The notes below the pieces were generated by a model. That model was given only the letters and a program-made list of their open reading frames with translations, ran no database searches and was not told where the DNA came from. This document shows positions 1-64,000 of a DNA stretch of 64,000 nt, piece after piece. Origin of the DNA: Betaproteobacteria bacterium HGW-Betaproteobacteria-16 (GTDB taxonomy: Bacteria; Pseudomonadota; Gammaproteobacteria; Burkholderiales; Burkholderiaceae_C). How positions within the stretch are numbered: the first letter of the stretch is position 1; every line of letters begins with the position of its first letter. The DNA lies in the NCBI GenBank assembly GCA_002840835.1, contig PHCQ01000015.1, positions 1 to 64,000 of the forward strand, written 5' to 3'. Made by a program: the position numbers and the translations under genes.

Positions 1-819
<819 letters not shown>

Positions 820-928
820 AGGCGAACTGACTCTGAACCCGACCGAATTTCAGAGCAGACGCCTGGGAGTGAAAGGTTCAACACAGGAACACGGCATCTG
901 GGCGGCCCGCCTTTAATGCCGCATCCCG

Positions 929-1888
929 TCATTCATCATCCACTGCCTCGTCCGCACCGGCTTCCTGTTCTTTGGCCAGGTCGGCCCGTTGCTGCAACAC
1001 GGTCGCCTTCTGTGTGAAATCTGCGATCGAAGTCGGTGCCGCCATTCGCAACGATGGGTACGACAGGACGTCCATGGTCTGAATCGATGTCAGCTGGCGG
1101 TTGGAGATCCACTCCTGCGTCAGCGGCACGAAAAGCACGGCCAACGTCACCAGCGCCCAGGCCCAGCGCGTGGTGGGCCAGTGTCTGGGATCTGCCTGTC
1201 GCAGGTGGGCTCTCACCGTGATCGCAACGACCCCGATCAGAACGTACTGTGCGATCTGCAGCGGCCACACCCATCCTGCGGCAAATGCCAGGCCGTCCAG
1301 AAGGTCGCTGGTGACCGCTGCTGCGAGATAGCCGCTGCAGGCGATCAAAAGATGGGTGGTGAAGCGATCCGCGCCACTGATCAGCCGCCCGAACACCGCA
1401 TAGGCCGAGCTCCACAGCGCCACGGCACCGACGACACCGCTGATGCCGTAGAGATAGGGCGGCGACTTGTCCTGCACATCCATCAACCACAGCTCCCAGA
1501 GTGAATAGGCCACGACCCCCAGCAGCGCGAGCGTCGCCCAGACACCATAGCGGCCAGCGCTCAGGGCGATTTCTGGCGCCAGAGGCCAATCACTGCAGCG
1601 CACCCGGATCAGTTGTTGTCCGACGCGAACCGGTTGTTCGTCGGCGATGAGCAACGCCTGACTGCGTTTGCCCCTGGCGGTCGCAATGCCGTTTTTGCTG
1701 CCAAGGTCGCGCAAACTGGCGGTGCCGTCGGTGCCTGGCTGCAGCGTGGCGTGGTGGGCGGCGGTGTGCAGGTCGTCCAGCACCAGATCGTTATCCAGTG
1801 CCCGCCCAATCCGGAACACATCCCCTTGCACAGGAACACGGGCCAGCACCGAGCCGTCGCGGTGCAGATGTTCGACAAACCATTTCAT
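929..1888 (-). CDS. FHA-domain multi-pass membrane protein
   Basis: The 319-residue protein starts with a forkhead-associated domain at about residues 20-90: an FRIGRALDNDLVL strand, an AAHHATL histidine region and a GSKNG loop, the signature of phosphothreonine-binding FHA modules. After residue ~115 come several hydrophobic segments (for example YGVWATLALLGVVAYSLW and later helices), so the FHA head sits on an integral membrane body; the C-terminal tail is acidic. The start overlaps the stop of the upstream protease gene by 4 bp (ATGA), implying translational coupling and joint function. No kinase is visible nearby. The membrane body belongs to no family I recognise, so only the FHA assignment is firm. 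Confidence 0.8.
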   Translation of the reverse strand: MKWFVEHLHRDGSVLARVPVQGDVFRIGRALDNDLVLDDLHTAAHHATLQPGTDGTASLRDLGSKNGIATARGKRSQALLIADEQPVRVGQQLIRVRCSDWPLAPEIALSAGRYGVWATLALLGVVAYSLWELWLMDVQDKSPPYLYGISGVVGAVALWSSAYAVFGRLISGADRFTTHLLIACSGYLAAAVTSDLLDGLAFAAGWVWPLQIAQYVLIGVVAITVRAHLRQADPRHWPTTRWAWALVTLAVLFVPLTQEWISNRQLTSIQTMDVLSYPSLRMAAPTSIADFTQKATVLQQRADLAKEQEAGADEAVDDE

Positions 1889-3282
1889 CGCAGGCGCTCC
1901 AGGAACAACTGCCCCAGTTGCTGGGCGTTGTCGAAAGAAAATCCGCGCAGGCTCAGCTGGCTGCTCAGCCGCTCACGCGCATCGTCCACCTGGGTGGCTT
2001 GCACGGTGTAGTCGTAGAGACCCGGAAACTTGCGGTAGGCGCGCACACAGATGGCCGCACGGTAGGTGCGTTCGCCGCCCTGTATGTAGGCGTCCGTGCA
2101 GCGGTTGGGTGTCAACTCACCTGTCTGACCACTCCTCATGTACCCCATGCCGTTACCCAATGCCAGAAACTGGGGCGTGGCGAGCTGTTCGTTGCGCAGC
2201 AGGTTGTGTTCGATTTCCAGGGTGCCCGTGTAGAGGCTGTCGCGAACAAAGACGTCTTCCCGCAAGCTGCAGTTCAGCTGGTCGCGCGAATAGCGCAATC
2301 GCTCGCCATCACGTCCCTGGGCCCAGCACCGCGTGAGGGTGCCATGAAGGGTGGGCACCGAACGCCCCACGAGCGACTGAGCCGAGAAGCCTGCGGTCTG
2401 GTTTCGCTGCCCACCTGCAACGGGAGGCGCCTGCTGGTCCAGCATTTTCTGGGTCACGAACTGCTGATGCTCGAGCAGTTGCCGGGCGATCTGACTGCGC
2501 CATTCGACCTGGGGCGGTGCCGCCCAGGAGCGCTCCAGCAAGGATTTCGCGTAGTGCACCGGCACCAGAAAACTCAGCTGCTGGCCATCACGTCGGGTGG
2601 CCACGTTCACGCCCACGACGTGGCCGCGCTGGTCAATCGCTGGTCCACCGCTCATGCCCGAATTGATGGAACCTGAGAAAAGCATCTGCTCATACAAGCG
2701 GGTTTCGACCGAACCGTTGTAGATGCCTTCCGAAATCAGGAAGCCCAGTTCCAGCGGATTGCCCAGCGAAAACACCGGTGAACCCTGCACAAGGGACTGG
2801 TCGCTCAAGGTGAGCACCGGCCAGGCGGGTGCGGGCGATTGGACGGACGGCTTGGTGCGCAGAACCGCCAGATCGTGAATCACATCAATGGCCACCAACT
2901 CAGCTTCCACCACACGCTGATTGGTGCCCCGGAGCTCCATCCGGTAACGCTGGGGATGGATGGCCAGCGCAGAGATCACGTGGTAGTTGGTGACCACCCA
3001 GGCGCCTTGATCGCCGTCGTCGCGCACCAGAAAGCCGGAACCGAGCGACGACTGCTCATTGGCGCTGGAAAGCAGCACCCGCACCTGGACGATGCCGTCT
3101 TTTGTCCGCGAGAACAGGGCCTGCGCCGACGACGAGGGTTCTGCGGCGACGGGTGCGACCGCTACAGGGGTTGAGGCTGCCGTCTCTGCCTGTTCGGTGG
3201 ACGCATGTGCCAAGCTCAAAGAGACAGCGAGGCACAGGATAGCGGGGCGCAAGGCCTTCAAGACAAAGGAATGTGCGGGCAT
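1885..3282 (-). CDS. Secreted trypsin-like serine protease (S1C/DegP-like, no PDZ seen)
   Basis: The 465-residue protein opens with a signal peptide (MPAHSFVLKALRPAILCLAV, cleaved near AHA). An in-frame extension to 3330 exists, but the ATG at 3282 places the signal correctly. The protease domain shows the catalytic triad: His in TNYHV, Asp in VIHDLAVL and Ser in INSGMSGGPAID. No PDZ domain follows; the last ~200 residues are unfamiliar and contain several cysteines that could form disulfides in the periplasm. It is the first gene of a two-gene unit with the FHA membrane protein. The likely role is envelope proteolysis or stress surveillance, with the FHA partner as a possible regulator or anchor; that pairing is inference. 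Confidence 0.8.
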   Translation of the reverse strand: MPAHSFVLKALRPAILCLAVSLSLAHASTEQAETAASTPVAVAPVAAEPSSSAQALFSRTKDGIVQVRVLLSSANEQSSLGSGFLVRDDGDQGAWVVTNYHVISALAIHPQRYRMELRGTNQRVVEAELVAIDVIHDLAVLRTKPSVQSPAPAWPVLTLSDQSLVQGSPVFSLGNPLELGFLISEGIYNGSVETRLYEQMLFSGSINSGMSGGPAIDQRGHVVGVNVATRRDGQQLSFLVPVHYAKSLLERSWAAPPQVEWRSQIARQLLEHQQFVTQKMLDQQAPPVAGGQRNQTAGFSAQSLVGRSVPTLHGTLTRCWAQGRDGERLRYSRDQLNCSLREDVFVRDSLYTGTLEIEHNLLRNEQLATPQFLALGNGMGYMRSGQTGELTPNRCTDAYIQGGERTYRAAICVRAYRKFPGLYDYTVQATQVDDARERLSSQLSLRGFSFDNAQQLGQLFLERLR

Positions 3283-3464
3283 GGAAGTGTGAGGCGTGAG
3301 GCAGCCCTGTAGTCTAGGGCTTGCGTGCACCGGATTTTTGGCAGAGGTGGATGTGAACGGACCCGATGGACAACAGCAGCGGTCGATTCAAAGCTGTATG
3401 ACAATGAACCCGGCTCAACCATTCGCTCGCGCTTCAGGCTCCAGGCCCGTGCCCCTTATCCGTC

Positions 3465-4001
3465 ATGACCGTACACACCATTCTCAAAATGGGAGACGCT
3501 CGTCTCCTTCGCGTGGCGCAGCCTGTCCGTGAGTTCAATACACCGGCGCTTCACCAGCTCATCGTGGATCTGGAAGAAACCATGGCGGCGGCAGAGGGAG
3601 CCGGGCTCGCCGCGCCGCAGATTGGTGTGGACTTGCAGGTGGTGGTGTTTGGCAGGGAGAGTGTCAATCCCCGTTATCCGGATGCGCCGCTGGTGCCTCG
3701 CACGGTGCTGATGAATCCGGTGATCACGCCTCTGGGGGATGAGGAGGAAGACGGGTGGGAGGGTTGTCTTTCGGTGCCGGGCATGCGGGGTGTGGTGCCT
3801 CGCTGGCAGCGCATTCGCTATCAGGGCTTTGATGCGCAAGGGCAGGCCATTGATCGCACCGTTGATGGCTTTCATGCCCGCGTGGTGCAGCACGAATGCG
3901 ACCACCTCTGGGGAAAGCTCTATCCCATGCGCATGCGCGATCTTTCCAGGTTTGGCTTTACCGATGTGCTGTTTCCCGGTTTGGCCGTGGAGAATGACTG
4001 A
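3465..4001 (+). CDS. def: Peptide deformylase
   Basis: The 178-residue protein removes the N-formyl group from nascent polypeptides. All three family motifs are present: [11 protein letters not shown] (residues 46-55), EGCLS with metal ligand Cys101, and QHECDHL with His143, catalytic Glu144 and His147. The length is normal for a type I bacterial deformylase. The Shine-Dalgarno ahead of the ATG at 3465 is weak. It is convergent with glnD, with only 38 bp between the stops. Methionine aminopeptidase, the next enzyme in N-terminal processing, is encoded 3 kb away on the other strand. Confidence 0.96.
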
Positions 4002-4039
4002 GCTGCAGATGTGCCGCACCCCTTCCAGGGTGGTCGCGC

Positions 4040-6736
4040 CTATCCCTCCAGCGTCTCCAGGAGTTCGGTTTCGATTTCGATCTGACGGCGGTTGACCTGC
4101 AGTTGCGGCCCGCTGATCAGGAACGTGTCTTCAACGCGCTCGCCCAAGGTGGTGATCTTGGCCAGTTGCACGCTGATGTCGTGGCGGGCCAGCACGCGCG
4201 AGATGCAGTAGAGCAGACCCGCCCGGTCGCTGGCCGAGACGCTCAGCAACCAGCGTTGAGCCTTCTCGTCTGGCCGAAGGTCGACACGCGGATTGACAGG
4301 GAAATTCTTGACCCGGCGCGAAAGGCGTCCTTTGGTGGGCGCTGGCAAAGGGCCACGCTCGTCGATGGTGCGCGCGAGGTTGTTTTCCACCATGGCAATC
4401 AGTTCGCGGTAGTGGTCCGACAGCGTCGGTGCCACCACCTGGAAGGTGTCGAGCGCGTGCCCATCCCGTGTGGTGTGCACGCGCGCATCCAGAATGCTGA
4501 AGTCGGAGGTGTCAAAGTATCCGCAGATGCGCGCGAACAAGTCGTGCTGGTCGGCCGCGTACACCAGGACCTGCAGACCTTCACCTGCCGGAGATAGCCG
4601 GGCGCGAACGATGGTTTTGCCATCTGCATGAGCAGGGGAGGAGCCGCCTGACTGTGAGATCTGGCGTGTCAGCACGCGGGTGTGCCATGCGATTTCGTCG
4701 GCCTGGTGGCGCATGAAATAGCTCACGTCCAGCGTGTCCCACAGCGCCTTGTGTGCCTGATGGGGCAGGGCGTGAAGTGCAAGGATTGAAAGCGCTTCGC
4801 GCTTGCGGGCCTCGATCATGGCGCCGGGATCGGGGGCGCGCCCGCCGAGTGCGCGCAAGGTGTAGCGATACAGGTCCTCCAGCAGCTTGCCTTTCCAGGC
4901 GTTCCATACCTTGGGGCTGGTGCCCCTGATGTCTGCCACGGTGAGCAGATAGAGTGCTGTGAGGTAGCGCTCGTTGCCAATCCGCTGGGCGAAAGCATTG
5001 ATCACTTCGGGGTCGCTGAGGTCTTCCTTCTGGGCCATCCGGCTCATGATCAGGTGCTCTGCCACCAGGAACTCGATCAGCTTGGTGTCTTCTCGCGCAA
5101 TACCGTGCTGGCGACAGAACGCGCGCACATCGCGCGCGCCCAGCTCGGAATGATCGCCACCCCGTCCTTTGGCGATGTCGTGAAACAGTGCCGCGATGTA
5201 CAGGATCCAGGGTTTGTCCCAGCCTGCTGCGAGTTGCGAGCAGAAGGGGTACTCATGCGAGTGCTCGGCGATGAAGAACCGGCGGACGTTGCGCAGCACC
5301 ATCAGGATGTGCTGGTCCACCGTGTAGACGTGAAACAGGTCGTGCTGCATCTGCCCGACGATGTGTCGGAATACCCAGAGGTAGCGGCCCAGCACCGAGG
5401 TCTGGTTCATGAGACGGATCGCGTGCGTGATCCCTTCGGGTTCCTGGAGGATGCGCAGGAACGTGGCGCGGTTCACTGGGTCGCTGCGAAAGCGCGCGTT
5501 CATGACCGGGCGGGCGTTGTAGAGGGCACGCAGCGTGCGCGCCGAAAGCCCCTTGATGCCCACGGTGGTCTGGTACAGCAGAAAGGTTTCCAGAATGGCG
5601 TGCGGCTGCTGCACGTACAGGTTGTCGTTGGCCACCTCCAGCATGCCGCTCTTGTCGAAAAAGCGCTCATTGAGCGGGCGCAACCGGTCCACACCGGCCT
5701 CGTCGCTGCTGAGACGTTCTTCGATGTTGAGCAAAAGAATCTGGTTGAGCTGGGTGACGGCTTTGGCTGCCCAGTAATAGCGCTTCATGAGCGCCTCACT
5801 GGCACGGCGGGTGCCCTTGGACGTGGGCGCTGCGTGGGCTTCTGGTGCCGCCCCGGTCAGCACCGCCGGCACGTGCGCCCTGAAGCCAAATGACTCGGCC
5901 ACCGAGGTCTGCAGGTCAAACACCAGGCGGTCCTCGCGCCGGTTGGCCAGCAAGTGCAGTCGTGCGCGAATCAGGCTGAGCATGGCCTCGTTGGCCTTGA
6001 TCTGCCGAGCTTCCAGCGGCGTGGCCAGCCCCTTTCGCGCCAGTTCGTCCCAGCTGCGCCCCAGCCCGGCCGCCTTTGCCACCCAGAGAATGATCTGCAG
6101 GTCGCGCAAGCCGCCCGGCGATTCCTTGCAGTTGGGCTCCAGTGAGTAGGGCGTGTTTTCGAATTTGTTGTGTCGCTGACGCATTTCGAGCTTCTTGGCC
6201 ACGAAAAACGCCTTAGGGTCCATGGCTTCGCCCAGCTTGCCCACCAGGCGGGTGAAATGCGACTTGCTGCCGCAAAGCAGCCGGCATTCGAGCAGCGATG
6301 TCTGCACGGTCACATCGCGCAGCGCCTCGTCCACACATTCTTCAACGGTGCGCACGCTGGAGCCGATCTCAAGGCCCAGATCCCAGCAGGCACCGATGAA
6401 ACCCTCCAGTCGGGCCTTCAGGACGCTGTCCGAGTCCGGCGCGCTGCCATCGGGCAGCAAGACCAGCACGTCGACGTCTGAATAGGGAAACAGTTCACCG
6501 CGCCCGTAGCCGCCGACAGCCACCAGGGACGTGCCCGGACCGAACCCCGACCGTGCCCACAGCTCGCGCAGGGTCTGGTCGGTCAGTTTCGAGAGTCGTT
6601 GCAAGGCGCTGCGCACGCCACGCGTCGAAGAGCCTTCGACACCCAGTTGGGCGAGCAGGGCCGCCTTTTCGTGGCGGTACTGCAGGCGCAACGAACCGAG
6701 GTCGCTCACACCGGGCGCGAGCACAGGCGCTGACAT
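4040..6736 (-). CDS. glnD: Bifunctional uridylyltransferase/uridylyl-removing enzyme
   Basis: The 898-residue protein has the GlnD domain order: N-terminal nucleotidyltransferase with [19 protein letters not shown] near residues 75-93; a central HD phosphohydrolase ([19 protein letters not shown]); and two C-terminal ACT domains (near [17 protein letters not shown] and [19 protein letters not shown]). GlnD modifies PII proteins in response to glutamine and so controls glutamine synthetase activity and nitrogen gene expression. It starts 4 nt after the map stop on the same strand, a common betaproteobacterial map-glnD arrangement. All key motifs look intact. Confidence 0.97.
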
Positions 6737-6740
6737 GGCG

Positions 6741-7571
6741 TCAGGCGCTCGCGGTGGCGGCTTCGGAGGTGACGAAGGCAGGTACCGGCGGGTTGCCGGC
6801 GGACAGGGTGAGCACTTCGTACCCTGTGGGTGTGACCAGCACAGTGTGTTCCCACTGCGCCGAGAGCGAGCGATCGCGCGTGACGATGGTCCAGCCGTCG
6901 CCCATTTCCTTGATTTCGCGTTTGCCGGCGTTGATCATGGGCTCGATGGTGAAGGTCATCCCTTCCTTGAGCTCTTCCAGCGTGCCAGGCCGACCATAGT
7001 GAAGCACCTGGGGATCTTCATGGAACCGTTGGCCGATGCCATGGCCACAGAATTCGCGCACCACTGAGAAGCCGCTGGCTTCGGCGTAGGTCTGGATCGC
7101 ATGGCCGATGTCGCCAAGGCGGATGCCCGGCCTGACCATGACAATGCCTTTCCACATGGCCTCGTAGGTCACCTGGCAGAGTCGGCGTGCCTGAATCGTG
7201 CAGGCGGCTTCGCCCCCGATAAGGAACATGCGGCTGTTGTCACCGTACCAGCCGTCCTTGATCACAGTCACATCCACGTTGAGGATGTCGCCCTTTTTCA
7301 GCGGCTTCTCTCCCGGGATGCCATGGCAGACCACCTGATTGACCGAGGTGCACAGATGGCCAGGGTAGGGTGGGTAGCCGCTGGGCTGGTAGCCGATGGT
7401 GGCCGAGACAGTTCCCTGCTGCTTCATGAACTCGGCCGCCAGCCGGTCGATCTCCAGCGTGGTGACCCCAGGCTGGATGAGGGGCGTGAGGTAGTCCAGC
7501 ACTTCGGATGCCAGGCGCCCGGCCACGCGCATGCCTGCGATGCCCGCTTCGTCTTTGTAAGTGATGCTCAT
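6741..7571 (-). CDS. map: Methionine aminopeptidase, type I
   Basis: The 276-residue enzyme removes the initiator methionine from new proteins. Metal-binding and catalytic residues are visible: His in CHGIPGEK, Asp in ILNVDVTV and YGDNSRMF, His in FCGHGIG, Glu in FTIEPM and Glu in AQWEHTVL. The length matches type Ia enzymes, with a slightly long C-terminal tail. It lies between folD (94 bp upstream) and glnD (4 nt downstream), so the three are probably co-transcribed. Confidence 0.97.
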
Positions 7572-7665
7572 GGCGCGATTATCCCATCGGTGGCGCGGGC
7601 GTGCAGGGCGGCTCTGCGGCGGTCGCCCTGTGATGACAGGGGATCGCGTGGGCCGGCTGGCGGGA

Positions 7666-8517
7666 TCAGGGCAGCGTTCGTTCCGCCGATGCGAGTGTGT
7701 TCACCAGCAGCATGGCGATGGTCATGGGCCCGACGCCGCCAGGTACCGGCGTGATCCAGCCGGCCACCTGCTTCACGCCTTCAAAGTCCACATCGCCGCA
7801 GAGCTTGCCTTCGTCGTTACGGTTCATGCCCACATCGATGACCACCGCGCCGCGTTTCACCATGTCCGAGGTCAGCACATCACGCCTGCCCACGGCCGCC
7901 ACGATCACATCGGCCTGGAGGGTGTGCGACTTGAGGTCGACGGTGGCACTGTGGCAGACCGTGACCGTGGCATTCGCTTGCAGCAGCAGCAACGCCATCG
8001 GCTTGCCCACCGTGTTGCTGCGCCCGATCACCACGGCGTGCTTGCCGCGCAGATCGACGCCAGTGCTTTCGATGAGCTTCATGCAGCCGTACGGCGTGCA
8101 GGGCAAGAAACCGGGCAGGCCACTCATCAGGTCGCCTGCACTCTGCACCGAATAACCATCCACGTCCTTGGCGGTGGAGATGGTCTCGATCACGCGCTGC
8201 GGGTTGATGTGTCTGGGCAGCGGCATCTGCACCAGGATGCCGTGAATGGTCGGATCGCTGTTGAGGGCCTGGATGCGCTCCAGCAAAGCTGCCTCGGTCA
8301 GGTCGGCATCGTAGCGCTCGAGCACGGAGTGCAAACCCGCCTCGGCGCAGGCCTTCACCTTGTTGCGCACGTACACGGCCGAAGCAGGGTCTTCACCAAC
8401 GAGGATCACCGCGAGTCCGGGTTGAACGCCTTTTGCAGTGAGCGCCACGGCACGTGCCGCAACCTCGGATCGGATCTTTTGTGAAAGGGCGGTGCCGTTG
8501 ATCAGTTGAGCGGTCAT
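7666..8517 (-). CDS. folD: Methylenetetrahydrofolate dehydrogenase/cyclohydrolase
   Basis: The 283-residue bifunctional enzyme interconverts 5,10-methylene-THF and 10-formyl-THF. Visible signatures are YVRNKVKAC with the catalytic lysine, GRSNTVGKP in the NADP-binding fold, and the C-terminal [12 protein letters not shown]. The frame is open to 8739, but that extension is low-complexity and unlike the family; [15 protein letters not shown] at 8517 is the family start. It follows the FixJ-type regulator gene with a 91-bp gap and precedes map. Confidence 0.96.
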
Positions 8518-8608
8518 CGGAATGAGCGTGTGGGAGATGAAATGCGTTCGCGGCGCCGCACCGCATGTGCGCGGGCTCGCCATGGGTCGCCTGATGGCGC
8601 TGATGGAT

Positions 8609-9235
8609 TCAGACTTTGGCGGGTGTCTGTCCCAGCGCAATCTTGAGCAGATCGGCGACCGTGTTGGCGCCGAGCTTTTCCATGATGTTGGCTCGGTGCG
8701 CTTCCACGGTCTTGATGCTGATACCGAGGTCATCGGCAATCTGCTTGTTCAGGCGACCTGCAACGATGCGCTCCAGTACCTGGGCCTCGCGGCTGGTGAG
8801 TTTGGACAGCAGGGCATCTCTGCTGGCGGCTTGCTGGTAGGTGGCGAACGCATCCTTGGCATGTTCGAGCATGCGCTCGACCAGGGCCACCAGTTGATCT
8901 TCCTTGAAAGGCTTCTGGATGAAGTCCAGCGCGCCCTTTTTCATGGAGTTCACTGCCATGGGCACATCGCCGTGGCCCGTGATGAACACGATCGGTAACG
9001 GAGACTGGCGTTCAATCAGCCGCTCCTGCAGATCCATGCCGCTCATGCCACCCATGCGGATGTCGGCAATCAGGCACGCGACTTCGCGGGCGTCGTAGCG
9101 GCTGAGAAATGCTTCGGCAGACTCGAAGCAGCGAACGCGGTAGTCCTTGCCTTCAAGCAGCCACTGGAGGGAGTCGCGGACGGCCTCGTCATCGTCGACA
9201 ACGTAGACGGTGCCTTTTTTGGGAATCAAACTCAT
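8609..9235 (-). CDS. FixJ/NarL-type response regulator
   Basis: The 208-residue protein has an N-terminal receiver with acidic residues in [14 protein letters not shown] and the phosphoacceptor Asp in [13 protein letters not shown], followed by a LuxR-type helix-turn-helix ([10 protein letters not shown]... [15 protein letters not shown]). The start at 9235 overlaps the kinase stop by 4 bp; an in-frame extension to 9412 lies inside the kinase gene and is rejected. The pair sits divergently beside the pyruvate dehydrogenase operon, so aceE-aceF-lpdA is a plausible target, but binding is not shown by sequence alone. Confidence 0.92.
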
Positions 9236-11790
9236 CTCGCTCTTTCTGTGTCCGTCAACGACTTGGAAGGGGCGCTTTCTCCAGGGCTCTCGGCACGCAG
9301 CCTTGACACCACGGGGATCCAGAAGCTGAAGCAGCACCCCGAAACCTCTTCGCCATTGTAGATGTTCTGAACTTGCATTCTTCCGTGGTGGGACTCCACG
9401 ATGCTGCGGCACAGTTTCAGTCCGATGCCCATGCCTTCGTTCTTGGTGCTGTAGAAGGCTTCGTAGATGCGTTCGATCATTTCATCAGGCACGCCATTGC
9501 CCGTGTCCCGCACCGAGAACTCGATCACGTCCATCTCATCTTGCCGACGCGGGCCCACGCGCAGTTCAATGGAACGGTTGCCCGGAGGCCGGCCGGCCTG
9601 GGCAATGGCCTCGCCTGCGTTTTTCAGCAGATTGATCAGCACCTGCTCGATCAGGATGGGGTCCACCATGAGCAGGGGCAGGCGTGCCGCCACATAAGGA
9701 GTCAGTCGAACCTGCTGCCGGCGCAACTCGATGTCCGCCAGCTCGATCGCATTGCTCACCATCTGGGGCACGTCCGAGAGCGTCGGGTTCGGCTCGCTGC
9801 GCTTCACGAACGCTCTGATGCGCTGGATGATCTGACCGGCGCGCTGGGCCTGGCGAGCCGTTTTTTCCAGGGCGCCAAGCAGCTCGTCAGGGCTGATGCG
9901 CTGATCCTGCAGGCGGGAGATCATCCCGTTGCAGTAGTTGCTGATGGCGGTGAGCGGCTGGTTGAGTTCGTGTGCGACGCTGGAGGCCATCTCACCCATG
10001 GTGATGAGGCGGCTGGCGGTCTGGGCACGCTCGGTCTGCCGCGCGGCCTGCTCTTCGGCCAGTCGGCGTGGGGTGATGTCGCTGGCGATCACCATCTGGG
10101 CGAGGCGCCCATCCACCCACGTGAGGTACCGGGTCCGCACTTCCAGCCAGCGATCAAGCTCCTCGACAAACACCTCGGCATTCTCGGAGCCTGCGTCGGT
10201 CAGGGTCTCGGTCGGCATGCCTGCAAAAGCATCCACCGCGTCGCCGTCGTCGGGGCTCGGTGTGGGCTGGTTGCCCGCGAGGTCGACAAGATGGCGGTGC
10301 CCCTGACCGCGCGTGCCGAACCAGAGCCGGTACATCTTGTTGGCAAACAGCATTTCATCGCTGCCTAGGGGCGCCACCGAAACCGCAGAGTCCAGGCTTT
10401 CAAGCACGGTGGTGAAGCGCTCGTACGATGCCGACAGCTCCTCGCGGATGCGCTTGGGTTCGGTGATGTCTGTCATCGACGTCATCCAGCCGGTCTGGTG
10501 CCCATGGGGATCGATCAGCGGCGAGACGTACATGCGCGCATCAAAAACGCTGCCATCGCGGCGCTGCACACGCACCTCGAATCCCCCCGGGGTGGAGCGC
10601 CCATTCAGCTCGTCGTCCAGCCTGGCGGCCAGCATGTCATGGTCTTCTTCCGGCCAGTAGGGGAAGGGTGCCGTGCGCCCGACCAGCTCGCCTTCGGTCC
10701 ACCCGGTCATGGAGCAGAAGGCGGGATTGACATAGGTGATCCTGCCCTGCAGGTCGAGCGCCCGCATGCCAGTCAGCATGGAGTTCTCCATGGCGCGCCG
10801 GAAATTGGTCTCTGAAACCAGTGCCTGCTGGGCCTGCACCCTTCGCCTGGTGTGGCGCCAGGTCCCCAGGAGCATCCAGACCGTCAGCGCGCTCAACGCG
10901 CCAATCACCCAGAAAAAGCCGCTGCCAACGATGTCTTGCGAGGTGCGGTAGCCCTGCGCCTTCAGGATCAGCCCATTGCCCACGGGGGACACGGGGACCT
11001 CGTGCTCCAGCGGTTGGTCGGACCAGGGCAGCAGGCGCAACACTTCGTTGGGCGTCTGCAGACTGCCGGCCAGCACCTGCCCCCGGTCATCCACCAGAGC
11101 GACGGCGTACCGGGCCATGATTTCAGGCGGGATGCCGAAGCGCAGAAGGCCGTCGACCGAGTACTCGCCCATGACCGTTCCAGAGAACCGGCCCTGTTCA
11201 CTCATCGGAACCTGAAGCATCAGCACCGAGTTGCGCGGTTCTTCGCCCATGGGCCGGGAGTAAGTGGGTTGGCGCAAATCCCGCGCCAGCTCGAAAGAGC
11301 CGTCGGTTTCACCCGCGTCAAGCGTGCTGTCCACCGGACGCATCAGGTTCACGGGCGCACTGGGCGACGCATAGGCCGCCAGGACGTTGCGCCTGGCATC
11401 GATCCAGCTGATGGCCATCAGCTCGGGGAATTGACTGATCAGCGATTCGACCTGGAATTCAAATTCGTCTTTCTCAATTTCCTTGTTGCCCACTTCGCGC
11501 GCCAGACGCATGAGCTGTTCCTGGCGCTCCAGCAGACGCAACCGAAGTCGCTGCTGGGCGTATTCGACATCTCGTGTGACGGCCTCTTGATCGCGCTTCA
11601 GCTCTTCAAAACGGAGGTAGGTGATGGCCACTGCGATGGCCGACAGGAACAGCAGCACCGCCAGCAGCGGCCCGAGCGTGGCGAATCGGTCTTGTCTTGA
11701 GGGCGGCAGGCGCCGCCACCAGCGTTTCCACCACACGGTTTGTGGGCGCCGGGGTGCGGGTTTGAGGCTGGGCTGGGGCTGGGTCGACAT
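9232..11790 (-). CDS. Membrane PAS-domain sensor histidine kinase
   Basis: The ~852-residue protein has one transmembrane helix near residues 40-62 (FATLGPLLAVLLFLSAIAVA), a ~280-residue extracytoplasmic sensor region, a second helix (around GFFWVIGALSALTVWMLLG), a PAS domain (RRAMENSMLTGMRALDLQGR region), a second PAS-like segment, a HisKA H-box (SSVAHELNQPLTAISNYCNG) and a HATPase_c domain (DTGNGVPDEMI, GMGIGL). The architecture resembles DctB/FixL-type kinases sensing carboxylates or small ligands. The frame is open to 11901, but MSTQPQPSLKP at 11790 is the better start. It is coupled to the downstream regulator by a 4-bp overlap. The ligand is unknown. Confidence 0.92.
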   Translation of the reverse strand: MSTQPQPSLKPAPRRPQTVWWKRWWRRLPPSRQDRFATLGPLLAVLLFLSAIAVAITYLRFEELKRDQEAVTRDVEYAQQRLRLRLLERQEQLMRLAREVGNKEIEKDEFEFQVESLISQFPELMAISWIDARRNVLAAYASPSAPVNLMRPVDSTLDAGETDGSFELARDLRQPTYSRPMGEEPRNSVLMLQVPMSEQGRFSGTVMGEYSVDGLLRFGIPPEIMARYAVALVDDRGQVLAGSLQTPNEVLRLLPWSDQPLEHEVPVSPVGNGLILKAQGYRTSQDIVGSGFFWVIGALSALTVWMLLGTWRHTRRRVQAQQALVSETNFRRAMENSMLTGMRALDLQGRITYVNPAFCSMTGWTEGELVGRTAPFPYWPEEDHDMLAARLDDELNGRSTPGGFEVRVQRRDGSVFDARMYVSPLIDPHGHQTGWMTSMTDITEPKRIREELSASYERFTTVLESLDSAVSVAPLGSDEMLFANKMYRLWFGTRGQGHRHLVDLAGNQPTPSPDDGDAVDAFAGMPTETLTDAGSENAEVFVEELDRWLEVRTRYLTWVDGRLAQMVIASDITPRRLAEEQAARQTERAQTASRLITMGEMASSVAHELNQPLTAISNYCNGMISRLQDQRISPDELLGALEKTARQAQRAGQIIQRIRAFVKRSEPNPTLSDVPQMVSNAIELADIELRRQQVRLTPYVAARLPLLMVDPILIEQVLINLLKNAGEAIAQAGRPPGNRSIELRVGPRRQDEMDVIEFSVRDTGNGVPDEMIERIYEAFYSTKNEGMGIGLKLCRSIVESHHGRMQVQNIYNGEEVSGCCFSFWIPVVSRLRAESPGESAPSKSLTDTERAR

Positions 11791-11889
11791 TGCTAGGTCG
11801 AGTCTACGTGAGTGTGTGATGTCACTTCTTGTCAGAAGCGTGTGTCGGCGTGCATTGCTGGCGATTTCGGGGCCTTTTCTGATGGGCAG

Positions 11890-11960
11890 GTTTGTGGTCA
11901 TTCAGTCATTGAAATTCATGATATGAAATCGACATGCACATATTGAAATTATGAAAACAT
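11890..11960. promoter_or_regulatory. AT-rich divergent control region with direct repeat, upstream of aceE
   Basis: The 240-bp gap between the kinase start and aceE contains a sharply AT-rich stretch. Within it a near-perfect direct repeat occurs: ATTGAAATTCATGA at 11908-11921 and ATTGAAATTATGA at 11942-11954, 34 bp start to start, about three helical turns. This looks like a tandem operator or UP-element cluster for aceE and possibly for the divergent kinase gene. No convincing sigma70 -35/-10 pair could be fixed by eye. Confidence 0.4.
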
Positions 11961-12030
11961 TGTGGGAAAATCCGTGACACGGTGGAAAGCCCGCCTTAAG
12001 CTTGATTTCAAACCCAAAAAGGAGACAGAC

Positions 12031-14733
12031 ATGTCAGTGACCGACCCGCACAACGGCCAGAGTGCTGTGGACGTGGACAGCCAGGAAACCCGGGAATGGA
12101 TGGACGCACTGGCTGCGGTCATCGAGCGTGAAGGCCCCGAACGGGCGCACTTTCTTCTGGAGCAGCTTCTTGAAGAGGCTCGCCAAAACAGCATCGATCT
12201 GCCGTTTTCTGCGAATACGGGCTACGTCAACACCATTGAGCCCGACGAAGAGCAGCGCTGCCCCGGCAACATTGAAATCGAAGAGCGCCTGCGCGCTTAC
12301 ATGCGCTGGAACGCCATGGCCATGGTGGTCAAGGCCAATCGCCATCACCCTGAAGATGGCGGCGACCTGGGAGGTCACATCGGGTCGTTTGCTTCGCTGG
12401 CCCACATGTTTGGTGCCGGCTTCAACCACTTCTGGCATGCCGAGAGCGAAAACCACGGCGGCGACTGCCTCTACATCCAGGGCCACGTATCACCCGGCGT
12501 GTACGCCCGGGCCTACCTGGAAGGCCGCCTGACCGAAGAGCAACTGCTGCACTTCCGCCAGGAAGTCGATGGCAAGGGGCTCTCCAGCTACCCGCATCCC
12601 AAGCTGATGCCCGAGTTCTGGCAGTTCCCGACCGTGTCCATGGGTCTGGGTCCGCTGATGGCAATCTATCAGGCGCGTTTTTTGAAGTACCTGCATGCCC
12701 GCGGCATCGCCAACACCGAAAACCGCAAAGTCTGGGTGTTCTGCGGCGACGGTGAAATGGACGAGGTCGAATCCCTGGGGGCCATCAGCCTGGCCGCCCG
12801 CGAGAAGCTCGACAACCTGATTTTTGTCGTCAACTGCAACCTGCAGCGCCTGGACGGTCCGGTGCGTGGCAACGGCAAGATCATTCAGGAACTCGAAGGC
12901 GAGTTCCGCGGTTCTGGCTGGAATGTGATCAAGCTGTTGTGGGGCAGCAATTGGGACCCGCTGCTGGCGCGCGACAAGGACGGCGCGTTGCGCAAGATCA
13001 TGATGGACACGGTCGATGGCGACTACCAGTCGTTCAAGGCCAATGACGGTGCCTACGTGCGCAAGCATTTCTTCGGTCGCGATCCCAAGACCCTGGAGAT
13101 GGTGGCCCACATGACAGACGACGAAATCTGGAACCTGCGTCGCGGCGGGCACGATCCGCACAAGGTCTACGCTGCCTACCACCGAGCTGTGAACCACAAG
13201 GACCAGCCCACCGTGCTGCTGATCAAGACCGTGAAAGGTTTTGGCATGGGCAAATCGGGCGAGGGCAAGAACACCGTTCACCAGACCAAGAAACTCACCG
13301 ATGAAGACATCAAGATCTTCCGCGACCGCTTCAATCTGCCCATTCCAGACAGCGAACTGGCCAAGATCCCGTTCTACAAGCCGGCCGACGACACGCCGGA
13401 AATGCAGTACCTGCACGAGCGTCGCAAGGCTCTGGGCGGCTACCTGCCCAAACGCCGCACCAAGGCCGACGAGAGTTTCACCGTGCCCTCGCTGGAGACC
13501 TTCAAGGCCGTGCTGGAACCCACCGCCGAAGGGCGCGAGATCAGCACCACGCAGGCCTATGTGCGTTTCCTGACCCAGTTGCTGCGCGATCAGGCGTTGG
13601 GCCCGCGTGTGGTCCCCATTCTGGTGGACGAAGCCCGCACCTTCGGTATGGAAGGCCTGTTCCGCCAGGTGGGCATCTACAACCCGGCAGGCCAGCAGTA
13701 CACCCCGGTAGATAAAGACCAGGTCATGTACTACAAGGAAGACAAGGCCGGCCAGATCTTGCAGGAAGGCATCAACGAAGCCGGCGGCATGAGCAGCTGG
13801 ATCGCGGCAGCCACCTCGTACAGCACCAGCAACCGCATCATGGTGCCGTTCTACGTGTACTACTCGATGTTCGGTTTCCAGCGCGTGGGCGACCTGGCAT
13901 GGGCCGCTGGCGACATGCAGGCCCGGGGCTTCCTGCTGGGTGGCACGTCCGGTCGCACCACGCTCAACGGTGAAGGCCTGCAACACGAAGACGGCCACAG
14001 CCACATTCTGGCCGGCACCATTCCCAACTGCGTCAGCTACGACCCCACTTTTGCGCATGAGGTGGGCGTGATCCTGCACCATGGCTTGAAGCGCATGGTG
14101 GAGAAGCAGGACAACGTCTTCTACTACCTGACGCTGCTGAACGAAAACTACGCCATGCCCGGCCTCACGCCAGGTACGGAAGAGCAGATCATCAAGGGCA
14201 TGTACCTGTGCAAACCCGGTGCCAAGGGTGACAAGCGGGTGCAACTGCTGGGTTCTGGCACCATCCTGCGCGAGTCCATCGCGGCTCAGGCGCTGCTTGA
14301 GAAAGACTGGGGCGTGGCTGCCGATGTGTGGAGCTGCCCGAGCTTCAACGAGCTGACCCGTGACGGCCAGGACGCCGAGCGCTGGAACCTGTTGCACCCC
14401 ACAGAGGCGCAACGCACACCCTTCGTGGCGCAGCAACTGGAAAAGCATGCTGGCCCGGTCGTGGCGTCCACCGACTACATGAAGGCCTATGCCGAGCAGA
14501 TCCGACCGTTCATTCCCAAGGGTCGTGCGTACCGCGTGCTGGGCACCGACGGCTTTGGTCGCAGCGACTTCCGCAGCAAGCTGCGTGAACACTTCGAGGT
14601 GAACCGTCACTACATCGTGGTTTCTGCGCTGCGTGCACTGGCCGATGAGGGCGTGATCCCTTTGACCAAGGTCACTGAAGCGATCCAGAAGTACGGCATC
14701 AAGACCGACAAGGTCAACCCGCTCTACGCATGA
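12031..14733 (+). CDS. aceE: Pyruvate dehydrogenase E1 component (homodimeric)
   Basis: The 900-residue protein is full length for the single-chain E1 of Gram-negative bacteria. It decarboxylates pyruvate with TPP and passes the acetyl group to lipoyl-E2. Recognisable stretches are GDLGGHIGSFASLAHMFGAG, the TPP-site region VFCGDGEMDEVESLGAI with VVNCNLQRLDGPVRGN, and GEGLQHEDGHSH. The start at 12031 is preceded by AGGAGACAGAC; an in-frame extension to 11962 lacks family similarity. It is the first gene of aceE-aceF-lpdA. A structured repeat begins right after its stop, between E1 and E2. Confidence 0.98.
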   Translation: MSVTDPHNGQSAVDVDSQETREWMDALAAVIEREGPERAHFLLEQLLEEARQNSIDLPFSANTGYVNTIEPDEEQRCPGNIEIEERLRAYMRWNAMAMVVKANRHHPEDGGDLGGHIGSFASLAHMFGAGFNHFWHAESENHGGDCLYIQGHVSPGVYARAYLEGRLTEEQLLHFRQEVDGKGLSSYPHPKLMPEFWQFPTVSMGLGPLMAIYQARFLKYLHARGIANTENRKVWVFCGDGEMDEVESLGAISLAAREKLDNLIFVVNCNLQRLDGPVRGNGKIIQELEGEFRGSGWNVIKLLWGSNWDPLLARDKDGALRKIMMDTVDGDYQSFKANDGAYVRKHFFGRDPKTLEMVAHMTDDEIWNLRRGGHDPHKVYAAYHRAVNHKDQPTVLLIKTVKGFGMGKSGEGKNTVHQTKKLTDEDIKIFRDRFNLPIPDSELAKIPFYKPADDTPEMQYLHERRKALGGYLPKRRTKADESFTVPSLETFKAVLEPTAEGREISTTQAYVRFLTQLLRDQALGPRVVPILVDEARTFGMEGLFRQVGIYNPAGQQYTPVDKDQVMYYKEDKAGQILQEGINEAGGMSSWIAAATSYSTSNRIMVPFYVYYSMFGFQRVGDLAWAAGDMQARGFLLGGTSGRTTLNGEGLQHEDGHSHILAGTIPNCVSYDPTFAHEVGVILHHGLKRMVEKQDNVFYYLTLLNENYAMPGLTPGTEEQIIKGMYLCKPGAKGDKRVQLLGSGTILRESIAAQALLEKDWGVAADVWSCPSFNELTRDGQDAERWNLLHPTEAQRTPFVAQQLEKHAGPVVASTDYMKAYAEQIRPFIPKGRAYRVLGTDGFGRSDFRSKLREHFEVNRHYIVVSALRALADEGVIPLTKVTEAIQKYGIKTDKVNPLYA

Positions 14734-14734
14734 A

Positions 14735-14820
14735 GCGGGCTCACCCCTGCAGCGCCTTCGGCGCTTCCCCCACAGAGGGGCGAAATCAGCCGGCTGGTCA
14801 GGCCAGCGCGGCGGTTTCCC
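14735..14820 (+). repeat. Three-hairpin intergenic repeat, copy 1 (divergent inner hairpin)
   Basis: It begins 2 bp after the aceE stop. Hairpin A is GCGCC-TTCG-GCGC, hairpin B pairs CCCC with GGGG, and hairpin C has outer arms GAAATC (14782-14787) and GGTTTC (14813-14818, one G-U pair) enclosing GCTGG/CCAGC. The layout matches the copies at 34.6, 54.5 and 56.7 kb, but the inner loop differs from their CCGGCAAAGCCGG. It may modulate mRNA stability between aceE and aceF; it has no terminator-like T-run. Confidence 0.6.
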
Positions 14821-14870
14821 GGGTTGAAGGCATTGCCTTCGGCGCACTGAACATCTGATTGGAGACAGAC

Positions 14871-16532
14871 ATGGCATTGGTTGAAGTGAAAGTCCCGGAC
14901 ATCGGCGACTTTGATGAGGTGGCGGTGATTGAACTGCTGGTCAAGGTGGGTGACTCCGTCAAGGCGGAGCAGTCGCTGATCACGGTGGAGTCTGACAAGG
15001 CATCGATGGAGATCCCGTCGAGCACGGCTGGCGTGGTCAAGGAGCTCAAGGTTGCACTGGGCGACAAGGTGAAGGAAGGCTCCGTGGTGCTGGTGGTTGA
15101 GGCCGCTGGCGATGCCGCAGGCCCCGCGCCAGTTGCGGCCCCGGCCGCCGCAGCACCGGCGCCAGCCCCTGCAGCAGCGCCGGTGGCAGCTTCGGCACCG
15201 GCAACGGCACCGGCCGCCGCTGGGCCCGTTCAGGTTTTTGTACCCGACATCGGCGATTTCAAGGACGTGGCCGTCATCGAAGTGCTCGTGAAGCCTGGCG
15301 ATGCCATCAAGGTGGAACAGAGCCTGATCACGGTCGAATCCGACAAGGCCTCGATGGAGATTCCTTCTTCTGCTGCGGGCTTGCTCAAGGAGCTCAAGGT
15401 CAAGGTAGGCGACAAGGTCAACATCGGGGATTTGCTGGCGGTCCTGGAAGGCGCTGCAGGTGCCTCGGCGCCGGCGCCAGCGGCGCCTGCCGCCTCGCCG
15501 GCCGCTCCCGCAGCAGCGCCTGCAACCGTCGCCGCTCCTGCTGCTGCCACCGCATCCCCCGCTGCATCCCCGGCCCACAACCCCACCAGCACCCCCGCAC
15601 TGGGTCTGCCGCACGCCTCGCCCTCGGTGCGCAAGTTCGCGCGCGAACTCGGCGTGCCGCTGGAGGAAGTCCAGGGCAAAGGCCCCAAAGGCCGCATCAC
15701 GCTGGACGATGTGCAGGGTTTCACCAAATCGGTCATGGCTGGCGCCGTGCAGACACGGGCGCAGGCCGCCAAAGCGCCCGCTGGTGGCGGTGGCTCAGAG
15801 CTGGGTCTGATTCCCTGGCCGAAAGTCGACTTCACCAAGTTCGGCCCCATTGAGCGCAAGGAGATGGGCCGTATCAAGAAGATCAGCGGTGCCAACCTGT
15901 TGCGCAACGCGGTAATGATTCCGGCCGTCACCAACCATGACGACGCCGACATCACCGACCTCGAAGCTTTCCGTGTCTCCACCAACAAGGAAAACGAGAA
16001 GAGCGGTGTGAAGGTCACGATGCTGGCCTTCCTGATCAAGGCCTGTGTGGCCGCGCTCAAGAAATTCCCTGAGTTCAACAGCAGCCTGGACGGCGATGCG
16101 CTGATCTACAAGCAGTACTACCACATTGGTTTTGCTGCCGATACGCCGAACGGCTTGGTCGTTCCGGTCATCAAGGACGCGGACAAGAAGGGCGTACTGC
16201 AGATCAGCCAGGAAATGGGTGAGCTCGCCAAGAAAGCGCGCGATGGCAAGCTGGGTCCGGCCGACATGTCCGGTGCCTGCTTCACCATCTCCTCGCTGGG
16301 AGGCATTGGTGGCCGCTATTTCACCCCCATCATCAACGCGCCTGAAGTCGCCATTCTCGGCGTCTGCAAAAGCCAGATGGAGCCGGTATGGGACGGCAAG
16401 GCCTTCCAGCCGCGCCTGATGCTGCCACTGTCACTCACCTGGGACCACCGCGTGATCGACGGCGCCGCTGCGGCCCGCTTCAACGCGTACCTCGGCCAGA
16501 TCCTCGGCGACTTCCGCCGGGTGTTGCTGTAA
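14871..16532 (+). CDS. aceF: Dihydrolipoamide acetyltransferase (PDH E2), two lipoyl domains
   Basis: The ~553-residue E2 core of pyruvate dehydrogenase has two N-terminal lipoyl domains, each with the [12 protein letters not shown] lipoylation site (first Lys at residue 43), joined by long Ala/Pro-rich linkers. A peripheral subunit-binding domain (ASPSVRKFARELGV) and the C-terminal catalytic domain with DHRVIDG follow. The start at 14871 follows TTGGAGACAGAC; the ATG 12 bp upstream is less likely. It transfers acetyl groups to CoA. lpdA follows after 12 bp, so both are surely co-transcribed. Confidence 0.98.
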   Translation: MALVEVKVPDIGDFDEVAVIELLVKVGDSVKAEQSLITVESDKASMEIPSSTAGVVKELKVALGDKVKEGSVVLVVEAAGDAAGPAPVAAPAAAAPAPAPAAAPVAASAPATAPAAAGPVQVFVPDIGDFKDVAVIEVLVKPGDAIKVEQSLITVESDKASMEIPSSAAGLLKELKVKVGDKVNIGDLLAVLEGAAGASAPAPAAPAASPAAPAAAPATVAAPAAATASPAASPAHNPTSTPALGLPHASPSVRKFARELGVPLEEVQGKGPKGRITLDDVQGFTKSVMAGAVQTRAQAAKAPAGGGGSELGLIPWPKVDFTKFGPIERKEMGRIKKISGANLLRNAVMIPAVTNHDDADITDLEAFRVSTNKENEKSGVKVTMLAFLIKACVAALKKFPEFNSSLDGDALIYKQYYHIGFAADTPNGLVVPVIKDADKKGVLQISQEMGELAKKARDGKLGPADMSGACFTISSLGGIGGRYFTPIINAPEVAILGVCKSQMEPVWDGKAFQPRLMLPLSLTWDHRVIDGAAAARFNAYLGQILGDFRRVLL

Positions 16533-16544
16533 AGGAACCGGCAC

Positions 16545-18389
16545 ATGGCAAATATTGATATCCAGGTTCCTGACATCGGCGACTTCGACGAAGTGGCCGT
16601 GATCGAATTGCTGGTCAAGCCCGGCGACACCGTCAAGGCCGAGCAGTCGCTCATCACCGTGGAGTCTGACAAGGCTTCGATGGAGATCCCTTCTTCGCAC
16701 GCTGGCGTGGTGAAGGAGTTGAAGGTCAAGCTGGGCGACAAGGTCAAGCAAGGTTCCGTGGTGCTGGTGCTCGAAGCCGAGGGCGCTGCCAGTGCACCTG
16801 CTTCGTCCGCCCCGGCCCCAGCGGCCGCAGTGCCGACAGCGGCCCCCGCACCCGCACCGGCCGCAGCGCCGGTCGTCGCGCCCACGGCGTCCAGCTTCGC
16901 TGGCAGTGCTGACATCGAGTGCGATGTGCTCGTGCTCGGCGCCGGCCCGGGTGGCTATTCGGCCGCCTTCCGCGCCGCCGACCTCGGCCTCAAGGTCGTG
17001 ATCGTCGAGCGTTACGCCCAGCTCGGTGGCGTGTGCCTGAACGTGGGCTGCATCCCATCGAAGGCGCTGCTGCACGTGGCGGCCGTGATGGATGAGGTGA
17101 GCCACATGGCAGACCTGGGCGTGGAGTTTGGCCGGCCCATCGTCAACATCGAGAAGCTGCGTGGTCACAAGGAAAAGGTGATCGGCAAACTCACTGGTGG
17201 TCTGGCGGCCATGGCCAAGATGCGCAAGGTCACCACCGTGCGTGGCTACGGCGCTTTCGTTGGCCCCAACCACGTGGAAGTGGAAGAGACCACCGGCACT
17301 GGCCAGGAAAAAACCGGCAGCAAGAAAGTGGTGGCCTTCAAGAAGTGCATCATCGCCGCCGGTTCACAAGCCGTGCGCCTGCCCTTCATGCCCGACGATC
17401 CGCGTGTGGTCGACAGCACCGGTGCCTTGGCGCTGAAGGATGTGCCCAAGCGCATGCTGATCCTGGGCGGCGGCATCATCGGCCTGGAAATGGGCACGGT
17501 GTACAGCACGCTGGGCGCGCGCCTGGACGTGGTGGAAATGCTCGACGGCCTGATGCAGGGCGCTGACCGCGATCTGGTGAAGATCTGGCAGAAGATGAAC
17601 GCCAAGCGTTTCGACAACATCATGCTCAAGACCAAGACGGTGGGGGCCAAGGCCACGCCCGAAGGTATTGAAGTGAGGTTCGAGAGCGCCGAGCCCGGTG
17701 GCACCGCGCCCGCGCCGCAGGTCTACGACCTGGTGCTGCAGGCCGTGGGCCGCACACCCAACGGCAAGAAGATCGCCGCCGACAAGGCCGGCGTGGCCGT
17801 CACCGACCGCGGCTTCATCAACGTCGACATCCAGATGCGCACCAACGTGCCACACATCTTCGCCATCGGCGACATCGTGGGCCAGCCCATGCTGGCGCAC
17901 AAGGCGGTGCACGAGGCCCACGTGGCAGCCGAGGTGATCGCTGGTGAACTGCAGGGCAACAAGGAACTGGCTGCTGCCGCCTTCAACGCCCGCGTGATCC
18001 CCAGCGTGGCCTACACCGACCCCGAAGTGGCCTGGGTGGGTCTTACCGAAGACCAGGCCAAGGCACAAGGCATCAAGGTCAAGAAGGGCCTGTTCCCCTG
18101 GACCGCCTCAGGTCGCGCCATTGCCAACGGTCGAGACGAAGGCGTGACCAAGCTGCTGTTTGACGACAGTCCTGAAGCACACGGACACGGCAAGATCCTC
18201 GGTGGCGGCATGGTGGGCACGCATGCCGGCGACATGATCGGTGAGGTCGCACTGGCCATTGAAATGGGCGCTGACGCAGTGGATATCGGCAAGACCATTC
18301 ACCCACACCCCACGCTGGGCGAGAGCATCGGCATGGCGGCTGAGGTGGCGCACGGGTCCTGCACCGATTTGCCGCCGAGCAAGAAGTAG
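16545..18389 (+). CDS. lpdA: Dihydrolipoamide dehydrogenase (PDH E3) with N-terminal lipoyl domain
   Basis: The 614-residue protein is about 140 residues longer than typical E3 because it carries its own lipoyl domain (residues ~1-80, Lys43) and an Ala/Pro linker. The E3 body shows the FAD motif [18 protein letters not shown], redox disulfide [16 protein letters not shown]-binding [13 protein letters not shown] and the C-terminal HPHPTLGES with the catalytic His-Glu pair. It reoxidises dihydrolipoyl-E2. Lipoyl-E3 fusions of this kind are known in betaproteobacteria. A strong terminator follows 21 bp after the stop. Confidence 0.97.
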
Positions 18390-18410
18390 GCTTCAAGGCA
18401 AATAGAAGAG

Positions 18411-18441
18411 AGCCCGGTCCAGCAACGGCCCGGGCTTTTTT
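18411..18441 (+). terminator. Rho-independent terminator after lpdA
   Basis: The inverted repeat AGCCCGG (18411-18417) pairs with CCGGGCT (18430-18436), followed by a run of six T residues. It closes the aceE-aceF-lpdA operon. Confidence 0.85.
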
Positions 18442-18569
18442 GCTGTGCGGGCCAGCTTCAGCAGGTTTGTGATTTCTGTGGTGATTGCGCAGGCGATCGA
18501 GAGGCAAAAACCCGGTGTCATCCTTCAGGTGACCGACGCCCCCATTTTTGACGCAGCAACCCCCAGCGA

Positions 18570-19349
18570 CTAAACCTGCAGGCCAAGCTGCGCCAGCAAG
18601 GCCAGGGCGCCGGCAGGCGCTCTCTCTTTGGCGCCGTTGATGAAGTACACAAACACGTCGCGTGATCGCTCGCCGCTGGTCCAGGTGCGCACGCCCTGGG
18701 CCCACTGGGCGATGGCCTCGGGCGTGTAGCCGGTGGGCACGTCGGACTGGCTGCGCATCAGGCGCAGATAGGCAAAGTCGGCCTCGGCATCGGCAATCGC
18801 GGGAAATTTCGGTGAATCGGTGTGCACAGGCACACAGCCGTATTGGCGCGCCAGCGCAAGGAAGGTCGGCGTGGCAAAGCTCTCGTGCCGCACGCCCAGG
18901 GCGTGGCGCAGTTTGCGGCCGTCCACCGCCTTGGGCAGCAGCGCCAGGAAGGCCTCGAAGTCACCCGGTTCGAACGCCTTGGTCGGCATGAACTGCCACA
19001 CGATGGGGCCGAGCTTGTCCTTGAGCTCAGAGATGCCACTCTCCACAAAGCGGTTGATCGAATCGCCCGCATCCGCCAGCACACGTCGGTTCGTCGCAAA
19101 TCGATTGGCCTTGAGCGAAAACATGAAGCCGTCGGGCGTCTCGCTGTGCCACTTGGCGAAGGTGGGCGGTTTGAAGGTGCTGTAGTAGGTGCCGTTGACC
19201 TCAATGGCGCTCAGCCGACGGCTGGCGTAGTGCAACTCCTTGCCGTGCGCGAGGCCTGAGGGGTAGAAATTGTCGCGCCATGGTTCGAAGGTCCAGCCAC
19301 CGATGCCGACGCGGATGTGCTTGCTGCTGCTTTTGCGTGAGTGGCACAT
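18570..19349 (-). CDS. DUF72 family protein (TIM-barrel)
   Basis: The ~259-residue protein has the DUF72/YecE signature: IRVGIGGWTFEPWRDNFYP near the start, YASRRLSAIEVNGTYYSTF, and a C-terminal FVYFINGAKERAPAGAL. DUF72 proteins are TIM-barrel-like and of uncertain biochemical role; no function is claimed. The ATG at 19349 places the first strand ~10 residues in, as usual for the family. An alternative GTG at 19403 overlaps the LysR stop by 4 bp (GTGA) and adds 18 residues; neither start has a strong ribosome site. It is probably co-transcribed with the upstream lysR gene. Confidence 0.85.
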   Translation of the reverse strand: MCHSRKSSSKHIRVGIGGWTFEPWRDNFYPSGLAHGKELHYASRRLSAIEVNGTYYSTFKPPTFAKWHSETPDGFMFSLKANRFATNRRVLADAGDSINRFVESGISELKDKLGPIVWQFMPTKAFEPGDFEAFLALLPKAVDGRKLRHALGVRHESFATPTFLALARQYGCVPVHTDSPKFPAIADAEADFAYLRLMRSQSDVPTGYTPEAIAQWAQGVRTWTSGERSRDVFVYFINGAKERAPAGALALLAQLGLQV

Positions 19350-19399
19350 GGGTTGTGTATCGATTTCCCGCCGAACAAGGAATACACGTTGTCTGCTGC

Positions 19400-20374
19400 T
19401 CACGACACATCCGCCACCAACCCCGCCGTCTCGCGCAGCACGGTGATAAAGGCTTGCGCAGACGGCGAGGGCGGTTCGCCCAGCCGGGTGATCAGACCGT
19501 AGTCGGGCATGCGGTCGGGCAAGTCCATGGGGATGCGTGCCAGCAACCCTTTGTTGACGTACTTTTCAACCAGGGCGGCAGGCTGAAGGGACATCATGTT
19601 GGTGGTGTTCATGAGCTCCAGCGCAAACAGAAAAGACGGCGTCTCCACCACGCCTGCGACCAGTGTCAGGCCTTCGCGGCCAAAGAGGTCGTCGCAGACC
19701 TTGCGCACCGCTGTGGACGCCGGGTACAGAATCCATGGCCAGTGGGCCAGTTCGGTCAGCGGCAGGTTCGCTGTGCCACGCAAGGGGTGGTGCAACCCAC
19801 CCACCACCCATAACGGCTCGGCAGACAGTCGCTCGTAGTGAAACTGGCTGCGCTGCGCCTCGTCGGTGAAGCGCCCGATCATCAGATCAATCTTGCGTTC
19901 TTCCAGCCAGGAGACCAGTTGGTCGCTGCTTTGCTCCAGAATCTTGAGCACCAGCAACGGACGCAGGCGCTGGATTTCCACCACGGATGCCACCAGCAGA
20001 TGGGCAGCAGAGCCCGTGATCGCACCCACGGTGAGGTGGCCGTGGCCCCCTTGTTTGAGGGCGTTGAATTCATCGACAAACTTGCGCTGCCCATCGAGCG
20101 CGGCGCTGGCGTAGCGCAAGGTGAACAGCCCCAGCTCATTGGGTCGCATGCCGCGCGACAGGCGGTCGAACAGGCGTGCCTCCAGGATCTCTTCGATGTC
20201 CATCAGGATCTTGGTGGCCGCAGGCTGTGTCACGTGCATCTGCTCAGCCGTGAGGCGCAGGTTGCGGGTGCGCCCCAGGATGTCCAGAAACTGCAGATGC
20301 CGGAACCGCAACCGCGCACAGGCCTGTGCCAGCGACAAGGGTTTACCCGGAAACTCGTCTGGACTCATAAGCAT
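19400..20374 (-). CDS. LysR-family transcriptional regulator
   Basis: The 324-residue protein has the N-terminal winged helix-turn-helix of LysR proteins (RHLQFLDILGRTRNLRLTAE... VTQPAATKILMDIEEIL) and a ~220-residue substrate-binding domain. It is divergent from the TRAP/sugar-acid dehydratase operon starting at 20525, the classical arrangement for a LysR activator and its target. The inducer is therefore probably a sugar acid or keto-deoxy intermediate. ATGs at 20374 and 20368 are both possible starts. The helix-turn-helix region resembles the GbpR-like group of sugar-binding LysR regulators, which fits the context but is only an impression. Confidence 0.9.
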   Translation of the reverse strand: MLMSPDEFPGKPLSLAQACARLRFRHLQFLDILGRTRNLRLTAEQMHVTQPAATKILMDIEEILEARLFDRLSRGMRPNELGLFTLRYASAALDGQRKFVDEFNALKQGGHGHLTVGAITGSAAHLLVASVVEIQRLRPLLVLKILEQSSDQLVSWLEERKIDLMIGRFTDEAQRSQFHYERLSAEPLWVVGGLHHPLRGTANLPLTELAHWPWILYPASTAVRKVCDDLFGREGLTLVAGVVETPSFLFALELMNTTNMMSLQPAALVEKYVNKGLLARIPMDLPDRMPDYGLITRLGEPPSPSAQAFITVLRETAGLVADVS

Positions 20375-20524
20375 TTGGAATGGATCGTAGCAAAAGATTC
20401 AGTGGACCCGCATCGGTGCGCTCCCTAATCTTCGCCCTGCGTCAAGACGCTTCCACGCAACCGATCGCAGGGCGCCGACGGCCTCGTGCCTCGCGAAACA
20501 GCCATTCCAACGGAGACAAAGATC
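20375..20524. promoter_or_regulatory. Divergent lysR/dctP control region
   Basis: The 150-bp spacer between the LysR gene and the TRAP operon must hold both promoters. A short dyad GCGTC-AA-GACGC lies at 20439-20450. No definite T-N11-A operator or -35/-10 pair could be assigned by eye. The AAACGGAGACAAAG-like purine tract just upstream of the ATG at 20525 is the ribosome site. Confidence 0.35.
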
Positions 20525-21541
20525 ATGAAATTCAAAACCCTCGCTGTGGCCGCCACGGTGCTGGCCGCTCTGGCCGCCCCGGTGTCTGCACAAATCACGG
20601 AACACACGTTCAAGGTCGGTATCGGCCTGAGCGACGACCACCCGCAGGCCCAGGCCGTGCGGCACTTCGCCGAAAGGCTCGCAGCCAAGAGCGGCGGCAA
20701 GATGAACGCCAAACTGTATGCCAGCGGTGCGCTGGGCAACGACGTGAGCATGACGTCGGCCTTGCGCGGCGGCACGCTGGAGATGACCATTCCGGACTCC
20801 TCCACGCTGATGTCGCTGATCAAGCCGTTTGGCGTGCTCAACCTGCCGCTCACCTTCAACAATGAGCAGGAAGCCGACGCCTTGCTGGATGGTCCCTTTG
20901 GTCAGAAGCTGCTGGCCATGTTGCCGGAGAAGGGCCTCGTCGGCCTGGGCTTCTGGGAAAACGGTTTTCGCCATGTGACCAATTCGCGGCGACCCATCAA
21001 CAAGGCCGACGATCTCGCCGGGCTCAAGTTGCGGGTGATACAGAGCCCGCTGTTCCTGGACACGTTCAATGCGCTGGGCACCAACGCCATTCCCATGCCC
21101 TTTACCGAGCTGTACACGGCGATGGAGCAAGCCGCCGTGGATGGGCAGGAGAACCCGCCCGCCACCATCCTGGCCAGCAAGTTCTTTGAGGTGCAGAAAC
21201 ACCTGGTACTGTCGCGCCACATGTACAGCGCCTGGGTGCTGCTCATGTCCAAGAAAACCTGGGACGGCCTGTCGCCTCAGGAGCAGAAGATCGTTCAGGA
21301 GGCCGCACGCGAGGCCACGATTTTTGAGCGCAAGACCATACGCGCTTTCAGTGAAACGGCCCTGGGCGAGCTGAAGAAGGCGGGCATGCAGATCACCGAA
21401 TTGCCGGCTGCCGAACAAGCCAAGCTGCGCACCAAACTGCAGCCTGTGCTGGCCAAGTACGGCAAGGAATTCGGCGAAGAGACCACCAGCGAAATGATGG
21501 GTGAACTGGCCAAGGCCCGCGGCACAGCAACCGCCAAGTAG
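20525..21541 (+). CDS. TRAP transporter substrate-binding protein (DctP), likely sugar acid
   Basis: The 338-residue periplasmic binding protein has signal peptide MKFKTLAVAATVLAALAAPV (cleaved near VSA) and a DctP-family body. Recognisable regions are HTFKVGIGLSDDHPQAQAVRHF, GGTLEMTIPDSS, and LKLRVIQSPL with the conserved substrate-carboxylate arginine. Cognate membrane genes dctQ and dctM lie 3 kb downstream, separated by two dehydratase genes, which argues that the ligand is the sugar acid those enzymes consume. An in-frame extension to 20486 is rejected because it would precede the signal peptide. Confidence 0.93.
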   Translation: MKFKTLAVAATVLAALAAPVSAQITEHTFKVGIGLSDDHPQAQAVRHFAERLAAKSGGKMNAKLYASGALGNDVSMTSALRGGTLEMTIPDSSTLMSLIKPFGVLNLPLTFNNEQEADALLDGPFGQKLLAMLPEKGLVGLGFWENGFRHVTNSRRPINKADDLAGLKLRVIQSPLFLDTFNALGTNAIPMPFTELYTAMEQAAVDGQENPPATILASKFFEVQKHLVLSRHMYSAWVLLMSKKTWDGLSPQEQKIVQEAAREATIFERKTIRAFSETALGELKKAGMQITELPAAEQAKLRTKLQPVLAKYGKEFGEETTSEMMGELAKARGTATAK

Positions 21542-21569
21542 GTCGCCTTCAACAGCACCAACTCAAGCT

Positions 21570-21598
21570 CCAACGCGCGGCGTCGGGCCGCGCGTTGG
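21570..21598 (+). other. Perfect 11-bp-stem hairpin between dctP and the dehydratase gene
   Basis: CCAACGCGCGG (21570-21580) and CCGCGCGTTGG (21588-21598) form a perfect stem around a 7-nt loop. No T-run follows. Stable intercistronic hairpins after binding-protein genes often protect the upstream mRNA and give higher binding-protein yield than the enzymes and permeases downstream. That is the likely role here, by inference. Confidence 0.6.
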
Positions 21599-21628
21599 CG
21601 GCCTCGTTCCACGCCCACGGGTAGCTTC

Positions 21629-23410
21629 ATGCAAAAGACACCTCGTCGCCCCTTTCGTTCACGCGAATGGTTTGCCGACCCTGCGCGCTCAGACATGACC
21701 GCGCTGTATCTGGAGCGGTTCATGAACTATGGGCTCACGCCTGAAGAGCTCCGCTCGGGTCGGCCCATCATCGGCATTGCGCAGACAGGCAGCGACCTGT
21801 CGCCTTGCAACCGCATCCACCTGGACCTGGCACGCCGCGTGCGCGATGGCATCCGCGATGCAGGGGGCATTCCAATGGAGTTTCCGGTCCATCCCATTTT
21901 TGAAAACTGCCGCCGACCAACGGCGGCACTGGACCGCAACCTGGCCTATCTGGGTCTGGTCGAAATCCTCTACGGCTACCCCATCGACGCCGTGGTGCTG
22001 ACCACCGGCTGCGACAAGACCACGCCGGCAGGCATCATGGCGGCGTCCACGGTGGACATTCCGGCCATCGTGCTCTCTGGCGGGCCCATGCTGGACGGCT
22101 GGCACGACGGCGAGCTGGTGGGCTCGGGCACCGTGATCTGGCGCAGCCGCCGACAGCTGGCGGCGGGCGAGATCGACGAAGAGGAATTCCTGCAGCGCGC
22201 CTGCAGCAGCGCACCCTCGGCAGGCCACTGCAACACCATGGGCACGGCATCGACCATGAACGCCGTGGCCGAGGCACTGGGCCTGTCGCTGCCCGGCTGC
22301 GCGGCCATTCCGGCGCCGTACCGCGAACGCGGCCAGATGGCCTACGAGACCGGGCGTCGCATCGTCGAGATGGCTTATGAAGACCTGCGCCTTTCGAAAA
22401 TTCTGACGCGCGAGAGCTTTCTCAATGCACTGTCGGTCATCAGCGTGGCCGGGGGCTCCAGCAATGCGCAGGTGCACATCATGGCCATGGCGCGCCATGC
22501 GGGTGTGAAGCTTGAGGCCAAAGACTGGACCGAGCACGCCTACGACCTGCCGCTGCTGCTCAACATGCAGCCTGCTGGCAAGTTTCTGGGCGAGCGCTTC
22601 TTCCGCGCGGGTGGTGTGCCCGCATTGATGTGGGAACTGCAGCACGCGGGCCGCCTGCACACGGATTGCGCCAGCGTGACTGGCAAGACCATCGGCGACA
22701 ACCTGCAAGGCCGCGAAGCGCGCGACCGCGAGGTGATTCGCCCGTTCAGCAACCCGCTGATGGAGAAGGCGGGTTTCATGGTGCTCAGCGGCAACCTGTT
22801 CGACTTCGGCATCATGAAGACTTCGGTGATTTCCGACGCCTTTCGGGCGCGTTACCTCAGCCGCCCAGGGCAGGAGGGCATCTTCGAAGCACGCGCCGTG
22901 GTGTTTGACGGTGCGGACGACTACCACGCGCACATCAACGACCCGGCGCTGGACATCGACGAAGACTGCATGCTGGTGATGCGTGGCGCCGGGCCGATCG
23001 GCTGGCCGGGCTCTGCCGAGGTGGTCAACATGCAGCCACCGGATGCGCTGATCCGGCGCGGCATCAACACCTTGCCCACCCTGGGCGACGGGCGCCAGTC
23101 GGGCACGGCAGACAGTCCCTCCATCCTCAACGTGTCGCCGGAAAGCGCAGTGGGCGGCGGCCTGAGCTGGCTGCAAAGCGGCGACACGATCCGCATTGAC
23201 CTGAACACTGGGCGCTGTGATGCGTTGGTGGCGCCCGAAGAAATCGAACGGCGGCGGCGCGAGTTGCCTGCCCCTCCCATCCCGCAAAGCCAGTCGCCAT
23301 GGGAGGCCCTGTACCGCGAAAAAACAGGGCAATTGGCCGACGGCGCCACGCTGGACTTCGCGTTGGCCTACCGGCGCATCGCCGAGAAGACCCCGCGCCA
23401 CAACCACTGA
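21629..23410 (+). CDS. IlvD/Edd-family sugar-acid dehydratase
   Basis: The 593-residue iron-sulfur dehydratase shows the cluster cysteines in LSPCNRIHLD, TTGCDKTTPAG and GHCNTMGTASTM, and metal/phosphate-region residues typical of the family. Its sequence resembles the pentonate branch (L-arabinonate/D-xylonate dehydratases) more than biosynthetic IlvD: the context is a TRAP operon rather than branched-chain synthesis, and a 2-keto-3-deoxy-acid dehydratase follows. The reaction is aldonate to 2-keto-3-deoxy-aldonate. The exact sugar acid cannot be read from sequence; galactonate-type substrates are also possible. Confidence 0.85.
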   Translation: MQKTPRRPFRSREWFADPARSDMTALYLERFMNYGLTPEELRSGRPIIGIAQTGSDLSPCNRIHLDLARRVRDGIRDAGGIPMEFPVHPIFENCRRPTAALDRNLAYLGLVEILYGYPIDAVVLTTGCDKTTPAGIMAASTVDIPAIVLSGGPMLDGWHDGELVGSGTVIWRSRRQLAAGEIDEEEFLQRACSSAPSAGHCNTMGTASTMNAVAEALGLSLPGCAAIPAPYRERGQMAYETGRRIVEMAYEDLRLSKILTRESFLNALSVISVAGGSSNAQVHIMAMARHAGVKLEAKDWTEHAYDLPLLLNMQPAGKFLGERFFRAGGVPALMWELQHAGRLHTDCASVTGKTIGDNLQGREARDREVIRPFSNPLMEKAGFMVLSGNLFDFGIMKTSVISDAFRARYLSRPGQEGIFEARAVVFDGADDYHAHINDPALDIDEDCMLVMRGAGPIGWPGSAEVVNMQPPDALIRRGINTLPTLGDGRQSGTADSPSILNVSPESAVGGGLSWLQSGDTIRIDLNTGRCDALVAPEEIERRRRELPAPPIPQSQSPWEALYREKTGQLADGATLDFALAYRRIAEKTPRHNH

Positions 23411-23479
23411 ACCGGGCGACGCAGCCCACCGCACGCCGCAACCTGCGAACGGCGACATGAACCCTTGAAGGATCTTTTG

Positions 23480-24721
23480 ATGAACGACACGAAGGCGGCC
23501 TCCATGATGGTGGGTGCGGACAAACGCGGCCAGGTACCTTCGCAAGCCAGCGTCCAGGTCTTGCCGGACGACGGCCTGCAGGGCATCCTGGTGGGGCGCG
23601 TGTGGTTCCCAGGCACCATGCCTGGCCCGGCTGTGGTGGCGCTGCGACCCGAGGGCGTTTTTGACCTGAGTGAGAGCTATCCGACCATGAGCACGCTGCT
23701 CGACGCGGCGCAGCCAGCGCAGGCCGTCCATCAGACCCCTGGCCGGCGCATCTGCAGTGTCGATGAACTGATCAGGAACAGCCTGCCCGGACAGCGTCAA
23801 ACCGAGACCCCATGGCTACTGGCGCCTTGCGACCTGCAGGTGGTGAAAGCCGCGGGAGTCACTTTTGCGGCCAGCCTGATCGAACGCGTGATCGAGGAAC
23901 AAGCGCAGGGCGATGCCAGCCGTGCGCAAGGGCTCAGAAGCCAGGTCATCGGACTCATCGGTGAAAACCTGGCCGACATCCGCCCGGGCTCACCCGAGGC
24001 ACAGGCCTTGAAGGCCTTGCTGCAGGAAAAAGGGCTGTGGTCACAGTACCTGGAAGTGGGCATCGGCCCCGACGCCGAGGTGTTCACCAAAGCGCCAGTC
24101 CTCGCCTCGGTCGGCTGCGGCGAAGACATTGGCATTCGCGCCGATTCGGCCTGGAACAACCCCGAACCCGAGGTGGTGCTGGCGGTGAACAGCCGTGGCG
24201 GCATCGTGGGCGCCACACTGGGCAACGACGTGAACCTGCGTGACATCGAGGGCCGCAGTGCGCTGCTGCTGGGCAAGGCCAAGGACAACAACGCATCGTG
24301 CGCGCTGGGTCCGTTCATTCGCTTGTTCGATGCCAGTTTTGGCTTGGACCAGGTGCGCAGCGAAACCGTTCACCTGCGTGTGGCGGGTGTTGAGGGTTAT
24401 GAACTGCGTGGCATCAACACCATGAGCAGCATCAGCCGTGACCCCACCGAACTCGTGGCCCAGACACTGGCGGCGCACCAGTACCCCGATGGGTTCATGC
24501 TGTTTCTGGGCACGCTGTTCGCGCCCATCGAAGACCGCGACGAGCCTGGCAGCGGTTTCACCCACAAGCTGGGCGATGTGGTCACCATCCAGAGCGCTTG
24601 GCTGGGGGGTCTGCACAACCGCGTGACACACAGCGAAACCGCTGCACCCTGGCGGTTTGGCTTGCGCGCCTTCATCAACAACCTGGCACAGCGCGGCCTG
24701 CTGCGCGGCGCTGGGCTTTGA
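23480..24721 (+). CDS. FAH-superfamily 2-keto-3-deoxy-pentonate dehydratase-like protein
   Basis: The ~413-residue protein has a fumarylacetoacetase-fold C-terminal half: ADSAWNNPEPEVVLAVNSRG with the metal-site Glu residues, then GATLGNDVNLRDIEGRSALL and LGKAKDNNASCALGPFIRL. Length and context match the XylX/KdaD group that dehydrates 2-keto-3-deoxy-pentonate to 2-oxoglutarate semialdehyde, rather than fumarylacetoacetase. The ATG at 23480 with GAAGGA upstream is chosen over an in-frame TTG at 23465. The next enzyme of the pathway, a semialdehyde dehydrogenase, is not in this window. Confidence 0.8.
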   Translation: MNDTKAASMMVGADKRGQVPSQASVQVLPDDGLQGILVGRVWFPGTMPGPAVVALRPEGVFDLSESYPTMSTLLDAAQPAQAVHQTPGRRICSVDELIRNSLPGQRQTETPWLLAPCDLQVVKAAGVTFAASLIERVIEEQAQGDASRAQGLRSQVIGLIGENLADIRPGSPEAQALKALLQEKGLWSQYLEVGIGPDAEVFTKAPVLASVGCGEDIGIRADSAWNNPEPEVVLAVNSRGGIVGATLGNDVNLRDIEGRSALLLGKAKDNNASCALGPFIRLFDASFGLDQVRSETVHLRVAGVEGYELRGINTMSSISRDPTELVAQTLAAHQYPDGFMLFLGTLFAPIEDRDEPGSGFTHKLGDVVTIQSAWLGGLHNRVTHSETAAPWRFGLRAFINNLAQRGLLRGAGL

Positions 24722-24802
24722 ACCGCATCTGATCGTTGAGCCACAAGTGCCACCCCCAATGAATGCCAGGTCCGCTCGCCGATTCGCAAAGGAGATACCA
24801 CC

Positions 24803-25360
24803 ATGCTGAATGCCTTCATTGACCGGTGCTGCCGGTGGATCAACGTGCTTATTGCCCTGGCCTTGGCCGTGATGGTTGTCATGGTGTTTGGCAACGTGGT
24901 GTTGCGCTACGGTTTCAACTCCGGCATCACGGTGAGCGAGGAGATTTCCCGCTGGCTGTTCGTGTGGATCACCTTCATGGGTGCCATCGTCGCCGTGAAG
25001 GAAAACGGGCATCTCGGCACCGACATCTTTCTCATGAAGCTGTCCCCCGTCGGCCAGCGACTGTGCCTGGTCGTCAGCCATGGACTCATGCTTTTCTGTA
25101 CCTGGCTGCTGTTCAGCGGGGCGCTCGCTCAAGCGCGCATCAACTGGGACGTGGAGGCGCCCGTCACCGGAACATCGGTGGGAATTTTTTATGCCTCCGG
25201 GGTGGTGTTCGCGGTCGCTTCCGGTCTGCTGCTGTTGCTGAATCTCTGGCGCCTGCTCTCCGGGCACATCCGGGACGACCAGCTTGTGCGGGGTGCCGGC
25301 GCCCACGAGGGGGAGGCTTGCAACGGGCAGCAACGTGGGCCGGCCCACACGCCCAAATAA
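24803..25360 (+). CDS. TRAP transporter small permease (DctQ) with repeat-derived tail
   Basis: The 185-residue membrane protein has four hydrophobic helices (first near WINVLIALALAVMVVMVFGN; last near GVVFAVASGLLLLLNLWRLL), as in DctQ subunits. AAGGAGATACCACC precedes the ATG at 24803. After the last helix the protein continues for ~30 polar residues (GHIRDDQLVRGAGAHEGEAC and on) encoded by a hairpin-rich repeat-like sequence, so the tail is probably not ancestral. It forms the membrane unit with dctM, which starts 20 bp after the stop. Confidence 0.9.
   Translation: MLNAFIDRCCRWINVLIALALAVMVVMVFGNVVLRYGFNSGITVSEEISRWLFVWITFMGAIVAVKENGHLGTDIFLMKLSPVGQRLCLVVSHGLMLFCTWLLFSGALAQARINWDVEAPVTGTSVGIFYASGVVFAVASGLLLLLNLWRLLSGHIRDDQLVRGAGAHEGEACNGQQRGPAHTPK
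25289..25345 (-). repeat. Possible inverted-orientation intergenic repeat inside the dctQ 3' end
   Basis: Read on the minus strand, this stretch has the order CCCAC, a TTGC/GCAA hairpin, CTCCCCCTC and GTGGGCGCCGGCACC. That resembles the first two hairpins of the repeat copies at 54.5 and 56.7 kb, but the identity is only partial. It lies within the coding frame of the dctQ tail. Assignment to the same repeat family is inference. Confidence 0.3.
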
Positions 25361-25380
25361 AGCCCCCAGGAATTGATCAC

Positions 25381-26661
25381 ATGACCATCTTCATTTTTCT
25401 TGGATCCCTGCTGGCGGCGATGGCCATCGGGGTGCCGATTGCGTACGCGCTGCTGGTATCTGGCGTGGCACTGATGTGGCATCTGGACCTGTTTGACGCC
25501 CAGATCCTGGCCCAGAACGTCATCAACGGTGCAGATTCTTTTCCGCTGCTGGCGGTGCCTTTCTTCATGCTGGCAGGCGAGCTCATGAACGCGGGCGGCC
25601 TGTCGCAGCGCATCGTCAGGCTGGCGCTCACCCTGGTGGGGCACAAGCGGGGCGGGCTGGGTTTTGTGGCCATCCTGGCGGCCTGCATGCTGGCGGCCCT
25701 GTCGGGTTCAGCAGTGGCAGACACCGCCGCACTGGCCGCACTGCTGCTGCCGATGATGGTCAAGGCCGGTCACGACAAGGCCCGCGCGGGTGGGTTGATT
25801 GCCTCGGCGGGCATCATCGCACCCGTCATCCCGCCGTCCATCGGCTTTGTGGTGTTTGGTGTGGCGGCCAATGTGTCCATCAGCAAGCTGTTTCTTGCGG
25901 GCATCGTGCCTGGGCTGCTGATGGGCTTGTCCATCGCCTTCGCCTGGTATTGGGTGTCTCAGCGCGAGAACATCAAGCCACCACCCAAGGCGTCCACGGC
26001 AGACATGTGGAGGGCGCTGAAGGAATCCACCTGGGCGCTGTTTTTGCCCGTGATCGTGATCGTGGGTCTGAAGATGGGCGTGTTCACACCTACAGAGGCG
26101 GCAGCCGTGGCTGCGATGTATGCCTTGCTGGTTTCCACGCTGGTTTACCGCGAACTGCACTGGCGCCAGCTCCAGGCGGTGTTTGTGAACGCCGCCAAAA
26201 CAACGGCAGTGATCATGTTTCTGGTGGCGGCGGCCATGGTGAGCGCCTGGCTGATCACGGTGGCCGACATTCCCAAACAGCTGATCGAACTGCTGCGCCC
26301 TCTCATTGAGCACCCGATGCTGCTCATGATCGCCATCATGCTGCTGGTGATGGCCGTGGGCACCGCCATGGACATGACCCCCACCATTCTGATCCTGGCC
26401 CCCATGCTCATGCCCGTGGTCAAGGCAGCCGGCATCGACCCGGTGTACTTCGGCGTGCTGTTCATCATGAACAACGCCATCGGGCTCATCACGCCACCGG
26501 TAGGTACCGTGCTCAACGTGGTGGCCGGGGTGGGGAAGATGCGCATGGATGAGGTCACCCGGGGCGTGCTTCCCTTCATGTCGGCTCAATTCATCATGAT
26601 GTTCCTGATGGTCCTGTTCCCTGCCATCGTGCTGGTGCCCATGCGGTGGTTCGTTGGTTAG
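25381..26661 (+). CDS. TRAP transporter large permease (DctM)
   Basis: The 426-residue integral membrane protein has about 12 helices and DctM family landmarks: NGADSFPLLAVPFFMLAGEL, AALSGSAVADTAALA, IIAPVIPPSIGFVVFG and NNAIGLITPPVGTVLNVVAG. It is the sodium-coupled transport subunit that works with DctQ and the DctP protein encoded at 20525. The frame is open far upstream through dctQ, but MTIFIFLGSLLAAMAIGVP at 25381 is clearly the start. It is the last gene of the operon; no obvious terminator was seen before the convergent MFS gene. Confidence 0.95.
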   Translation: MTIFIFLGSLLAAMAIGVPIAYALLVSGVALMWHLDLFDAQILAQNVINGADSFPLLAVPFFMLAGELMNAGGLSQRIVRLALTLVGHKRGGLGFVAILAACMLAALSGSAVADTAALAALLLPMMVKAGHDKARAGGLIASAGIIAPVIPPSIGFVVFGVAANVSISKLFLAGIVPGLLMGLSIAFAWYWVSQRENIKPPPKASTADMWRALKESTWALFLPVIVIVGLKMGVFTPTEAAAVAAMYALLVSTLVYRELHWRQLQAVFVNAAKTTAVIMFLVAAAMVSAWLITVADIPKQLIELLRPLIEHPMLLMIAIMLLVMAVGTAMDMTPTILILAPMLMPVVKAAGIDPVYFGVLFIMNNAIGLITPPVGTVLNVVAGVGKMRMDEVTRGVLPFMSAQFIMMFLMVLFPAIVLVPMRWFVG

Positions 26662-26745
26662 GCCGCCACCGCGACCGGCCAGGGGCGGCGTCAGAGCGTT
26701 CGCCGCATCAGCGCGCCCGCCTGGGATGCGCCTGGCTCGTAATGG

Positions 26746-27936
26746 TCAGCTTCGGGCAGGCTCCTGCGCGCGGAGCCAGAACAGCGCCCCTACCGCAGTC
26801 AGCCCGATGGCGGCCGAGATCCAGAGCGCGCCTGAGTCAAAGCGCTCGATGCACAAGCCAAACAGCAAAGGCGCAAATGCCTGTGCCACGCGGGACGGCG
26901 CCATGATGATGCCCTGCCGCTGGCCGTAGCCTTGCGGGCCGAAGAACACCAGCGGCAAGGTGCCTTTGGCGATGGTGAGAATGCCGTTACCTGCGCCGTG
27001 CAACACGGCAAACACGGCCCCGGCCGTCGGCCCCATGACAAGCCAGCACACCACGCCTAGAGGATGCAGCATCGCTGCGATTCGCGCTGACAGCAGCGGA
27101 TGGAACCGCCGCAGCAAGCCGAATTCAAGCAGCCTGCCTGCCACCTGCGCAGGCCCAACCAGCGCGCCGATGGCCACGGCCGCAGCCAGGGTGGCGCCGC
27201 TGGCCACCAGCAGTTGCGGGAGGTGGGCCGCCATGGCCGTGCTGATGAACCAGGTGGCCGCGAACACATAAGAAAGCAACCAGGCCGTGCGGCGCGGTGG
27301 TGGCGCCAACGGCGCTTGCGCAGCCACGGGCGTGTCTTCCGGTTGCACCGGTTGCGGAGATGTCGGCAATGCCGCCGCTCGGGGGATGCTGGCATTGAGC
27401 GGCAGGCCCAGCAGCAGATGCAGGGCGGCCCAGGTCAGGCATGCACCGCGCCACCCCAGTTCAGCCTCGAGCCATCCACTCAGTGGCCAGCCGACCGTGC
27501 TGGCGAACCCGGCGATGAGCGTGATGCCGGTGATGGACGCGCGTGCTTCGGTCCCTTTGAGCCTCACCAGCGCGGCAAATGCGGCCTCGTAAAGGCCGCT
27601 GCCCATGGCCACGCCAAGCACCAGCCAGGCGAGCATCAGGCTCACCGTTCCCTGGGCCTGCGACAGTGCGGCAAGGCCAGCGGCAAACAACAGGCTTGTG
27701 CCCATGAGCACGGGGCGCCCGCCCAAACGATCAATGGCCCGGCCAGCAAACGGACCCAGAGCGGCGGAAGCGAGCAAGGCCAGCGTGAAGGCGGCCCAGA
27801 TGGTGGTCTCTGGCAAACCGAGCCCGGCCGCCATGGGCTTGGCCAGAAGGGCCGGCAGGTAGTAGGTGGAGCCCCAAGCCAGGGTCTGGGCGGTGCCCAG
27901 CGCAAGCACCAGTGGCCAGTCGCGTTGCGGTCGCAT
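26746..27936 (-). CDS. Major facilitator superfamily transporter
   Basis: The ~396-residue protein has 12 predicted helices and an MFS-like FAGRAIDRLGGRPVL loop between helices 2 and 3. A proline-rich cytoplasmic linker lies in the middle (TSPQPVQPEDTPVAAQAPLA). The substrate is unknown. The ATG at 27936 (MRPQRDWPLVLALGTAQTLA) is preferred over an in-frame TTG at 27957. The Nudix gene upstream ends only 29 bp away, so the two may share a transcript. Confidence 0.85.
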   Translation of the reverse strand: MRPQRDWPLVLALGTAQTLAWGSTYYLPALLAKPMAAGLGLPETTIWAAFTLALLASAALGPFAGRAIDRLGGRPVLMGTSLLFAAGLAALSQAQGTVSLMLAWLVLGVAMGSGLYEAAFAALVRLKGTEARASITGITLIAGFASTVGWPLSGWLEAELGWRGACLTWAALHLLLGLPLNASIPRAAALPTSPQPVQPEDTPVAAQAPLAPPPRRTAWLLSYVFAATWFISTAMAAHLPQLLVASGATLAAAVAIGALVGPAQVAGRLLEFGLLRRFHPLLSARIAAMLHPLGVVCWLVMGPTAGAVFAVLHGAGNGILTIAKGTLPLVFFGPQGYGQRQGIIMAPSRVAQAFAPLLFGLCIERFDSGALWISAAIGLTAVGALFWLRAQEPARS

Positions 27937-27965
27937 GGGCTCAGCGGATGTGCGCAAAGCGCACG

Positions 27966-28520
27966 CTACGCGATGTCAAACGCGTGAAAGCCGAAATGGC
28001 CCCGGCGCCGGTCTGCAAAGTAATGCTCAAGCGTTTCACGCACGGTGCGGAAAGCGATCTCGTCCCAGGGAATTTCTTCTTCCGTGAACAGGCGCGCTTC
28101 CATGGTCTCGTGGCCGGGGTTGAACTGGTCACTGAGCAGCCTCGCCCGGTAGTAGATGTGAACCTGCCCGACGCGGGCGACGTTCATCAATGTGAAGATG
28201 TCGCCCATTTCGAAGCTGGCACCGGCTTCTTCGTCCGTCTCGCGTGCCGCACCTTCGGCGGTGGTCTCGCCCAGTTCCATGAAGCCTGCGGGCAGCGTCC
28301 ATTTGCCGCGGCGGGGCTCGATGTTGCGCTTGCAAAGCAGCACGAGCTCGCCGGTCTCACCCCAGACGGGCACGGTCCCCACCACGTTCAGCGGGTTGTC
28401 GTAGTGCACGGTGTGGCAGGCGGGGCAGACGGCGCGCGTTCGGGTGTCGCCATCGTCGGGCAGCCTCAGCTCGACCAGGGTTCCGCAATTGCGGCAGTGT
28501 TTGGCGGGCGTGCGATTCAT
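27966..28520 (-). CDS. Nudix hydrolase with N-terminal zinc ribbon
   Basis: The 184-residue protein starts with a four-cysteine zinc ribbon (CRNCGT at residues 9-12 and CPAC further on) and continues with a Nudix fold whose box reads GFMELGETTAEGAARETDEE, keeping the catalytic RE..EE residues. This zinc-ribbon Nudix layout is shared with NADH-pyrophosphatase-like proteins but is much shorter than NudC. It probably hydrolyses a nucleoside-diphosphate derivative. The substrate cannot be inferred. Confidence 0.85.
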   Translation of the reverse strand: MNRTPAKHCRNCGTLVELRLPDDGDTRTRAVCPACHTVHYDNPLNVVGTVPVWGETGELVLLCKRNIEPRRGKWTLPAGFMELGETTAEGAARETDEEAGASFEMGDIFTLMNVARVGQVHIYYRARLLSDQFNPGHETMEARLFTEEEIPWDEIAFRTVRETLEHYFADRRRGHFGFHAFDIA

Positions 28521-28545
28521 GGGGGCAGTTTATCCGGCGGCGATG

Positions 28546-28576
28546 ACGCCAAAAAGAAACCGGGCCTGGGCCCGGT
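28546..28576 (-). terminator. Rho-independent terminator after the 28.6 kb TRAP binding-protein gene
   Basis: ACCGGGCC-TG-GGCCCGGT (28559-28576) is a perfect stem. On the minus strand it is followed by TTTCTTTTT, giving a good intrinsic terminator about 30 bp after the stop of the dctP-type gene. Confidence 0.8.
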
Positions 28577-28608
28577 GTTCTTGATGGGGGAGCGCGCCTC
28601 TGGGTCGC

Positions 28609-29655
28609 TCAGGCCTTTTTGCCGTGTTTTTCGATCAAGGCCTTGGCGGTCTCGAACAATTGCTTGCCGTTGAAACCGCGCTTGTCCATGTCCTGCATCC
28701 ATTCCACCTCGACCAGGCGCGCCTTGCGACGGAATTCCTGCGCCTCTGCCGAAGCGATGGTGTAGATGCTGTTGCCCTGGTCCACCGCTGCCTTGCGCCC
28801 AGCCGGGTCACCACTTTGCTGCACCTTGCCCAGCCAGCCAGAGGTCTCCATGCCGGAGTTCTTGTCGATGATGGCCTTGAGATCAGGTGCCAGGCCGTGG
28901 TACTTGTTCTTGTTCATGGCCATCACAAAAGTCGTGGTGTAGAGCGCACCACCGGCCGGATCGAACTCGCTGTGGAACTTGGTGAGTTCGTGCACCTTGA
29001 CCGATGGCACCACTTCCCAAGGAATCACGCAACCGTCGATCACGCCCTTGGAGAGCGCATCCGGGATTTGCGGCAGGGGCATGCCCACGGGCGTGGCGCC
29101 CAGGTAGCCCAGCATCTTGGTGATCTGGCGGGTAGGGCCGCGCACCTTGGAACCGCGCAGGTCTTCTGCGGTCTTGATCTGTTTGCTGCGCATGTGGAAC
29201 ATGCCCGGGCCGTGCACCTGCAGGGCAATGGGCTGCACGTCCTTGAACTCGTCCTTGGCCACGGTCTGCACGTATTCCCAGTAGGCCTTGGAAGTGGCTT
29301 CGGCGTTGTTCATCATGAACGGCAGCTCGAACACCTCGATGCGCGGGAAGCGGCCGGGGGTGTTGCCGGGCAAGGTCCACACCACGTCCACGATGCCATC
29401 ACGGGCCTGGTCGAACAGCTGAACAGGTGAGCCGCCGAGCTGCATGGCGGGATAGGCTTCGAACTTGATGCGGCCACCCGAGTCTTTTTCGACCTTGTCC
29501 ATCCAGGCCTTGTGCATGTTCAGCCAGACGTTGGATTGTGGCGACATGAAGGTGTGGAACTTGAGCGTGACGCTTTGCTGGGCAAAGCCCACCAAGGCGG
29601 GTGCGCCCAAAGCGATGGCGGCACCGGACTGGAGCAGGGTTCTGCGCTGGATCAT
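28609..29655 (-). CDS. Orphan TRAP substrate-binding protein (DctP family)
   Basis: The 348-residue binding protein has signal MIQRRTLLQSGAAIALGAPA, which contains twin arginines and may be a Tat signal. The DctP body includes DGIVDVVWTLPGNTPGRFPR, FELPFMMNN and DLRGSKVRGPTRQ with the conserved arginine. No dctQ/dctM lies beside it, so it must pair with membrane subunits elsewhere. It follows the Rieske/GS-like/FAH cluster on the same strand after a 197-bp gap with its own possible promoter, suggesting that it delivers the substrate of that pathway. Confidence 0.88.
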   Translation of the reverse strand: MIQRRTLLQSGAAIALGAPALVGFAQQSVTLKFHTFMSPQSNVWLNMHKAWMDKVEKDSGGRIKFEAYPAMQLGGSPVQLFDQARDGIVDVVWTLPGNTPGRFPRIEVFELPFMMNNAEATSKAYWEYVQTVAKDEFKDVQPIALQVHGPGMFHMRSKQIKTAEDLRGSKVRGPTRQITKMLGYLGATPVGMPLPQIPDALSKGVIDGCVIPWEVVPSVKVHELTKFHSEFDPAGGALYTTTFVMAMNKNKYHGLAPDLKAIIDKNSGMETSGWLGKVQQSGDPAGRKAAVDQGNSIYTIASAEAQEFRRKARLVEVEWMQDMDKRGFNGKQLFETAKALIEKHGKKA

Positions 29656-29852
29656 GGTCGGGATCTCCTGAGGTTGTTCAAAAAAGGCGTTGTGGTGCCC
29701 GTTGCGCCCAAGTTAGGGAATTGCTGCACATCGGGAAAGAGGTCAAACCCGAAGACGGGTCCGTGTGGCGTTAAAAATTTAACTATGTGAAATGAGTTTA
29801 TTCCTCTGGAAGTATAGGGAAACGGGACACAGGGAAAACCCGATGAAGACAA
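29656..29852 (-). promoter_or_regulatory. Intergenic region with AT-rich dyad upstream of the orphan dctP
   Basis: The 197-bp spacer holds the dyad GTTAAA-AA-TTTAAC (29770-29783) and a TATACT hexamer on the minus strand (within CCCTATACTTCC) that could be a -10 element. AGGGAAAACCC at 29831-29841 is also present and recurs upstream of phaC. A separate promoter for the binding-protein gene is likely; details are tentative. Confidence 0.35.
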
Positions 29853-30548
29853 TCACGCCACCTGCACGGTGATGGGCGTCAGACCGCCGACCGTTCCATG
29901 CAGCGTGTCACCCCTCACCACCGCTGCCACACCTTCTGGCGTGCCGGTGTAGATCAGGTCACCCGGTTGCAGTTCCCAGGCCCTGGACAGGTGCTCGATG
30001 GTTTCAGCCACGTTCCAGATCAGCTTGTCGATGGTGCTGCTTTGGCGGTTCGAGCCATTCACCGTGAGTGCAATCGGTGCCTGGTGGATCGGGCCCGCTT
30101 CGGCCGCCGGTGTGATCGGTCCGATGGGGGCCGAGTGGTCGTAGGCCTTGCCGATGCACCAGGGGCGGCCCTGTTTCTTCATGTCGGACTGCAGGTCGCG
30201 CCGCGTCATGTCCAGCCCGACGGCGTAGCCAAAGATGTGCTCATGCGCCTGTGCGGCGGCAATGTTGCTGCCCCCTTTGCCGATGGCCACCACCAGTTCG
30301 ATTTCGTGGTGCAGGTTGGTCGTGAGGCTGGGGTAGGGGATGGTCGTCGTCTGTCCCTCTTCACACACCACCACGGTGTCGGCCGGCTTCAGAAAAAAGA
30401 ACGGCGGCTCACGGCCGGTGAAGCCCATCTCCTTCGCATGCTCTTCGTAGTTGCGGCCCACGCAGTAGACGCGGTGCACGGGAAAGCGCTCGGTGCAGCC
30501 GAGCACTGGCACGGACACGACGGGTGGGGGTGGGAAGAGGTAGTCCAT
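29853..30548 (-). CDS. Fumarylacetoacetate-hydrolase family protein, fumarylpyruvate hydrolase-like
   Basis: The 231-residue FAH-fold enzyme shows VYCVGRNYEEHAKEMGF, PFFFLKPADTVV, HHEIELVVAIGKGG with metal-binding Glu residues, and a C-terminal LQPGDLIYTGTPEGVAAV. The short length and GRNY motif fit fumarylpyruvate hydrolases of gentisate-type catabolism, or related acylpyruvases. MDYLFPPPP at 30548 is taken as the start rather than 30611. It lies 67 bp after the ferredoxin gene in the same unit, so it probably hydrolyses a ring-cleavage product of the compound attacked by the Rieske oxygenase. Confidence 0.85.
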   Translation of the reverse strand: MDYLFPPPPVVSVPVLGCTERFPVHRVYCVGRNYEEHAKEMGFTGREPPFFFLKPADTVVVCEEGQTTTIPYPSLTTNLHHEIELVVAIGKGGSNIAAAQAHEHIFGYAVGLDMTRRDLQSDMKKQGRPWCIGKAYDHSAPIGPITPAAEAGPIHQAPIALTVNGSNRQSSTIDKLIWNVAETIEHLSRAWELQPGDLIYTGTPEGVAAVVRGDTLHGTVGGLTPITVQVA

Positions 30549-30615
30549 CGCAGTCCTTTGCTCAGGGGGAATTGGAAAGACGCGCGTCACGCGTGTCCGG
30601 TCGTTGAACACATTG

Positions 30616-30939
30616 TCAATGCTGCGACGCAGGCAGGTGCACCACCAGACCGTCGAGCTCGGGCGTCAGCCGGATCTGGCAGCTCAGGCGGCTGGTCGGT
30701 TGCACCGGACTGGCGGCGAAGTCGAGCATGTCGAGTTCATCGGGGCTGGCCGGTGGCAGTTTTTCTGTCCAGGGCGCGTCCACCATCACGTGGCAGGTGG
30801 CGCAGGTGAGGGTGCCGCCGCAGTCTGCTTCGATGCCTTTCACGTTGGCGTCGACGGCGGCTTTCATGAGGCTCTGGTCGGTGGCGGTTTCGATGTCCTG
30901 ATGGGATTGATCGGTGGCGATGAAGCGGATGCGGATCAT
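30616..30939 (-). CDS. 2Fe-2S ferredoxin (adrenodoxin/plant-type fold)
   Basis: The 107-residue protein has cluster ligands Cys40, Cys46, Cys49 and Cys87 in the C-x5-C-x2-C-x37-C pattern (CGGTLTCATCH). This spacing is typical of vertebrate-type ferredoxins that serve P450s and Rieske oxygenases. It lies 21 bp after the glutamine-synthetase-like gene and two genes after the Rieske oxygenase, so it is the likely electron donor. A matching ferredoxin reductase is not encoded in the window. Confidence 0.92.
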   Translation of the reverse strand: MIRIRFIATDQSHQDIETATDQSLMKAAVDANVKGIEADCGGTLTCATCHVMVDAPWTEKLPPASPDELDMLDFAASPVQPTSRLSCQIRLTPELDGLVVHLPASQH

Positions 30940-30960
30940 GAGGGTTGTATGGGGATGGTT

Positions 30961-32436
30961 TCAGGTGCGCGCGAAGTATTCGCGGCGTTCAAAGTCGGTC
31001 CGGTCTTCTGCCTGTGCGCAGCGGTCGATTTCGCTTTGTTTGATGCGGCAGAAGTAGCGCACGAAGTCGTTGCCCAGGCCTTCGCACAAGGCGGGGTCTG
31101 CCTTGAGGGCAGCGAGGCCATCGGCGAGTGTGGTCGGTATCTTTTCGGCGTGGTCGGCGTAAGGCGTTTCACTGCCCGGTGGTGGTTGCAACGACCGTGC
31201 CATTCCGTCCAGCCCGGCATGAATCTGAGCGGCCATGTACAGGTAGGGGTTGGCGGCCGGTTCACCCACGCGGTTTTCAATGCGGGTGGCGCTGTCGCCA
31301 GCGGCACCGACCACGCGCAGCATGGCGCCGCGGTTGTCGCGCCCCCACAGCACCGCCTGCGGCGCCAGCGCGTTCGGGCGGAAGCGGGCAAAGCCGTTGA
31401 TGGTCGGGGTGCAAAGCGCGGTCATGCCGCGCGCGTGGGCGAGCAAACCGCCCAGCCAGTGCGCGCCTGCGTCTGACAAGGTGTGCACGGCATCGGCCGG
31501 GTCGCTGCAGGGTGCTGCGGTTTCTCGCACGCAGGCGTTGCGGCCACTTTGCAGGTCAACGAGCGACTGGTGCAGGTGCCAGCCGCTGGACATGATGTTC
31601 GGGAACGGTGGACGGCACATGAAGGTGGCGTGGTAACCCGCGCGCCGCAGCGCCTGGCGCACGCCGTTGCGGAACAGCACCATCTGGTCGGCGGCGGTCA
31701 GGGCATCGGTGGCGTCAAACACCGCCTCCACCTGGCTGGGGCCGAGCTCGATTTCCAACGACTGCAGCGGTAACCCCAGCGCTTGTGCGGTGTGCTGAAC
31801 GATGCGCAAGGGTTCGTCCGCCATGTCCATCATGGCTTCGGCCTGCAGGTTGTAGCCGGGATGGATCATTTCCACTTCCGGCGGCAGACCGGGCCAGGCG
31901 GCCAGTTCGGGGTTGAGCTGGGGGCGGGTGCTGGTGATGCGGTAGATGTGAAACTCCACCTCCAGGCCGGTCTTGAGTCCATAGCCGGCGTTGCTCAGCC
32001 GGGTCAGCGCGCCTTGCAACACGCGGCGGGTGTCCAGTGGTACCGGCGTGCCGTCGCCAAACCACGGCTGGCAGCGCAGCCAGCCGGTGCGGGGCAGCCA
32101 GGGCAGGGTGGTGAAGCTGGCCGGGTCGGGCAGCAGCATGAGGTTGGCCGCGCCGGCAAAGCCCGGCAGCTCGCTCACGCCATCGGGCTCAAACACTTTC
32201 CATGCGGTGCGATCGGCGGTGTCCTTGAGCATGAGTGTGCCCACCATGCCCACGCCGTCGCGCAGCGCGCGGACGGCGGCCGTTGCGGTGAGCGTCTTGC
32301 CGCGCAACATGCCGTGGGTGTCGCACCAGCCCATGCGCACCAGCTCGATGCCGCTGGCTTCAATGAGCCTGGCCAGTTGCAGGCAGGCTGCTTCGCGCTC
32401 GGGCGTGTGTATGCCGCAAAGATCGGCAAAGCTCAT
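30961..32436 (-). CDS. Glutamine-synthetase-like gamma-glutamyl ligase
   Basis: The ~491-residue protein has the GS catalytic fold: the GLEVEFHIY glutamate strand, SSGWHLHQSL, NGFARFRPNALAPQAVLWGRD and RIENRVGEPAANPYLYMAA. It lacks features of the housekeeping GlnA, such as the adenylylation loop, and is closer to catabolic amine ligases. The start overlaps the Rieske stop by 4 bp (ATGA), so the two are translationally coupled. In aniline catabolism a GS-like protein (TdnQ/AtdA1) gamma-glutamylates the amine before Rieske attack, and the same logic is likely here. The substrate is unknown. Confidence 0.85.
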   Translation of the reverse strand: MSFADLCGIHTPEREAACLQLARLIEASGIELVRMGWCDTHGMLRGKTLTATAAVRALRDGVGMVGTLMLKDTADRTAWKVFEPDGVSELPGFAGAANLMLLPDPASFTTLPWLPRTGWLRCQPWFGDGTPVPLDTRRVLQGALTRLSNAGYGLKTGLEVEFHIYRITSTRPQLNPELAAWPGLPPEVEMIHPGYNLQAEAMMDMADEPLRIVQHTAQALGLPLQSLEIELGPSQVEAVFDATDALTAADQMVLFRNGVRQALRRAGYHATFMCRPPFPNIMSSGWHLHQSLVDLQSGRNACVRETAAPCSDPADAVHTLSDAGAHWLGGLLAHARGMTALCTPTINGFARFRPNALAPQAVLWGRDNRGAMLRVVGAAGDSATRIENRVGEPAANPYLYMAAQIHAGLDGMARSLQPPPGSETPYADHAEKIPTTLADGLAALKADPALCEGLGNDFVRYFCRIKQSEIDRCAQAEDRTDFERREYFART

Positions 32437-33809
32437 GCCACTGGCTCCGTGCGAACGACGCTGCTTGCAGACCAAGGCGCGGCCTCGCGCCGGGCCTGTA
32501 CCGTCTCCTGCCACCAGGCCTGCCATTGCTGCGCGGGCGCAATGCCGTCCACCGTGTCTGGGCCGCTGATCTGGTCGTGCAGGGCCGGATCGGCCATGCC
32601 GGGTGCGGTACCGCCTTGTTCGACCGCGTCGATGGCCTGTTGCAGCATCCGCCGGTTGGCCATGATCACTTTGTCGGTGGTGCCCAGGTGCTCGCGCGTG
32701 CGGTCCTGGATGGCACCCATGCTCTCGCAGGCCCACTGGTCGTGCACGTTGATGTCGTCTTCGCCCATGCCCAGGTAGGTGCGGTTCATCTGTTCTTCAG
32801 CATTGAAACCCCACTGGTTGTGGCGCCCTGATTTGGGGATGTAGTCCGGCAGGGTCACAGCATCCAGCCGCTGGTTGCGCATGGCCGTCTTGTCCACGGG
32901 GCCGGCAAAGCTGGTGAAGAACGCGAACCAGTAGTTGTGGGTGTCGTCGACCGGCACGTGCATCTGCGTGATGGTCATGGTTTCCGACAGCGGGATCACG
33001 AAAGTCTGCGGAAAGACCGCGTTGGTCACCCGCACATGCGTGAGTTCGTCGGTCATGGGACGCAACGCGGTGAGCTGCAGACCGTAGGGCTGTGCAACAA
33101 ATGAAATCTGCGGCTGGCCAAATTCACGCATCACGCGTGTCATGGGCCATCGCTCTCCCCCCACGTCGCCCGCGCTGGCGCCGCGAAACTGCTTGCCGTA
33201 GCTGTCTTCCAGCGAGCCGTCGTTGAAAAAACGGTGCAGATAAGATGCGTGCGCCGGGTCGATGCCCACTTCAAAGGCCTGCAGCCAGTTGCAGTTCCAG
33301 AGCCCCTTGAACGCAAAGGTGTGGGTGCCGGGTGCGACAAAACAATCCAGATCGGGGAAGGGGGGTGGTGTCTGCCCTTCGGGGCCAAACCAGCCGAAGA
33401 GCACACCGCTTTTTTCGACCAGTGGGTAGCTGCGCTGGCGAATGCGTGTGCAAAGGGTGCTTCCCGCCGGCTCGGCCGGGGTCTCGATGCACTGGCCGGT
33501 GGTGTCGAACTTCCATCCGTGGAACGGGCAGCGCAGACCATCGCCTTCATTGCGGCCGTAGGCCAGGTCAGCACCGCGGTGGGGGCAATCGCGGTCGAGC
33601 AGGCCGTATTCGCCCGATGCGTTGCGGAACAGGACAAAGTCCTGCCCCAGCAGCCGCACTGCTTTTACCGGCCGCACCGCCATGCGTGGGTCCAGCGTGG
33701 GGTCGAATTCATCGAGCAGGGCCACCGGTTGCCAGTAGCGACGCAGCATCTCGCCCCCGGGTGTGCCTGGCCCGACCTGGGTGAGGCGTTGATTGAGTTC
33801 GGCTTTCAT
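32433..33809 (-). CDS. Rieske non-heme iron oxygenase, alpha subunit
   Basis: The 458-residue oxygenase has the Rieske centre Cys75-x-His77...Cys94-x2-His97 (CPHRGADL, CPFHGWKF) and the mononuclear iron motif Asp184-x2-His187-x4-His192 in VGIDPAHASYLHRF. The size and absence of a beta subunit gene place it with phthalate-dioxygenase-like or demethylase-type enzymes. An AAGGA site precedes the ATG at 33809; the much longer open frame to 34292 overlaps the divergent gntR and is rejected. It is the first gene of the unit with GS-like ligase, ferredoxin and FAH hydrolase. Confidence 0.92.
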   Translation of the reverse strand: MKAELNQRLTQVGPGTPGGEMLRRYWQPVALLDEFDPTLDPRMAVRPVKAVRLLGQDFVLFRNASGEYGLLDRDCPHRGADLAYGRNEGDGLRCPFHGWKFDTTGQCIETPAEPAGSTLCTRIRQRSYPLVEKSGVLFGWFGPEGQTPPPFPDLDCFVAPGTHTFAFKGLWNCNWLQAFEVGIDPAHASYLHRFFNDGSLEDSYGKQFRGASAGDVGGERWPMTRVMREFGQPQISFVAQPYGLQLTALRPMTDELTHVRVTNAVFPQTFVIPLSETMTITQMHVPVDDTHNYWFAFFTSFAGPVDKTAMRNQRLDAVTLPDYIPKSGRHNQWGFNAEEQMNRTYLGMGEDDINVHDQWACESMGAIQDRTREHLGTTDKVIMANRRMLQQAIDAVEQGGTAPGMADPALHDQISGPDTVDGIAPAQQWQAWWQETVQARREAAPWSASSVVRTEPVA

Positions 33810-33846
33810 GCGGTGTCCTTGCGGTTTCGTGAGGGGTGGGGCAAAC

Positions 33847-33875
33847 GGTATACCATTTTCTTTTTTCAGTGTACA
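33847..33875. promoter_or_regulatory. Candidate GntR operator between Rieske and gntR genes
   Basis: In the 75-bp divergent spacer, two short palindromes flank an AT-rich tract: GGTATACC (33847-33854) and TGTACA (33870-33875), centred 22 bp apart. FCD-type GntR regulators commonly bind GTATAC/GTNNNAC-like dyads, so these are candidate half or full operators controlling both directions. Confidence 0.4.
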
Positions 33876-33884
33876 GTTTGCCTC

Positions 33885-34604
33885 ATGACCCTGCAAGACA
33901 CTGTTTTGATGCAATTGCGCGACCTGATCCTCAGCGGTCAGTTCGAGCCCGGTCAGCGCCTGGCGGAGCAGCAACTCGCCGAACGTCTGGGCGCTTCGCG
34001 CACGCCGGTGCGTGCCGCTTTGGTGACACTGGAACAGGAGGGCCTGGTCGAGGCCAACGACACCGGCAAGTACCTGGTGCGGCAGTTCACTGCTCAGGAG
34101 GTGACCGATGCGATTGCGGTGCGCGGCCATCTGGAGGGCATGGTGGCGCGCCTGGTGGCCGAGCACGGATTGACCCGACAGCTCCAGGGCGACCTGCAAG
34201 CCTGCCTGGACGAAGGCGACCGCCTGCTGGCCGACAACCCGCTCACGCTGGAGAGCTACGCCGCTTATGCGGCCATGAACGATCGCTTTCATTCACTGTT
34301 GCTGGAGGCCTGCGGCAATCGCGCCCTGCAACGGGCCGTGGCCTTGAACGACAAACTGCCTTTTGCGCCCGCGTCGGCCATGTTGCCCATGCAGGGCACG
34401 GTGGCCATGGACCGCGACTGGATGCTCTACGCCCACCGCCAGCACCACATGCTGTTTGATGCGCTGCGGCGAGGCGAAAGCGCACGTGCCCAGGCGCTGG
34501 CGGTGGAACACACCGAAGTGGCGCAGATGAACATGCGGCTGGCGCTGGAGCGGCGATCCGAATCCGAGCGCGTGATGCCGGTGATGCGGCTGGTGGTGGG
34601 CTAA
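33885..34604 (+). CDS. GntR-family regulator (FCD subfamily)
   Basis: The 239-residue protein has an N-terminal winged helix ([20 protein letters not shown]... [18 protein letters not shown]) and an all-helical FCD ligand-binding domain with His residues in the metal-binding positions ([27 protein letters not shown]). It is divergent from the Rieske/GS-like cluster with 75 bp between starts, so it most likely represses that cluster until the substrate or an intermediate is bound. A three-hairpin repeat follows its stop. Confidence 0.92.
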
Positions 34605-34608
34605 ACAC

Positions 34609-34785
34609 TGGCCCACCCCCGCGCCGGCCCTGCGGGCCGTGTCTTGCAGACCGCAGCATCGCCGGAGTCGATGCTTCTTCGGGCTGTCCGAGCCTGCGCA
34701 GGCAGGCTCAGAGCCGCGGCCCTCAGCCCCCTTCAAGGGGGCGCCAGCAGCGGCCCGGCAAAGCCGGTTCCGCGCTGGCCTTGGT
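34609..34785 (+). repeat. Three-hairpin intergenic repeat, copy 2 (expanded)
   Basis: It begins 5 bp after the gntR stop. Hairpin A (GGCCC/GGGCC) is followed by an inserted segment with two further hairpins (GCATCG/CGATGC and GAGCCTGC/GCAGGCTC), then hairpin B (CCCCCTTCAAGGGGG) and hairpin C. In hairpin C the constant CCGGCAAAGCCGG (34755-34767) is enclosed by GCCAGC (34743-34748) and GCTGGC (34774-34779). It accounts for most of the 226-bp gap before the next gene. Confidence 0.7.
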
Positions 34786-34830
34786 GTTGACTCCAGCGTG
34801 CACGAGCAGTCGCGGTGTATCGTGTCGACC

Positions 34831-36396
34831 ATGGAGACACCACAACCGCCCGAACCGGGAACCAGCCTGTCGCTGAGACGGGTGGCCATCGACACCTACC
34901 ACGAGAACGTGGCCTACCTGCATCGGGATTGCGCGGTGTACCGGGCCGAAGGTTTTCAGGCGTTGTCCAAGGTGGAGATCCGTGCCAACGGCCGGCGCAT
35001 TCTGGCCACGCTCAATGTGGTGGACGACATCAGCATCGTGGGCTGCAACGAGCTCGGCGTGTCCGAAGACGCGTTCGCCCGGCTCGATGTGCCACATGGG
35101 CATCCGGCCTCGGTGTCGCAGGCTGAGCCGCCGGAATCCATTCCCGCGCTGTTTCGCAAGATCAACGGCGAACGCCTGGGCCGCGAAGACTTTCACGCCA
35201 TCATCCGTGACATCGCCGACCTGCGGTACTCCAAGATCGAACTGACCGCATTCGTGGTGGCCAGCAACCGCAGCGAGCTCGATCGCGAGGAGGTCTACTT
35301 TCTCACCGAAGCCATGGTCGCCAGCGGGCGCCGGCTGGACTGGCACGAATCGCTGGTGGTTGACAAGCACTCCATTGGCGGCATTCCGGGCAATCGCACG
35401 TCCATGCTGGTGGTGCCCATCGTGGCGGCCTATGGCTTGGTGTTTCCCAAGACATCATCCCGCGCGATCACCTCACCTGCGGGGACGGCAGACACCATGG
35501 AGGTGCTGTGCAACGTGGAACTGCCGTTCGAGCAGCTCACTGGCATCGTGCGCGACCACAAGGGTTGCCTGGCCTGGGGTGGCACGGCGCAACTCTCGCC
35601 TGCCGACGATGTGCTGATTTCGGTGGAGCGGCCTCTGAACATCGACTCGCCAGGGCAGATGGTGGCGTCCATCCTGTCCAAAAAAATGGCCGCCGGTGCC
35701 ACCCATCTGGTGCTGGACATACCGATCGGACCCACGGCCAAGGTGCGCTCCATGCCTGAGGCGCAGAAACTGCGTCGCCTGTTCGAATACGTGGCGCAGC
35801 GCATGCACCTGTCGCTGGACGTGGTGATCACCGACGGGCGCCAGCCGATCGGTCGCGGTGTGGGGCCGGTGCTGGAGGCACGCGATGTGATGCAGGTACT
35901 GGAAAACGACCCCCAGGCTCCCGACGATCTGCGGCAAAAGTCGCTGCGACTGGCTGGGCGCATCATCGAGTGCAGTCCCGATGTGCGCGGTGGCGACGGC
36001 TTTCGCATTGCGCGCGACATTCTGGATTCCGGGCGCGCGCTCGCACAGATGCAAGCCATCATCCAGGCACAAGGCACGAAAGGATTCGATCATCACCATC
36101 CCCAGTTGGGCGTGCTCACGCTGGACGTGCTGGCCCCGGGCAGCGGCGTGGTCACCGGCATCGACAACCTGCAGATCGCACAAGTGGCGCGGCTGGCAGG
36201 GGCTCCCAAGGTCAAGGGTGCCGGCGTGGATCTGTTGTGCAAGCTGGGTGATGCCGTGAGCGCCGGTGAACCGCTCTACCGCGTTCACGCCAGCTACCCG
36301 GCCGATCTTGAATTTGCCCGGCTGGCCAGCGTGCGCGCGAGCGGCTTCAGCATCGGCAGCGAGGCCGATGTGCCGCGCGTCTTCGTGGAGTTCTGA
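34831..36396 (+). CDS. Thymidine phosphorylase family, AMP-phosphorylase-like
   Basis: The 521-residue protein has an extra N-terminal domain (~95 residues) before the phosphorylase core, as in the archaeal/bacterial type of the family rather than in E. coli DeoA (~440 residues). Core signatures are [40 protein letters not shown] and the C-terminal barrel-sandwich domain ([19 protein letters not shown]). Archaeal members phosphorolyse AMP to ribose 1,5-bisphosphate. The start at 34831 avoids an in-frame extension that would read through a repeat. The stop shares one base with the next start (TGATG), coupling it to the PRPP-synthetase-like gene. Confidence 0.85.
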
Positions 36397-37310
36397 TGAA
36401 AGATGTTCCGGCCAGTGCGGCGGGCTGCCTGCTGTGTTTCGACGATGAGCTGCCGATTGCGCGGGCGGTAGCCGATCAGGCGGCTCTGCGGTGTGCCGTG
36501 ATGGAGCGGCACCGCTTTCCAGATGGCGAGCTGCGCTTGCGACTGCCCGAGGCGCTGCCGCCTCGCGTGGTGCTGTGGCGCAGTCTTCACCAACCCAATG
36601 AAAAGCTGGTGGAACTGCTGATCGCGGGCCGCACGGCGCGTGAGCTGGGTGCCAGCCACCTCACGCTGGTGGCTCCCTACCTGGCCTACATGCGGCAAGA
36701 CATGGCCTTTCGCCCTGGCGAGGCCATCAGCCAGCGCATCGTGGGCGGCTTTCTGGCCAGTCTGTTTGATGCCGTGATCACGGTGGACCCGCACCTGCAT
36801 CGCGTGGCCACGCTCGAAGAAGCCATCCCGGTGCCCGATGCCGTCGTGCTCAGCGGTGCGCCGCTGCTCGCCGATCACATCGCCGCACATCGCCGTCAGG
36901 TGTTGCTCATCGGCCCGGACGAAGAAGCCTTGCAATGGGTGGCCGTGGCCGCCCGGCGACATGGTTGGGACCACGCCGTGTGCCGCAAGACGCGCCATGG
37001 TGACCGCGAGGTCGATATCGAGCTTCCGGCCATGTCCGTTTCTGGGCGCGCGGTGGTGTTGATCGACGATGTGGCAAGCTCCGGTCACACCCTGGTGCGT
37101 GCCATTGAACTGCTGCGCGAAGCTGGTGCCGCGACCGTCGACGTGGCCGTGACCCATGCCCTGTTTGCATCTGACGCCCTCGAACGGGTGCAGGCAGCGG
37201 GTGCTGGTGAGGTGTGGAGCACGGACTGTATTGCGCACGCCACCAACGCGGTGAGCATCGTCCCGGCGGTGGCGAGGGCTTTGCTTGAGATGCATGCCCG
37301 CCGAAGCTGA
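36396..37310 (+). CDS. Ribose-phosphate pyrophosphokinase-like protein
   Basis: The 304-residue protein has the two-domain phosphoribosyltransferase fold of PRPP synthetases: RFPDGELRLRLPE, ELGASHLTLVAPYLAYMRQD, the divalent-metal segment VDPHLHRV and the PRPP loop VVLIDDVASSGHTL. The loop has SSG instead of the usual TGG and the family length is short, so this is not the housekeeping Prs. Coupling to the AMP-phosphorylase-like gene suggests that it acts on a ribose phosphate released from nucleotides. Activity on ribose 5-phosphate versus ribose 1,5-bisphosphate is open. Confidence 0.82.
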   Translation: MKDVPASAAGCLLCFDDELPIARAVADQAALRCAVMERHRFPDGELRLRLPEALPPRVVLWRSLHQPNEKLVELLIAGRTARELGASHLTLVAPYLAYMRQDMAFRPGEAISQRIVGGFLASLFDAVITVDPHLHRVATLEEAIPVPDAVVLSGAPLLADHIAAHRRQVLLIGPDEEALQWVAVAARRHGWDHAVCRKTRHGDREVDIELPAMSVSGRAVVLIDDVASSGHTLVRAIELLREAGAATVDVAVTHALFASDALERVQAAGAGEVWSTDCIAHATNAVSIVPAVARALLEMHARRS

Positions 37311-37359
37311 AGCGCCCACAATCGCGGCTTTGGCAATCTGCCTTCCAGGCTTCCCTTCC

Positions 37360-38460
37360 ATGTCCAACTTGTTCGAACCCATTGTTGCCGGCGACCTGAG
37401 TCTGCCCAACCGGGTCGTCATGGCGCCCCTGACCCGGAACCGCGCACCCGGCGCCGTGCCCACGCCACTGATGGCCACTTACTATAGCCAGCGCGCCAGT
37501 GCCGGCCTGCTGATCACAGAGGCCACGCCCGTGAGCCACCAGGGGCAGGGCTATGCCGATGTGCCAGGCCTGTATGCGCCCGAGCAGATCGCAGGCTGGC
37601 AGCGTGTCACCCAGGCGGTGCACGATGCCGGCGGCAAGATCGTGGTGCAGCTCTGGCACGTGGGGCGGGTGTCGCACAACGATTTGCAGCCCGATGGCGG
37701 TGCACCCGTGGCGCCGTCGGCCATTCGCGCCAAGACCAAAACCGTGCTGATCGTGGATGGCGTGCCTACCTTTGTGGACACTTCTGAGCCACGCGCGCTG
37801 GCCCTGGACGAACTGCCCGGGATCGTGCAGGACTTTCGTCAGGCCGCGCTCAACGCCATTGAGGCCGGCTTTGACGGTGTGGAAATCCACGCGGCCAACG
37901 GCTACCTGATTGACCAGTTCCTCAAGACCGGCAGCAACCAGCGAACCGACGCCTATGGCGGCAGCATCGAAAACCGGGCCCGCCTGTTGCTGGAAGTGGT
38001 GAATGCCATCACGGATGCCATCGGCGGTGGGCGCACCGGCATTCGCCTTTCGCCCGTGACGCCCGCCAACGACGTGGTGGACGCCGACCCCCAGCCCTTG
38101 TTTGATCACGTGGTGCGGCAGCTGGCGCCCATGAAGCTGGCTTACCTGCACCTGATCGAAGGCGCCACCGGCGGCCCGCGCGGCATCGCCGATCGACCGT
38201 TCGACTACGCCGCGCTGCGAGCCGCCTACCGCGCTGCAGGTGGCAAGGGCGCCTGGATGGTCAACAACGGCTACGACCTTTCACTGGCCGGGCAGGCCCT
38301 GCAAGATGGCGCCGACCTGGTGGCCTTCGGCAGATCCTTCATCGCCAATCCGGATCTTGTCGAGCGACTTCGGCGCGGCGGGCCGTTCAACACGCCCGAT
38401 CGCAACACCTTCTATGGCGGTGGCGCGCAGGGCTACACGGACTATCCGGCGCTTGCCTGA
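37360..38460 (+). CDS. Old Yellow Enzyme family alkene reductase
   Basis: The 366-residue FMN enzyme shows VVMAPLTRNRA, LWHVGRVSHNDLQP (substrate-site His), the GFDGVEIHAANGYLIDQFL strand and TDAYGGSIENRARLLLEV. It resembles NemA/XenB-type NAD(P)H-dependent reductases of activated alkenes, nitro-compounds and nitrate esters. The start at 37360 is set by MSNLFEPIVAGDL; the frame's upstream part lies in the preceding gene. A weak GC-rich imperfect hairpin lies ~20 bp after the stop and may act as terminator. Confidence 0.93.
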   Translation: MSNLFEPIVAGDLSLPNRVVMAPLTRNRAPGAVPTPLMATYYSQRASAGLLITEATPVSHQGQGYADVPGLYAPEQIAGWQRVTQAVHDAGGKIVVQLWHVGRVSHNDLQPDGGAPVAPSAIRAKTKTVLIVDGVPTFVDTSEPRALALDELPGIVQDFRQAALNAIEAGFDGVEIHAANGYLIDQFLKTGSNQRTDAYGGSIENRARLLLEVVNAITDAIGGGRTGIRLSPVTPANDVVDADPQPLFDHVVRQLAPMKLAYLHLIEGATGGPRGIADRPFDYAALRAAYRAAGGKGAWMVNNGYDLSLAGQALQDGADLVAFGRSFIANPDLVERLRRGGPFNTPDRNTFYGGGAQGYTDYPALA

Positions 38461-38594
38461 TTGGCCTGTCGGTTTCTGCTGACCGGCCGATGTCGGGTCG
38501 GTCCGTTTCTTGATGTGGGTCAGTTTTCGGCCGATTCAGCAGGCTGAGGGCTGGACAGCGTGCGCTTGATTGAGGACCATGTGTCTGAACAAAA

Positions 38595-38618
38595 GGTTCT
38601 GGGGCTTTCGCCAGAACC
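38595..38618 (+). other. Hairpin in the leader of the nfeD operon
   Basis: GGTTCTGG (38595-38602) and CCAGAACC (38611-38618) form a perfect 8-bp stem with an 8-nt loop. It ends 18 bp before the proposed TTG start of nfeD, next to the GGAGACAGGAGACAGG ribosome-site region. It could restrict or stabilise translation initiation at the head of the operon. Confidence 0.4.
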
Positions 38619-38636
38619 GGAGACAGGAGACAGGTC

Positions 38637-40097
38637 TTGCACCATGGTCCCTTCATTGCTTGCTCGGCCCGAGACTCGGGAAGCCCGTTCAGGGGCCTTC
38701 TGACGGCCCGGCTTTTCACATTCCTGCTGGGGCTGGCGATGATGGCTGCTGCGCCTACCAAAGCAGCCACCGCGCCCGTGCTGACGGTGGAGGGCGCCAT
38801 TGGCCCGGCCAGCGCCGACTATGTGGTGCGAGGCATCGAGCAGGCGGCCAGCGTCGGCGCGCCGCTGCTGGTGTTGCAACTGGACACGCCAGGCGGGCTG
38901 GATCAGTCGATGCGGCAGATCATCCAGGCCATCATGGCCTCCCCTGTGCCGGTAGTGACTTACGTGACGCCGGCTGGCGCCCGCGCGGCCAGTGCTGGTA
39001 CCTACATCCTGTACGCCAGCCACGTGGCGGCCATGGCACCGGCCACGACCCTGGGAGCCGCCACACCGGTTGCGATCGGCATGCCAGGCGCACCGCAGCC
39101 CGTACGCGAACCCGCACCTGGGGGGAGCGGCAAGGAGGGCGAGGACCAGAAGGCGCCAGCCCCCACAGCCTCGTCGCCAGCCGATCCGATGACCGCCAAA
39201 CAGGTCAACGATGCCGCTGCGTTCATCCGTGGCCTGGCCAGAGAGCGCGGTCGCAACGCCGAGTGGGCCGAACGTGCGGTGCGCGAGGCTGTCAGCCTGA
39301 CGGCGTCCGAGGCGCTGGAGCAGGGCGTGGTCGACCTGGTGGCCAAAGACCTGACCGACTTGCTGGCGCAGATCGATGGCCGCAAGGTGCGCACCGCCAG
39401 CGGCGAGCTCCAACTGGCCACCACCGGTCTGGTCGTGGTCATACAGCCGCCTGACTGGCGGCACCGGCTGCTTGGCGTGATCGCCAACCCCAGCTTTGCC
39501 CTCATCTTGCTGATGATCGGTGTCTACGGGTTGATGTTTGAGTTTTCATCGCCTGGTTTCGGCGTTCCGGGCACGGTGGGTGCGATCTGTTTGCTGCTGG
39601 CCCTGTTCGCCCTGCAGTTGTTGCCGGTCAATTACGCAGCACTGGCTTTGATCCTGCTGGGCTTCGCCCTGCTGGCGGCCGAGTTGCTGACACCGGCCTT
39701 CGGCGTGCTGGGGGTGGGCGGGGTGATCGCCTTCATGGCCGGCGGTTTGCTGCTGTTCGACAGGGATGTGCCCGGTCTTGGGGTGCCCCTGCCGCTGCTG
39801 TTCGGCATTTCACTCACATCGGCCGCGGCCGTCCTGCTGGGCGGAGGCATGGCCTTGCGGGCACGCCGGGCGCGGGTGGTCAGCGGCAGTGAGGCCATGC
39901 TGGGGGCCACGGGCCAGGTCACGGCAGTGGAAGGTCCCAAGGCCTGGGCTCAGGTGCAGGGTGAGCGCTGGCAGGTGGCCGGCGAGCGCCCGCTGGTGCT
40001 TGGCCAGACCGTTCGTGTGCGGGCAGTCGAAGGGCTGGTGCTGCGCGTGGAGTCCCTGGGCGATGAACCGATGCAGTCACACAAGGAGAACGCATGA
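38637..40097 (+). CDS. NfeD-type membrane serine protease (full length)
   Basis: The 486-residue protein has an N-terminal hydrophobic segment ([20 protein letters not shown]), a ClpP-like protease domain with catalytic Ser ~119 in [15 protein letters not shown], four to five transmembrane helices ([17 protein letters not shown] onwards) and a C-terminal OB-fold domain. Full-length NfeD cleaves hydrophobic stretches of stomatin partners. No in-frame ATG precedes the signal, so a TTG at 38637 with GGAGACAGG upstream is used; the start is uncertain. It overlaps the slipin gene by 4 bp, the usual NfeD-stomatin pair. Confidence 0.88.
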
Positions 40098-40885
40098 TGC
40101 TGGATTTCAATATTGGACTGGGCGGCATCCTGTTGCCGGTGGTGCTGGTGCTGCTGGGTGCTTCATTTCGCATCCTTCGCGAATATGAACGCGGCGTGGT
40201 GTTCCAGCTCGGCCGCTTCTGGAAGGTCAAGGGGCCGGGCCTGGTGATTGTTGTGCCGGGGCTGCAGCAGATGGTGCGGGTTGATCTGCGCGTGGTGACC
40301 ATGGACGTGGAACCGCAAGACGTGATCTCGCGCGACAACGTCTCGGTCAAGGTGAATGCGGTGGTTTTCTTTCGCGTGATCGACCCGCAGAAGGCGATCA
40401 TCCAGGTCGAGAACTACCTGATGGCAACCAGCCAATTGGCGCAGACCACCTTGCGCGTGGTACTGGGCAAGCATGAGCTTGACGAAATGCTGGCCGAACG
40501 CGAACGGCTGAACCTGGACGTGCAGCAGATCCTGGATGCACAGACCGATGCATGGGGCATCAAGGTGACCAACGTGGAGATCAAGCACATCGACCTGAAC
40601 GAGTCCATGGTGCGGGCGATTGCCCGCCAGGCCGAGGCCGAGCGCGAGCGACGCGCCAAGGTGATTCATGCCGAAGGCGAGAAGCAGGCTGCTGTCTCAC
40701 TGCTGGAAGCCGCGCAGATGCTGGCCCGGCAGCCCGAGGCCATGCAACTGCGGTATTTGCAGACCATGACGCAGGTGGCTGGCGATCGTGCCTCCACCAT
40801 CGTGTTTCCGCTGCCCATGGACCTCCTGGGCCGTCTGCTGGACAAGCAACCAGGCGTGCAGGCACCTGCAAAGCCGGAGGATTGA
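40094..40885 (+). CDS. Slipin/stomatin-like SPFH membrane protein
   Basis: The 263-residue protein has one N-terminal membrane segment ([16 protein letters not shown]) and an SPFH domain: [40 protein letters not shown], and the helical [20 protein letters not shown]. It scaffolds membrane microdomains and is the expected partner and substrate of the NfeD protease encoded immediately upstream. The acyl-CoA synthetase gene starts 3 nt after its stop, placing membrane quality control in one operon with acyl metabolism. Confidence 0.93.
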
Positions 40886-40888
40886 GGG

Positions 40889-42670
40889 ATGGAAACGATT
40901 CGAAAGAGCCCTGAATCCCAGGCCATCCAGCCGAACCTGCGCGATCACACCGAGGTATCGGCCAGTTTCACATGGGAGGTCGCCGCCCGTGATCTGGACG
41001 GTTTGCCCGAGGGCCGAGGTCTGAACATCGCCCACGAAGCGGTTGACCGGCACGTGAAGCATGGCCGCGGTGAGCGAGTCGCCATCCGCTGGCTGGGCAA
41101 GCGTGGCGACAGGCGCGATTTGAGCTATGCCACGCTGGCGCAGGAGACCAGCCGTTTCGCCCATGCGCTGGAGAAGCTCGGGCTGGTGCCAGGCGAGCGC
41201 GTGTTCGTGCTGATGGGCCGCCTGCCTGAGCTCTACGTGGCGGTACTCGGGGCGCTCAAAGCGCGCTGCGTGGTAACCCCACTGTTTCCCGCCTTTGGGC
41301 CAGAGCCGATCGCCACCCGTGCCGAGATGGGCGACGCCCGCGTCCTGGTGACCACGCCTGAACTGTACCGACGCAAGGTGCAGGCGCTGCGGGGCCGGCT
41401 ACCGGGCCTGCGCCATGTGATCCTGGTCGGTGAGGTTGACGAGACCCTGGCTGCCGAGCCTGGGGTCCACCGATGGTCCACCCTGATGGATGGCATGCCG
41501 ACGCAGTACGCGATCGGTCCCACCACGCCCGAGACCATGAGCCTGCTGCACTTCACCAGCGGCACCACCGGCCGGCCCAAGGGCGCGGTGCATGTGCATG
41601 GTGCCGTGCTGGCCCATCTGGTGACAGGCCGCTACGCGCTGGACCTGCACGATGAGGATGTGTTCTGGTGCACCGCCGACCCCGGCTGGGTCACCGGCAC
41701 CAGCTACGGCATCATCGCGCCCCTGGTGTGCGGTGTCACCAATGTGGTGGTGGAGGCCGAGTTCGACCCGGCCACCTGGTATGGCGTGCTCGAAACCGAG
41801 CGGGTCAGTGTCTGGTACACCGCACCCACGGCCATCCGCATGATGATGAAGCTGGGCACCGAGCCCCTGCAGGGACGCGACCTGTCGGCCCTGCGCTTCA
41901 TGGCCAGCGTGGGCGAGCCGCTGAATCCCGAAGCGGTGGTCTGGGGCGTCAAGGCTTTCGGCATGCCGTTCCACGACAACTGGTGGCAGTCGGAGACCGG
42001 CGGCATCATGGTCTCGAACTACGCCGCCATGGACGTCAAGCCCGGCTCCATGGGCAAGCCGCTGCCGGGCATCACCGCGGCGGTGGTGCGGCGAGAAACC
42101 GATGGCACGCTGACGGTCATCGCCGAGCCCGATGTGGATGGGGAACTGGCCCTGCGCGCCCCCTGGCCCTCAATGATGCGCGGCTACCTGCATGAAGATG
42201 AGCGCTATCGCAAGTGCTTCGTCGATGGCTGGTACCTGACTGGCGACCTGGTGCGCTGCGACGCTGATGGCTATTACTGGTTTGTGGGCCGGGCCGACGA
42301 CGTGATCAAGTCGGCCGGACACCTGATCGGCCCCTTCGAGGTCGAAAGCGCGTTGATGGAGCACCCTGCCGTGGCCGAGGCCGGCGTGATCGGCGTGCCC
42401 GACCCGATGGCGGGCGAGGTGGTCAAGGCCTTCGTGGCGCTCAAGCCGGGCTATGAGGCCAGCGAGGTGCTCAGCCGTGAACTGCTGGGCCACGCCCGCC
42501 AGCGCCTGGGTGCTGCGGTGGCGCCCAAGTCGATCGAGTTCAAGGCCAACCTGCCCAAGACCCGCAGCGGCAAGATCATGCGGCGCCTGCTCAAGGCACG
42601 CGAGCTGGGCCTCCCCGAAGGCGACCTGTCCACCCTGGAGAGTGACGAAACGCCCGCGAGACAGCCATGA
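40889..42670 (+). CDS. Acetyl/acyl-CoA synthetase (AMP-forming)
   Basis: The 593-residue ANL-superfamily ligase has the P-loop [18 protein letters not shown], the [10 protein letters not shown] active-site motif, the hinge [20 protein letters not shown] and the C-terminal [12 protein letters not shown] lysine that is often acetyl-regulated. It resembles the AcsA acetate-CoA ligases of ~570 residues more than the 650-residue Acs. A GGAGG-containing ribosome site precedes the ATG at 40889. Its stop overlaps pdhA by 4 bp. It may supply acetyl-CoA or acyl-AMP alongside the PDH and ACP; the true acyl chain is unknown. Confidence 0.88.
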
Positions 42671-43677
42671 GCGACAAAGTCCATCTTGACCGGGCCCACC
42701 TGCACCACCTGTGGCGCCTGATGCTGCGCATCCGTCGGTTTGAAGCTAAGTGCGTCGAGCTTTACCAGGCGCAGAAGATCCGGGGCTTCCTGCACCTGTA
42801 CGACGGCGAAGAGGCGGTGGCCGTGGGCGTGGCCGCCGCGCTGCAGCCGCGCGATGCCATCGTGGCCACCTACCGCGAACACGGGCAGGCGCTGGCCCAC
42901 GGCGTGCCGATGCGGCCGCTGATGGCCGAGATGCTGGGCAAGGTGGAGGGCTGCTGCCGCGGTCGGGGCGGCTCCATGCACCTCTTCAGCCGCGAGCACC
43001 GCTTCTTTGGTGGCAATGCCATCGTAGGTGGAGGCCTGCCGCTGGCCGCCGGCATTGCCATGGCCGACCAGCGCCTGCGGCCGGGTGCGGTGACTGCCTG
43101 CTTTTTCGGCGAGGGCGCGGTGGCCGAAGGCGCGTTCCATGAAACCTTGAACCTGGCGCAGCTGTGGAAGCTGCCGGTGCTGTTTGTCTGTGAAAACAAT
43201 CTGTACGCCATGGGCGTGCCACTGGCCCAGTCCGACGCCGAGACCGACATCTGGCGCAAGGCCGCGGCCTACCGCATGTCCGCAGAGCAGGTCGATGGCA
43301 TGGACCCGGTGCAGATGGAAGCGGCGGCGCGTCGGGCCGTTGAGCACATCCGCCAGGGGCAGGGGCCGTTCCTGCTGGAGGCCCGGACCTACCGTTTCCG
43401 CGCACACTCCATGTTCGACACCCAGGCCTACCGCAGCCGCGACGAAATCGAGGACTGGCGCAAGATCGACCCGATCGAGCGCCTGCGCCACTGGATGCTG
43501 GACAACCATCAGATCACCGACGATCAGTTGCGGTCCATCGAGGCCGAAGTGGCCGCAGAGATCGACGATGCCGTGGCCTTTGCCGAGGCGGGCAGCCTGG
43601 AGCCTGTCGACCAACTGGAGCGCTTCGTGCTGATGGACAGCGTGGTGCAGGAACAGGGTACGGAGGTGCGGCCATGA
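42667..43677 (+). CDS. pdhA: 2-oxoacid dehydrogenase E1 component, alpha subunit (PDH-like)
   Basis: The 336-residue protein carries the TPP-binding stretch from [20 protein letters not shown] to VCENN, and the phosphorylation-loop-like [16 protein letters not shown]. It pairs with the next gene to form a heterotetrameric E1, a different type from the homodimeric aceE product in this same window. It overlaps both neighbours by 4 bp. Sequence cannot distinguish pyruvate from acetoin or a related 2-oxoacid as substrate. Confidence 0.92.
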
Positions 43678-44657
43678 GCGGCATGACCTACCGCGAGGCC
43701 TGCCGCCAGGCCATCCGCGATGCCCTGATCACCGATGCGCGCACCTTCGTCATGGGCGAGGACGTGGGCTGTTACGGCGGCTGCTACGCAGTGACCAAGG
43801 GCCTGCTCGAAGAGTTCGGCCCTGAGCGCATCATTGACACGCCGCTGGCCGAAAACGCCTTCACCGGCATCGGCATCGGCGCCGCACTGGCCGGCCTGCG
43901 ACCCATCGTCGAGATCATGACCTGCAATTTCAGCCTGCTCGCGCTGGACCAGATCATGAACAACGCGGCGACCCTGCCACACATGACGGGCGGTCAGTTC
44001 GCGGTGCCGCTGGTGATCCGCATGGCCACCGGCGGCGGGCGCCAGCTCGCGGCCCAGCACTCGCACAGCCTGGAGGGCTGGTATGCCCACATTCCCGGCC
44101 TGAAGGTGCTGGCGCCAGCCACGGTGGAAGATGCCCGCTTCATGCTGGCTGCCGCCCTGGCCGATCCCAATCCGGTGCTGGTCTTCGAGCATGTCGTGCT
44201 CTACAACGCCGAAGGCGAACTGGACCCAGCCGTGCAAGCGGTGGACATCGAACGGGCCCGTGTTCGCCGGGACGGACGCCACGTGTCCCTGGTGACCTAT
44301 GGCAACAGCCTGCCCAAGTGCCTGACCGCGGCTGACGCCCTGGCCGGGGAAGGCATCGAGGCTGAGGTGATCGATTTGCGCGTGCTGCGCCCGCTGGACA
44401 TGGACACGGTGCTCGCGTCGATCTGCCGCACCCGCCGCGTGGTGATTGTGGACGAGGGCTGGAAGAGCGGCTCGGTATCGGCCGAGATCGCGGCCCGTCT
44501 GGCAGAGGATGCGCTGTACGAGCTGGACGCCCCAATCCGCCGCGTCTGCAGCCGCGAGGTGCCGGTGCCTTATGCCCAGCACATGGAAGACGCGGCCTTG
44601 CCATCGGTCGACACCATCCTGGCGGCCGTGCGGTCCATCGTGCCGGCCCGGAGCTGA
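43674..44657 (+). CDS. pdhB: 2-oxoacid dehydrogenase E1 component, beta subunit
   Basis: The 327-residue transketolase-like subunit shows [60 protein letters not shown] and the C-terminal [20 protein letters not shown]. It supplies the second half of the TPP site and binds E2. It is coupled to pdhA by a 4-bp overlap and followed by the E2 gene after 2 nt. Confidence 0.93.
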
Positions 44658-44659
44658 GC

Positions 44660-45886
44660 ATGGCCGATTTCACGATGCCGTCCCTTGGCGCCGACATGGA
44701 GTCTGGCAAAGTGGTGCAGTGGCTGGTCAATCCGGGTGACCGCGTCAAGTCCGGCGATGTTGTGGCGGTGGTGGAGACCCATAAGGGCGCGATCGACGTT
44801 GAGTGCTTCCTTGACGGTGTGATCGACGACATGGCGCCGCTGGACGAGTCGCTGCCGGTGGGCGCTGTGCTGGCGCGTGTGCGGCAGGATGGCGAGGGAG
44901 TATCGGCTTCGCCAGTGGTGGCGACCCCGGCCACCCCGGCCGCGCCTGTGGCGGTGCAGGTGGAGCCTGTGCCGCTGCGACCCGGTCGTGCTCAAGAGCC
45001 AGAAGTGGCAGTACCGGGTCAGGTGCGTGCGCGTGTGACCCCTGCGGCGCGGCAACTGGCGCAAGCGCATGGACTGAACCCCGACACGCTGGCAGGCCAG
45101 GGTGCCGACGGTGCGGTGATCCGCGCCGACGTCGAACGGGCGATGGCGTTGCCTGCGGCTGACCCGTTGGCACCGACCGAGGCCGCAACATCTGTGCCGC
45201 GCCCCCGATCAGCCGGCTTCGATCCAGCCCAGATGCGCCAGGCCATCGCGGCTGCGATGGCGCGATCCAAGCGCGAAATCCCGCATTACTACCTGGAAGA
45301 GGCCATCGATTTTGGACCAGCGACTGACTGGATCGAGACCTTCAACCGGGATCGCCCGCCCACCGAGCGGTTGCTGCCAGCGGTGCTGATGCTCAAGGCC
45401 GTGGCCCTGTCCCTCAAGGCCGTGCCGCAACTCAACGGCTTCTGCGTCAATGGCCGCTTCGAGCCGGCCGTCGGCATCCACGTCGGCTGGGCCATCGCTT
45501 TGCGCGGCGGTGGTCTGGTGGCGCCCGCCATCCGGCACGCAGACAGCCTCGATCTGCCGAACCTTATGGCCGCGTTGCGCGACCTGGTGCAGCGTGCGCG
45601 TGCTGGCGGTCTGCGCAGCTCTGAACTGACCGACCCGACCATCACAGTCACCAACCTGGGCGACCGTGGTGCCGAACGCGTTCAGGGGGTCATTTATCCG
45701 CCGCAGGTGGCCATCGTCGGCTTCGGGCGCGTGGTGCAGCGGCCCTGGGTGGTCGACGGCGCCGTGGCGATCCGGCCGATGGTGCACTGCAGCCTGGCAG
45801 CCGACCACCGCACCAGCGATGGCCACCTGGGCAGCCAACTGCTGGCCGCCGTAGCCCAGAACCTGCAGCATCCCGAGCAACTCTGA
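44660..45886 (+). CDS. pdhC: Dihydrolipoamide acyltransferase (E2), single lipoyl domain
   Basis: The 408-residue E2 has one lipoyl domain (Lys42 in [11 protein letters not shown]), a Pro/Val-rich linker, a subunit-binding domain ([20 protein letters not shown]) and a catalytic domain ending with [14 protein letters not shown], which keeps the active His and Asp. No E3 gene is present, so the complex probably borrows LpdA from the aceE operon or another E3. Its gene is followed after 16 bp by an acyl carrier protein gene, which is unusual for an E2. Confidence 0.92.
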
Positions 45887-45902
45887 ACTTTCAGTCCATG
45901 AC

Positions 45903-46148
45903 ATGACACCCCAAGACATTCGCCAGCTGGCCGCCGACGTACTCGCCGGTATTGCACCCGAAGCCGATCTGGGCATGGTCGCCGACCATGAAGATCTCCG
46001 CGAAGCCCTGGATCTTGACTCCATGGACTTCCTGAACCTGGTCATCGGCCTGAGCCAGGGCAGCGGGGTCAACATCCCGGAAAGCGACTACCCCAGGTTG
46101 TTCACCCTCGCCGGCATGCAGGCCTATTTGAGTGTGAAGGGACAGTAA
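45903..46148 (+). CDS. Stand-alone acyl carrier protein
   Basis: The 81-residue acidic protein has the phosphopantetheine site Ser40 in ALDLDSMDFLNLVIGLS and the helix arrangement of ACPs. It is the last gene of the nfeD-slipin-acs-pdhABC operon. It differs from housekeeping AcpP, whose motif is DSLD, and no fabD/fabF neighbours exist. Its genetic link to E2 suggests that it accepts or donates an acyl group in this system, or serves the ACP/acyl-AMP-ligase/acyltransferase protein encoded 2 kb downstream. Confidence 0.9.
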   Translation: MTPQDIRQLAADVLAGIAPEADLGMVADHEDLREALDLDSMDFLNLVIGLSQGSGVNIPESDYPRLFTLAGMQAYLSVKGQ

Positions 46149-46153
46149 GCTGC

Positions 46154-46438
46154 TCAGGGCCTCTGAGCGCGGCGGTTTTCGCGCTGCATGAACAGATAGA
46201 GGCTTTCGGTTTTCTCGCGCGCCCAAGGCGTGCGGCGCAGGAACTTCAGACTGGAACCCACACTGGGGTCGTGCGTGAAGCAGCGCACGGGAATGCGCTG
46301 CCCCAGGCCTTCCCACCCGTAGTGATCGGCCAGTTCGGTCACCATGCGTTCGAGCGTGACGCCGTGCAGCGGGTTGCGGGACTGGCTGGCCGGTGATCGG
46401 GGGGGTGAGGGCGGTGGTGCGTCTGACATGCCCGCCAT
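46154..46438 (-). CDS. VF530 (DUF2132) family protein
   Basis: The 94-residue protein has a Pro-rich N-terminus then the conserved VF530 body: [40 protein letters not shown] and [15 protein letters not shown]. The family is small, DNA-binding-like in fold, and uncharacterised. ATG codons at 46438 and 46429 are both possible; the first has GGAAAG upstream. It is convergent with the ACP gene with only 5 bp between the stops. A GCTCAG/CTGAGC hairpin (46152-46168) spans the junction and may terminate the PDH operon. Confidence 0.85.
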
Positions 46439-46587
46439 TGTCGGGCTTTCCAGGGCTTGTCAGATGGGTGCAGGCGTGGGATCGGGCGGGTCGGTCTGGC
46501 GGATAGGCCAGCGGGCCTGACAGCCTTTCGCCCCGGCCCTACACTGGCCGCCTGTTGCAGCAACGGCGCACGTCGCCACCCCTGGCC

Positions 46588-47901
46588 ATGTCCCTGTTTC
46601 CGCAAAGTGCCCTCAAACCTGGAGTTCGCAAGCGCGAGGTCTTTGGCTGGGCCATGTACGACTTCGCCAACTCGGGCTACACCACGGTCGTGTTGACCGC
46701 GGTGTTCAGTGCCTACTTCGTGGGCGGGGTGGCCGGTGGCGAGGCCTGGGGCACCCTGGCCTGGACCAGTGCGCTGGCGGTGTCGAGCTTGATCGTGATG
46801 CTCACCATGCCTGCCATCGGCGCCTACGCCGACCTGCGTGCGCTCAAGAAGCGACTGCTGATGCTCTCGACGCTGGGCTGTGTGGTGGGGACAGCCGCAC
46901 TGGCCGGTGCCGGGCCGGGCGACGTGGCCTGGGCGCTGGTGGCGATCGTCCTTTCCAATGTGTTCTACACCTATGGCGAATCCCTGATTGCGGCCTTTCT
47001 GCCTGAGCTGGCGTGCGAGGACCGCATGGGCAGCGTGTCTGGCTGGGGCTGGGGCTTTGGTTACCTGGGCGGCATGCTCACACTGGGGTTGAGCCTATGG
47101 TATGTGCTCTGGGCGCAAGGGCAGGGATTGCCTGCATCACACTTTGTGCCAGTGACCATGTTCATTACCGCCGGTGTTTTCGGTGCGTCAACGCTGGTGA
47201 CCTTTGCCTTGCTCAAGGAGCGCGCCCGGCCGCAAGTCAGGGCGACGGAGGAGGCCGGCCTGAAGGCCTCGCTTGCGCGGCTCAAACGCACCTGGCGCGA
47301 AGCGCGCACTTTCCAGGATTTCACGGCCCTGCTGGCCTGCTCGGTGGCCTACCAGGCCGGCATTGCCGTGGTCATTGCACTGGCCGCCGTCTACGCAGAA
47401 CAGGTGCTGGGCTTCAAGCAGACCGAGACCATGATGCTGATCTTTCTGGTCAACATTGCAGCGGCACTGGGTGCCTTTGCCTGGGGCTATGTGCAGGATC
47501 GCATCGGCCACCGGCCGGCGCTGGCCATCACTCTGGTCGGCTGGATCGTCATGATCGTGCTGGCCGCACTGGCCACCGGGCCCGGGCTGTTCTGGGTCGC
47601 TGCCGTGATCGCCGGGCTGTGCATGGGCAGCAGCCAGTCGGCTGGCCGAGCGCTGGCCGGTGTGCTGGCCCCCGAGCTGCGCCGTGCCGAGTTCTTCGGT
47701 CTGTGGATGTTCGCCGTGCGCCTCTCGGCCATCATTGGCCCGATGACCTATGGCCTGGTCACCTGGCTGACCGACGGCAATCACCGCCTGGCCATTGTCT
47801 CGACCGGTGTGTTCTTTGTGGCCGGCCTGGGTTTACTGACCCTGGTCAATGTGCAGCGAGGCATCGCGGCGGCAGCCGCTGCCAACCAGCGGGCAGGCTG
47901 A
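46588..47901 (+). CDS. UMF1-family MFS transporter
   Basis: The 437-residue protein has 12 helices. The UMF1/Atg22-like N-terminus reads VRKREVFGWAMYDFANSGYT, with further motifs MPAIGAYADLRALKKRLLM and SQSAGRALAGVLAPELRRAE. UMF1 proteins are unassigned exporters, some linked to amino acids. The ATG at 46588 is favoured over a TTG 33 bp upstream. It is convergent with the ACP/ligase/acyltransferase gene (6 bp between stops), so regulation is probably separate. Confidence 0.88.
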   Translation: MSLFPQSALKPGVRKREVFGWAMYDFANSGYTTVVLTAVFSAYFVGGVAGGEAWGTLAWTSALAVSSLIVMLTMPAIGAYADLRALKKRLLMLSTLGCVVGTAALAGAGPGDVAWALVAIVLSNVFYTYGESLIAAFLPELACEDRMGSVSGWGWGFGYLGGMLTLGLSLWYVLWAQGQGLPASHFVPVTMFITAGVFGASTLVTFALLKERARPQVRATEEAGLKASLARLKRTWREARTFQDFTALLACSVAYQAGIAVVIALAAVYAEQVLGFKQTETMMLIFLVNIAAALGAFAWGYVQDRIGHRPALAITLVGWIVMIVLAALATGPGLFWVAAVIAGLCMGSSQSAGRALAGVLAPELRRAEFFGLWMFAVRLSAIIGPMTYGLVTWLTDGNHRLAIVSTGVFFVAGLGLLTLVNVQRGIAAAAAANQRAG

Positions 47902-47907
47902 GCCTTC

Positions 47908-50751
47908 TCAGGTTTCGGTTCGGGCCAGGCTGCGGGCGATCACCCGGCGTGCCTGGTCGCGCAACTGAACCGCCGCCGCAAACGGTGCCAGCGAGGGCGC
48001 TGCCAGCAGAGGTGCGCCGATGTGCACCGACAACATGGCCTTGCGCGGCCACCAGCGACTGGCACCCAGCAACTGCCGCGTGCCGCCCAGCGTCACCGGT
48101 ACCACCGGTACCCCGGCATGCGCCGCCGCCAGGAATCCACCGAGCCTGAAGGGCAGCAGGCCGGGCGCGGCCACAAAGGTGCCTTCAGGGAACACCAGCA
48201 GCGGCGCACCTGACTGCGCCTCCTGGGTCATGTGCTGCGCGTCGGCCACGCTGCGTTTCGGGTCGAAGCGCTCCACAAAGGCCACGCCCAGGCGTTTGAG
48301 GAAGCGCCCAGCCACGCGCTGATGTTGCAGCTCCCGCTTGGCCACGAAGGTGTGTGGGCTTGGCAGGGCGGCCACCAGCACCAGTCCGTCCAGGTAGCTT
48401 GCATGGTTGCTCACCAGCACGCAGCGGCCATCCGCAGGCAGGTTCTCCAGCCCCTGCACATCAAGCGTCAAACCCGCCAGTCGCAGCAGCGTCCGTGCTG
48501 CCCTGTGGCAAAACTGCCAGGCTGCGGCCGGGCTCGGCAACAGCACGGTGATCAGCCAGGCAGCAGGCGCCATCAAACCGAAAAGGGCCAGGGCGCGCAA
48601 GGCGAACCACACGCCTGAGATGGCATGCAGTATGTGGCCAAGTCGCAGCACGATGGCGCCACCGACCAGCCTCAGCCATTGAGCCCTCACACTTGCCGAG
48701 GCTGTTCCCAGGCCCCCTTGTTCAACCAGGGTCCGGCAGGCAGAGCGCCGTACCTTGCCGCTGGAGGTCTTGAGCACTGTGTGGGGCGGCACCAGCAGGA
48801 CCTCGTCGGCCGGTTCGCCAATGGCCGACAGCACCGCATCCGTCACCGCCTCGCGCAGGGCCGCGGTGTCCCGGCTGGCGCGTGGGCTGACCTCGGCCAG
48901 CACGACCAGGCGTTCGGTGCCGGTCTTTGCATCGCGCCGACCGAACACGGCGACACAGCCCTTGCGCACGCCTGGTACCTCGCCCACCGCTTCCTCGATC
49001 TCCTGCGGGTAGAGGTTGCGCCCGCCACGGATCACGATGTCCTTGACCCGCCCGGTCACGAACACGTCGCCCTCGGCCTGGTAGGCACGGTCGCCGGTGT
49101 CCAGCCACAGGCCCTGGTCGTCCGTGAACAGGCGGGCGGTCAGTTCCGGGGCACGCCAATAGCCCGAGGTGGCCGAGGGACCGCGAAATTCCAGCCGGCC
49201 TTCCACCCGCTCGGGAACCGGATGGCCGGTGTCGTCCACGATGCGGACCTCATGCCCAGGGAGTGCCCGTCCACACGCAACGAAGCGCAAGGCCGAGGCG
49301 TCCTGACTTGCAACGGCACGCCGCTCGGCCTCGAAGGTTTCGCGGGCAATGGTGTCGATTCGCGGGCCTCTGCCCAGCGGCGGAAACAGCAGGCCCACCG
49401 ACGACTCGGCCAGGCCGTACACCGGGGTCATGGCCGATGGGCGCAGTCCGCAGGCAGCAAAGCGCCCTGCAAAGCGGGTGACCGTCTCCGGGCTCACAGC
49501 TTCCGCGCCGTTGAAGGCCAGTCGCCACCGGCTCAGGTCCAGGCCCTGCAGCGCGGCGTCGTCGATGCGGTTCAGGCACAGCTCGTACGCGAAGTTGGGG
49601 CCTGCCGACAGCGTGCCGCCGTAGCGCGAGATCGTTTCCAGCCAACGGCGGGGTCGCCCCAGAAAGGCCAGGGGCGACATCACCACCAGGCGAAAGCCCA
49701 CGGTGAAGCTGCCCAGCCAGGCACCGATCAGGCCCATGTCGTGGTACAGCGGCAGCCAGCTGACGAACACGTCTTCCGGCGTGGCCTCTAGCGCGGTGGC
49801 CATGGCGCGGATGTTGGCCAGCAGGTTGGCATGGGTGAGCGTCACCCCCTTGGGCTGTCCGGTGCTGCCTGAGGTGTACTGGATGAAAGCGACGTCGTCT
49901 GCGGTGACGGTCACTGGGGCGGGTGGGTGATCCTGGCCCGATGCCATCAGCGCTTCAGGCGTGTGAAGGGCGCGCAGTCCGGGCACCCGGGCTTGCAGCA
50001 GGCGGGCCACCTGCATGGCTTCCGGCACGCTCACCAGTAGGGCCACCTGCGCATTGGCCAGAATGCCGGTGTGCCGCCTCACATGGTCTTCCAGCTGCGA
50101 GGGGCGTGCCGGTGGGTAGATGGGCACGGGAATCCCGCCGGCGCGCAGGATGCCCAGGTAGGTGAAGAAGTAGCCGGGCGATGTGGGCAGCATGATGGCC
50201 ACCGTCTGGCCCGGTTTGAGCCCGGCAAGCTGCAGTCCAGCCGCCAGCGCCGCCGATGCGTCGTGCAACTGCTGGTAGGTGATCGGTGTTTCCGTGTCGT
50301 TGGCCAGGTAGACGATCTGGACCTGGTCCGGGTGGGCCGCCACGTGGCCATCGAGCACTTCAAGCAGGGTTTGCGCCGGGCTTTCCCCTTCCATGTTCGC
50401 GATAGGTGACGCTGACGAACCGGAAGGCGCGGGCGCTTCAGGCAAAGACTGTCCGGCCGCCGTTCGTGTGCGTCCTCGCTGGATGGCACGCCAAAGGTCT
50501 TCCACGGTCTCGGCGGTTTCCAGTGTGTCTTCAGGCAGGGCCAGGCCAGTGGCCGCCTCGATGCGCAACAGCAGCTCCATGCGTCCGAGACTGTCAAACC
50601 CCAGGTCACGGTCCAGCGAGGCGGACAGGTCCACACGACGACGGCGGCCGCTGTCCTCCGGGTACAGGTCGTTCTGAGCTCGCAGGACCATCTCGCACAG
50701 GCTGGCCTCGTCCCATCCGGGCTTGTGTTGAACGGTGTTCGCACGGTTCAT
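47908..50751 (-). CDS. ACP - acyl-AMP ligase - PlsC acyltransferase fusion protein
   Basis: The 947-residue multidomain protein has an N-terminal ACP with Ser54 in DRDLGFDSLGRMELL; an AMP-binding ligase of the fatty-acyl-AMP-ligase type (residues ~110-690) with YTSGSTGQPKGVTLTHANLL, SWLPLYHDMGLIGAWLGS and VTGRVKDIVIRGGRNLYPQE; and a C-terminal PlsC-like acyltransferase with NHASYLDG (HX4D) and FPEGTF. A hydrophobic segment near residues 705-750 probably anchors it to the membrane. The logical reaction is activation of a fatty acid as acyl-AMP, loading on the built-in ACP and transfer to a lysolipid. It parallels the Aas idea but uses its own ACP. Confidence 0.9.
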   Translation of the reverse strand: MNRANTVQHKPGWDEASLCEMVLRAQNDLYPEDSGRRRRVDLSASLDRDLGFDSLGRMELLLRIEAATGLALPEDTLETAETVEDLWRAIQRGRTRTAAGQSLPEAPAPSGSSASPIANMEGESPAQTLLEVLDGHVAAHPDQVQIVYLANDTETPITYQQLHDASAALAAGLQLAGLKPGQTVAIMLPTSPGYFFTYLGILRAGGIPVPIYPPARPSQLEDHVRRHTGILANAQVALLVSVPEAMQVARLLQARVPGLRALHTPEALMASGQDHPPAPVTVTADDVAFIQYTSGSTGQPKGVTLTHANLLANIRAMATALEATPEDVFVSWLPLYHDMGLIGAWLGSFTVGFRLVVMSPLAFLGRPRRWLETISRYGGTLSAGPNFAYELCLNRIDDAALQGLDLSRWRLAFNGAEAVSPETVTRFAGRFAACGLRPSAMTPVYGLAESSVGLLFPPLGRGPRIDTIARETFEAERRAVASQDASALRFVACGRALPGHEVRIVDDTGHPVPERVEGRLEFRGPSATSGYWRAPELTARLFTDDQGLWLDTGDRAYQAEGDVFVTGRVKDIVIRGGRNLYPQEIEEAVGEVPGVRKGCVAVFGRRDAKTGTERLVVLAEVSPRASRDTAALREAVTDAVLSAIGEPADEVLLVPPHTVLKTSSGKVRRSACRTLVEQGGLGTASASVRAQWLRLVGGAIVLRLGHILHAISGVWFALRALALFGLMAPAAWLITVLLPSPAAAWQFCHRAARTLLRLAGLTLDVQGLENLPADGRCVLVSNHASYLDGLVLVAALPSPHTFVAKRELQHQRVAGRFLKRLGVAFVERFDPKRSVADAQHMTQEAQSGAPLLVFPEGTFVAAPGLLPFRLGGFLAAAHAGVPVVPVTLGGTRQLLGASRWWPRKAMLSVHIGAPLLAAPSLAPFAAAVQLRDQARRVIARSLARTET

Positions 50752-50867
50752 TCAGCTGGCGCCTCTGGTTTACTCGGCGTCCCGGCCGGGTGGTGCCACC
50801 CGGCTCAGGCGCGGCCGCGTCGAATCATTGTCTTACAGCGCCTTGCAGCACGGTTTATCCTTGCGGC

Positions 50868-51509
50868 ATGAAGCTCTACAACTACTTCCGGTCCTCTGCC
50901 TCATTCCGCGTGCGCATCGCACTGGCAATCAAGGGCATCTCATACGAATACCTGCCAGTGCACATCGCCAAAGGCGAACACCGGCAGGCCGCTTTTTCTG
51001 ATCTTTCGCTGGAAGGCCTGGTGCCCCTGCTCGAACTCGACGATGGCACCCTCCTGACCCAGTCGATGGCCATCATCGAATACCTTGAGGACATGCAGCC
51101 AGCGCCCGCCCTGTTGCCCGCCGATCCGCTGGGTCGTGCCCGGGTGCGAGCCTTGTCCCAGATCGTGGCTTGCGAGATTCACCCCATCAACAATCTGCGA
51201 GTGTTGAAGTACCTCACCAAGGAACTGAAGGTGGAAGAAGAGGCCAAGAACACCTGGTACCGACACTGGGTGCGCGACGGTCTGGAAGCGTTTGAGCGCC
51301 AGCTCGCAGCCGGGCCGGCCTCGCTCTATTGCCACGGTGACACACCCACGATGGCAGACTGTTGCCTGGTGCCGCAGATCTTCAACGCGCAGCGGTTCAA
51401 GACGCCACTGGACGGGCTCCCGAAAACCATGGCGGTGTTCGACGCCTGCATGTCGCTCCCGGCGTTCCAGACAGCCCAACCGTCAGCCTGCCCAGACGCT
51501 GAAGCCTGA
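50868..51509 (+). CDS. maiA: Maleylacetoacetate isomerase / zeta-class glutathione transferase
   Basis: The 213-residue GST-fold protein has the zeta-class motif YFRSSASFRVRIALAIKGI (SSxSxRVRIAL), GLVPLLELDDGTLLTQSMAI and a C-terminal GDTPTMADCCLVPQIFNAQR. It isomerises maleylacetoacetate, or maleylpyruvate in gentisate pathways, with glutathione. A maleylpyruvate role would fit the fumarylpyruvate-hydrolase-like gene at 29.9 kb, but they are 20 kb apart. Its stop overlaps pgeF by one base (TGATG). Confidence 0.92.
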   Translation: MKLYNYFRSSASFRVRIALAIKGISYEYLPVHIAKGEHRQAAFSDLSLEGLVPLLELDDGTLLTQSMAIIEYLEDMQPAPALLPADPLGRARVRALSQIVACEIHPINNLRVLKYLTKELKVEEEAKNTWYRHWVRDGLEAFERQLAAGPASLYCHGDTPTMADCCLVPQIFNAQRFKTPLDGLPKTMAVFDACMSLPAFQTAQPSACPDAEA

Positions 51510-52309
51510 TGGGCGGTTCTGGCGAACACATCGTTCCCGACTGGCCCGCGCCCGCCGGTGTGCGAGCGGTGTTCACGACCCGCGTCGGCGGCGTGTCCCA
51601 GCCCCCGTTCGACAGCTTGAACCTGGGCGATCATGTGCGCGACGATGCCGCCTCGGTGATGAGCAATCGCGCACGCCTGGCTTCCTTCACCTCGCCTGCG
51701 AGGCCGGTGTTCCTTCAGCAGATTCACGGCACGCATGTTGCCCATCTTGATGCGGTCACGCCCGATGCCACCGAAGCCGATGCCTGTGTGGTGCGGACCG
51801 GAGCCGGCGTGGCGGCCACCATCATGGTCGCCGACTGCCTGCCGATTCTGTTTGCCTGCAAGGCTGGCACGGCTGTGGCGGCCGCTCACGCTGGATGGCG
51901 AGGCCTTGCGGCGGGTGTGATCGAGGCCACCGTGCGTGCGCTGCGTGAGGTGGAGGCAGACGCTGCTGTGCCGCTTCAAGCAGAGGATTCAGACATCGTT
52001 GCATGGCTGGGACCTTGCATTGGTCCCCAGGCCTTCGAGGTCGGGCCAGAAGTGGTGGAAGCTTTTGTGACACAGGATGCGGGCGCGATCGACTGTTTCC
52101 GTGCGCAACCTGGAGGCAGGTTTTTGGCGGATCTGCCCGCGCTCGCCAGGCGCCGGTTGCATGCGATTGGCGTGTCGTCGGTTCACGGCAACGACGGTTC
52201 ACCGCAGTGGTGCACCTTGGCGCAATCAGCGCGGTTCTTCTCGCACAGGCGCGACGCGGTCCGTCTCGGCAGCACCGGTCGAATGGCTGCCTGTGTCTGG
52301 TTCGGCTGA
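51509..52309 (+). CDS. pgeF: Peptidoglycan editing factor / polyphenol oxidase-like (YfiH)
   Basis: The 266-residue protein has the multicopper-oxidase-like YfiH fold with FTTRVGGVSQPPFDSLNLG, VFLQQIHGTHV, the metal-site cysteine in VADCLPILFA and AAAHAGWRGLAAGVI, and a GPCIGPQAFEVGPEV motif. Family members remove misincorporated residues from peptidoglycan precursors, with some purine-nucleoside activities reported. It overlaps maiA by 1 bp. Its last 84 bp overlap the 3' end of the convergent small membrane-protein gene. Confidence 0.9.
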   Translation: MGGSGEHIVPDWPAPAGVRAVFTTRVGGVSQPPFDSLNLGDHVRDDAASVMSNRARLASFTSPARPVFLQQIHGTHVAHLDAVTPDATEADACVVRTGAGVAATIMVADCLPILFACKAGTAVAAAHAGWRGLAAGVIEATVRALREVEADAAVPLQAEDSDIVAWLGPCIGPQAFEVGPEVVEAFVTQDAGAIDCFRAQPGGRFLADLPALARRRLHAIGVSSVHGNDGSPQWCTLAQSARFFSHRRDAVRLGSTGRMAACVWFG

Positions 52310-52561
52310 CGGCACTTGCCCCACTTGCGCCGCTTGCTCGTTTCTTTCCGCCAGCCTCGCAAGGTCCTCTTCGGCTTCCTGTGCCTTGCGCGCTTTTCGC
52401 CGCTGAGGCGTTCGCATCAGGTAAACCACCAACGTCACCGGCATCAAACCGTAAAGAAAAAAGGTCACAATGGCTCCAAGCACGGTGCCGGTCGTGTTGG
52501 AAGCTTCCGCCACCGACATCATCAGCACCACATAGAGCCAGCCAATCACAACCAGATACAC
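52226..52561 (-). CDS. Small two-helix membrane protein with charged tail
   Basis: The 111-residue protein starts with two transmembrane helices (MYLVVIGWLYVVLMMSVAEA and GAIVTFFLYGLMPVTLVVYL), then a basic RRKARKAQ stretch and an acidic, disordered tail with helical heptads. No family name is recognised. The pattern of hydrophobic N-terminus and codon usage looks like a real gene. Its 3' 84 bp overlap pgeF antisense, and it is divergent from phaC with 127 bp between the starts. Confidence 0.7.
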   Translation of the reverse strand: MYLVVIGWLYVVLMMSVAEASNTTGTVLGAIVTFFLYGLMPVTLVVYLMRTPQRRKARKAQEAEEDLARLAERNEQAAQVGQVPSAEPDTGSHSTGAAETDRVAPVREEPR

Positions 52562-52617
52562 ATTTCACCTGCAGCCCGAGACGAACTGTCAGGCGACTGG
52601 AAGTCAGCCCCCTGACA

Positions 52618-52645
52618 CTAGGGAAAACCCGGAACGTGGCCCTAG
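52618..52645. promoter_or_regulatory. Inverted repeat upstream of phaC
   Basis: CTAGGG (52618-52623) and CCCTAG (52640-52645) form a perfect dyad spaced 16 bp, with AGGGAAAACCC starting inside it. It lies 44 bp before the phaC ATG, in the divergent spacer with the small membrane-protein gene. It could be an operator for the PHA operon; the regulator is unknown. Confidence 0.4.
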
Positions 52646-52688
52646 ACCGGTGAATAATAAGTCGACGGCCCAATCACAGGAGACATAG

Positions 52689-54536
52689 ATGACATCAGGG
52701 AAAGATCCCCAGCAGCCCTGGCTGGAGGCGGCACAGCAGTTTCAACAGAATCTGGTGGCCCAGTGGACGCAGATGGCCCAGGCCATGCCGGGCGCTGCCG
52801 CCCAGGCCGGCACCAAAGACAGTGCCGATCCATTTGCAGCGTTCAAGACCTTCATGCCCCCGAGTGGCGCGGCCAACCCATTCGGCATGAACATGCCCAA
52901 CCCTGCCAGTGGCTTGCAGGGCATGCCTGGCATGGCCGAACTTTTCAGCAATGCCAACGGGCAACAGGTCAGTTTTGATCCGGCCAAGCTGCTGGAAATC
53001 CAGAAAAGCTACATGCAGGAAGTGGCCGGTCTGTGGAACCAGGGCCCCAACGTCAAGCCCGCAGGTGATCGCCGGTTTGCATCGGATGCCTGGGCAAGCA
53101 ACCCGGTGGCGGCGTTTGCTGCGGCTTCCTATCTGCTCAATGCCCGCACCCTCATGGCCATGGCCGATGCGGTACAGGGCGATGCCAAGACCCGCAGCCG
53201 CGTGCGCTTCGCCGTGCAGCAGTGGATCGATGCCAGCGCCCCAAGCAACTTCCTGGCTTTCAACGCCGAGGCCCAGAAGAAAGCCATCGACACCCAGGGC
53301 GAGAGCATCGCCAAGGGCGTGGCCAACCTGCTGCACGACATGAAGCAGGGCCATGTGTCCATGACCGACGAAAGCGTGTTCGAGGTCGGCAAGAACGTGG
53401 CCACCACCGAAGGTGCGGTGGTGTTCGAGAACGAACTGTTCCAGCTCATCGAATACAAGCCGCTGACCGCCAAGGTCTACGAGCGCCCCTTCCTGCTGGT
53501 GCCCCCCTGCATCAACAAGTTCTACATCCTCGACCTGCAGCCTGAGAACTCGCTGATTCGATACTGCGTGGAGCAGGGGCACCGCACCTTCGTGGTGAGC
53601 TGGCGCAACCCGGATGAATCGCTGGCCCAGAAGACCTGGGACGACTACATCGAAGAAGCCGTGATCAAGGCGATTGATGTCACGCAAGACATCACGGGTG
53701 CTGAAACCATCAACGCTTTGGGCTTCTGCGTGGGCGGCACCATGCTGGGCACGGCATTGGCGGTGCTGGCGGCGCGTGGCGAAGAGCCTGTCAACTGCGC
53801 CACCTTCCTAACCACGCTACTGGACTTCAGCGACACCGGCATTCTGGACGTGTTCATCGACGAGAACTTCGTCAAATACCGTGAAATGCAGTTTGCCCAA
53901 GGCGGGCTTATGCCTGGGCGCGACCTGGCAACCACGTTCAGTTTCCTGCGCCCGAACGATCTGGTGTGGAACTACGTGGTGGGCAACTACCTCAAGGGTG
54001 AAACCCCGCCACCGTTCGACCTGCTGTACTGGAACTCCGATAGCACCAACCTGCCGGGTCACTACTACGCGCACTACCTGCGCCAGATGTACCTGGAAAA
54101 CAACCTGGTGAAACCGGGGCGCATGACGGTGTGCGGTGAGAAGGTGGACTTCCGCAAGGTCAAGCTGCCCGTCTATATCTACGGCTCGCGTGAAGACCAC
54201 ATCGTGCCGATCGGGGGCTCCTACGCCAGCACCCAGGTGTTTCCGGGCAAGAAGCGCTTCGTCATGGGCGCTTCGGGTCATATTGCGGGCGTGATCAACC
54301 CTGCAGCCAAAAACAAGCGCAGCCACTGGATCGGTCCTGCCAACAAGTTCCCGGCGGACGTGAACGCCTGGATCGAAAGCGCCACCGAGCACCCCGGCAG
54401 CTGGTGGGGCGACTGGGCCGCCTGGCTCAAGCCTCACGCGGGCAAGCAGATTGCAGCGCCCAAGACCTATGGCAAGGGCAAGACCTACACCGCCATCGAG
54501 CCTGCGCCGGGCCGGTACGTGAAAGCGAAGGCCTAG
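52689..54536 (+). CDS. phaC: Class I polyhydroxyalkanoate synthase
   Basis: The 615-residue enzyme polymerises 3-hydroxybutyryl-CoA at granules. The catalytic triad is readable: Cys347 in LGFCVGGTMLG, Asp503 in GSREDHIVP and His531 in GASGHIAGVIN. Length is typical of class I synthases of betaproteobacteria; the N-terminal ~110 residues are Met/Gly/Pro-rich and variable as expected. ACAGGAGACATAG precedes the ATG. It is first in phaC-phaA-phaB, with a structured repeat after the stop. Confidence 0.97.
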   Translation: MTSGKDPQQPWLEAAQQFQQNLVAQWTQMAQAMPGAAAQAGTKDSADPFAAFKTFMPPSGAANPFGMNMPNPASGLQGMPGMAELFSNANGQQVSFDPAKLLEIQKSYMQEVAGLWNQGPNVKPAGDRRFASDAWASNPVAAFAAASYLLNARTLMAMADAVQGDAKTRSRVRFAVQQWIDASAPSNFLAFNAEAQKKAIDTQGESIAKGVANLLHDMKQGHVSMTDESVFEVGKNVATTEGAVVFENELFQLIEYKPLTAKVYERPFLLVPPCINKFYILDLQPENSLIRYCVEQGHRTFVVSWRNPDESLAQKTWDDYIEEAVIKAIDVTQDITGAETINALGFCVGGTMLGTALAVLAARGEEPVNCATFLTTLLDFSDTGILDVFIDENFVKYREMQFAQGGLMPGRDLATTFSFLRPNDLVWNYVVGNYLKGETPPPFDLLYWNSDSTNLPGHYYAHYLRQMYLENNLVKPGRMTVCGEKVDFRKVKLPVYIYGSREDHIVPIGGSYASTQVFPGKKRFVMGASGHIAGVINPAAKNKRSHWIGPANKFPADVNAWIESATEHPGSWWGDWAAWLKPHAGKQIAAPKTYGKGKTYTAIEPAPGRYVKAKA

Positions 54537-54540
54537 ACAT

Positions 54541-54625
54541 GGCCCACCCCCGCAGCGCTTCGCGCTCCCCCCTCAAGGGGGCGACACCAGAGGCCCGGCA
54601 AAGCCGGTTCCTCGGTGTCCCTGGA
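54541..54625 (+). repeat. Three-hairpin intergenic repeat, copy 3
   Basis: It starts 5 bp after the phaC stop. Hairpin A is GCGC-TTC-GCGC-like, hairpin B is CCCCCTCAAGGGGG, and hairpin C has constant core CCGGCAAAGCCGG (54595-54607) enclosed by GAGG/CCTC and then GACACC (54583-54588) with GGTGTC (54614-54619). It is the cleanest copy of the family in this window. Confidence 0.75.
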
Positions 54626-54679
54626 TGAGGCAATTCGCGCCGGACACAAGTTTGTTTTTTTCTCACTTTGGAGACACAC

Positions 54680-55858
54680 ATGGAAGACATCGTCATCGTT
54701 TCAGCCGCCCGCACCGCCGTGGGCAAGTTCGGCGGTTCACTCGCCAAGACGCCCGCCACCGAGCTGGGCAGCATCGTCATCAAGGAGCTGCTGGCACGCA
54801 CCGGCTTGCCGGTGGACGCGGTGGGTGAAGTGATCATGGGTCAGGTGCTGGCGGCAGGCTGCGGGCAGAACCCGGCCCGCCAGGCCATGATGAAGGCCGG
54901 CGTGGCCAAGGAAACACCTGCACTCACCATCAACGCCGTGTGTGGCTCGGGCCTGAAGGCTGTGATGCTGGCGGCTCAGGCCGTGGCCTGGGGCGACAGC
55001 GAGATCGTGATCGCCGGTGGCCAGGAAAACATGAGTGCCAGCCCGCACGTGCTCAACGGCAGTCGCGACGGCCAGCGCATGGGCGACTGGAAGATGGTCG
55101 ACACCATGATCGTGGACGGCCTGTGGGACGTTTACAACCAATACCACATGGGCATCACCGCCGAAAACGTGGCCAAGGCCCACGGCATCACGCGCGAAAT
55201 GCAGGATGCCCTGGCGGCCGGTAGCCAGGCAAAGGCCGCCGCTGCGCAGGCGGCAGGCAAGTTCAAGGACGAGATCGTGGATGTGAGCATTCCGCAGCGC
55301 AAGGGCGACCCGGTGCTGTTCAACAGCGATGAGTTCATCAACGCCAAGACCACCGCCGAAGTGCTGGCCGGCCTGCGCCCCGCCTTTGACAAGGCTGGAT
55401 CGGTGACTGCGGGCAACGCATCCGGCATCAACGACGGTGCCGCCGCCGTGATGGTGATGACCGCCAAAAAGGCAGCCGCTCTGGGCCTGACGCCGCTGGC
55501 CCGCATTGCTGCTTTCGGCACCAGTGGTCTGGACCCTGCCACCATGGGCATGGGCCCCGTGCCCGCTTCGCAGAAGGCCCTGGCCCGCGCGGGCTGGAAG
55601 GCTTCGGATGTCGATCTGTTCGAGCTGAACGAGGCTTTTGCCGCACAGGCCTGCGCCGTGAACAAGGCGCTGGACATCGATCCGGCCAAGGTCAACGTCA
55701 ATGGTGGTGCCATCGCCATCGGGCACCCCATTGGTGCGTCGGGCTGCCGCATTCTGGTGACGCTGCTGCATGAAATGCAGCGGACGGGTGCCAAAAAGGG
55801 TGTGGCCGCACTGTGTATCGGTGGCGGCATGGGGGTTTCCCTTGCTGTGGAGCGCTGA
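54680..55858 (+). CDS. phaA: Acetyl-CoA acetyltransferase (beta-ketothiolase)
   Basis: The 392-residue thiolase condenses two acetyl-CoA to acetoacetyl-CoA. Nucleophile Cys lies in INAVCGSGLKAVMLAAQAV, and the C-terminal motifs are NVNGGAIAIGHPIGASGCRI and CIGGGMGVSLA. The start MEDIVIVSAARTAVGKFGG at 54680 follows TTGGAGACACAC; an ATG 12 bp earlier is less likely. It feeds the phaB reductase encoded next and thus PHB synthesis; it could also run in the degradative direction. Confidence 0.96.
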   Translation: MEDIVIVSAARTAVGKFGGSLAKTPATELGSIVIKELLARTGLPVDAVGEVIMGQVLAAGCGQNPARQAMMKAGVAKETPALTINAVCGSGLKAVMLAAQAVAWGDSEIVIAGGQENMSASPHVLNGSRDGQRMGDWKMVDTMIVDGLWDVYNQYHMGITAENVAKAHGITREMQDALAAGSQAKAAAAQAAGKFKDEIVDVSIPQRKGDPVLFNSDEFINAKTTAEVLAGLRPAFDKAGSVTAGNASGINDGAAAVMVMTAKKAAALGLTPLARIAAFGTSGLDPATMGMGPVPASQKALARAGWKASDVDLFELNEAFAAQACAVNKALDIDPAKVNVNGGAIAIGHPIGASGCRILVTLLHEMQRTGAKKGVAALCIGGGMGVSLAVER

Positions 55859-55955
55859 CTAACTGGTTACAGTGAATCAGCCAGATCACCGGGCGTGATC
55901 TGCTATCAAATTCATATCAACTGCCAGCAAGGCACACCTCAGAGGAGCAAACAAC

Positions 55956-56693
55956 ATGAGTCAAAAAATTGCATACGTCACGGGCGGCATGGGTGGCATC
56001 GGTACCGCCATCTGCCAGCGCCTGCACAAGGAGGGCTTCAAGGTCATTGCCGGGTGTGGCCCCACGAGGGATTTCACCAAGTGGCTGGACGAGCAGAAAG
56101 CCTTGGGCTTCACCTTCTACGCATCGGTGGGCAATGTGGGTGACTGGGATTCCACCGTGGAGGCCTTCACCAAGACCAAGGCCGAGCACGGCACCATCGA
56201 CGTGCTGGTGAACAACGCCGGCATCACCAAGGACCGCATGTTCCTGAAGATGACCCGCGAAGACTGGTCGGCCGTGATCGAAACCAACCTGAACTCCATG
56301 TTCAACGTCACCAAGCAGGTGGTGCCCGACATGGTGGAAAAAGGCTGGGGCCGCATCGTCAACATCAGCTCGGTCAACGGTGAAAAAGGCCAGGCTGGCC
56401 AGACCAACTACTCGGCCGCCAAGGCAGGCATGCATGGTTTCTCGATGGCGCTGGCGCAGGAACTCGCCACCAAAGGCGTGACGGTCAACACCGTGAGCCC
56501 GGGCTACATTGGCACCGACATGGTCAACGCCATCCGTCCTGACGTGCTGGAAAAAATCGTCGCCACCGTGCCCGTGAAGCGCCTGGGCAAGCCCAGCGAA
56601 ATCGCGTCCATCATTGCCTGGCTGGCGAGCGAAGAGGGCGGTTACGCCACCGGCGCCGACTTCTCGGTCAACGGCGGTCTGCACATGGGCTGA
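55956..56693 (+). CDS. phaB: NADPH-dependent acetoacetyl-CoA reductase
   Basis: The 245-residue short-chain dehydrogenase has VTGGMGGIGTAICQRLHKEG as its cofactor loop, NNAGITKD, catalytic Ser in NISSVNGEKG and YSAAKAGMHG with the Tyr-x3-Lys pair. It makes (R)-3-hydroxybutyryl-CoA for PhaC. AGAGGAGCAA precedes the ATG. It is the last gene of the PHB cluster; a repeat and a strong terminator follow. Confidence 0.97.
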   Translation: MSQKIAYVTGGMGGIGTAICQRLHKEGFKVIAGCGPTRDFTKWLDEQKALGFTFYASVGNVGDWDSTVEAFTKTKAEHGTIDVLVNNAGITKDRMFLKMTREDWSAVIETNLNSMFNVTKQVVPDMVEKGWGRIVNISSVNGEKGQAGQTNYSAAKAGMHGFSMALAQELATKGVTVNTVSPGYIGTDMVNAIRPDVLEKIVATVPVKRLGKPSEIASIIAWLASEEGGYATGADFSVNGGLHMG

Positions 56694-56697
56694 GGCT

Positions 56698-56785
56698 GCC
56701 CACCCCCGCGCCGCGCCTGCGGCGCGTCACCCCCTCAAGGGGACAACATCTGCAGCCCGGCAAAGCCGGCTCCGCGATGTTCTGG
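56698..56785 (+). repeat. Three-hairpin intergenic repeat, copy 4
   Basis: It starts 4 bp after the phaB stop. Hairpin A is CGCGCC/GGCGCG, hairpin B is CCCCTCAAGGGG, and hairpin C has core CCGGCAAAGCCGG (56757-56769) enclosed by AACATC (56745-56750) and GATGTT (56776-56781). The arms differ from copies 2 and 3 but still pair. Confidence 0.75.
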
Positions 56786-56810
56786 ACCAAGGCACGTGGC
56801 CTCTCACAAA

Positions 56811-56833
56811 CCCGCTTCGGCGGGTATTTTTTT
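56811..56833 (+). terminator. Rho-independent terminator after phaB
   Basis: CCCGC-TTCG-GCGGG (56811-56824) has a UUCG tetraloop and is followed by TATTTTTTT. It ends the PHB transcript just before the original dusA start. Confidence 0.88.
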
Positions 56834-56853
56834 GGGCTGGGATAATTGGCCCT

Positions 56854-56943
56854 ATGTCATCTGAACCCGCTTTGTCCCCTTGGCGCTTGTCCGTCGCTCC
56901 CATGATGGATCGTTGCGAAAAATCAACGTTATGCGGGTTTTGA
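56854..56943 (+). pseudogene. Displaced 5' end of dusA
   Basis: A 29-codon frame from the ATG at 56854 reads as the DusA N-terminus (PWRLSVAPMMD), then diverges after that motif and hits a stop at 56941. The same motif occurs in the intact dusA 2.4 kb downstream. This is the original start of dusA, cut off by an insertion; the promoter region upstream (56834-56853) is presumably the original one. Confidence 0.88.
56878..56909 (+). repeat. Left attachment-site repeat (attL-like) in dusA codons for PWRLSVAPMMD
   Basis: The 32-bp sequence beginning CCTTGGCGC and ending CCCATGATGGA matches 59258-59289 at 29 of 32 positions; the mismatches are at repeat positions 10, 12 and 21. It encodes the conserved DusA N-terminal motif. 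Confidence 0.82.
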
Positions 56944-56995
56944 GTGGATTGTGTGCTTTTCATGTGCGAACAATAGTCGGCCAGAGGGGAGCGCA

Positions 56996-57532
56996 ATGAA
57001 TGTCGAGCATGTCGGGGCAATGTGGGGTTTCCTGGGGGCCATAGTCGGGGCAGCAGCCAGCATCACCGCGACTCTGCTATCCCTTTCGCACTCAAGGCGC
57101 CTTGAGACTGAAAGGGATCAACGAAGTAGAGCTCAGCGCGATCAAGATGCTCAGCATCAGACGCTGCTTCAGATACAGGATGAAATTCTGAAGCTTTCGA
57201 ATCTCAGTTCCAATACTCTCGTTCGCGATACCATCGAATACGATATTTCCAGGCGTTGGAGGTGGAAGCCCACCGCTGAACTACAGAGGCTGGACCAGCT
57301 CGACATTGACCGAACCGAATCATTGCGCAAGAGTGCCGTCCTCATTGAGCGAATACTCGACGACTCGCTGCGGGCGAAGATCTCTAAATACAAGTCGATC
57401 TTGGTGCGGATGAATAACGCTGACTCAATAGAAGCTGCAGCAGTACTGAGCGCCCGCATGGCAGAGGAACTTGAATCCCTGATGGGAGAACTCGGCGAGC
57501 GCATACGCTCCAGCTCGCTTGTTTCTCCATAG
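56996..57532 (+). CDS. Element cargo 1: membrane-anchored helical protein, unknown function
   Basis: The 178-residue protein has one N-terminal transmembrane helix (MWGFLGAIVGAAASITATLL), followed by a long, highly charged helical region with heptad-like spacing (RRLETERDQRSRAQRDQDAQ). An excellent GAGGGGAGCG site precedes the ATG at 56996. No family is recognised. Codon usage is much less GC-biased than the chromosome, as for the other cargo genes. It is the first of three co-oriented cargo genes. The single-anchor plus coiled-coil build is common in phage-defence effectors and sensors, but that is only suggestive. Confidence 0.75.
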   Translation: MNVEHVGAMWGFLGAIVGAAASITATLLSLSHSRRLETERDQRSRAQRDQDAQHQTLLQIQDEILKLSNLSSNTLVRDTIEYDISRRWRWKPTAELQRLDQLDIDRTESLRKSAVLIERILDDSLRAKISKYKSILVRMNNADSIEAAAVLSARMAEELESLMGELGERIRSSSLVSP

Positions 57533-57661
57533 ACAATTCAAGTGTCACTAGTTTTCCACCAAGCTACAGCATCCCCATGGGGAGGCCCGCGGTCTCTGAA
57601 TGGATAGGTGTCAAAAATCTGTCGAACTCCATGTTATCACCCTACATAGCAGGCCTTTCCT

Positions 57662-58150
57662 ATGAGTGATCTTCACAAAGATGCACCACCCGAACTCCAG
57701 CAGTCTCGCGAAAAGTATCACGACGAGAGATTCCACCAGCTCAATGGATTGCTGACGTCATCATCTGGGGCTGCTTGGTCCTATCTGCTTGCTGTGAACG
57801 GCGGTGCTGCAGCCGGAATTCTTGCCTTTATCGGGGCAAAGGCTTCAGTCGCCGTTCAAATGTGGCCTTACGCGGTTTTGTCTCTATTTGTCTTGGGGTT
57901 GCTGTGTGTCGGGTTCGCACACGCTGCGATTGTCCATAAAGTCCAGGGCCTACTTCAAAACTGGAGTTCCACCATGGAGCGCTACTGGAAGAACCAGGTG
58001 GGTTGGGACTACTTGATGGAACGAGACCAAGATTTGGTTTATCGCTGGCGAAAGGTGCCATGGATTTTGGGCTGGCTTTCTCTCTTGCTGTTCATCGCCG
58101 GGATCATAGTGACAGCATGGAACTTCCATCGTATGGCCTCGCCGAACTAA
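57662..58150 (+). CDS. Element cargo 2: three-helix membrane protein, unknown function
   Basis: The 162-residue protein has a charged N-terminus (~35 residues), then three predicted helices: WSYLLAVNGGAAAGILAFIG, WPYAVLSLFVLGLLCVGFAH and WILGWLSLLLFIAGIIVTAW. Helices 2 and 3 are separated by a charged loop rich in aromatic residues (MERYWKNQVGWDYLMERDQD). The ATG at 57662 has only a weak ribosome site. A perfect palindrome TCCCCATGGGGA (57572-57583) lies in the 129-bp gap upstream. No family is recognised with confidence; similar NGGAAAGILAF-type membrane proteins occur on bacterial accessory regions. Confidence 0.75.
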   Translation: MSDLHKDAPPELQQSREKYHDERFHQLNGLLTSSSGAAWSYLLAVNGGAAAGILAFIGAKASVAVQMWPYAVLSLFVLGLLCVGFAHAAIVHKVQGLLQNWSSTMERYWKNQVGWDYLMERDQDLVYRWRKVPWILGWLSLLLFIAGIIVTAWNFHRMASPN

Positions 58151-58264
58151 ACGTCAGAAGTGTGAGGGGATCAAAGCGCGCCCGGCGTAGCCTCTGGCGG
58201 TGTCGGTGCTTGCCACCCGACTGGCTGCGGCTTCCAGGAGGAACAGCCCAGCTCAGCGAGACCA

Positions 58265-58417
58265 TCAGCCTTCGACCTTCTCCATATAAAACGGCAACCA
58301 CGCCCAGGTCGAGCTTTTCCCGTGCCGGTAGACCTTGGGTCGGTACTTGTGACGCACGATGCGCCGGCCGTCGAGCTGACGCCGATCTGTTGGCAATCGA
58401 GCAAATTTGCGCAACAT
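58265..58417 (-). CDS. Possible 50-residue small protein, opposite strand in the element
   Basis: A 50-codon frame (MLRKFARLPTDRRQLDG... ending YMEKVEG) lies in the 288-bp gap between cargo genes 2 and 3. It is basic and unusually rich in Trp/Tyr (KSSTWAWLPFYMEKVEG). This gap is clearly GC-richer than the cargo genes around it, so it may be the remnant of a different gene, perhaps the C-terminus of a lost protein. No strong ribosome site is seen. It would be antisense to the leader of cargo gene 3. Confidence 0.35.
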   Translation of the reverse strand: MLRKFARLPTDRRQLDGRRIVRHKYRPKVYRHGKSSTWAWLPFYMEKVEG

Positions 58418-58438
58418 CTGCTACACGAAGGAGCCTTC

Positions 58439-59017
58439 ATGAATAAGCCTGAGAATTCCGGCAAAGGTGGCGTCCTCGTCCACTTCAAACAAAATTGGCC
58501 GTGGGCCTTTGCGGCGTCCGTCGCTATCGCAGCGGCATTCGTTGTCGGCTTCTATGTAAGCCAATTCGGAGAGTTCGGGCTATCTGATCAGACCCAGAAC
58601 TGGGGAGCCTTTGGCGACTATGTTGGCGGCGTTCTCAACCCCTTGGTCGCATTGGCTGCATTGCTTCTGCTTGCCCACTCAATCAGTATTCAACGCAGAG
58701 AGCTACATGACACGGGGGTAGCGCTCAGGGAACAAGCGTCGCACTCAAGGGACTTGGTCCACCTAACCGCGATGATCGCGGTGCTGGAACGTCACGAGCG
58801 GCACTTAGAGGGGCTCAAAAGCGAACTGAAAGAAATGCCCGTTCCAGGCAAGGTCGAGGAGACGATGGAAGTGATCATGAGGAGAGCTGGTTTGAAAAGT
58901 GCCATTCAGCAAGTCTCCACTCAACACCATGAGTTGCGAGAGAACATAGGCAAATTACTTTACAAGCTGCAATCCGAAAGTGAAAAAGAGGGAGGCAATC
59001 CAACGGAAGCTCTGTAA
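58439..59017 (+). CDS. Element cargo 3: putAbiC-like membrane protein (abortive infection?)
   Basis: The 192-residue protein has two N-terminal helices (PWAFAASVAIAAAFVVGFYV and LVALAALLLLAHSISIQ) joined by the motif WGAFGDYVGGVLNPLVAL, then a charged helical, probably coiled-coil tail (RRELHDTGVALREQ and on). The G-FGD-GGVLNP signature between two helices is the N-terminal hallmark, as I remember it, of putative phage abortive-infection proteins (putAbiC group). This protein is shorter and lacks their long C-terminal part. GAAGGAG precedes the ATG at 58439; a longer frame to 58322 lacks a start of similar quality. Confidence 0.75.
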   Translation: MNKPENSGKGGVLVHFKQNWPWAFAASVAIAAAFVVGFYVSQFGEFGLSDQTQNWGAFGDYVGGVLNPLVALAALLLLAHSISIQRRELHDTGVALREQASHSRDLVHLTAMIAVLERHERHLEGLKSELKEMPVPGKVEETMEVIMRRAGLKSAIQQVSTQHHELRENIGKLLYKLQSESEKEGGNPTEAL

Positions 59018-59114
59018 GCAGCCCCAGCTTTCGCGTGCAGGCGTCGAAGATCACAGAAGCGAAAAGAAAACCCTGCGCTGGGCCGGGCTAAGGTCTGGAA
59101 AATGTCACCAGTCG

Positions 59115-59188
59115 TGTGCTCTCAATGTGTGTCTAGTCGTACACCAGTGCTACACCGCTCAATCCCTTCTGTGCACTCTGTGTGCACT
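59115..59188. repeat. 11-bp-phased short repeats near the right end of the element
   Basis: TGTGC starts at 59115, TGTGT at 59126, and TGTGCACT at 59170 and 59181; the intervals are 11, 44 and 11 bp. On the same strand, TACACC occurs at 59140 and 59151, again 11 bp apart. At the left end TGTGC occurs at 56952 and 56963, also 11 bp apart. Such one-turn phasing is typical of integrase or excisionase arm sites. The rest of the 207-bp gap before dusA shows no gene. Confidence 0.5.
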
Positions 59189-59224
59189 AATCTCTTCACA
59201 TGAGCCGAAAAAGTAAAAACACAA

Positions 59225-60268
59225 GTGGAAAATACTCAGTCAAATCAACAGCTTAATCCTTGGCGCCTTTCCGTCGCGCCCATGATGGACTGGACCGACC
59301 GGCATTGCCGTTATTTCCATCGCCTGCTGACCAGGAAGACGCTGCTCTACACCGAGATGGTGACGACGGGCGCGTTGATGCATGGCAGTGTGCAGCGGCA
59401 CCTTCGCTTCAACAAAGAAGAGCATCCGGTGGCTCTGCAGCTTGGCGGCAGTGAGCCGGCGGACCTGGCTGCAGCGGCGCGGCTGGGGGAGCAGTGGGGC
59501 TACGACGAGATCAATCTGAACTGCGGTTGCCCCAGTGACCGGGTGCAGCGCGGTGCGTTCGGTGCCTGCCTGATGGCGGAGCCCAGGCTGGTGGCCGATG
59601 GCGTCAAGGCCATGGTGGATGCCGTGACTGTGCCGGTCACAGTAAAGCACCGCATCGGCATCGACAGGACCGAGAGCTACGAATTCGTTCGTGACTTCGT
59701 GGGCACGGTCAGCGAAGCGGGGTGTTCGGTCTTCATGGTGCACGCGCGCAATGCCTGGTTGCAGGGCCTGTCGCCGAAGGAAAACCGGGAGGTGCCACCG
59801 CTGCGCTACGAACTGGCGTACCAGCTCAAACGCGATTTTCCTCACCTCACCATCGGTGTGAATGGCGGTATCACCACCAATGAACAGATCGACATGCACC
59901 TGGCGCAGGTTGATGGCGTGATGGTGGGGCGCGAGGCCTACCATCACCCGTGGCTCATGACCTCCTGGGACGAGCGCTTCTTTGGCGCTTCGCCTTCCTT
60001 GGTGACCCGCGAAGGGGTAGAGGAACAGATGGTGGCCTACATGGAGCGTGCACACGCGGAAGACGGCTGCCCCTGGTATGCCATTGCACGCCACATGCTG
60101 GGCCTTCGGCACGGCCTGCGAGGCGCACGTCTGTGGCGCCAGGTGTGGAGTGACCATCGGCTCAAGCCCTTGCCGCCCAGAGAGGTGTGGGCGATGGCGC
60201 AGGCTCACATCGGGTCCGAGGTTGCGGAAGGCATCGACCCTGCGCTTCAACCGCTGGCAGCGCTCTGA
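59225..60268 (+). CDS. dusA: tRNA-dihydrouridine synthase A, re-started at a GTG supplied by the element
   Basis: The 347-residue flavoprotein reduces uridines in the tRNA D-loop. It has SVAPMMDWTDRHCRYFHRLL, the catalytic-Cys segment EINLNCGCPSDRVQRGAFGA, VKHRIGIDRTESYEF and the PHLTIGVNGGI barrel strand. Its first ~11 codons, up to NPWRLS, come from the inserted element: the start is a GTG at 59225 (VENTQSNQQLN), whereas the original start lies 2.4 kb upstream. The gene is intact beyond the junction, so the insertion probably preserved function but moved it to new 5' control sequences. Confidence 0.95.
   Translation: MENTQSNQQLNPWRLSVAPMMDWTDRHCRYFHRLLTRKTLLYTEMVTTGALMHGSVQRHLRFNKEEHPVALQLGGSEPADLAAAARLGEQWGYDEINLNCGCPSDRVQRGAFGACLMAEPRLVADGVKAMVDAVTVPVTVKHRIGIDRTESYEFVRDFVGTVSEAGCSVFMVHARNAWLQGLSPKENREVPPLRYELAYQLKRDFPHLTIGVNGGITTNEQIDMHLAQVDGVMVGREAYHHPWLMTSWDERFFGASPSLVTREGVEEQMVAYMERAHAEDGCPWYAIARHMLGLRHGLRGARLWRQVWSDHRLKPLPPREVWAMAQAHIGSEVAEGIDPALQPLAAL
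59258..59289 (+). repeat. Right attachment-site repeat (attR-like) inside intact dusA
   Basis: This 32-bp direct repeat of 56878-56909 (29/32 identical) spans codons for PWRLSVAPMMD in the functional dusA. It marks the right junction of the inserted element. Confidence 0.82.
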
Positions 60269-60315
60269 TTGCTCCCTTGTCTCCTCTGGTCAGGGGTGGC
60301 TTTGCTCTGCTGGTG

Positions 60316-60951
60316 TCAGGCGGCGGCTTCCAGTCCGTTCTGGAAATGTTCACGCATGCGGGTCACAGCCAGGTCTGCGTCGCGCGACCGCAGCGCGCTC
60401 ATGATGGCCCTGTGTTCCGCCAGCGAATCATTGAGGCGACCGCTCTTGAACAAGGAGTTGTGGCGGTTGAGCTTCATGACTTTGCGCAGGTCAGCCACCA
60501 TCTGCTGGCGCCAGCGGTTGTCTGCGGTTTCCAGCAGCTTCATGTGAAAGCGCTCGTTGACCGCAAAAAACCGGTTCCTTTCAGCGGTGCTCGCCTCCAG
60601 TTCGTCGTGCAGGGCCTGCAGTTCGGCGATCTGTTCATCGGTGGCTTTTTGGGCCACCACGCCCGCTGCATCGGATTCGAGCAGGGAGAGCAGGTGGTAG
60701 ACATCGGTGAGGTCCTTCTCTGACACTTCGGTCACGTAGGCGCCTCGCCGAACCTTCATGGTGACCAGCCCCTCAGCTGCCAGCACCTTGAGGGCTTCCC
60801 GCAAGGGCGTGCGACTGATACCGTAGGCCTCGGCCAGCTTGAGCTCGTCGATCCAGCTGCCAGGTTCCAGTTCGCGGTTGAAGATGCGCTGGCGCAGCAG
60901 TTCAGCCACTTCTTCATAAAGCGCGCGCGGTGCGAGGGAGAGTGCAGACAT
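60316..60951 (-). CDS. GntR-family regulator (FCD subfamily)
   Basis: The 211-residue protein has the winged helix (ALYEEVAELLRQRIFNRELE... SRTPLREALKVLAAEGLV) and an FCD helical domain with metal-site residues (NERFHMKLLETADN; SLAEHRAIMSALRSRDADLA). The frame extends to 61158, but MSALSLAPRALYEEV at 60951 is the family start. It is divergent from the methylmalonyl-CoA mutase gene (134 bp), so it likely controls mutase/meaB expression in response to an acyl or organic-acid ligand. Confidence 0.92.
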   Translation of the reverse strand: MSALSLAPRALYEEVAELLRQRIFNRELEPGSWIDELKLAEAYGISRTPLREALKVLAAEGLVTMKVRRGAYVTEVSEKDLTDVYHLLSLLESDAAGVVAQKATDEQIAELQALHDELEASTAERNRFFAVNERFHMKLLETADNRWRQQMVADLRKVMKLNRHNSLFKSGRLNDSLAEHRAIMSALRSRDADLAVTRMREHFQNGLEAAA

Positions 60952-61085
60952 GTGGATGCGAAATGGCGTAGGGTGTGACGGGCGGATTGTAGTCCCATCG
61001 CCGAAATCTGCATCAATAATTATGAATGATGTATGATTGCGCCCGCTCCAACGTTCCCTCATTACCTCATTTCGCGTTGCCCGAC
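60952..61085. promoter_or_regulatory. Divergent gntR/mcm control region
   Basis: The 134-bp spacer contains an AT-rich patch with an extended -10-like TG-TATGAT (hexamer 61032-61037) directed toward the mutase gene, and a CATCA/TGATG dyad around 61011-61031. These overlap and would suit repression by the divergent GntR protein. The -35 element is not evident. Confidence 0.4.
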
Positions 61086-63242
61086 ATGACCACTCCACAG
61101 CCCGAATTTCAGCCCGCCAGCCTGGAGGCATGGACCCAAGCCGCCCGGAAATCTGCACCCGGTGGCAATGTGGATGCCCTCAACTGGGTGACGCCGGACG
61201 GTATCAGTGTCAAGCCGCTGTACACCGCAGAAGACACGGCCAACCTGCCCCATACGCACACGCTGCCCGGCTTCGAGCCCTTCATCCGCGGCCCACAGGC
61301 CACCATGTACGCGGTGCGCCCGTGGACGATCCGCCAATACGCCGGCTTCTCCACCGCAGAGGAATCCAATGCCTTCTACCGCAAGGCGTTGGCCGCTGGC
61401 GGGCAGGGCGTGTCGGTTGCCTTCGACCTGGCCACCCATCGGGGATACGACAGCGACCATCCCCGCGTGACCGGCGATGTGGGCAAAGCCGGCGTGGCCA
61501 TCGACAGCGTGGAGGACATGAAGATCCTGTTCGACCAGATCCCGCTGGACAAGGTGAGCGTGTCCATGACCATGAACGGTGCGGTGCTTCCGGTGCTCGC
61601 GGGCTACGTGGTGGCAGCAGAAGAGCAGGGCGTGGTGCAGGACCAACTCAGCGGAACCATCCAGAACGACATCCTCAAGGAGTTCATGGTCCGCAATACC
61701 TACATCTACCCGCCCGAGCCGTCGATGAAGATCATTGGCGACATCATCGAATACACGGCGAAACACATGCCGAAGTTCAACTCGATCAGCATCAGCGGCT
61801 ACCACATGCAGGAAGCAGGTGCCAACCAGGCGCTGGAACTGGCCTTCACGCTGGCCGACGGGCAGGAGTACGTGAAAACGGCCATTGCCAAGGGCATGGA
61901 CGTGGACGCTTTTGCCGGGCGACTGAGCTTCTTCTGGGCGATCGGCATGAATTTCTATCTTGAGATCGCCAAGATGCGCGCCGCCCGGCTGCTGTGGACG
62001 CGCATCATGAAGGGCTTTAACGCCAAGAGCCCCAAGAGCCTGATGCTGCGCACCCACTGCCAGACCTCGGGCTGGAGCCTGACCGAGCAAGACCCGTACA
62101 ACAACGTGGTGCGCACCACCATTGAAGCCATGGCCGCCGTGTTCGGCGGCACGCAGAGTCTGCACACCAACAGCTTTGACGAAGCCATCGCGCTGCCCAC
62201 CGAGTTCAGCGCCCGCATCGCACGCAACACGCAGCTGATCATCCAGGAAGAGACCCACATCACGAACGTGGTCGACCCCTGGGCCGGCAGCTACATGATG
62301 GAGAGCCTGACCCAGGAAATGGCCGACAAGGCCTGGGCCATCATCGAAGAAGTGCAGGCCATGGGCGGCATGACCAAAGCCGTGGACAGTGGCTGGGCCA
62401 AGCTCAAGATCGAGGCCGCCGCCGCAGAGAAGCAGGCCCGCATCGACAGTGGCAAGGACGTGATCGTCGGCGTCAACAAATACAAGCTCAAGACGGAAGA
62501 CCCGATCGAGGCGCGCGACATCGACAATGTGGCGGTGCGAGAGGGGCAGATTGCCCGTCTGCAGCAGATCAAGGCCACGCGCGATGCGGCCAAGGTGCAG
62601 GTCGCGCTCGAAGCACTCACCGCGGCCGCCGAGAGTGGCGAAGGCAACCTGCTCGACCTGTCGATCCAGGCCATCCGCCTGCGCGCCACCGTGGGCGAGG
62701 TGAGCGATGCGCTGGAAAAAATTTATGGGCGCCACCGCGCCGATACACAGAAGGTGACCGGTGTGTACGCAGCTGCCTACGATTCCGCCGAGGGCTGGGA
62801 CGCCCTCAAGACCGAGATCAATGCCTTCGCCGAAGCGCAGGGCCGCCGCCCGCGCGTGATGATCAGCAAACTGGGCCAGGACGGGCATGACCGCGGCGCC
62901 AAGGTGGTGGCCACGGCCTTCGCCGATCTGGGTTTCGACGTGGACATGGGGCCGCTGTTCCAGACGCCCGAGGAGTGCGCGCGGCAGGCGATTGAAAATG
63001 ACGTGCATGCGGTGGGGGTGTCCACGCTCGCCGCTGGTCACAAGACGCTGGTGCCGGCCATCATTGCCGAGCTCAAGAAGCAAGGTGCCGACGACATCAT
63101 CGTGTTCGTGGGCGGGGTGATCCCGCGCCAGGACTACGAGATGCTCTACGAGGCTGGCGTGAAGGGCATCTACGGCCCTGGCACCCCGATTCCAGCCAGC
63201 GCGAAGGATGTGCTGGAGCAGATCAAGAAGGCCATTGGGTGA
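61086..63242 (+). CDS. scpA: Methylmalonyl-CoA mutase, single-chain
   Basis: The 718-residue cobalamin enzyme interconverts (R)-methylmalonyl-CoA and succinyl-CoA. The TIM-barrel part shows [38 protein letters not shown] and [20 protein letters not shown]. The B12 domain has the DxHxxG motif Asp599-His601-Gly604 in [13 protein letters not shown]. Length matches the homodimeric type (E. coli ScpA/Sbm). The start is [10 protein letters not shown] at 61086, although an ATG at 61026 is in frame. Its stop overlaps the GTG start of meaB by 4 bp. Confidence 0.96.
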
Positions 63243-64000
63243 GCTCTGCGGTGCTGCAGGAAGGCATTCTGCGCGGCGATTCCGCCGGGCAACGCCGCGC
63301 CATGGCCAAGGCCATCACATTGCTTGAGTCCACCCGTGCCGATCACCGCGCCCAGGGCGATGAGCTGCTCACCGCCTTGTTGCCGCACGCAGGCAAAGCC
63401 TTTCGCCTGGGCATCAGCGGCGTGCCGGGCGTGGGCAAGAGCACCTTCATTGAGGCCCTGGGGCTGTACCTGATAGAAAAGGGCCATCGCGTCGCGGTCC
63501 TGACCGTTGACCCTTCCAGCACGGTCTCGGGTGGTTCCATCCTCGGCGACAAGACGCGTATGGAGAAGCTCTCCGTGCACGAAAGGGCCTACATCCGGCC
63601 CAGTCCGAGCAGCGGCACGCTGGGCGGGGTGGCCGAGAAGACCCGCGAAGCCATGCTCGTATGCGAGGCCGCAGGCTACGACATCGTCATCGTGGAAACG
63701 GTGGGCGTGGGCCAGAGCGAGACAGCAGTCAGCGGCATGACCGACATGTTCGTGCTCATGCAACTGCCCAATGCCGGCGACGACCTGCAGGCCATCAAGA
63801 AGGGCGTGATGGAACTGGCCGATCTGGTGGTCATCAACAAGGCCGACCTCGACCCCGACGCCGCCACGCGGGCGCGGGCGCAGATCACTTCTTCACTTCG
63901 ACTGCTGGGTCTGCAAGGCCATCCCGAACACGCACACCACAACGAGGCCATCTGGCATCCCCAGGTGATTCAGCTCAGCGCGCTGCAGGGCCGTGGCCTG
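63239..64000 (+). CDS. meaB: Methylmalonyl-CoA mutase-associated GTPase MeaB (3' end outside window)
   Basis: The frame runs from a GTG at 63239 (GTGA overlap with the mutase stop) to the window end with no stop: 254 codons of an expected ~320. The P-loop is [18 protein letters not shown]. Further GTPase/G3E motifs follow: [34 protein letters not shown] and VINKADLD. MeaB (formerly ArgK) is the GTPase chaperone that gates cobalamin loading and protects the mutase from inactivation. The direct coupling to the mutase gene fits that role. Confidence 0.93.

Follow-up and report, generated by a model that had tools for sequence, protein, structure and literature searches.

A small integrase-less unit in the 5' end of dusA, probably a decayed island related to phage satellites

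Overview

The 5' end of dusA in the 64-kb stretch of DNA analysed here (the window) is interrupted by a small unit without an integrase. Comparison with related genomes makes it likely that a dusA-specific, phage-satellite-like, capsid-encoding island inserted there and that an internal deletion subsequently took its integrase. A sequence-only reading had offered two origins: decay of an island, or mobilisation of a satellite in trans. The first appears the better, since the beginning of an integrase gene, cut short, is still present at the place where full islands carry the whole of it; mobilisation in trans is a less probable alternative. The satellite idea survives in altered form, in that the full related islands themselves look like phage satellites. 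Features are collected in Table 1.

Table 1. Features of the dusA locus in window coordinates
Feature	Position	Strand	Remarks
Dead stub of 29 codons (5' end of native dusA running on into island sequence)	56854..56943	+	MSSEPALSPWRLSVAPMMD identical to dusA start in G030, G058
attL core repeat	56878..56909	+	29/32 identical to 59258-59289
attL inner arm	56910..56975	+	aligns with attL of G016, G027, G039, G331, G022, G183
Cargo 1, 178 aa	56996..57532	+	single N-terminal hydrophobic segment, rest charged
Cargo 2, 162 aa	57662..58150	+	three hydrophobic segments
Possible gene remnant, open frame ending RIVRHKYRPKVYRHGKSSTWAWLPFYMEKVEG then stop	58265..58420	-	frame reading only
Cargo 3, 192 aa	58439..59017	+	two hydrophobic segments; phrog_8999, E 2e-15
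Integrase remnant: start codon mutated to CTG plus next four codons, then divergence	59097..59111	-	continuous alignment with int start of G016, G027
attR inner arm, formerly the int promoter side, today dusA 5' leader and start	59112..59257	+	
Intact dusA, island-supplied N-terminus MENTQSNQQLN	59225..60268	+	PF01207, E 5e-85
attR core repeat	59258..59289	+	matches core of the G030 empty site

Ends of the element

Recomputation bears out the repeats previously described: 32 nt long, identical at 29 positions (91%) and spaced by 2380 bp. Only four same-strand offsets in the window hold any pair of 32-mers matching at 29 or more positions, the att repeat pair among them. The GC content of the intervening 2.35 kb (56910-59257) is 0.531, compared to 0.636 for the window, and none of 1234 segments of the same size, taken at 50-bp steps, has a value as low, so that the GC dip noted earlier is the deepest of its size.

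The inner arm at attL contains TCGTTGCGAAAAATCAACG, one GTGTGC (56951) and one imperfect TGTGCG (56963); its exact pattern found no match in a scan of genome contigs, and no tandem arrangement of elements was seen at the dusA locus. At the attR arm, 75 of the 84 columns invariant across three integrase-bearing islands are kept in the window (the integrase remnant being included in the comparison), a figure which, the columns having been preselected as conserved, gives no sign of excess decay without demonstrating that the arm is still in use.

Occupied and empty sites

Uninterrupted sites exist in close relatives. In the congeners G030 and G058, dusA begins MSSEPALSPWRLSVAPMMD, like the stub in the window, and phaB is directly followed by dusA in 14 of 48 congeneric stretches; stub and cargo are thus not common to all relatives. 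A motif count gave no dusA copy in three genomes where BLAST finds the gene (G024, G031, G053) and missed the mutated stub of G022, whose second copy comes from other comparisons, BLAST among them; a further motif search gave no copies for G326 or G151. Six dusA insertions were located in the genus, two of them without integrase (the window and G022) and the others in G016, G027, G039 and G055. Existence of empty-site relatives, cargo that is not core and ends belonging to the dusA-integrase island lineage together support an insertion specific for dusA. That foreign DNA was joined to the locus in assembly or binning is scarcely credible: the assembly does comprise 232 contigs with a contamination estimate of 6.26%, but the element is internal to a contig of 101 kb, its host flanks match G030 at 91% on both sides and its ends obey the att rule.

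The two copies of the dusA 5' end are as the sequence-only reading had them, one dead and one intact. The former, from ATG 56854 to the stop at 56943, reads MSSEPALSPWRLSVAPMMDRCEKSTLCGF (29 codons) and is preceded by a terminator-like site at 56810-56825. The latter encodes a recognisable DusA whose sole in-frame start ahead of the core is GTG 59225, the last stop being at 59201, and this start falls within element-side sequence. The NQQL leader is found also in the islands of G016 and G027. The best reading of the sequence is that the attR side of the element currently provides the start of dusA. The host gene would then apparently depend on an island-supplied start, and would be damaged if the remnant were lost imprecisely. 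A promoter scan of 56600-59350 found no sigma-70-like site (0 compared to 1.4 in shuffled sequence), for which reason anything said here of promoters is conditional.

Probable loss of the integrase by deletion

No integrase gene is present between the repeats, in line with what had been claimed. What remains is a remnant of 15 bp, mutated start (ATG to CTG) included, and its recognition rests on an alignment that continues through the attR arm; the 147 bp further inward are unconvincing. Local alignments of these 147 bp to the integrase genes were no better than those of shuffled sequences for G016 (131 of 200 shuffles as good) and G039 (134 of 200), while for G027 there was a short, chance-like match only (7 of 200). 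We therefore claim no integrase homology past the start. Since the promoter side and about five integrase codons are kept before the sequences diverge, deletion is the most likely way in which the integrase disappeared. The proposed search for a dusA-type integrase elsewhere in the source assembly returned none at E <= 1e-30, the best match having 32% identity and covering part of the protein. The remnant is probably immobile in the source strain, although its arm-type sites might serve an incoming dusA integrase.

Related islands and similar small units

Both ends of the element match dusA islands of 9-10 kb at the same site in G016, G027 and G039. In these three, an integrase (PF00589) adjoins attR, the G016 and G039 proteins being 83% and 69% identical to that of G027, and the recognised genes lie on the strand opposite to that of the window cargo. 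Matches to TerS, HNH, major-head and O-like replication proteins were obtained in the G016 island, head/protease and primase matches in that of G039, and protease, portal, HNH, TerS, TerL and connector matches in that of G151, where no major capsid was identified among the seven proteins scanned. The other scans covered eight proteins in G016, five in G039, three in G027 and three in G326, integrase included where scanned. Jointly, the related full islands (9-11 kb) hold capsid, packaging and replication genes. Judged by these relatives with similar ends, the parent of the window element looks like a capsid-encoding phage satellite, of which the element has kept no satellite gene.

The presence of such ends bears on another origin, namely that the dusA 5' end was duplicated locally around unrelated DNA with no integrase involved. 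Local duplications of this kind do occur, and in G183, which belongs to another genus, a 2.0-kb integrase-less unit differs on its attR side, where the native 5' end is present again in place of the arm and the repeat, continuing past the native start, covers about 68 bp. The window, however, has island-type inner ends, an integrase start remnant and relatives with empty sites; ends common to integrase-bearing islands contradict duplication here and make it very improbable.

A further integrase-less unit, of 2.2 kb, is present in G022. It retains 20 integrase codons (E 1e-4 to 2e-4) and a putAbiC gene (PF16872), and has partly lost its attR arm. Core-to-core spacings in the window, G022 and G183 are similar, at 2380, 2189 and 2001 bp, across two genera. 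This similarity and the largely kept arm sites at both ends (the attR columns given above and the aligned attL) would suit a non-autonomous element moved in trans by the integrases of incoming dusA islands, in effect a parasite of satellite-like islands. We consider this unlikely. The three units share no common cargo set and differ in their end states, which suggests independent decay, and the source genome yielded no dusA integrase. Furthermore, in a draw of 50 congeneric genomes, six candidates being scored per genome, the unit occurs in the source genome only (0 of the 49 others), with one short match elsewhere. A broader proposal sees in integrase-less dusA mini-islands, about 2-2.4 kb long, a recurring class of second-order parasites, reduced to their att ends plus one to three membrane genes of a defence-like kind, which would ride the integrase and perhaps the particles of capsid-encoding dusA satellites; it is similarly unlikely.

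Cargo genes

As had been read from the sequence, three small membrane-protein genes lie between the repeats, with one, three and two hydrophobic segments (two overlapping segment calls in cargo 1 were taken as one). They are not conserved core genes, being present in 2, 3 and 16, respectively, of 349 family genomes, source genome counted. In that set cargo 1 has a single homologue beyond the source genome (G174, 29%); it matched no Pfam family above cut-off, no PADLOC model and no plasmid record. Family homologues of cargo 2 occur in G319 (41%) and, weakly, G183, and a 118-bp match at 72% in the congener G015; phage records, plasmid records and the scan of genome contigs gave none. Cargo 3 has no match in phage records; among plasmid records it has two weak ones, whose annotation reads putative phage abortive infection protein. 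It resembles the N-terminal membrane module of putAbiC, a similar region opening those proteins; unlike the putAbiC gene carried by the G022 island, it has no PF16872 match at E <= 1.

None of the three has a relative in viral contigs, in a search sensitive to close relatives only, and none matches a PADLOC defence model, the only signal being one to Vsr, a weak one (E 0.025), from cargo 2. Neither a recombinase nor a relaxase was found among the three proteins above the Pfam cut-off, with one sub-threshold TrbK match (E 0.029). The open frame between cargo 2 and cargo 3 has no match in Pfam or plasmids. The cargo may act against phages.

Proposed origin

The following order of events, like the satellite parent, is what we infer. 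An island of the capsid-encoding, satellite-like type would have entered the dusA 5' end by site-specific recombination at the conserved PWRLSVAPMMD codons, displacing the native start, which became the stub, and providing through its attR end a new start and leader. Internal deletion would then have removed all but about five codons of the integrase, along with such replication and packaging genes as there were, so that the two att ends and the three membrane-protein genes stayed behind. These genes would have the old dusA promoter upstream of them and could be transcribed from it. An intermediate combining an integrase with all three cargo genes was not found, and the cargo, whose genes run opposite to the recognised ones of the G016, G027 and G039 islands, could have entered by a later event.

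Comparison with known systems

According to Farrugia et al. (2015, PMC4482086), an integrase gene is common to all 94 dusA-specific genomic islands and prophages described, the smallest being 4758 bp. The window unit shares with those islands the dusA 5' target, the island-supplied dusA start and flanking semiconserved repeats, membership being judged on the 32-bp repeats and empty sites rather than on the published 21-bp logo; it differs in its 2.38 kb and its lack of an integrase. Surveys starting from the integrase miss such remnants. Looking instead for the stub and the att ends would reveal how frequently islands decay to host-kept cargo, and could expose defence genes that came this way.

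The related full islands may be compared with capsid-forming phage-inducible chromosomal islands (cf-PICIs), which average 14 kb (PMC10803314). At 9-11 kb they jointly hold integrase, replication, protease, capsid, portal, HNH and terminase genes, but in each only parts of the set were identified, and the window unit keeps none. Cis-mobilizable elements (CIMEs; PMC5704250, PMC7563491) are products of decay in which attL and attR persist and the recombination genes are gone, the classical cargo CIMEs of Streptococcus salivarius measuring 1.2-13 kb. The window unit likewise keeps attL and attR without recombination or transfer genes; CIMEs, however, by definition derive from an ICE or IME, whereas its relatives look like phage satellites. 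It is best read as a decayed island that resembles a cis-mobilizable element.

The dusA repeats and the DNA between them

Recomputation returned the same figures for the two dusA cores as the sequence-only reading, namely 32-bp direct repeats, identical at 29 positions and spaced by 2380 bp; 32-mer pairs as similar as these occur at four same-strand offsets in the whole 64-kb window. The claim of a dead stub behind phaB and its terminator, with an intact dusA downstream, was likewise borne out (see table). GC content between the repeats, 0.531, compares with 0.636 for the whole window; among 1234 same-size windows sampled no lower value occurs, in agreement with the lower GC first noticed. Within cargo 1, the region 57079-57118 matches itself because of an inverted repeat (20 nt, 85%, no spacing). 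Elsewhere, a direct repeat at window 14952 has an offset of 1674 bp, with 43 32-mers at 29/32 or better.

Features of the window unit and core-to-core spacing in three congeneric islands
Feature	Position or size	Strand	Description
Stub	56854-56943		29 codons; holds the first repeat; 3' of phaB and a terminator-like site
attL core	56878-56909		first 32-bp repeat
Cargo 1	56996-57532	+	small membrane-protein gene
Cargo 2	57662-58150	+	small membrane-protein gene
Cargo 3	58439-59017	+	small membrane-protein gene
Integrase remnant	59097-59111		aligned with islands: start ATG changed to CTG, next codons followed to TTTTCC, then divergence
attR core	59258-59289		second 32-bp repeat
dusA			intact; holds the second repeat
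G016 island	9168 bp		core-to-core spacing
G027 island	10016 bp		core-to-core spacing
G039 island	9037 bp		core-to-core spacing

Empty and occupied sites in congeners

With window 56000-60300 as query and four candidates scored per genome, some match was found, among the matches listed, in all 67 congeneric genomes (own genome included); in at least four of them (G002, G036, G042, G056) the best match was too weak for phaB or dusA (E 8e-12 to 8e-26). The locus sample comprised 58 stretches out of 54 genomes, with phaB and dusA on one stretch in 48 genomes (L033-L080), and in 14 of these 48 dusA lies directly 3' of phaB. Relatives with an uninterrupted dusA and without the insert, as the sequence-only reading had anticipated, are thus present. 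At the nearest empty sites, in G030 and G058, the matches on the phaB side and the dusA side share 33 bases, which are the repeat, and the dusA start, MSSEPALSPWRLSVAPMMD, is identical to the window stub; the insertion is thus a precise one. In the alignment the right-hand core of the window equals the G030 core and all three core differences fall in the left-hand one, a position consistent with a crossover close to the repeat's left end.

A second dusA-core copy is present in four of the 48 stretches (G016, G039, G027 and G022). In the first three of these congeners a tyrosine integrase (PF00589) begins beside attR and reads away from dusA. In G055, a stub-like 30-nt match lies on one contig and dusA with an adjoining, more distant integrase (34-36%) on another. 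A further integrase match in G039, also more distant (38%) and containing an internal TAG, lies on a 3-kb contig (L120, C266).

On both sides, the window unit aligns with the inner ends of the integrase-bearing islands. The two share, on the left, TCGTTGCGAAAA.TCAACG plus GTGTGC-type sites, the second of which is imperfect in the window, and, on the right, additional GTGTGC/GTGCAC sites together with the leader AAATCAACA.CTTA, which supplies the new N-terminus of dusA. The attR columns invariant in the three islands are retained in the window at 75 of 84, against 53 of 78 for other G016-agreeing columns, a comparison confounded by how the columns were chosen.

Probable loss of the integrase

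Followed inward from attR, the window tracks the islands through the promoter side of the integrase up to its start. The 147 bp inward of the remnant yielded no convincing integrase match, so that the element described earlier as lacking an integrase retains, as far as was found, only the start of one. The search for a dusA-type integrase in the rest of the host genome, proposed in the same reading, drew a blank at 1e-30 in a draft of 232 contigs that could miss a gene; the best matches there reached 32%, across part of the protein (E 5.7e-12), and 31% (E 6.5e-7).

A parallel unit occurs in G022, with 2189 bp between cores, a shortened attR arm and, in the expected place and orientation, a remnant of 20 integrase codons (80% identity, E 1e-4 to 2e-4). 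In this arm (L035), DNA is apparently missing between two direct repeats, TGCACACGA, that are present in the G016 arm; slippage deletion is the likely cause. G183, of another genus, carries a 2001-bp unit that contains two or more ORFs and in which no integrase was matched at E <= 1e-3 (best at E <= 10, 0.6). On its attR side (L144, minus strand, stub near 5154, dusA at 3201) the island arm sites are replaced by a duplicate of the native dusA start, the repeat running through that start for ~68 bp including the core. How this unit arose is less clear than for the window unit.

Across the searches, three integrase-less dusA insertions were seen against seven bearing an integrase (G016, G027, G039, G055, G326, G151, G331); since the patterns were strict and the draws partial, these counts are not prevalences. 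Four of the 67 congeneric genomes have a dusA-type integrase at E <= 1e-30. The attL pattern matched two of the 349 family genomes and a broader version five: the window, G183, G326, G151 and G331, the last three with an integrase adjoining dusA, 68-72% identical to that of G027, and a stub-to-dusA distance of ~10-11 kb (10110 bp in G331). Allowing two mismatches, the broader pattern matched eight of 67 genomes in the genus, four at dusA stubs (window, G016, G027, G039) and four, with two mismatches each, elsewhere; it misses G022 despite the dusA unit there.

Gene content of the full islands

Besides the integrase, seven G016 island proteins were scanned with Pfam and six with PHROGs. The scans yielded matches to terminase small subunit, HNH endonuclease, O-like replication initiators and, at E 3.5e-7, a major head protein; a helix-turn-helix protein had terminase small subunit as best PHROG and excisionase/regulator as next, and the remaining scanned proteins matched neither database. 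The G039 island encodes a major head and protease protein (E 6e-124) as well as a CHC2 primase zinc finger. That of G027 has a primase/helicase match, together with a protein that matches no PHROG and is 40% identical over 242 residues to the head-like protein of G016. In G151, protease, portal, HNH, TerS, TerL and two connector matches were found, each at E < 1e-20, and no capsid among the proteins scanned. In IMG/VR the integrase has relatives at 18 loci; of these, 13 are at 58-73% identity and, save for one of 40 kb, on contigs of 8-16 kb.

Cargo genes

That the cargo might be core genes of the lineage is contradicted by its rarity. Beyond the own genome, the 349 family genomes (five congeners, own genome counted) contain one homologue of cargo 1, two of cargo 2, one of them weak, and fifteen of cargo 3; when 50 congeneric genomes were searched at the DNA level with the cargo stretch, six candidates being scored in each, it was found in the own genome only. 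Part of cargo 2 has a 118-bp match (72%) in congener G015, away from dusA (L164, C1:3191508-3191625).

Cargo 3 is similar to the membrane module with which putAbiC proteins begin but is without their PF16872 domain, which is present in its G281 homologue (E 2e-13) and in a G022 island gene (E 7e-25); the G022 protein and cargo 3 are 39% identical over 51 residues (E 5e-5). Two Vibrio plasmid matches to cargo 3 carry the annotation "putative phage abortive infection protein". The G278 homologue has a type I restriction specificity gene on one side and PtuA/PtuB (Septu) genes on the other, within a dense defence island (L143 1916-11651) of type I RM, PtuA/PtuB and further PADLOC candidates; it matches no PADLOC model itself, and cargo 1-3 gave no convincing match to any defence model. 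Near the cargo homologues of G174 and G319 no dusA-type integrase match was found. A defence role for the cargo is a lead rather than a result.

Proposed history and relation to known systems

The window unit is largely explained as a decayed dusA island, real and site-specific, with the ends of a satellite-like lineage. Insertion of an island followed by internal deletion is its most likely origin: a satellite-like island would have inserted at dusA and provided a new dusA start, after which the deletion would have removed the integrase and phage-like genes. Both promoter dependences are inferences, a promoter scan having found no sigma-70-like site at the unit: the cargo genes, oriented with the old dusA promoter, could be transcribed from it, and dusA, whose start now lies in the former integrase-promoter region, may depend on the attR side. 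If it does, precise excision alone would restore the native gene.

Among the open-licence dusA papers listed, no title or abstract opening names an integrase-less dusA element. The interest of the unit is modest, and lies mainly in the fact that such units recur and escape integrase-based surveys. Decayed elements retaining att sites are termed CIMEs in the excerpted sources (PMC5704250, PMC7563491). Farrugia et al. (PMC4482086) describe 94 dusA-specific islands that range from 4758 bp to 184.8 kb and are bordered by 21-bp semiconserved sites, with the integrase as sole common gene and, in the strains they examined, an island-supplied dusA 5' end; the window unit fits in all features except integrase and size. 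Capsid-forming PICIs, according to an excerpted account (PMC10803314), make their own capsids and average 14 kb. The related full dusA islands appear to resemble them in gene content, within 9-11 kb.
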